The notes under the pieces: model-generated
What the model was told of the DNA's origin: nothing
Seen by the model: the letters and a program-made list of their open reading frames with translations, nothing else
Databases searched by the model: none
Shown: positions 1-25,047 of the stretch, piece after piece
Position numbering within the stretch: position 1 is the stretch's first letter
Layout: each line of letters opens with the position of its first letter
Made by a program: the position numbers and the translations under genes
Origin: a virus
DNA: 25,047 nucleotides
Direction: 5' to 3' (one strand)
Virus record (IMG/VR): IMGVR_UViG_3300046787_000855
Location: 1-25,047 of that record

Positions 1-108
1 AGTGTACGCCGTCATATTAAAGTGAGAAGCTATTTTTTCCTTGCCCATAACTTTGGCCAAATCTTCTACTTCTTGAATTTCCCATGGAGTGAATTTATCT
101 TTAATCAT
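1..108 (-). CDS. Partial hypothetical protein, possible helix-turn-helix N-terminus
   Basis: An open frame reads leftward from an ATG at 108-106 and leaves the window after 36 codons, so only the N-terminus is seen. It begins MIKDKFTPWE and continues with a charged helical stretch and KIASHFNMTAYT, which looks like the first helices of a helix-turn-helix (the 'K-I-A-x-H-F-x-M' pattern is common in DNA-binding proteins and in some small terminase subunits). No clear Shine-Dalgarno is visible. It is codirectional with the toxin-antitoxin pair to its right and opposite to the phage operon. The family cannot be fixed from 36 residues; a regulator or a small terminase are both possible. Confidence 0.5.
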   Translation of the reverse strand, partial: MIKDKFTPWEIQEVEDLAKVMGKEKIASHFNMTAYT

Positions 109-164
109 TGTTGCTTAGATATAGTATTCTAAAATCTTGTTTAATATCAAAAGTACTAATTATA

Positions 165-491
165 TTATTCCAAAGAAAACATTTCTATTAAAATATTAGA
201 AATATTTTTCTGTGTTGAAGAATGAACAACACCAAGCTTCTTAATCAGTCTTTTCTTATCTATAGTTCTAATTTGATCTAATAAAGCTAGATTTTCAACT
301 CCTTTAAAATCAAATTTTGTTCTAGTAGGCGTTTGAAAACCTTTAGTTGTTAACGGACAAACTATTATAGTATTCATCCAGTTCATCTCATTAGGTGAAA
401 TTATTATACAAGGTCTAGTTTTATTGATTTCACTACCAATAGTGGGATTTAAATTTAAAAGCCAGATATCGAATTGTTTTAAGTTAATCAC
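165..491 (-). CDS. mazF: PemK/MazF-type toxin (mRNA interferase)
   Basis: The protein of about 108 aa has the PemK/MazF signature: an N-terminal QFDIWLLNLNPTIGSE strand, then KTRPCIIISP, and a later CPLTTK segment. In the family the Arg of 'TRP' and the Thr of 'PLTT' sit at the RNA-cleavage site. Family members cut mRNA and stop growth until neutralised by the cognate antitoxin. I place the start at GTG 491-489, which overlaps the mazE stop as GTGATTAA; an upstream TTG at 503 is also in frame. The 8-nt overlap argues for translational coupling with mazE. Length and motifs look complete, so the gene is probably functional. Confidence 0.85.
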   Translation of the reverse strand: MINLKQFDIWLLNLNPTIGSEINKTRPCIIISPNEMNWMNTIIVCPLTTKGFQTPTRTKFDFKGVENLALLDQIRTIDKKRLIKKLGVVHSSTQKNISNILIEMFSLE

Positions 492-717
492 ACCATTTAC
501 CAATATCGCAATCTAAAAAATCTTCATCAGTATCTATATCATTGTTGTGTTCTAAAAAAAACTTATCCCATCCCTCACGTAATTTTTTCTTTAATGGCAC
601 GAGTTTAAGATAATTGTCACTTTCAATTAAGTCTAAACCATTTTCAAAATGATATTTATTTATAATATTTTTAGACAACCTTATTCCTTTAGAGTTACCT
701 ATATCAATTAATCGCAT
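484..717 (-). CDS. mazE: MazE/AbrB-type antitoxin
   Basis: A 77-aa protein starting MRLIDIGNSKGIRLSKNIINKY, the usual swapped-hairpin AbrB/MazE DNA-binding fold ('GNSKGIRL' is the family hallmark). The acidic C-terminus (NNDIDTDEDFLDCD) fits the part that wraps around and blocks the toxin. I chose ATG 717 because AGGTGG lies 5 nt upstream on the minus strand; an in-frame GTG at 726 lies inside that ribosome binding site and is less likely. It precedes and overlaps the toxin gene. Autoregulation is likely through the inverted repeat at 742-770. Confidence 0.85.
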   Translation of the reverse strand: MRLIDIGNSKGIRLSKNIINKYHFENGLDLIESDNYLKLVPLKKKLREGWDKFFLEHNNDIDTDEDFLDCDIGKWCD

Positions 718-741
718 ACAAACCACCTATTATTTACAATA

Positions 742-770
742 TAGAAGTAATTCTAAAGTAATTACTTCTA
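742..770. promoter_or_regulatory. Perfect 11-bp inverted repeat upstream of mazE, probable operator
   Basis: TAGAAGTAATT and AATTACTTCTA form perfect 11-bp arms around a 7-nt spacer, 25 nt upstream of the mazE ATG. MazE/AbrB antitoxins normally bind such palindromes over their own promoter. The position supports an autoregulatory operator. The symmetry is seen directly; binding is inferred. Confidence 0.6.
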
Positions 771-911
771 ATAGTCAATATCTCGGCCAGAATTAGCTCA
801 TTTAAGTTTTTTACAAAAGTGTCACTAGTTTATAACGATTCTTTTTTTCAGCTAGTACAAGCGGGTTTATAATTAAAGTTAGATAGTAATTTATTTAATT
901 TAAAGATACTG

Positions 912-1739
912 ATGCAAAAAAATAAAATTCTGGGGTCTGGTGTTTCTTATCCAATCTTCGAGGAAGCGCGTTATAGGAAACTGTTACTTGCCTTGGTAAA
1001 TGAGATCAAGTCTTATGTAATCAAGCTTATTCCAGGTAACAAGCAGTTTCTATTTTCTTTTAATGCAGCTCGAAGACAAGACGGCGTTGTAGATGATTTG
1101 GAACGTATATTAGATTCACTTAAGTTCTATGCAAGCTACAAAGTAGCTCAGGTAATTAAAGCTCTAACTGCTCAAGCTACAAGGGTTAATGTTTTTAATA
1201 ACCGAGCTGTCGCAAACTCATTAAGATTGCCTGTTGCATCCGCTACTCTTACCCAGCCTAAAATCATAACTAATGAGCTTGGCATGTGGGTAGCTGAAAA
1301 TTCAAGGCTCATTAAGACTATACCAGAGCGGTTGCTGGATAGAGTAGAAGCCGTTGTATACGATGCTATTAGAAGCGGGGAAAGCCCAGCTAGCTTAAGC
1401 AATAACTTAAAAAAAGTTTTTAATATCACTAAAAATAGAGCCAAGATAATTGCTAGAGATCAAATTGCTAAACTAAATGGGAATTTAACAAGAGCAAGAA
1501 ACTTGGCTCTTGGTATTACCCAGTATCAATGGCTAACAAGTAGGGATGAGCGAGTTAGGCATTCTCACGAAGTATTAGAGAGTAAAATATGTTCTTGGAA
1601 CAATGAGACTTTATATAAAAACGAACCTAATTCTAGTAGCTGGAAGAAAAGAACTTCTCTTGGAGCCGTTACCAAACATCCAGGGCAAGACATAATGTGT
1701 AGATGTACATCCCTTGCAATTATAGGAGGTTTAGCATGA
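912..1739 (+). CDS. Phage minor head protein, Mu gpF / SPP1 gp7-like
   Basis: A 275-aa protein whose C-terminal half carries the Mu-F domain: 'TSRDERVRHSHEVLE' (about residues 211-225) and, near the end, 'HPGQDIMCRC'. The conserved Arg/His and Cys residues of this family are all present. These proteins bind the portal and help start head assembly or DNA ejection. The N-terminus (SYPIFEEARYRKLLLALV) resembles family members, so the start seems right although the ribosome binding site is weak. A poor promoter-like pair (TTTACA at 810, TATAAC at 831, 15-nt spacer) lies upstream. It is the first gene of the rightward phage operon. The portal and terminase genes that usually precede it are absent. 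The next gene overlaps its stop by 4 nt (ATGA). Confidence 0.85.
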   Translation: MQKNKILGSGVSYPIFEEARYRKLLLALVNEIKSYVIKLIPGNKQFLFSFNAARRQDGVVDDLERILDSLKFYASYKVAQVIKALTAQATRVNVFNNRAVANSLRLPVASATLTQPKIITNELGMWVAENSRLIKTIPERLLDRVEAVVYDAIRSGESPASLSNNLKKVFNITKNRAKIIARDQIAKLNGNLTRARNLALGITQYQWLTSRDERVRHSHEVLESKICSWNNETLYKNEPNSSSWKKRTSLGAVTKHPGQDIMCRCTSLAIIGGLA

Positions 1740-2869
1740 TAGCAGAGCAGGCTACTCGGTATGACACATTTCGGATTCCAAAAGTTCAAAAAACTAAGGA
1801 AGGATACTTAAGGGGTGATGCAGTCGGTTCTAGGGCAGGTGTTTTTGTTTATTACAATCTTGATGGAAGTATTCGAAGAGAACTCAGGCATCCTGATGAT
1901 ATCTTTACAAAGACAAGTCTAGATACGCTTAAAATGATACCTGTTACTCTTGACCACCCAAGTGAATTTGTAAATTCAGAAAATGCCACTTATTTACAGA
2001 AGGGTTATACGGGCGAAACCATACAGGTGCAGGACGGCAAAATCATTACTTCCCTAACAATAACTAGTCAAGATGCAATAGACGATATTCTAAAAGGCAA
2101 ATGTGTTGAGTTGTCTTATGGGTATGAGGTTACGCTTGTTAAAGAAGACGGAGTATATAACGGAGAGAAGTATGATTATCGCCAAACTAATCCCGTATAC
2201 AACCACTTGGCTCTTGTTGCAGAAGGCAGAGCGGGGCATGACGCTAGGGTCAGGTTTGATAATCAAAGTTCAAAAGCGATATTTGAATGTCGATTTGACG
2301 AGAATAAATCAATTAACAATAAAGAGGTAGGTATGTCTGATAATAAGACAGAAAATAAAGTAGAGAATAACGACTCTGCAGAAATGCTCAAAGTTAGGTT
2401 TGATGCAGTAACTGCTGAGAAAGAACTATTAAAAAACCAACTAACTCAAAGTGAGCTAAAACTTGACGCTTTAGAGAAGTCATTAACTAAACTGAGTGAT
2501 GATTTAGCTCTTGAGAAGAAAAAAAGCGATCCAGAAGTTAGAGCTAAGGAAACTATGGATAGGGTCGAGATGCTGGCAAGATCAGCTCCTTATATTGATA
2601 TAGAGGCCTATATTCACCATTCTGATAGAGACATAATGATTGCCGCTATTAATGCCGATCGCACCGACTCCATTAACTTTAGTGACAGAAGCGATGAATA
2701 TGTCAAAGGTATGTTTGAGACTTTAATCGGGTCAAGTTATAAGGCCGATAAGATAGACACGAAAGCAGTATTTGGAGTGCTTGCTCAAAAATGCGATACA
2801 TCAAGAGTAAAATCACCTTCGAGTGATTTGTTTAAACAACTAGATGCTAGATATAACAAAGGTAAATAA
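1736..2869 (+). CDS. DUF2213 phage protein: prohead protease-like domain with scaffold-like C-terminus
   Basis: I place the start at ATG 1736, with AGGAGG seven to twelve nt upstream, giving 377 aa; the ATG at 1703 lies inside the previous gene. Residues about 8-175 match DUF2213, a head-maturation protease-like family: His74 in 'TLDHP', Ser127 in 'ELSYGYE' and His157 in 'YNHLALV' sit where herpes/HK97-type prohead proteases have catalytic residues. Residues from about 200 on change to a hydrophilic, coiled-coil-like stretch rich in Lys, Glu and Asp, as in scaffolds. The head position (after MuF, before cement and capsid) fits a protease-scaffold. Catalytic roles are by analogy only. A strong internal start is annotated separately. 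Confidence 0.8.
   Translation: MIAEQATRYDTFRIPKVQKTKEGYLRGDAVGSRAGVFVYYNLDGSIRRELRHPDDIFTKTSLDTLKMIPVTLDHPSEFVNSENATYLQKGYTGETIQVQDGKIITSLTITSQDAIDDILKGKCVELSYGYEVTLVKEDGVYNGEKYDYRQTNPVYNHLALVAEGRAGHDARVRFDNQSSKAIFECRFDENKSINNKEVGMSDNKTENKVENNDSAEMLKVRFDAVTAEKELLKNQLTQSELKLDALEKSLTKLSDDLALEKKKSDPEVRAKETMDRVEMLARSAPYIDIEAYIHHSDRDIMIAAINADRTDSINFSDRSDEYVKGMFETLIGSSYKADKIDTKAVFGVLAQKCDTSRVKSPSSDLFKQLDARYNKGK
2333..2869 (+). CDS. Candidate nested scaffold protein from internal start
   Basis: ATG 2333 is in frame with the DUF2213 gene and is preceded by AGAGG with a 5-nt spacer, one of the best ribosome binding sites in the operon. Translation from here would give a separate 178-aa protein (MSDNKTENK...) consisting only of the hydrophilic, coiled-coil C-terminal part. 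The known parallel is lambda C/Nu3, where the scaffold is translated from inside the protease gene in the same frame. The junction between the protease-like domain and the charged region falls just before this start. Use of the site is inferred, not shown. Confidence 0.55.
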   Translation: MSDNKTENKVENNDSAEMLKVRFDAVTAEKELLKNQLTQSELKLDALEKSLTKLSDDLALEKKKSDPEVRAKETMDRVEMLARSAPYIDIEAYIHHSDRDIMIAAINADRTDSINFSDRSDEYVKGMFETLIGSSYKADKIDTKAVFGVLAQKCDTSRVKSPSSDLFKQLDARYNKGK

Positions 2870-2870
2870 T

Positions 2871-3440
2871 ATGCAAATAGATTACACAAATTCTTTAGAT
2901 TCAGGACCATTAGTATTAGGTCAAGTATATGATACTAGCCTTGCTCAAGTAGATGGTTTTATGGCAGAAGAAAGTATACCTTTCGGTGCTTTTGTCCAGT
3001 ATGGAAGTACTGTTGCTGTAAGCCAGAGTACATCTGCTCCATTAATCAAAAAACTCACAACAACTGGTAAGTTTATAGGTATAGCAGTTAGAGATATGAA
3101 TCAACCAGTAGGCGGTACTCTTGCCACTGCCGGCGGAGTAGCTGCTGGAACAGATACTGCAATGACTACAATTACAACAGCACTTGAGTCCTATCCTATA
3201 GGAGCAGGAGTATCTGTTATGAGATTAGGGAGGGTGTCGATTATGATTCCGACAGGCACAGTAATGACTAATGCGGCAATAGGAGCAACCTTAGTATGGA
3301 ATGCTACAACATCTGCAATGACTTTTTCAGCTTTGCCTATTTCGCCTGAGGTATTAGCAACAGCCATTAACATCGGAACTCTTGTAACTATGCCAGTTGC
3401 TGGGCAACTAGCAGTCGTTCAAATCAATGAATTAGTTTAA
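2871..3440 (+). CDS. Phage head cement/decoration protein (Gp24-like)
   Basis: A 189-aa protein starting MQIDYTNSLDSG one base after the previous stop. It is Gly/Ala/Thr/Val-rich and beta-predicted, with repeated hydrophobic strands and a C-terminal 'AVVQINELV'. Placement directly before the major capsid gene and the sequence style (early 'FGAFVQYG' segment, then 'KFIGIAVRD', as in structural cement proteins) indicate a capsid-stabilising decoration protein. The weak ribosome binding site (AAAGGT) and the one-base gap suggest coupled translation. The family assignment is by recognition of the pattern; an alternative is another small head structural protein. Confidence 0.65.
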   Translation: MQIDYTNSLDSGPLVLGQVYDTSLAQVDGFMAEESIPFGAFVQYGSTVAVSQSTSAPLIKKLTTTGKFIGIAVRDMNQPVGGTLATAGGVAAGTDTAMTTITTALESYPIGAGVSVMRLGRVSIMIPTGTVMTNAAIGATLVWNATTSAMTFSALPISPEVLATAINIGTLVTMPVAGQLAVVQINELV

Positions 3441-3452
3441 ATTAGGTAATAT

Positions 3453-4415
3453 ATGAACAATAATATTCCAAGGTTTACTTCCCCTTCTTATGGAAGTAGT
3501 TCAACAACTAGGATTGATGCTAATGCAAGCGTGTTTTTTGCAAATATGCTTACAATGTATGATCCGAAGATATTTGAAACTATCAAAACTCCATTAACGG
3601 CGTTTGATATTTTTAAAGTCAAACCAATTGCTCCACATGATAAAATCTATACATACAATATGTATGAAGGTTTTGGTAAATCAAAATATGCCTCGGCAAA
3701 AAACGGCAAAAACAATGATATGCCGTATGTAAGTGTTAACGGTCAACAGTTCTCATCAAAAATAGATGATGTTTACTGCGCGGTAGCTTTTAGCAGAGCT
3801 GATATGGCAGCCTCACAAGCAACTCAATTTGATGTTATTACGGCATTACAAAGACAAGCATGGCGTTCAAATTATGAGGCGATGAATAGAACTTGTTTTT
3901 TTGGTAACAAAGAAGTCGGACTTGGTGGATTACTGAATAATCCTTTTGTTAAAGGTGCTAATGCGGAAAGCCCGGTAGCCAATAACTGGTCTTTATCAAC
4001 AACGACTGCGCAAATGATTTATGACGATCTGCTCAATTCTTATAATACAATTTTAGATAGCACGAGAGGAAACTTAATGCCTAATATCGCATTATGTTCT
4101 CCTGCTACATATAATATTTTAAGTAAAAAGATTTTTAATACTTTTAACGGACTAACTTTAAAAGAGCAGTTTGAAGGAGATAATAGTATTACCTTAAAAT
4201 CTTGCCCCGAACTAAGACAAGTGTTTACAGGCGGTAAAGACGGTTTTGTTCTACTCAATAATGATTCTGACTATATAGAGCATATAGTATCTGAATTATT
4301 CACGATATTACCACCAGAGGCAAAAGGCTTAGAGTTTGAATCTCTATGTGTTTCAAGACATGGTGGATTGGTTATCAGGCAGCCTATGTCAATCTGTATT
4401 AGACGTATGGTTTAA
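3453..4415 (+). CDS. Major capsid protein, DUF2184 family
   Basis: A 320-aa protein with features of the DUF2184 major capsid family: N-terminal arm, 'SVNGQQFSSKIDDVYCAVAFSRADM' region (E-loop/P-domain boundary), 'AMNRTCFFGN...GLGGLLNN' typical of HK97-fold capsids of this group, and a C-terminal 'RHGGLVIRQPMSICIRR'. The length matches family members, so the protein appears intact. It would form the icosahedral shell with the cement protein encoded just upstream and be processed or ordered by the protease-scaffold gene product. Confidence 0.85.
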   Translation: MNNNIPRFTSPSYGSSSTTRIDANASVFFANMLTMYDPKIFETIKTPLTAFDIFKVKPIAPHDKIYTYNMYEGFGKSKYASAKNGKNNDMPYVSVNGQQFSSKIDDVYCAVAFSRADMAASQATQFDVITALQRQAWRSNYEAMNRTCFFGNKEVGLGGLLNNPFVKGANAESPVANNWSLSTTTAQMIYDDLLNSYNTILDSTRGNLMPNIALCSPATYNILSKKIFNTFNGLTLKEQFEGDNSITLKSCPELRQVFTGGKDGFVLLNNDSDYIEHIVSELFTILPPEAKGLEFESLCVSRHGGLVIRQPMSICIRRMV

Positions 4416-4435
4416 TAAAATATTAAGAGTATAAA

Positions 4436-4720
4436 ATGATGCAAGAAATACAAGAGATCAAAGATCAGATTTACAAAGATTCCATACTTTTAAATAGTTT
4501 GTTTAATAATATTAGTTTCAATTTGTACGAATGTGCAGAGAACGAATATGACAAAGAAGCTATCAGGAGCGTTCAAAGAATAATCGAACAACAGATGGTT
4601 AGAAATATGGTAAAGATTTATGAAACTCCCACAGAGGATCAGGAGGTAAATTTACTCAAAACTTCAGTTGTTCAAGAAGATGAGCAACCTAAAGCGATTG
4701 AAGACAAATCTGACTTGTAA
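4436..4720 (+). CDS. Small hypothetical head-region phage protein
   Basis: A 94-aa acidic, helical protein (MMQEIQEIKDQIYKDS...) between the capsid and the DUF4054 connector gene. AAGAG lies 6 nt before the ATG at 4436. I do not recognise a family. It has no membrane segment and its last 30 residues are charged and probably disordered. Location suggests a head-completion or capsid accessory role, but this rests on context only. Confidence 0.6.
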   Translation: MMQEIQEIKDQIYKDSILLNSLFNNISFNLYECAENEYDKEAIRSVQRIIEQQMVRNMVKIYETPTEDQEVNLLKTSVVQEDEQPKAIEDKSDL

Positions 4721-4725
4721 ATAAA

Positions 4726-5085
4726 ATGGATTTATTAACTCGTTTCAAAGCTAATGCCGATGAGTTTAAAGATATCGGTGATGACGTGATCTCTCTCTAC
4801 TTAGAGATGGCTGGTAGCTTAATTACTCAAAATATTTGGCCACAAGTAGTTAGAGACGAGTTAATAACCTATTTAGCCGCTCATAAAATAGATTTGTCAT
4901 TAAAGCGAAAAGGATCAGGTGGGCAGGTAACTTCTATATCAGAAGGAAAGCTAAATATTCATTACGCAGTGAACAATAATATTAAGTCAGAATATGACAT
5001 GTCCAGTTATGGGCGTCAGTACAAATTATTACGTGATAGCGTAACTATAGCGCCTATGACAAGGAGTTGTATCAGGTGGTGGTAA
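4726..5085 (+). CDS. DUF4054 head-tail connector protein
   Basis: A 119-aa protein matching the DUF4054 pattern: an N-terminal helical domain, 'YLAAHKIDLSLKRKGSGGQVTSISEGKLNIHYA', and a C-terminal 'SSYGRQYKLLRDS...' that precedes the terminal 'IRWW'. DUF4054 proteins lie after capsid genes and serve as adaptor proteins joining the portal to the neck. It starts five bases after the previous stop and overlaps the next gene by about 10 nt, consistent with coupled neck gene expression. Confidence 0.75.
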   Translation: MDLLTRFKANADEFKDIGDDVISLYLEMAGSLITQNIWPQVVRDELITYLAAHKIDLSLKRKGSGGQVTSISEGKLNIHYAVNNNIKSEYDMSSYGRQYKLLRDSVTIAPMTRSCIRWW

Positions 5086-5528
5086 AGGATATTGATAAAG
5101 GTTTTAGAGGCTTTGATAAATTATTAAAAGAACTAAGTAAAAAGTCTTTAAAAGCCGGAATATTTAGTGATGCAGGAGTTAACCCCAAAACGGGTCAGTA
5201 TATAGCAGATTATGCCAAGTTCAACGAGTTTGGGACAAGCAAAATACCTGCAAGACCTTTCTTAAGAACTACGGCTGATGAGCAAGAAGCAAAGTGGCAA
5301 AGTCAAATGGATAAGATTGTTACTTTAGCTATTAGTAATCAAGAACAAGATGTTGATGTGCTTCTCGGAAGAATGGGGGAATTAGTGGTTAATGATATTA
5401 AAGAGAAAATTTCTAGTAACATGCCTCCGCCAAATGCCGAGGCTACGAAAGCAAGAAAGAAAAGTAGCAAAACTCTGATTGATACAGGAGCTATGAGAGC
5501 AAGTGTTACTTACAAAATTGAGAATTAA
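5076..5528 (+). CDS. Neck/tail-completion protein, HK97 gp10-like
   Basis: About 150 aa with the hallmark of gp10-like proteins: 'YAKFNEFGTSKIPARPFLR' (residue about 46-64), then an amphipathic helix and 'LIDTGAMRASVTYKI' at the C-terminus. Family members complete the tail end or neck. I chose GTG 5076 as start because AAGGAG at 5061-5066 lies 9 nt upstream; the in-frame TTG at 5067 touches that site and is too close. The start overlaps the end of the DUF4054 gene. Confidence 0.75.
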   Translation: MVVKDIDKGFRGFDKLLKELSKKSLKAGIFSDAGVNPKTGQYIADYAKFNEFGTSKIPARPFLRTTADEQEAKWQSQMDKIVTLAISNQEQDVDVLLGRMGELVVNDIKEKISSNMPPPNAEATKARKKSSKTLIDTGAMRASVTYKIEN

Positions 5529-5555
5529 AACCAAGGGGTTAAAGTTTGGAGTTAA

Positions 5556-5912
5556 ATGTTTGATGTTTTTAGAAGAAATTTAACAGTTACAAGAAAGGCA
5601 CTTGGTTCTTACATAAATGGATTATGGGTTGAGACCCAAGAAGATACTAGTTTTACTATCAAAGCCAGCGTGCAAGCTACTGATGCAGAAATTCTACAAA
5701 CACTGCCAGAAGGGTATAGAACAAAGGAAAGTTATACTTTGTTTACAAGTAGCAAATTACAGACCTCAGTGGTCAGCAAGACAAACCCTGATGTAGTTAC
5801 TATAGAAGATGAACCTTATCAAGTAGTAAGGGTTACTCCTTGGAAGAACTTAAGTTATCCAACGGCTCATTATGAAATATTAGTTGTAAGAGAGAATGTA
5901 GATGTTAATTAG
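5556..5912 (+). CDS. Probable head-closure (stopper) protein
   Basis: A 118-aa beta-rich protein with 'QATDAEILQTLPEGYRTKESYTLFT' and 'YQVVRVTPWKN...AHYEILVVR', a pattern of neck stopper proteins in contractile-tail phages of this type. GGAG lies about 6 nt before the ATG. It overlaps the tail terminator gene by 11 nt. Function is from pattern and gene order. Confidence 0.65.
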   Translation: MFDVFRRNLTVTRKALGSYINGLWVETQEDTSFTIKASVQATDAEILQTLPEGYRTKESYTLFTSSKLQTSVVSKTNPDVVTIEDEPYQVVRVTPWKNLSYPTAHYEILVVRENVDVN

Positions 5913-6417
5913 CGAAATATACAAAAGATTATATGATTTTACTTTAGTAGCTACTGGCTATGAGCCGAGCAAAATTATTATTGCTAATCAATCTACGCCT
6001 CGTCCTAAAAAGCCGTTTATCACCATCAGTGCTAGTTCATTTAAAAACATAGGCACGCCGATAATAAAAAAACTTGATGATATAGGCTTGCAAGAAATAA
6101 CAGTTTCGATGGTATTTACGGCTAGTTTTCAAGCTTTTAGTGATGTTTTGCATGAAGCGGAAGACGTGCTTGGTACTTTATATATTAAGTTTGCGACAGA
6201 ATTACAAAATGATGTTTTTAAAGGCGATTTAGCCCTACTTCGAACATTAAAAAACGTGACTGCTATTCCAGCCGCTTTAAATGAGCAGATAGAAAGCAGA
6301 GCGATGCTGGATTTAGAAATAGGATTTAACAAAGTTACGAAGCATCAGGTTGGATTGATTGAACATTTATATCTTACCGATACTCGCTTGAACAAAGAAT
6401 ATATTATAAATAAATAG
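5902..6417 (+). CDS. Neck/tail terminator protein, LIC_12616-like
   Basis: A 171-aa protein directly before the sheath gene. The middle portion 'RPKKPFITISASSF' followed by alternating strands ('LQEITVSMVFTASFQAFSDVLHEAEDVL') is typical of LIC_12616-type phage neck terminators, which cap the tail tube and join it to the neck. The ending (LTDTRLNKEYIINK) is hydrophilic. Assigned from pattern and position. Confidence 0.7.
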   Translation: MLISEIYKRLYDFTLVATGYEPSKIIIANQSTPRPKKPFITISASSFKNIGTPIIKKLDDIGLQEITVSMVFTASFQAFSDVLHEAEDVLGTLYIKFATELQNDVFKGDLALLRTLKNVTAIPAALNEQIESRAMLDLEIGFNKVTKHQVGLIEHLYLTDTRLNKEYIINK

Positions 6418-6426
6418 AGAATTAAT

Positions 6427-7476
6427 ATGACCCTGATAGATAATTACATTAATATTAAGATTACAAGAGGAACTATAGGAGTTAACTCTTCCTCGTTAAA
6501 TACCTTATTAATTATTGGCGATACTAAGAAAGCGGTAGCAGAAAGTACGCTACCTTTAGTAAAGTCTTACGGCAGTTTAGCGGAAGTTGCATTCGATTAT
6601 ACTAATACGGCTAATCCAGAATATAAGGCAGCAGCTTCATATTTTGGACAAGATGTAAAACCTACAAAACTGCTGATCGGAAGAGTAATAGGCACGCAAA
6701 TTACCGATACTTTTGCAGCGGCTTATCCAAAAATTGCTTTAGCAAATAATGATTTTTACGGCGTTGTCATAACAAGTAAAGTAGAAGCCGATCAATTAGC
6801 AATAGCCGGCTTAGTAGAAGCAGGTAATAAGATTTTTGGGGTTTCTAATGAAAATGTAATAATGCTAGATGGAGGCGATACCAATAGTCTAGCTTATAAA
6901 ACAAAAAACTTAAATCTTTTACGTACTTACGTTACGTATAATGGATTAGCGGCTAACACTTACCCAGAAGCCGCATGGACTGGCAAAATGTTTTCTAAAG
7001 ATGCAGGATCTGCTACTTGGGCATATAAAAATTTAAGCGGAGTTGTGGCAGACAAACTAACAAGTAGCAACGTTACAGGCTTGCAAACCAATAACTGTAA
7101 TTTCTATGTTTCATTTGGCGGCGTAGATTCCATGTTTGATGGTAAAACGGCAGTAGGCGAGTTTATTGATATAGTACAAGGAAGTGATTGGTTAACAGCT
7201 AATATGCAAGCTAAAATTGCCAATGCTTTTTTAAATACCGATAAAATTCCTATGACTAATCAAGGTATCGGTATCTTAGAGAATATGGTAAGAGCGTCTT
7301 TAAATGAAGCTTCCGAGAGAAATATTATTGACAGGCAAAGTATCATTGTAACCGTACCCGATGTTTTAGCTGTTACTCCAGCGGATAGATTGGCTAGAAA
7401 AATAAATATTAGTTTCGAGGCAAGGTTAAGCGGAGCAATACATATAGTCGGTATTAAAGGGACTGTCTCAGTATAA
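6427..7476 (+). CDS. Contractile tail sheath protein, DUF3383 family
   Basis: A 349-aa protein recognised as DUF3383, the sheath of simple myophages: N-terminal 'DNYINIKITRG...NTLLIIGD', then 'PEYKAAASYFGQ..KPTKLLIGRV' and a C-terminal beta domain ending 'GAIHIVGIKGTVSV'. Sheath subunits stack round the tube and contract on infection. The size is small for a sheath, fitting a minimal contractile tail. It is followed 26 nt later by the tube gene. The sequence looks complete. Confidence 0.85.
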   Translation: MTLIDNYINIKITRGTIGVNSSSLNTLLIIGDTKKAVAESTLPLVKSYGSLAEVAFDYTNTANPEYKAAASYFGQDVKPTKLLIGRVIGTQITDTFAAAYPKIALANNDFYGVVITSKVEADQLAIAGLVEAGNKIFGVSNENVIMLDGGDTNSLAYKTKNLNLLRTYVTYNGLAANTYPEAAWTGKMFSKDAGSATWAYKNLSGVVADKLTSSNVTGLQTNNCNFYVSFGGVDSMFDGKTAVGEFIDIVQGSDWLTANMQAKIANAFLNTDKIPMTNQGIGILENMVRASLNEASERNIIDRQSIIVTVPDVLAVTPADRLARKINISFEARLSGAIHIVGIKGTVSV

Positions 7477-7502
7477 AATAATAAATATATAGGTAAATTA
7501 TT

Positions 7503-7928
7503 ATGGCTATAAAAGTATATGATCCTACTCAAGTGGGCGTGATTGTTGGAACATCGCCAATAAATGGCTTTGCAGAGGATTCTATGATTACTATTGAAAT
7601 GGAAGATCCACAGTATGTTGTTGCTACTGATATAAGTGGCTCTCCGACAAGATTTAAAACAAACAAAGCTCTTGCGAAAGTAACTATCAGACTTACTCAA
7701 ACATCTCCTTCAAATGATTTATTAAGCAGTTATGTTGAGCTAGATAGAATAAATAATGCAGGTGTTTTTCCATTAATGATAAAAGATAATAACGGAACGT
7801 CCTTGTTTACTAGTACGGCAGCTTTTGTTGAGCAAGTACCAAGTGTAGAGTTTGCTAATGAAAACAAGAACCGTGAATGGGTTATTAAAGCAACTAATGT
7901 AGTCAAATTTATTGGAGGTCTTAAATGA
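7503..7928 (+). CDS. Tail tube protein, DUF3277 family
   Basis: A 141-aa protein that fits DUF3277 tube proteins: 'PINGFAEDSMITIEMEDP', 'RFKTNKALAKVTIRLTQTSPSNDLLS' and the terminal 'WVIKATNVVKFIGG'. It forms the inner tube of the contractile tail and pairs with the sheath gene upstream. Its stop is overlapped by the next start (ATGA). Confidence 0.85.
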   Translation: MAIKVYDPTQVGVIVGTSPINGFAEDSMITIEMEDPQYVVATDISGSPTRFKTNKALAKVTIRLTQTSPSNDLLSSYVELDRINNAGVFPLMIKDNNGTSLFTSTAAFVEQVPSVEFANENKNREWVIKATNVVKFIGGLK

Positions 7929-8299
7929 TGACAAAAACGGAAACCAAAGGGATTATGGGTCATAAGTATATTTGTACTTTATTTCCAGCCATGCAAGGGT
8001 ATCTGCTGGCTAGGAAGTTACTTGATGTTTTTATCAGTAAAGAGCCTATCGCAAAATTATGCGAGGTAGATAAAAACGGAGAGCTTATACTTGAACTACT
8101 TAGTAATACCGTAAGAGATGAACAGGTCATTAATGCTGGAAGTTTTAATAGCATCTATACAGGTAATTACAAGGAAATGATGGGGGCTTTGACATTTGTG
8201 TTTGAGGTAAACTTTAAAGATTTTTTAGCGGTAAGCGATACTGGCGAAGACGCTTCACCTCTTGCGGAAATGATGGCAGCAGTATCGCAGAAAGACTAG
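7925..8299 (+). CDS. Tail assembly chaperone, short (G-like) form
   Basis: A 124-aa protein between tube and tape-measure genes, the invariant place of the tail assembly chaperone. The N-terminal part contains 'YICTLFPAMQGYLLARKLL', and the C-terminal part ends in an acidic 'DTGEDASPLAEMMAAV'. Chaperones of this class bind the tape measure and recruit tube subunits. After its stop at 8297-8299 there is no normal start, yet the -1 frame stays open and protein-like to the tape-measure start, so this gene probably makes a second frameshifted product (next entries). Confidence 0.75.
   Translation: MMTKTETKGIMGHKYICTLFPAMQGYLLARKLLDVFISKEPIAKLCEVDKNGELILELLSNTVRDEQVINAGSFNSIYTGNYKEMMGALTFVFEVNFKDFLAVSDTGEDASPLAEMMAAVSQKD
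8221..8259 (+). promoter_or_regulatory. Programmed -1 frameshift site: slippery T TTT TTA and stem-loop
   Basis: The heptamer TTTTTTA at 8221-8227 is in the exact zero-frame register (gat ttt tta) for the classical X XXY YYZ slippery site. Two bases later, GGTAAGCG (8230-8237) pairs with CGCTT-C-ACC (8251-8259) in an 8-bp stem with one bulged C and a 13-nt loop. A slip here opens a frame that ends exactly at the tape-measure start. This arrangement is known from lambda G/GT and P2 E/E'. Efficiency is unknown. Confidence 0.7.
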
Positions 8300-8466
8300 A
8301 TTTTTCTTTAAGTGAAGAATTATTTTTATGGAGACCTGTTTTGGATAAGGTCGTTACTTATACGGAAATTTGCTCCGTTCTATCTTTAAGTGATGTTATG
8401 AAGATTAACGATCTATTAGATATGAAAAACGACCTAGAACAAGAGTCTTATCAAAAGAGTAGATAA
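8227..8466 (+). CDS. Frameshift extension of the tail assembly chaperone (GT-like product)
   Basis: This is the -1 frame part of a predicted fusion that uses codons 7925-8227 (101 aa) and then 79 more codons to TAA 8464-8466, about 180 aa in all. The later portion, 'LDFSLSEELFLWRPVLDK' and onward, is hydrophobic/charged balanced and clearly protein-like. No good start codon with a ribosome binding site occurs in this frame, so independent translation is unlikely. The stop touches the tape-measure ATG. In lambda the T domain binds tube protein and the G domain binds the tape measure. The first 20 codons after the slip are Arg-rich and less typical, so a slip nearer to 8290 cannot be excluded. 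Confidence 0.65.
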   Translation, partial: SGKRYWRRRFTSCGNDGSSIAERLDFSLSEELFLWRPVLDKVVTYTEICSVLSLSDVMKINDLLDMKNDLEQESYQKSR

Positions 8467-9969
8467 ATGATAGCAAGAGAATTACTAGTAAAACTTGGCT
8501 TTGATATTGACAGTAGCAAATTGGATAAATTTAATGCATCAATAGACGCTACTAAGAATAAAATGCAGGCTATCAGAAATAGTAGTTTGCAAAGTATTTC
8601 TTCCATAGGAGGTAGCAAATTAGCCAATGCCATTCACCTAAAGACAAATAATCGTATTTCAGTTCTCAAAAATTATAATGACGAATTAGCTGAATTATCA
8701 AAAAGTGAAAGAGCGGAAGTTTTAGCCTTAAACAGGATAGAGAATCAAACTATCAAGGAAACCACTAAAGTAGAAAAAGCCGAATTAAAAGAACGGCAAA
8801 GGCTAACTAGAGAGGCATTCCAAGAAAAACAAATTTTACAAAAATCAGAACAAAGAAGTTTTACAACTTCTCTAGCTTCTATGTCTAGGGTAGCACGGAA
8901 GTTTGCTATTTTAGGAGCTTCAATTACCGCTGGATTTGGTTTAAGTCTACGATCAACATTAAAGGATGCGGCTCATTTTAAAGAAGGTAAGAGTTCAAGT
9001 AGTTTTGATAAGAGTCAAATATCTACTGTTGATAATTTCAACAAGGCTTTAAATGCTACTCGTTCTACAGTAGCAAATTTGAGGAATAGTTTTGTAATTG
9101 ATATGCTACCTGCTATCAAGGAAACCTTAGAAGTTTTTAACGCATGGACTCAAAAAAACAAAGTTTTTATACAAGAAAAATTAAAAGACATAGTAGCAGG
9201 ATTGGCTGGGGCTTTTAAGATATTAAGTTCAGTAATAAGGCAAGTAGCATCTATACTTGATTTTATTATTAGCAAAACGATAGGGTGGCGCAGTATTATT
9301 ACTGCTGTTATTTCTTTAGGGGTAGCAGCATGGTTTATATCACTAGCTAGTTCTGTAATTGTAGCTGCTAGAGCTTTTAAGGTGTTATCTCTAGCTATCT
9401 TAAGCAATCCCCTAGTTTTGGTTATTACCTCTATTACCGCAGCATTGGTCTTATTAGTAGACGAGATATATGTAACTATACAAGGCGGCGATAGTTTTAT
9501 TAATGACTTCTTAAAAAGCGATGCTTGGACTTTTTGTAAGAATTCTATTGATAATGTGGTGCAATCCCTACGTGATATGTGGCAGTGGTTACTCAAAGTA
9601 GGGGACGGTATACTTAATTTTCCCTCTAACATTACCACTGAGATTAAGGGGTTACTTGATAGCGGAGCAAGTAAGTTTAATGATGTTTTTAACAATGATC
9701 TTGGTAAGTTAGGACAGGGTAATGTAAAGCAATACGCGCTACCTAAATACGAGCCAGAATTGTTAAGCAGAGTTCTTAACTCGAATGTTACTAATAATGC
9801 TAGGTCGGCAAACATAACTCAAAAAAATTCATTCAATATGAATATTGCCGTACCTGACGGAACAACGCAGGAGCAGTCAAAAGAGATTCTAACTTTAGTT
9901 AGAGCCGAGATAGAGAAAAATAGAGCTTACGAGACCGAGAAAACTTTAGCTGCAATTGGGAGTTATTAA
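8467..9969 (+). CDS. Tail tape measure protein
   Basis: A 500-aa protein right after the chaperone. It shows a long charged helical region (about residues 60-140), a short hydrophobic segment (about 148-163, 'FAILGASITAGFGLSL') and a large hydrophobic block (about 276-335, with 'AVISLGVAAWFISLASSVIV' and 'LVLVITSITAALVLLV') that may form membrane segments during DNA ejection. Tape measure length sets tail length at roughly 0.15 nm per residue, so a tail near 75 nm would be expected. It begins directly after the preceding TAA. Gene order and composition make the call secure. Confidence 0.85.
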   Translation: MIARELLVKLGFDIDSSKLDKFNASIDATKNKMQAIRNSSLQSISSIGGSKLANAIHLKTNNRISVLKNYNDELAELSKSERAEVLALNRIENQTIKETTKVEKAELKERQRLTREAFQEKQILQKSEQRSFTTSLASMSRVARKFAILGASITAGFGLSLRSTLKDAAHFKEGKSSSSFDKSQISTVDNFNKALNATRSTVANLRNSFVIDMLPAIKETLEVFNAWTQKNKVFIQEKLKDIVAGLAGAFKILSSVIRQVASILDFIISKTIGWRSIITAVISLGVAAWFISLASSVIVAARAFKVLSLAILSNPLVLVITSITAALVLLVDEIYVTIQGGDSFINDFLKSDAWTFCKNSIDNVVQSLRDMWQWLLKVGDGILNFPSNITTEIKGLLDSGASKFNDVFNNDLGKLGQGNVKQYALPKYEPELLSRVLNSNVTNNARSANITQKNSFNMNIAVPDGTTQEQSKEILTLVRAEIEKNRAYETEKTLAAIGSY

Positions 9970-9971
9970 TC

Positions 9972-10643
9972 ATGGCTTCTATTATTGCACCACTATTCAA
10001 AGCATCAGCCTTTTTTGGTCAAGCTAGCTCTTTGTTTAAAGGAGAGACTAAAACTAAAATAGGTGATTTAGTAATCGATGTTGTTACACGTGAGAATATA
10101 AAGTTTAGCTCGACAGTTACTGAGCATCCACTAGAGACCAAAGAGTCGGTTAACGATCATATTTATAAGAATTCTCAAAAACTAAGAATTGAAGGGTTTA
10201 TTACAGATTCACCGCTCCGAGTTTTTGGCTTTATTGAGACCCCCTTACAAAAAAATTCAGTATCTAGTTTAGTTAAAAATGTTCAGTCTTTTTTACCCTT
10301 TAATCAGGATGCAAAACCGAGCATGCTCGCTTATCAGTTATTATATCAACTTTGGCAAGATAGGGCGTTGATTACGGTTGTAACTAGTTTAGACTCTTTT
10401 ACAAACATGACTATTACAGATTTGGATTCCAGCAAAGATCCAGACACAGGTGGGCGTTTTGAGTTTGTTGTCGAGTTAATTCAACTACAATTCGCAAATG
10501 TAGTAACTACTAGTAATAACAATTTCAAGAGCAGTGCTATTAAATCTTTAGCAAGTCCTAAGGATAACGTGGGAATAGTGGATAAACCAAAAAGTTTGCT
10601 AAAAAGCGGCTTTGATTCTGCAACAAATTTTTTGGGTTTATAG
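9972..10643 (+). CDS. Dit-like phage baseplate protein
   Basis: A 223-aa protein following the tape measure by 2 nt. 'TREN..FSSTVTEHPLE...VNDHIYKNSQKLRIEGFIT' (about 37-78) is the typical Dit-like N-terminal segment of simple myophages, with a second part ending in 'GRFEFVVELIQLQFANV'. The C-terminal 50 residues are Ser/Lys-rich and look flexible. Dit-like proteins link the tube end to the hub. It precedes plug and hub genes as in Pam3-type phages. Confidence 0.75.
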   Translation: MASIIAPLFKASAFFGQASSLFKGETKTKIGDLVIDVVTRENIKFSSTVTEHPLETKESVNDHIYKNSQKLRIEGFITDSPLRVFGFIETPLQKNSVSSLVKNVQSFLPFNQDAKPSMLAYQLLYQLWQDRALITVVTSLDSFTNMTITDLDSSKDPDTGGRFEFVVELIQLQFANVVTTSNNNFKSSAIKSLASPKDNVGIVDKPKSLLKSGFDSATNFLGL

Positions 10644-10647
10644 CTTT

Positions 10648-10998
10648 ATGTCTGTTGAGAGAGAGTTAAGTTATATTCCGTGGTTTGACTCTGATAGCTT
10701 TAGAATCAAGGTTATTTTAGGAGACGAAGATATTTATTACAATTTGGATGCGCAGTATAACATTAGGGGTTCTCATTGGTCACTTACAATCACGACAGAG
10801 AGTGAATTAGTCCTAATACAAAATAGAAAGTTAATCATCGGCGTTAATTTATTTGAAAATTGCTACCATAAGCTAAAACCTTCATGCTTCCTTTTTCCTT
10901 TAACTGACGATAATAGAATTACCGCGATCACTCGTGATAATATGATCAAGGGCAATGTAAAACTTTTTCAGGTTTTAGAGAGCGATATAGGAGTGTAG
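10648..10998 (+). CDS. Baseplate plug protein, Pam3 gp18-like
   Basis: I choose ATG 10648, 4 nt after the previous stop, giving 116 aa; an ATG at 10612 in the same frame lies inside the previous gene. The sequence 'YIPWFDSDSFRIKVILGDEDIYYNLDAQYN...HWSLTI' matches the phage baseplate plug family described in the Pam3 type, which closes the tube end. It is Cys-containing (CYHKLKPSCF) and well packed. A neighbour to the hub gene, 3 nt downstream. Confidence 0.75.
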   Translation: MSVERELSYIPWFDSDSFRIKVILGDEDIYYNLDAQYNIRGSHWSLTITTESELVLIQNRKLIIGVNLFENCYHKLKPSCFLFPLTDDNRITAITRDNMIKGNVKLFQVLESDIGV

Positions 10999-11001
10999 TT
11001 C

Positions 11002-11859
11002 ATGTTATATTTTGATAGAGTATGTAGGGTTATAATTGAGGGTGCGAGGATAATCACCATTGAAAATGCTAAGATACAATTCGAAATTGTAAAATCAAAG
11101 AATGCCAAAGAAAATACCGCAAAGCTTGAGATTTATAACCTTGCACCTAATACCCGCAAGCTAATCACTGAGCAAGAAGCCTTAGTTAGAATCTTTGCAG
11201 GTTATGCGGGGAATAAAGGTCTAATAGAAATAGGACAGGGCGATATCTCTAAGATAAAGCATAATAGAGACAAGACTGAGGTAGTTACTGAAGTTTATAT
11301 GGCCGAGGGTTTACGGAAAATTAGGGATAACCCCTTAAGTATGAGTTTCTCAAGCAAATCTAAACTGAAGCTCGGTAATGTACTGGATAATTTAAGAACA
11401 AAAAGTAATAATCAGTTTGTCTTTAGATTAATAGATGTTGATGAGAGCAAAACTATTGATAATGGCTATTCCGACCTTGGGTCTCTTGATCAAATACTTA
11501 ATAATTTAGGCATACAATTTGGCTTTGAGTGGTCGGTGCAGAATGGCATTATCACTATCAAAGGAACTAAGAAATCGCTTAGCTCTGAGATTATGTTACT
11601 CACTCCTAAAAACGGGCTAATCCTTCATCCAGAATCGGTAAAACAAGTCTCTAGGAGGCTGGAAAAATCCAGTATTACTAAACAAGGGGCGAAGATAAAC
11701 TCGGTGCAGGCCTTACTACAACCTCATTTGCAAGTTAATGATATTATCGCCATTGAGAGTCAAGATTTAAACGGCAAATATGAGATACGGAAAATAACTC
11801 ATAAGGGTGATACTAGGGGCAATGATTGGTATAGCGATATGGAAGTAATCGCAATTTAA
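11002..11859 (+). CDS. Baseplate hub protein (gp27/gpD-like)
   Basis: A 285-aa protein with TAGGAG 9 nt before its ATG. It shows the hub pattern: N-terminal strands with 'AKLEIYNLAPNTRKLI', a middle 'KLGNVLDNLRTKSNNQFVFRLI' and a C-terminal 'LQPHLQVNDIIAIES...GKYEIRKITHKGDTRGNDWYSDMEV', the last being characteristic of hub proteins in phages with Gp138-type spikes. The trimer should join tube and spike. The next gene is the spike, after 14 nt. Confidence 0.8.
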   Translation: MLYFDRVCRVIIEGARIITIENAKIQFEIVKSKNAKENTAKLEIYNLAPNTRKLITEQEALVRIFAGYAGNKGLIEIGQGDISKIKHNRDKTEVVTEVYMAEGLRKIRDNPLSMSFSSKSKLKLGNVLDNLRTKSNNQFVFRLIDVDESKTIDNGYSDLGSLDQILNNLGIQFGFEWSVQNGIITIKGTKKSLSSEIMLLTPKNGLILHPESVKQVSRRLEKSSITKQGAKINSVQALLQPHLQVNDIIAIESQDLNGKYEIRKITHKGDTRGNDWYSDMEVIAI

Positions 11860-11873
11860 TTAAAAGGGCAAGA

Positions 11874-12950
11874 ATGAGCAAAGGACAAGCGGAAGTTATT
11901 AATGATTTGATGCGCAAGATATCAGGCGGGATAAGGGTGGCTATGCCTGCTTCTATCGAGAGCTATGATTTTAAAACACAAAAAGCGGATATAAAGATTG
12001 ATATGCAAGAGTTATATCACAATGGAACAAGCTTAGACTACCCGGTATTATCTGGAGTCCCAGTAATCTTCCCTAGATGCGGCGGGGCTTCAATTACTAT
12101 GCCGATTATGAGAGGTGATACTTGCTTAGTTATGTTTTTAGACAGGGATAGTACCGCGTGGCTACTGGGTGGGAAGAACGTGAAGCCAAAGAGTATGAGA
12201 AGCCATCATTTAAGTGATGCTGTAGCTATTATGGGACTTAGTCCTTTTACCAATAAAAGCCCATCCAAGAATAACACTGACATGCTTATTAGTTTCGATG
12301 GCTCAGAGATTGTATTAAAGCCAAAAGGTAATATCGATATTTTTTCGGCTAAAGAGATTAATGTTAAAACAGAAAATGTAATAATCAATTGCAAGACTGC
12401 TCTTGTAAAATCTGAGGAAACAGCTCTAGTAGAATGCAAATCTGCTAGTATCAAAGCTGAGGAAAATATTGCAATTGAGTGTAAAACGGCTAATATTAAG
12501 GCAACTGAAATTTTAAATGCTGAGTGTAAAACTTTAACGGCAAAAGTTAGTGAGTCTGCATCGATTGAATGTAAAAATGCCGATATTAAGGTAACCGAGA
12601 TTTTTAATGTTGAATGTAAGACTTTAATCGCAAAGGTTAATGAGTCAGCTTCGGTAGAATGTCAAAATGCTAATATTAAGGCAAGCGGTACTATTGATAC
12701 AGAGACACCTAATTTTACTCAAAAAGGCAACATGAAGATAGATGGTATGCTTGAGGTAACGGGTACTAGCTTGCTGACAGGTAAATTAACCAGTCAAAAT
12801 GGTATAGAGAACAGCGGTGCTAACTTAATATCTAATGGGAAAGTGCTTGAGACACATACTCATATGTATCAAGATGTTTCAACAGTAACTGCCCCTGAAG
12901 GTCCGTGCGTAGTTGTAAAAGTTCCTACAAATTCAGGTCAAACACAATAA
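11874..12950 (+). CDS. Baseplate spike protein, Gp138/gpV-like, with cysteine-ladder beta-helix
   Basis: A 358-aa protein. The N-terminal 1-130 is the Gp138/gpV OB-fold ('YDFKTQKADIKIDMQELYHNG', 'PVLSGVPVIFPRCGGASITMPIMRGDTCLVMFLDRD'). Residues about 140-320 form a predicted triple-stranded beta-helix made of regular repeats, among them seven exact 15-residue units with Cys at 173, 188, 203, 218, 233, 248 and 263. The tip carries 'THTHM' with His328 and His330, as in the iron-binding H-x-H tips of P2 gpV and phi92 gp138. The spike pierces the outer membrane. The cysteine repeats are unusual (see findings). Confidence 0.85.
   Translation: MSKGQAEVINDLMRKISGGIRVAMPASIESYDFKTQKADIKIDMQELYHNGTSLDYPVLSGVPVIFPRCGGASITMPIMRGDTCLVMFLDRDSTAWLLGGKNVKPKSMRSHHLSDAVAIMGLSPFTNKSPSKNNTDMLISFDGSEIVLKPKGNIDIFSAKEINVKTENVIINCKTALVKSEETALVECKSASIKAEENIAIECKTANIKATEILNAECKTLTAKVSESASIECKNADIKVTEIFNVECKTLIAKVNESASVECQNANIKASGTIDTETPNFTQKGNMKIDGMLEVTGTSLLTGKLTSQNGIENSGANLISNGKVLETHTHMYQDVSTVTAPEGPCVVVKVPTNSGQTQ
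12388..12702 (+). repeat. 45-bp (15-residue) repeats in the spike gene, seven units
   Basis: Within the spike gene, the codons for E/N-C-K recur every 45 bp from 12390 to 12660 without indels; each unit encodes a pattern like E-C-K-x-A-x-I-K-x-x-E. DNA copies have diverged, with protein period kept. This is a structural coding repeat, not a mobile element. Confidence 0.8.
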
Positions 12951-12964
12951 TAAATAGGTAAATT

Positions 12965-13834
12965 ATGTCAAACATTAATCCAAGAGTAGATATAGCATTT
13001 AAAAGAATATTCGGTGTAGAAGAGAATAAAGATTTACTGATTTCTTTGATTAATTCTATTGTCTCAAATGAAGATCAGGTAGAAGATGTTACCTTGCTTA
13101 ATCCGTATAATCCTAAAAACTTTAAAACCGACAAGTTGTCGATATTAGATATCAAGGCTACCGCTACTAACGGCAAGAGATATAATATTGAAATCCAGAT
13201 TACGGATGAGGCTGACTATGATAAAAGAGCTTTATATTATTGGGCTAAGTTATATACCGAGCAATTAAAAGAGGGCAAAGATTATGGTAATCTTTCAAAA
13301 GCAATAGGTATTCATATACTTAACTTTACCTCCATTCCAGAAACCAAAAAATATCATAATGTATTCCACATTATCGAAAAAGATAGCGGTTTATTGTATT
13401 TTGAGGATCTAGAATTACATACTATTGAGTTAAACAAGTTTGCTGATAATCCTAAAGAAGAGCTAGCAGATATAGTAGGAAAGGTAAAAAACTCTCTTGA
13501 TATGTGGTCTGCTTTTTTAACCAGAAACGATCTACTAAAAGCTGATAATTTGCCACAAGAACTAAATGACGTTAATTTAAAGAAAGCACTAGAAGTACTT
13601 GACGTAATAAACCTTAGCGATGATGAAAGAGGGCTTTACGAAGATCATCTCAAATGGCTCAGAATAGAAGCTAACAGTCTGAAAAAAGCTGAAGCTAGAG
13701 GCGAAGCTAGAGGTAAGATTAAAATAGCTACAAATTTATTATCACAAAATATAGATGTTAATACTATATCTGTAGCTACTGGTTTATCCGTTGAAGAAAT
13801 TATAAAACTCCAGGTTAGGAAGATTGATGTTTAA
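12965..13834 (+). CDS. Rpn-family PD-(D/E)XK nuclease (recombination-promoting nuclease/putative transposase)
   Basis: A 289-aa protein with the PDDEXK_2/Rpn pattern: N-terminal 'NPRVDIAFKRIFGVEENKDLLISLINSIV', catalytic Asp62 in 'LSILDIKA' and Glu76-x-Gln78 in 'NIEIQ', then 'YYWAKLYTEQL'. The C-terminus has a charged helix with a doubled 'EARG' and a last 'ATGLSVEEIIKL' segment typical of this family in Rickettsiales. E. coli Rpn proteins are DNA endonucleases and some limit phage growth. It sits between spike and gp25 genes, has its own AGGT site, and its end overlaps the next start by 8 nt, so it is built into the baseplate operon as a cargo (moron) gene. No tail role is known for the family. 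Confidence 0.85.
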   Translation: MSNINPRVDIAFKRIFGVEENKDLLISLINSIVSNEDQVEDVTLLNPYNPKNFKTDKLSILDIKATATNGKRYNIEIQITDEADYDKRALYYWAKLYTEQLKEGKDYGNLSKAIGIHILNFTSIPETKKYHNVFHIIEKDSGLLYFEDLELHTIELNKFADNPKEELADIVGKVKNSLDMWSAFLTRNDLLKADNLPQELNDVNLKKALEVLDVINLSDDERGLYEDHLKWLRIEANSLKKAEARGEARGKIKIATNLLSQNIDVNTISVATGLSVEEIIKLQVRKIDV

Positions 13835-14183
13835 AAAAGATTTATTATTATCTGATAGCCATGATTTAGCAATTATAGACTTTGATCTTCAATTGACAAG
13901 TGACCAGCAAGCTGTTGCCCAGAGAGTCAAGCAGGCATTGCTCTTATTTAAAGGTGAATGGTTTTTAGATCGAGATTTAGGCGTGCCTTATTATGAAGAT
14001 ATACTAGGTGCTAAAAATTCAATTGATACTGTTCGCGGCGTATTTGTAAATGCCATTCGAGCGGTTGATGGAGTCAAAGATCTAACAGAGTTCAATATAG
14101 AGTTTGATGATGCTACTAGAACTCTTGGCATTAAACTAACTATTATTGATGATTTAAGTAATGAGATAAATATTGAATTATGA
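13827..14183 (+). CDS. Baseplate wedge protein, gp25/gpW-like
   Basis: A 118-aa protein (start ATG 13827, AGGA about 7 nt upstream; the TTG at 13824 is less likely). 'VKQALLLFKGEWFLDRDLGVPYYEDILG' is the gp25/W signature, the Glu-rich part that binds sheath and wedge. It follows the Rpn gene with an 8-nt overlap and overlaps the J-like gene by 4 nt (ATGA). Confidence 0.85.
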   Translation: MFKKDLLLSDSHDLAIIDFDLQLTSDQQAVAQRVKQALLLFKGEWFLDRDLGVPYYEDILGAKNSIDTVRGVFVNAIRAVDGVKDLTEFNIEFDDATRTLGIKLTIIDDLSNEINIEL

Positions 14184-15607
14184 GTAAACAATACGGATTA
14201 ACGCCAGAAGGATATAAGACTAAGCCTTTTGATATTATGGTGGCAGAAGTAGAGGAAGCTTTGACAGGAGCGCTTGGGAGCATTAATCTAACTCCTCCTT
14301 CTGTATTTTCTGTTTTAATAAACACCTTTTTAATAGAGGTTGCTAAAATTGATTTAAAGGCTGAGGAAATATATAATGCGAGCTATCCAAATACGGCAAC
14401 TGGATACAGTTTAGACGGCATTGCTGATTATAATGGTATAAAGAGGTTATCAGCTACGTATTCAAGCGTTACGGCGCAAGTTAGCGCTATTAACTACACT
14501 ACTATTCCAGAAGGGTCGGAAGTTTTAATAGAAAATACAAATAATATTTTGTTGTTTCCTCAAGAAATTACAGTTAATAACGAGCAATGTAATTCTATAG
14601 TACTTGAGGTGATAGATAATACGCTTCCTGAATATAAAATAATAATAAATAATATCGAATATACCTATGAAAAGCAGCTTTTAGAAACTACTGCGGACAT
14701 TGCAGAAGGCTTGAAGTTATTAATTGCCGTAAATACTAGCCTGAGCGTGACTAGGGTAGAGTCTATACTTAACGTAACGTCAGTTGATTACTTGTCTTTA
14801 TTTGCTTGTTTTGCTACTGAGGAAATAGAAATTAATAGATGTAGCACTAATATAGATTTAATTGCAAAAGAAACGGGAGCAATAGCTATCCCTGAAAAGA
14901 GTGTAACTATTATCCAGACGCCTATAGCTGGCTGGATATCGGTGAGTAACAAAACGGCTGGTTTAACTGGTCGTGATCTAGAGACTGATATTGAGCTAAG
15001 AGCTAGAAGAATAAAATCAATAAAATTCTCTGGTAGCGGAACTGTGGAAGCTATGAGAGCTAGGTTATTAAATATAACTGGTGTCACTTCGGTAAAAATA
15101 CTTGAGAATGTTACAGATGCAACTGATGTAAACGGGTTGCCTCCGAAGAGCTTTGAAGCACTAGTCTTAGGTGGAGAGGACGTAAGTATTGCTAAGATGA
15201 TCTGGCTTGCAAAACCAGCTGGCATAAAAACTTATGGAAATACGGAAATAACTATACTTGATTCAGAAGGTAAGAGCCAAATTGTATACTTTTCTAGATC
15301 GATAAAAGTTTATGTCTTTGCTAAAGTAATAATTACAAAAAACAGTGATTTTATTCCGGGTTCTATAGAGGCTATAAAGCAAAATATCGTCAATCAAATA
15401 TTAAAGGTTGGCCTAGGTGAACCGGTAATATATCAATCTCTCTTTGCAGGGGTTTATGCAGTAGATGGTATTACTAATGCAAGCATAACAATAGGGGGAA
15501 CTCCTATAGAGACCGATATACCTGCTCTTGTAGCTGAAAACATAATAGTCTTGCCTTCGCAAATAGTAACAACTGATATTAATAAAATCACGATTGAGGT
15601 ATTATGA
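14180..15607 (+). CDS. Baseplate wedge protein J (gp47/gp6-like)
   Basis: A 475-aa protein with baseplate J features: N-terminal 'YGLTPEGYKTKPFDIMVAEVEEAL', 'PNTATGYSLDGIADYNGIKRLSATYS' (about 70-95) and 'GAIAIPEKSVTIIQTPIAGWISVSN..AGLTGRDLETDIELRARR', which is the conserved core. It forms the dimeric wedge ring that surrounds the hub. Length matches family, and it is flanked by gp25-like and DUF2612 genes through 4-nt overlaps. Confidence 0.88.
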   Translation: MSKQYGLTPEGYKTKPFDIMVAEVEEALTGALGSINLTPPSVFSVLINTFLIEVAKIDLKAEEIYNASYPNTATGYSLDGIADYNGIKRLSATYSSVTAQVSAINYTTIPEGSEVLIENTNNILLFPQEITVNNEQCNSIVLEVIDNTLPEYKIIINNIEYTYEKQLLETTADIAEGLKLLIAVNTSLSVTRVESILNVTSVDYLSLFACFATEEIEINRCSTNIDLIAKETGAIAIPEKSVTIIQTPIAGWISVSNKTAGLTGRDLETDIELRARRIKSIKFSGSGTVEAMRARLLNITGVTSVKILENVTDATDVNGLPPKSFEALVLGGEDVSIAKMIWLAKPAGIKTYGNTEITILDSEGKSQIVYFSRSIKVYVFAKVIITKNSDFIPGSIEAIKQNIVNQILKVGLGEPVIYQSLFAGVYAVDGITNASITIGGTPIETDIPALVAENIIVLPSQIVTTDINKITIEVL

Positions 15608-16344
15608 GTATAGAGTCACTACCAGAACCTGAAAATCATTTACAAGCAATAGAGAGCTATGATTTAGAGCAATATAAAGAGAGTGTTGTTCTATCATCTT
15701 TGACCAAAGCTCTAGTAACTCAACTGCAACGAGTGGAAGATACTTTTTTAGATTTAGAGTTAAAGAGATTTATCTCAAGTGCTTTTGGTTACACATTAGA
15801 CCTGATGGGCAGTATCGTTGGGGACTCTCGTAATTTTAGAAATGATAATGATTACCGCACTGCCATCTTGATAAGAGCTTTGATCAATAACGGCGGGGGT
15901 ACTCCTGAGGATATCATTTCGGCAATTAGAATACTCTATGCCCCAAGGAAAATAGAATATAGCGAGACATATCCTGCTAATTTTTCTTTGTTCATACAAG
16001 CTAGCAAAGTTATCCCACCGCAAGTAGACCTTGGTTTATTGAATATCAGAAGTTTAATAAATGGGGTAAAACCAATGGGCGTAGGTAATTTTATTGTCGT
16101 AGCTAGTAGCGCAGATAATCTATTTAGATTCAGTGAATCTACCAGCGAATTAGTGAATTTTATTGTAGATTTACCTCCAGCAGAAAAGCTTGAGGCTAAT
16201 GAGATTGCTGAAATCTCGGAAGTATTAACAGAAGCAGATACTGTATCTGCTTCAATAGGCAGTTTTGGATTTGGAGAGTTGATATTAACATCAAAAGCCG
16301 TAGTTGGCGGCGGAACTTTAGCAGAGGTCATTAATTATGCCTGA
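15604..16344 (+). CDS. Baseplate wedge/tail protein, DUF2612 (gpI-like)
   Basis: A 246-aa protein with the DUF2612 core 'LDLMGSIVGDSRNFRNDNDYRTAILIRALINNGGGTPEDIISAIRIL' (about 62-108), the gpI analogue in phages of this group. The rest is beta-rich, with a C-terminal 'EADTVSASIGSFGFGEL' stretch. It links wedge ring to tail fibre. It overlaps J by 4 nt and the next gene by 8 nt. Confidence 0.8.
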   Translation: MSIESLPEPENHLQAIESYDLEQYKESVVLSSLTKALVTQLQRVEDTFLDLELKRFISSAFGYTLDLMGSIVGDSRNFRNDNDYRTAILIRALINNGGGTPEDIISAIRILYAPRKIEYSETYPANFSLFIQASKVIPPQVDLGLLNIRSLINGVKPMGVGNFIVVASSADNLFRFSESTSELVNFIVDLPPAEKLEANEIAEISEVLTEADTVSASIGSFGFGELILTSKAVVGGGTLAEVINYA

Positions 16345-16693
16345 ACCAGTAAAACCGATATTCCCGAGATGGGCCAGTTTAGAGGTGGAAAACCCCACTA
16401 ATCATGAGCTTAATGTTTATGAGCCGTCTGAACAAAAAAAAGATTTAGGTTGGGATTTAAACGAAGTACCTCCTAGGCAACATTTTAATTGGCTAGGTCG
16501 TCAAACTAATCAGGTCTTGGAGTATCATGATTATCATCTAAATCGTCCTAAGATTTATACTATTGCTACTTTACCGCCTGCTGTTGATAATATTGCTCAG
16601 ATACTATTTGTGAGTGATTCTGGCGGAGGAATACTAGCTTATAGTAATGGCACGGTATGGAAAAATATAACAACTGGCAACGTGGTATCATAA
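16337..16693 (+). CDS. Small tail-fibre attachment protein
   Basis: A 118-aa protein: 'FPRWASLEVENPTNHELNVYEPSEQKKDLGWDLNEVPPRQHFNWLGRQTNQVLEYHDYH' is a block found at the N-terminus of many phage tail fibre and fibre-connector proteins ('G-W...P-P-R-Q-H-x-N-W'). The end 'FVSDSGGGILAYSNGTVWKNI' resembles fibre beta units. Between wedge and fibre genes, so probably a fibre adaptor. One nucleotide separates its stop from the fibre start. Confidence 0.7.
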   Translation: MPEPVKPIFPRWASLEVENPTNHELNVYEPSEQKKDLGWDLNEVPPRQHFNWLGRQTNQVLEYHDYHLNRPKIYTIATLPPAVDNIAQILFVSDSGGGILAYSNGTVWKNITTGNVVS

Positions 16694-16694
16694 C

Positions 16695-17672
16695 ATGGCA
16701 GGAAAACAAATTACTGAATTAGAAAGCACTAATAAGATTTCAGAAGGAGATCTGTTATTCGTCAGAAAAACAACTAGCGGTACTGATAAGAAGATTAACT
16801 ATACTGATCTTGTTGAAAGTATCGGTAATCCAGCAATAGATGGTTTTGTAGCAATAGTAGATCCATTGGATGCGAATACTATAATTTTAACACCTGCCAA
16901 TAATGCCAGGATACCTCGTTACTTTGTCGGTATGAAAATATCCTTTGTCTCGCCTATTACAAGTACAGGGAGTGTAAAAATAAAAGTAGGTAGTTTGACG
17001 GCTAAAGATTTTGTTCAATACCAGACCACCTCAACAGTAATTTTAGGTGTAAATGATTATGTAGAGGGAGTATTTATTACTGATAAATTTCATCGGATTA
17101 ACGATCTTCGCTCTGTAGCTAATATTTATTCAAATGAATATAATGTAATATTAACAACAATAGATCCTAGCGAACAGTTTACTACCCTAAATTTAGTTTC
17201 TTCTATCGGTATCCCAAAACAATCTTATTACGATGGAATGGCTATCTCTTTCATTACTCCCGAGAATACCAAGGGAGTTACTCTAATACATATAGACGGT
17301 ATAACTGGGACAAAGACTATTTTTGAACCAGATTTAGAAGATTTTACTAGTCTCCCGCTTTATGCTAATCAAATTGTCCATGCAATATACAAAACTGCGC
17401 AAGGAGGGTTTATAAGAGATAGGTTTAGCGTTCAAGATCCGACCGTCTCAGAACCTATTGTACCAAGTATTGATAATCCAGACGAGCCTTATATTCCTCC
17501 ACAAAATATTCTTGAGTTTACTGTGGGAGCAAACGAAAAATTTAAGAACTTACAGGAGGCTGTACAGAACTTAACACAGGAGTTTGGTAAAGATGGAGGG
17601 GGGAGACAAGTTACATTGTTAATTAGGGGTTCTTTGCAGGAAGGTACGGATTTTCTCGACATAGGTGTCTAG
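16695..17672 (+). pseudogene. Tail fibre gene, 5' part, interrupted by Tn3-family transposon
   Basis: The frame begins MAGKQITELES and runs 310 codons before entering the transposon at 17626, where it reads 15 residues of transposon end and stops at 17670-17672. The N-terminal domain (about 1-270) is beta-rich with a fibre-like 'KQITELESTNKISEGDLLFV' start, then a linker 'EPIVPSIDNPDEPYIPPQ', then the beginning of a pectate-lyase-like region 'FTVGANEKFKNLQEAVQNLTQEFGK'. The remainder of the gene is at 22008-22639. Joined with one AATTA copy the frame gives 520 aa without a stop. The shortened product probably cannot bind host cells. Confidence 0.85.
17621..17625 (+). repeat. Target-site duplication AATTA, left copy
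   Basis: AATTA immediately precedes GGGG of the left inverted repeat and is matched by AATTA right after the right end (22003-22007). Five-bp duplications are the mark of Tn3-family transposition. The in-frame rejoining of the fibre gene fits the same insertion event. Confidence 0.85.
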
Positions 17673-17723
17673 CCCTTTAGTTATAAGGCACACAGAGGAC
17701 GAGTTGATTTTAAAATGATGAGG
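17626..17723 (+). repeat. Left terminal inverted repeat of Tn3 element
   Basis: The 98 bp starting GGGGTTCTTTGCAGGAAGG match the inverse of 21905-22002 with 5 differences. The outermost ~38 bp correspond to the classical Tn3 transposase-binding end. Its leading strand happens to encode 'RGSLQEGTDFLDIGV' in the fibre frame. Confidence 0.9.
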
Positions 17724-17808
17724 TAGTGAAACCTTGAAACCCTTTTAGATTAAGGTGTTCAGACTTTGGATAATTTTCATGGCTTTTTGCAAAGTAGATT
17801 TGTGCCTA

Positions 17809-18369
17809 TTATTTTGTTAGTCCTGCTGCGATAGCTCGGTAATATACAGAGCGGCTAATCCCGACCATAATACAAATCTTAGTCACAGAAAATTCTTCTG
17901 ACTGCATTAGTGATTTTAATGTTTTTAGTTTATCTGTCGTAAGAGCTTTAGGTCTTCCGCCTTTCCTTCCTTTACTATGGGCTGCATCTAAACCTGCTTT
18001 AACTCGCTCCTTTATTAGTTCTCGTTCCATCTCAGAAAATGCTGCACACATACTAAAGAGCAGCATTCCCATTGGGGTTGTAGTATCGATGTTATTTTCT
18101 AAAGAGATAAATTCAATGCCTTTAACTTTAAAACCATTTATAAGATCAATAAGCTTTATCATCCTTCGTCCTAAACGGTCAAGACGGACAACGCAAATAG
18201 TATCGCCTTTTCTTAGTTTACCCATTAGAAGATTTAATTGTACTCTATTGTCCTTAGCGCCAGAAATTTTCTCTTGAAAAATTTCGTTACAACCAGCCGC
18301 AGTTAATTTTTGTATTTGCACATCTAAGCTTTGATCATTTTTTGAGACCCTTGCATAACCAAATTTCAT
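17809..18369 (-). CDS. tnpR: Tn3-family serine resolvase TnpR
   Basis: A 186-aa protein with the resolvase/invertase pattern: catalytic Ser9 in 'YARVS', 'RLDRLGRRM' (about 62-71), 'LENNIDTTTPMG' and 'EMERELIKERVKAGL' E-helix, then a C-terminal helix-turn-helix ('KICIMVGISRSVYYRAI'). It resolves cointegrates at res. AAGGAT lies 5 nt upstream of its ATG on the minus strand. Divergent from tnpA, as is normal in many Tn3 elements. It looks intact. Confidence 0.92.
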   Translation of the reverse strand: MKFGYARVSKNDQSLDVQIQKLTAAGCNEIFQEKISGAKDNRVQLNLLMGKLRKGDTICVVRLDRLGRRMIKLIDLINGFKVKGIEFISLENNIDTTTPMGMLLFSMCAAFSEMERELIKERVKAGLDAAHSKGRKGGRPKALTTDKLKTLKSLMQSEEFSVTKICIMVGISRSVYYRAIAAGLTK

Positions 18370-18537
18370 TTTTATCCTTAGTTTATTAAAATTTCTGTTT
18401 CAAAAACCTAAATGATAGGGTATTTTGCTATGAAGTCAATTGGTACTAGTTTTGAAGCAGATTTTTTAAGTAAATATGTGATAAATGTAAGTTTGGTTTA
18501 GGGACACCTAAAACACTCGTTTTTGGAATGGTAAATT
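18370..18537. promoter_or_regulatory. tnpR-tnpA intergenic region, probable res site and divergent promoters
   Basis: This AT-rich 168-bp spacer divides the divergent genes. In Tn3 elements the res site (three resolvase subsites) and both promoters lie here. A short perfect palindrome TTTAGG-GACA-CCTAAA is at 18497-18512, near tnpA. I could not define the three subsites. Confidence 0.55.
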
Positions 18538-21500
18538 ATGGCAAGACTAAGAATTTTATCAGATGATGATTTTGATAAATTATATAAAATACCTAAACTT
18601 AATAATGAGGAACGTCAATTTGTTTTTGAATTAGATGAGATTGATAAAAACTACTTAAATACAATTAATAGCATTCCTGTAAAAATCAATTATATTTTGA
18701 ATTTAGGTTATTTTCGTACATCTCAATATTTCTTTTCTTTTACATTTCAAGCAGTCAAAGAAGATGTAAGATTTATTATAAAGTCTTATTTTGCGGGAAG
18801 TTCTTTCCCTATGAAGCAAATAAGTAATCGACAATACTACTCAAATCGTCAAGTTATCCTCAATAAATATGAAATGTCTTTATATACCAAGAGTTTTCAA
18901 AGTCATTTATCAAATTATCTAAAATCTGTAGTAAAACAGCACTCTGTCCCTAAATACCTATTTGATTCTCTCTTAGATTACTGCCATCAACATAAAATCA
19001 TTAGGCCATCCTACTCAATATTACAAGATTTAGTCTCTGGAAGCTGCAATAACGAGAAGCTACGTATAAGTAATAAGCTCTATACAATAATGGATAGTTC
19101 GCTGCGTAAGTCTTTAAGCAAGCTTTTGGAGAAAAACGACTTATTTTATCAACTCACTCTGATTAAAAAAGACCAAAAAGATTTCACCACCAATGAAATA
19201 AAATCAAGTGTCGAAAAGAACAAGTTATTATTTGAAATATACCACAGTTCAATTGAAATTATAAAGCAGTTAGATATTTCAGAACAAAATGTAGCTCACT
19301 ATGCTGAGTTAGCTGGACAATATACCGTATATGGATTGAGAAAACTTAAGCAACCTAATCTAGCAAGGTTATATCTGTTATGCTACGTCCATTATAGATT
19401 TTTAAAGATTAATGATCACCTAACCAGTAGCTTCATTCATAAAGTTAATGGCTATATTGACGATGCTGACGCTTACCAAAAGGAAACAATTTACCTTGCT
19501 CAAGTAACGGATAAAGATAATCGTGATTTGGCTGCAAGTATTTTATCGCTACATATAAATAAAAAAGTTCCTGATAATGAGCTGCGTAATAAGTCTTTTG
19601 TAATTGTTGCTAAAGAAAAGTTTCAGCAATTTATTCAGAAAATTAGAAAGCCCCATTTGAGTCCAGATTTTTACAGATGGCAGTATTATAATAAAAATGC
19701 ACCTGCAATTAAACTAAATACTAGGTTAACCTTCAAAGCTCTGGATTTTCAAACTAAGTCCAAGGATCTTAGCAAAGCTATTGCATTTCTAAAAACTCAT
19801 TTTGATAGTCATAAGTCATTTAGTGACTATCAATTTGAAGACGTTCCTCTTGAATTTATTTCTCCACCACTAAGGCGCTATGTGATTACGAAAGTTAAGT
19901 CGGGGAATAATAAAAAAAAAATTAAGGTTATCAATGCTGATGCTTATGAATTTATGTTATATACTCATATTGAAAAACACCTAGGCAAAGGAACTGTCAC
20001 TATCAAAGATAGTTTAAGTTACAGATCCCTTGATGATGAGCTTATTAAAAAAGAATACTGGGATAAAGACAAAGATAGTATTCTACATAACCTAGGAAAT
20101 CAGCTAATCTCAATCGATATTGAAAAAATATTAGACAATTGTGAATCGTTACTGAGTAAACGCTATAAAGAGATCAATCAAAAGATTAGTTCTGGTATTA
20201 ATAGCAAGATTAAGATTAAATATAATAAAAAAGGAGAAGTGACTAGTTGGAAGATGCCTTATAAAAAGATAGAAGATAGCGTTAATAATCCATTCTATGA
20301 AAATATGAATATTTCCAGTTTAGGTCAAATTATTAAGTTCACAAATCATCATACAGATTTTATAAAGAAATTTACTCATATCTTGCCAACTTATAGTAAA
20401 ACCCAAGCAGAAGAAGCTTCGATTGCAGCTTGCTTAGTAGCTAAAGGTACGGGAACTGATATATATAAAATGAAAGATATAAGTGATGTTAAAGAGCAGG
20501 ATTTAACATCTACATATAATAGTTTTATCCGTTATAAAACACTAACTGATTCAAGCGATACAGTAATGAACAAGATAGCTAAGCTGCCAATATTTGAGAA
20601 GTATACACTAGCAGACTATGGCATACATGCAAGCGTTGATGGGCAGAAGCTAGAAACACGATATAACACAATTAAGGCAAGGTATTCTTCGAAATACTAT
20701 GGATTTGGTAAAGGCATTTCGGCTTATACACTATTTGCTAACTGCTTGCCATTATGTACTAAAATAATAGGTTCAAATGAACACGAAAGTCACTACCTTC
20801 TAGATGCCCTAAAAAGTAACACCAGTGACATTAGCGTTTCTGCGGTATCTGGTGATATGCATAGCATCAACCGCGTCAATTTTATCCTACTTTATATGTT
20901 TGGCTATAGGTTTATGCCAAGATTTACGAAGCTTGATCAAAAAGTGCGTGACCACATGGTAAGTTTTGATGCCCCTGATTCAAGTCGATATAAAGGATGT
21001 CTTATCAAGCCTAATAAAAAAGTAAATAAAAGTCTTATTATCAAAGAATCGGATAATATGTTAAGAATCTTTGCAACATTAGGGCTAAAGAAAAACACTC
21101 AGAGCAGTATTGTAAAGAAATTATCATCATATAAATCTAATGATACGTTGAGAGCCTTGATAGAATTAGATAAAATCATTATGACTCTTTATATTCTGGA
21201 CTACATAGATGATGAAGAAATGCGTAAATGTGTTCACCGCTCCCTAAATCGTGGAGAATCATATCACCAACTAAGATCAGCTATTGCTAAGGTAAGTGGT
21301 AGAAAGTTAATTGGTAAAAATGAAATAGAGCTTGTCCTTAATAATGAATGTGCCAGGTTGTTGGCAATATGTATTATCTTTTATAATGCATCATTATTAT
21401 CAGGAATATATGAATATTGTAAAAATAATGGAATGCTAGAGGAATGCAAAAAAGTCCTCAGGTTATCGCCTGTTGCGTGGATTCATATTAGCCTTATAGG

Positions 21501-21582
21501 AAAATATGAATTTACAAATAATGTTATACTTTTGGATCTGCAGGGAGTTATAGCTCAATCAGTATGTAACCTTCAGATATAA
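18538..21582 (+). CDS. tnpA: Tn3-family transposase TnpA
   Basis: A 1014-aa protein of family length. N-terminal 'ARLRILSDDDFDKLYKIPKLNNEERQFVFEL' is the usual Tn3 start. The D-D-E catalytic triad is seen at Asp701 ('HASVDGQK'), Asp773 ('VSGDMHS', followed by 'FGYRFMPRFTKL') and Glu907 ('LNRGESYHQLR'). The C-terminus ends 'LSPVAWIHISLIGKYEF', as in family members. It cuts the terminal repeats and joins them to AT-rich targets with 5-bp duplication. There is no frameshift or internal stop, so it is probably functional. Confidence 0.93.
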   Translation: MARLRILSDDDFDKLYKIPKLNNEERQFVFELDEIDKNYLNTINSIPVKINYILNLGYFRTSQYFFSFTFQAVKEDVRFIIKSYFAGSSFPMKQISNRQYYSNRQVILNKYEMSLYTKSFQSHLSNYLKSVVKQHSVPKYLFDSLLDYCHQHKIIRPSYSILQDLVSGSCNNEKLRISNKLYTIMDSSLRKSLSKLLEKNDLFYQLTLIKKDQKDFTTNEIKSSVEKNKLLFEIYHSSIEIIKQLDISEQNVAHYAELAGQYTVYGLRKLKQPNLARLYLLCYVHYRFLKINDHLTSSFIHKVNGYIDDADAYQKETIYLAQVTDKDNRDLAASILSLHINKKVPDNELRNKSFVIVAKEKFQQFIQKIRKPHLSPDFYRWQYYNKNAPAIKLNTRLTFKALDFQTKSKDLSKAIAFLKTHFDSHKSFSDYQFEDVPLEFISPPLRRYVITKVKSGNNKKKIKVINADAYEFMLYTHIEKHLGKGTVTIKDSLSYRSLDDELIKKEYWDKDKDSILHNLGNQLISIDIEKILDNCESLLSKRYKEINQKISSGINSKIKIKYNKKGEVTSWKMPYKKIEDSVNNPFYENMNISSLGQIIKFTNHHTDFIKKFTHILPTYSKTQAEEASIAACLVAKGTGTDIYKMKDISDVKEQDLTSTYNSFIRYKTLTDSSDTVMNKIAKLPIFEKYTLADYGIHASVDGQKLETRYNTIKARYSSKYYGFGKGISAYTLFANCLPLCTKIIGSNEHESHYLLDALKSNTSDISVSAVSGDMHSINRVNFILLYMFGYRFMPRFTKLDQKVRDHMVSFDAPDSSRYKGCLIKPNKKVNKSLIIKESDNMLRIFATLGLKKNTQSSIVKKLSSYKSNDTLRALIELDKIIMTLYILDYIDDEEMRKCVHRSLNRGESYHQLRSAIAKVSGRKLIGKNEIELVLNNECARLLAICIIFYNASLLSGIYEYCKNNGMLEECKKVLRLSPVAWIHISLIGKYEFTNNVILLDLQGVIAQSVCNLQI

Positions 21583-21904
21583 TTGATACTAAAAACGAAA
21601 CAAGGTAAAAAAATCAGAAGAGGGAATTCAAAAAACTTGACTGATACTAATACAACGGCTACACTAAACAAGTGTTTAGGGTAGCTAAGAAAAAGAGCTT
21701 ACCTAGAATTTCAAGCTGTCCATCTATCACAATAATACTCGTATTCCAAGAACATTATCAAAATTAAATCGTAAAAAATACTGTGATAAATCTTACGTTT
21801 CCAATAACAGTGCATTTGATACTAATTTAGACACAGAAAAAGTTCATATGAAAATCATCCAAAAGCTGAACTCCTTGCTTTAAAAGGCTTTCAAGGCACC
21901 ACCC
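21583..21904. other. 322-bp non-coding right arm of transposon
   Basis: No intact gene is here. One open stretch on the plus strand ends at 21880 ('LNRKKYCDKSYVSNN...') without a convincing start; it may be remnant coding DNA. An imperfect hairpin with 11-bp arms and one mismatch lies at 21660-21683 (core CTAAACA-AG-TGTTTAG) with no T-run, so terminator function is uncertain. Confidence 0.5.
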
Positions 21905-22002
21905 CCTCATCATTTTAAAATCAACTCGTCCTCTGTATGCCTTATAATTAAAGGGCTAGACACCTATGCCGAGAAAATCCGTACCTTCCCGCAAAAAACC
22001 CC
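21905..22002 (-). repeat. Right terminal inverted repeat of Tn3 element
   Basis: These 98 bp, read on the minus strand, start GGGGTTTTTTGCGGGAAGG and match the left repeat with 5 transitions. The next five bases, AATTA, duplicate the left target site. Confidence 0.9.
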
Positions 22003-22007
22003 AATTA
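22003..22007 (+). repeat. Target-site duplication AATTA, right copy
   Basis: Matches 17621-17625 and lies directly after the right repeat. Removing 17626-22007 restores codons Ile-Lys-Asp and an open fibre frame. Confidence 0.85.
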
Positions 22008-22639
22008 AAGATACTCTTACCAAAACAAGCGCAATATTTGCAAATAATCTAAACCTAAGTTGGATAACGTTAAGCGGTGCAGGCGATATAATTAATTTTG
22101 ATTTGTTAAATCATACTATAAACAGCAGTTATTTTCAGTTAGAATATGGCAGTGAATTTTTTAATATAGCCAAAAATACTATAGTTACTTGTAAAAACTT
22201 CCCTACCAACGTAACTTTTATTCAGTTAAGTGATTCATTTTCAAAGTTGGAATATATAACTTTTAAAAATAATGATTTGACTGCTACTAGGTTATTTACA
22301 GTGGTTCGTAGTAATGCAGATTTTAAAAATTGTGTTATCGAGGGTGGCAGGGAAGTTATGCGTATCACAATGAGTGCCGTAGTTTCATTAGACGCTTGTG
22401 TTATTAAGTCGTATCAGACGAGAGCTTTATCTATTGACTCAAGTTCAACTGTTACTATAAACAATTGCGATTTATCATCTAACGGAACTTCTGCTACAAC
22501 AAATATCAATATAGGCAATTCGTTTTCAAAAGTAGATCAGTATAATTCGAAAGCAAAATCAAATTATGCACCAAATACAGGCGAAAGTAATGGGATGTTT
22601 TATAGAGTAACAGGTTCTCAGGACATACAAGGAAGTTAA
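22008..22639 (+). pseudogene. Tail fibre gene, 3' part (separated by transposon)
   Basis: The open frame from 'KDTLTKTSAIFANN' to the TAA at 22637-22639 continues the frame of the upstream fragment. It encodes a right-handed beta-helix like region: short strand repeats such as 'FIQLSDSFSKLEYITFKNNDL', 'NADFKNCVIEGG', 'SLDACVIKSYQTRALSI', 'TVTINNCDLSSN', which stack N/C/D turns as pectate-lyase-like fibre domains do. A TTG at 22103 is an in-frame alternative start, but no ribosome binding site supports it. Without a promoter or start it is likely silent. It would have formed the receptor-binding end of the fibre. Confidence 0.85.
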
Positions 22640-22788
22640 CTACAAAAAATCTAATCCTGTGTTAAATACGTAGTTGTAGGCTCTCAAACTTAACAAGTAT
22701 CGAAATGTTAATACGATCCAAAAGAAATAAGGGATTTATCATTTGGCTCGTAAAACTTCGTTATTCATGACGTCAAGTTAAAGATAAG

Positions 22789-24057
22789 TTAAATAGATAA
22801 TTTAACACCGACTAAAGCTACAGTACCTTTTACTTTTCTTGCATTTAGCTCTGAATAGAACTCAGGCTTACCTTTAAGAGTATAAGCATGTATTTCAGCA
22901 TAAGGTTTAAGTCCTGGTGCAAGTATGTAACTTATGCCTAATTTAACAGAATTTACTTTATTTTTAAACTTCTCTGAGGCAAAATATGATAAATAAGTTG
23001 TTGTAGCAGTATTGTAAGTATAGCTAATACCTGCATTGTAATAATGGGACTTATTACCAGCTTTATGTAGTTCTTTATTAGTCAAACTTTTACCAAAAGA
23101 ACCATAACAAGCATTATATTTGAAATTGTTTACTTTTAGTTCAGCACCTATGTTATAAGTTCCTAGGTTATGGAGCTTATATTCTTGAGGGTTTTTATCG
23201 TCTTTATTGGCAAATTTCTTAATTTTACCTGCAGATTTGCCGTATTCACCGGTTAAAGCTAGTTTTAATTCTGCTTCTTCCGTTAGTTTCTGCTCAAGTA
23301 CTAAACCACTGGTAAATGCATCTTTAATTGAGTTATTAATTTCAAATCTCTCTATAGTTGCTTCTTCTATTGCATATGTTGTTGTGCCGTCTGATTTTAC
23401 TGATGGTTTATCTATACCGGTATTTGCAGAATCAGGGGTATAAGAGATACCAAAGCTAATTTTACTTGATTCGCTCAAATCAAATTTAGGGGTATAGTAA
23501 TTTATTGTTCTTGGCGGTTCACTGCTATAAGTTGCTGAATCTAAACCAGCAGTTATTGAATCACCAAGTATAGTTTCTTCTGAGGTTAAGAAAGATGGCT
23601 TTGCTTTTGTACCTTGTTGTAAATAATGGGTACCTGTTTTTATATAGTTAATAGGTATAGCCCCATCATTTACAGTCATATTTCTAGCAACAGGAATAGG
23701 TGAACCTGCTTCAATCTTACCAAACTCGTGTTCTAAAAATACATGTGAACCATTATAATCATTATTCACTTTCCTTTTGGTTGTTGGAACAAGTACAATT
23801 TTAGCACCATAAGTAATATCGTCAGTAGTATTTGAAATGTTAGCAACAAAAGCGGAGTTATTAAAGAAGGCAAAACTGCTCTTATTAGGTGATATATTCT
23901 TTTCCACTCCTTTTAACTTACCTTGATTACTAAAGCCGCTTTCAAAGACAGAAAAAGCTCCAAATTTAATATTCAAGCCTGACGCTACAGGTAACGCATC
24001 GCCTGCTAAAGCTGTGTTAGTTGCAAGTAAAGCTCCAAGAAATAATGACTTTTTCAT
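22789..24057 (-). CDS. Outer-membrane porin (Gram-negative porin family)
   Basis: A 422-aa protein with a Sec signal peptide (MKKSLFLGALLATNTALA, cleavage before GD). The mature part alternates polar and hydrophobic residues in beta strands: 'NIKFGAFSVFESGF', 'DITYGAKIVLVP', 'GKIEAGSPIPVARNM', 'KISFGISYTPDS', and ends with a barrel-type 'GTVALVGVKLSI'. This fits the Gram-negative porin fold found in Rickettsia. Start ATG 24057 is preferred, with AAGGG 7 nt upstream; ATG 24063 lies 1 nt after it. It lies between the fibre gene remnant (convergent) and a solitary transposon end. It is not a phage gene. The 149 bp between it and the fibre end show no clear terminator. Confidence 0.8.
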   Translation of the reverse strand: MKKSLFLGALLATNTALAGDALPVASGLNIKFGAFSVFESGFSNQGKLKGVEKNISPNKSSFAFFNNSAFVANISNTTDDITYGAKIVLVPTTKRKVNNDYNGSHVFLEHEFGKIEAGSPIPVARNMTVNDGAIPINYIKTGTHYLQQGTKAKPSFLTSEETILGDSITAGLDSATYSSEPPRTINYYTPKFDLSESSKISFGISYTPDSANTGIDKPSVKSDGTTTYAIEEATIERFEINNSIKDAFTSGLVLEQKLTEEAELKLALTGEYGKSAGKIKKFANKDDKNPQEYKLHNLGTYNIGAELKVNNFKYNACYGSFGKSLTNKELHKAGNKSHYYNAGISYTYNTATTTYLSYFASEKFKNKVNSVKLGISYILAPGLKPYAEIHAYTLKGKPEFYSELNARKVKGTVALVGVKLSI

Positions 24058-24194
24058 AATCATACCCTTATATAATTAACCTTAAATTTTCTAATATAAA
24101 TATTAATAACATATTTAGCTCATTACTTGTTACAGTAAAAGCACCAACAAATAAAAAATATAAAAAGTAGTGTGTCATAGTTATTAGTTTGAGA

Positions 24195-24240
24195 TAGACA
24201 CCTATGCCAAGAAAATCCGTACCTTCCCGCAAAGAACCCC
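24195..24240 (-). repeat. Solitary third copy of the Tn3 terminal repeat (46 bp)
   Basis: 46 bp match the outer end of the right inverted repeat with 2 differences, in the same orientation as the copy at 21905-22002. The match stops at 24195; the inner 50 bp of the 98-bp repeat are absent. It is followed by AATTA (24241-24245), exactly like the true right end. No opposite end is found nearby besides the one at 17626. Confidence 0.85.
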
Positions 24241-24289
24241 AATTAGAACCAGAAGCAATACACATTTTTATTAACAAAAATTGTGCATA

Positions 24290-24302
24290 AACGAATTTCG
24301 TT
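24290..24302. promoter_or_regulatory. Perfect 6-bp-arm palindrome overlapping promoter, probable operator
   Basis: AACGAA-T-TTCGTT is a perfect inverted repeat whose right arm overlaps the candidate -35 TTGCCG of the Panacea-domain gene. This is the usual arrangement for autoregulated toxin-antitoxin operons. Repressor identity is not shown. Confidence 0.45.
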
Positions 24303-24328
24303 GCCGTTTTTAGAAAAGATGATATACA
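24301..24328 (+). promoter_or_regulatory. Candidate sigma-70 promoter of the Panacea-domain gene
   Basis: TTGCCG (24301-24306) and TATACA (24323-24328) with a 16-bp spacer lie 25 bp before the gene start, followed by AAGGAG at 24340-24345. Position and boxes are consistent with a rickettsial-type housekeeping promoter. Confidence 0.5.
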
Positions 24329-24353
24329 CTGAAGACAATAAGGAGTTCAAACT

Positions 24354-24965
24354 ATGAAAAAATTATCTGCAATAGATATAGCAAACTATTTTTTATCATT
24401 GACAGACCTAGATAGCGGGGAAGGAATATCTAATCTTAAGTTACAAAAGATCATGTATTATGCTCAAGCATTACATTTAGCGTTATTTGATAAAGTACTT
24501 TTTGAAGATAACATTGAAGCTTGGCCACACGGTCCAGTTATATCAAATATATACCACGACTGTAAAATATATAAAAACAATCCTATTCCTTCTGCGCAGA
24601 TCGATATATCATTATATCCTCCTAAAATACAAAATTACTTAAATCAAATTTATTATACTTATGGCCAATATTCAGCTTGGATACTAAGAGATTTAACTCA
24701 TATAAAAAATACTCCTTGGGATTTAGTTTATGAGAATAACTCTTCTTCAGTAGAAATCCCAACTGAATTAATGAAAAATTTTTATAGGACATTGATTCTA
24801 ATAGAAGAAGAATCAAACAAAATATCTTCATTACAGGATAAAATAGAATTTTGTCTTAATGTAGAAAAAAATGCACTTAGCAACCCTGACTTACCCCTTG
24901 ATTTTATTGCATCAAGTTTAATAGCTAACGATCAATCTAAAAAGATTAATTCATTAGATGATTGA
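24354..24965 (+). CDS. Panacea-domain (DUF4065/SocA-like) antitoxin
   Basis: A 203-aa protein: 'SAIDIANYFLSL', 'ISNLKLQKIMYYAQALHLAL', 'LFEDNIEAWPHGPVISNIYHDCK' are the three conserved segments of the DUF4065/Panacea domain. Members act as antitoxins or adaptors for diverse toxins; SocA delivers its toxin SocB to ClpXP. Residues after about 140 are a helical tail. The AAGGAG ribosome binding site is 8 nt upstream. A second gene starts 2 nt after its stop, so a two-gene toxin-antitoxin operon is probable. Confidence 0.8.
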   Translation: MKKLSAIDIANYFLSLTDLDSGEGISNLKLQKIMYYAQALHLALFDKVLFEDNIEAWPHGPVISNIYHDCKIYKNNPIPSAQIDISLYPPKIQNYLNQIYYTYGQYSAWILRDLTHIKNTPWDLVYENNSSSVEIPTELMKNFYRTLILIEEESNKISSLQDKIEFCLNVEKNALSNPDLPLDFIASSLIANDQSKKINSLDD

Positions 24966-24967
24966 TA

Positions 24968-25047
24968 ATGAACATAGAATATTTATCCCTATTTAAAAAT
25001 CAGTACAAAAAACTTAATAAAGCCCATCAAGAAGAATTAAAGAATGT
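24968..25047 (+). CDS. Partial hypothetical protein, probable partner of the Panacea antitoxin
   Basis: ATG 24968 lies 2 nt after the antitoxin stop and opens MNIEYLSLFKNQYKK..., charged and helical, to the window end (26 codons). It is too short to name. In Panacea systems the toxin is normally the adjacent gene, so this is the best candidate toxin. Confidence 0.5.
   Translation, partial: MNIEYLSLFKNQYKKLNKAHQEELKN

Follow-up and report, generated by a model that had tools for sequence, protein, structure and literature searches.

The tail assembly chaperone (TAC) gene in the viral DNA analyzed here (the window, 25,047 nucleotides, positions 1 to 25,047 of IMG/VR record IMGVR_UViG_3300046787_000855) very probably contains a programmed −1 ribosomal frameshift, judging from its sequence and from the sequences of related phages. 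Two versions of the chaperone are almost certainly made from this one gene, with some ribosomes shifting back by one base on a stretch of six Ts. Most ribosomes would read positions 7925 to 8299 (plus strand) to give a 124-amino-acid protein (TAC-N), and those that slip would continue in the −1 frame to position 8466 to give a 180-amino-acid protein (TAC-NC). By analogy with the lambda G/GT proteins, the shared N-terminal part may bind the tape-measure protein and the C-terminal part may recruit tail tube subunits; we infer the slippage itself, its frequency, and this role in assembly. The mechanism is a known one found in a further lineage, of which the window is a well-supported new example.

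Profile matches of the encoded proteins indicate that the operon is of the contractile-tail type. It encodes, on the plus strand, a tail sheath protein (6427 to 7476; phrog_205, E = 3.3e-85; DUF3383, E = 6.7e-33), the tail tube protein that is the upstream neighbor of the chaperone (7503 to 7928; phrog_280, E = 3.5e-36; PF11681 just under its cut-off), and, downstream, the tape-measure protein (8467 to 9969; phrog_8125, E = 5e-20, and other tape-measure families). The order of tube (phrog_280), TAC (PF21822), and tape-measure genes is that expected around a chaperone gene. In profile searches, TAC-N matched Phage_TAC_15 (PF21822; E = 5.1e-9, 37.2 bits versus a gathering score of 22), its sole Pfam match, and phrog_1613 (E = 2.7e-9). 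In its AlphaFold model (mean pLDDT 82.8), TAC-N is folded until approximately residue 106 and has a disordered tail, with the slip position near the end of the long last helix.

The original prediction placed the slip at an in-frame T_TTT_TTA at positions 8221 to 8227 (plus strand), and we observed this heptamer directly in the X_XXY_YYZ register, at the same codon position as in relatives. The 0-frame around it reads GTG TTT GAG GTA AAC TTT AAA GAT TTT TTA GCG, of which the codons GAT TTT TTA GCG provide the slippery register. The last −1 stop, a TAA at 8215 to 8217 on the plus strand found by translation, sets the upstream limit of the slip and ends 3 nt before the heptamer. As had been claimed, the −1 frame is open from before the slip, here from 8218, to a TAA at 8464 to 8466, which adjoins the tape-measure ATG at 8467, and the 0-frame stop (TAG, 8297 to 8299) leaves a gap of 167 nt (8300 to 8466). 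The lengths predicted for the two products also hold, since a fusion made after the slip would consist of 101 plus 79 residues (180 amino acids) versus 124 for the unshifted protein. Doubt had been expressed about the precise slip position, with the Arg-rich stretch that follows it as one ground. The position is now firmer because the last −1 stop lies only 3 nt upstream and because the Arg-rich peptide is conserved after the slip.

Taken as a single sequence, the window offers evidence for frameshifting that is suggestive only, and the strong evidence is comparative. The heptamer on its own is within chance for an AT-rich window and is not significant: an in-frame XXXYYYZ occurs at 41 of 5,205 in-frame positions, and the probability of finding one in the 26-codon overlap is approximately 0.19 when calculated from the gene-wide rate and 0.43 when synonymous codons are shuffled. 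The probability that the overlap is open in the −1 frame is 0.10, and that for the 54 codons after the 0-frame stop is 0.007. The ease with which the heptamer arises (P = 0.19 to 0.43) is what favors an account without recoding, in which positions 8300 to 8466 are an accidental open stretch. We consider its probability negligible, since it is contradicted by the conservation of the −1 peptide across distant phages, and it is also opposed by the concentration of changes at −1 third positions and by the confident modeling of the extension as helices.

Relatives were gathered via the tube protein because a tblastn search with TAC-N against the phage collection gave no match. The IMG/VR loci L003 to L023 were collected in this way, and L042, L043, and L048 were collected via a tape-measure start pattern. 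The named phages (L024 to L041) represent Pakpunavirus, Nankokuvirus, Otagovirus, Felixounavirus, Vequintavirinae, Justusliebigvirus, Barbavirus, and Kleczkowskavirus and also include Acinetobacter, Aeromonas, and Yersinia phages. Sheath and tube searches of genome contigs gave no match. Duplicates were not counted, whether the same contig fetched twice (L002/L003/L008, L004/L011, L005/L012, L006/L013, and L007/L014) or loci identical around the slip site (L043/L049). All 31 of the aligned TAC proteins matched PF21822.

Conservation of the heptamer was one check proposed for the original prediction. Of 35 related loci, drawn from many phage groups, 33 had a slippery sequence in frame in the overlap, after the last −1 stop and at the same codon or close to it; this is a count of loci rather than independent events and includes some close relatives (e.g., L025 and L041). 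The exceptions, judged by sequence, were L033 and L034, in which the heptamer is not recognizable despite a −1 extension. The usual slip position is one homologous codon within N-[YF]-x-x|FF, mostly as T_TTT_TTN. Wherever N-[YF]-x-x is followed by Phe-Phe or Phe-Leu, the sequence is T_TTT_TTN, except in the L004/L009/L010/L048 and L005/L006 groups; these two groups have A_AAA_AAA or T_TTT_TTG at a position farther downstream. The residue before the slip varies (D, G, S, C, or P), its codon is always NNT, and the first Phe codon is always TTT; the joint chance of this over 12 lineages is approximately 6e-9 from local codon usage, with the lineages treated as independent and the amino acids as given. 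T_TTT_TTG is present in L005, L006, L042, and L043, C_CCT_TTA in L016 and L017, G_GGA_AAG only in the Barbavirus relative L027, and the noncanonical G_GTT_TTT in L024 and L029 to L032. Felix-type loci have T_TTT_TTC, and Vandenendeviridae-type loci have G_GTT_TTT in the register used here. When Felix-type or rV5-type loci were compared with their most distant blastn hits, only 41 to 69 nt could be aligned, and this segment contained the slip site. As for the two exceptions, the Acinetobacter phage locus L033 (5187 to 5582) and the Yersinia phage locus L034 (4584 to 4952) have a TAC gene with a long −1 extension, in which only T_TTT-like single-codon slippage would be possible.

The same comparison bears on whether the −1 product could arise by RNA polymerase slippage on a homopolymer run rather than by ribosome slippage, which we regard as highly improbable. 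Runs of nine As or Ts do occur at the slip site in L004, L005, L006, L009, and L010, but the run is six Ts in the window and six bases in most relatives, and the sites of L016 and L017 (C_CCT_TTA) and of L027 (G_GGA_AAG) contain no long run and are nevertheless compatible with tandem tRNA slippage. At the five loci with nine-base runs, transcriptional slippage could supplement or replace ribosomal slippage.

The −1 extension forms the C-terminal part of TAC-NC (8227 to 8466, plus strand; 79 amino acids plus stop) and is conserved in relatives. It matched phrog_4364, a family of unknown function (E of about 2.3e-6 to 2.5e-6), better than DUF6889 (PF21829), for which its 14.2 bits missed the cut-off of 23.9 bits. 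A profile search of PDB sequences found nothing relevant, and an NCBIfam search found nothing. The AlphaFold model of the extension has three helices, with pLDDT values of approximately 90 from about residue 30. In the proposed alignment to related chaperones, the −1 peptide aligned across related TAC loci and was conserved from just after the slip, and in the loci examined the −1 frame extended as far as the tape-measure gene. The Arg-rich stretch did not prove a ground for doubt, as R-[YF]-x-[RK] is conserved soon after the slip, with FFxGKRxW in the closest relatives. In comparisons of close pairs, the differences after the 0-frame stop fell at −1 third positions in 10 of 13 (P = 0.0016), 21 of 30, 17 of 22, and 12 of 15 cases. 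Protein-type constraint in the −1 frame is directly observed; the extension is under protein-level selection and has no start codon that is conserved among relatives.

This last point weighs on the alternative of a separate small gene for the second part, which we consider very unlikely. The candidate start is a TTG at 8341, preceded at approximately 7 nt by GGAG, and many, indeed most, deposited records of related phages list a separate short open reading frame here. However, ATG, GTG, and TTG are all missing from the −1 frame before 8341, and this TTG is a CTG in L003. Both SIAERLD..EELFLWRP, a conserved motif, and the extension's first long helix precede 8341, and we rejected this start because of the CTG in L003 and because its use would drop that helix. 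The position of the first start varies widely among relatives, and in L007 no start follows the slip. The independent, conserved start that would have spoken against frameshifting was not found.

Besides the heptamer, we looked for elements that might stimulate the frameshift in the window. Although a stem of 8 bp with one bulge can be drawn at 8230 to 8259, as originally proposed, it was rejected because its pair probability is approximately 0.01 and most of its pairs are lost in L003, the closest relative. The structure predicted in its place is a perfect 9-bp stem with arms at 8235 to 8243 and 8280 to 8288 (plus strand), which begins 7 nt after the heptamer, has a loop of 36 nt, and is a possible stimulator. 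Both arms are unchanged in L003, with none of the 13 differences in the overlap falling within them (P = 0.016), and the shuffle p value for the stem is 0.005; the stability of the whole 63-nt segment is unremarkable (z = −0.49). Stems of like size and spacing are present in L007, L020, and L031, and a comparable stem is absent in L004, L005, L009, L042, and L043; the pooled Fisher value for stems over 22 loci is 9e-6, with many loci showing none. By sequence, no single stimulatory structure is conserved across the loci. A pseudoknot noted by eye, between loop sequence CTTCAC and a downstream GTGAAG, was dropped since the loop partner is missing in L003, and Rfam gave no relevant match.

A second possible stimulator is the Shine-Dalgarno-like GAGG at 8204 to 8207 (plus strand), 13 nt upstream of the heptamer and inside the 9- to 14-nt range of spacing for Shine-Dalgarno stimulation of −1 shifting (PMC5009743). 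GAGG occurs at the same spacing in L003, L007, L015, L025, L026, L040, L042, and L043 and is absent in L004, L005, L009, and L010. Since GAGG doubles as codons for a conserved Glu-Val/Ala, its conservation could have a protein-level cause.

The closest known systems are those of the Vandenendeviridae phage Adele and of Andersonviridae (PMC12846349) and that of the Felix O1-like phage Moogle (PMC4319497). In December 2025, a report on Vandenendeviridae and Andersonviridae described a conserved programmed frameshift (−1, with the motif GTTTTT) in their TAC genes and remarked on misannotation of the second part (PMC12846349). Those genes resemble that of the window in having a homologous TAC-N (PF21822), a location between the tube and tape-measure genes, a −1 shift near the 3′ end, and a likewise misannotated second part. 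They differ in the motif, GTTTTT in that report (PMC12846349) versus T_TTT_TTA in the window, whose AT-rich, prophage-like lineage is outside its coverage. We found no paper on the window's lineage in a literature search that covered few subscription journals.

Frameshifting in the −1 direction is classical for lambda and P2, and U_UUU_UUA is reported to be a weaker slip site than A_AAA_AAG in Escherichia coli (PMC5009743), a point against the frameshift proposed here. The P2 E/E+E′ genes (FETUD operon) share with the window a contractile tail, a −1 shift, and a chaperone ahead of the tape-measure gene, but no sequence relation was evident, PF21822 being the one Pfam family matched by the window protein. 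P2 slips on T_TTT_TTG, a type that recurs in four of our loci (L005, L006, L042, and L043). Lambda G/GT likewise combines a short form and a rare −1 extended form encoded between tube and tape-measure genes, whereas the lambda tail has no sheath. Lambda slips on G_GGA_AAG, found here solely in L027.

The slip types seen across the PF21822 group (T_TTT_TTN, A_AAA_AAA, C_CCT_TTA, G_GGA_AAG, and G_GTT_TTT) suggest an evolutionary reading that we put forward tentatively, as having a little less than an even chance. The recoding module may be ancestral across PF21822 contractile-tail phages and its parts exchangeable, with the −1 domain retained as the slip type changed and the site in some lineages shifted by a few codons; the stimulators, GAGG at a constant distance of 13 nt upstream and a 9- to 10-bp stem (30- to 45-nt loop, 4 to 8 nt downstream), would have been gained and lost independently. 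Such an aligned series, in which the slip site changes type and place, should be useful for studies of how recoding signals evolve. To the two groups for which the −1 frameshift has been published, our results add an AT-rich prophage-like lineage, Vequintavirinae, Stephanstirmvirinae, and Barbavirus, as well as a Rhizobium phage and several metagenome phages.

They also correct the annotation of a widespread gene pair, as the related records examined either omit the −1 part or treat it as a small gene of its own and never join it to the chaperone. Those of L024, L026 to L029, L038, and L039 list the −1 extension as a stand-alone hypothetical gene that starts internally, or lack it; examples of its position in deposited records are L026 3658 to 3840, L027 3561 to 3722, L024 4576 to 4728, and L029 4084 to 4227. 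In the L025 record (LR597663.1), the two chaperone genes are labeled "Hc1 head closure" and "Tc1 tail completion," and the tape-measure gene is labeled "tail sheath"; in L041, the RefSeq record of the near-identical phage, they appear as chaperones and tape measure.

Several other elements were seen in the window. A Tn3-family transposon (17619 to 22009; transposase 18538 to 21582, resolvase 17809 to 18369) has 162-nt inverted ends (87%), with a third copy of the end at 24195 to 24245, and interrupts an open reading frame at 16695 to 17672 that is probably a tail-fiber gene; the closest plasmid transposases are from Legionella (63%). The prophage-like element carrying this insertion may be inactive. 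A transposase gene of the PD-(D/E)XK nuclease family (PF12784; 12965 to 13834) is inserted inside the tail/baseplate operon. One end of the window carries a PemK/MazF-like toxin gene and a small upstream open reading frame (165 to 726, minus strand), and the other carries an antitoxin-like SocA/Panacea-domain gene (24354 to 24965, plus strand). A gene for a Gram-negative porin (PF13609; 22789 to 24063, minus strand), an unusual neighbor of phage genes, may be a sign of a segment that is transposon-borne or of host origin.
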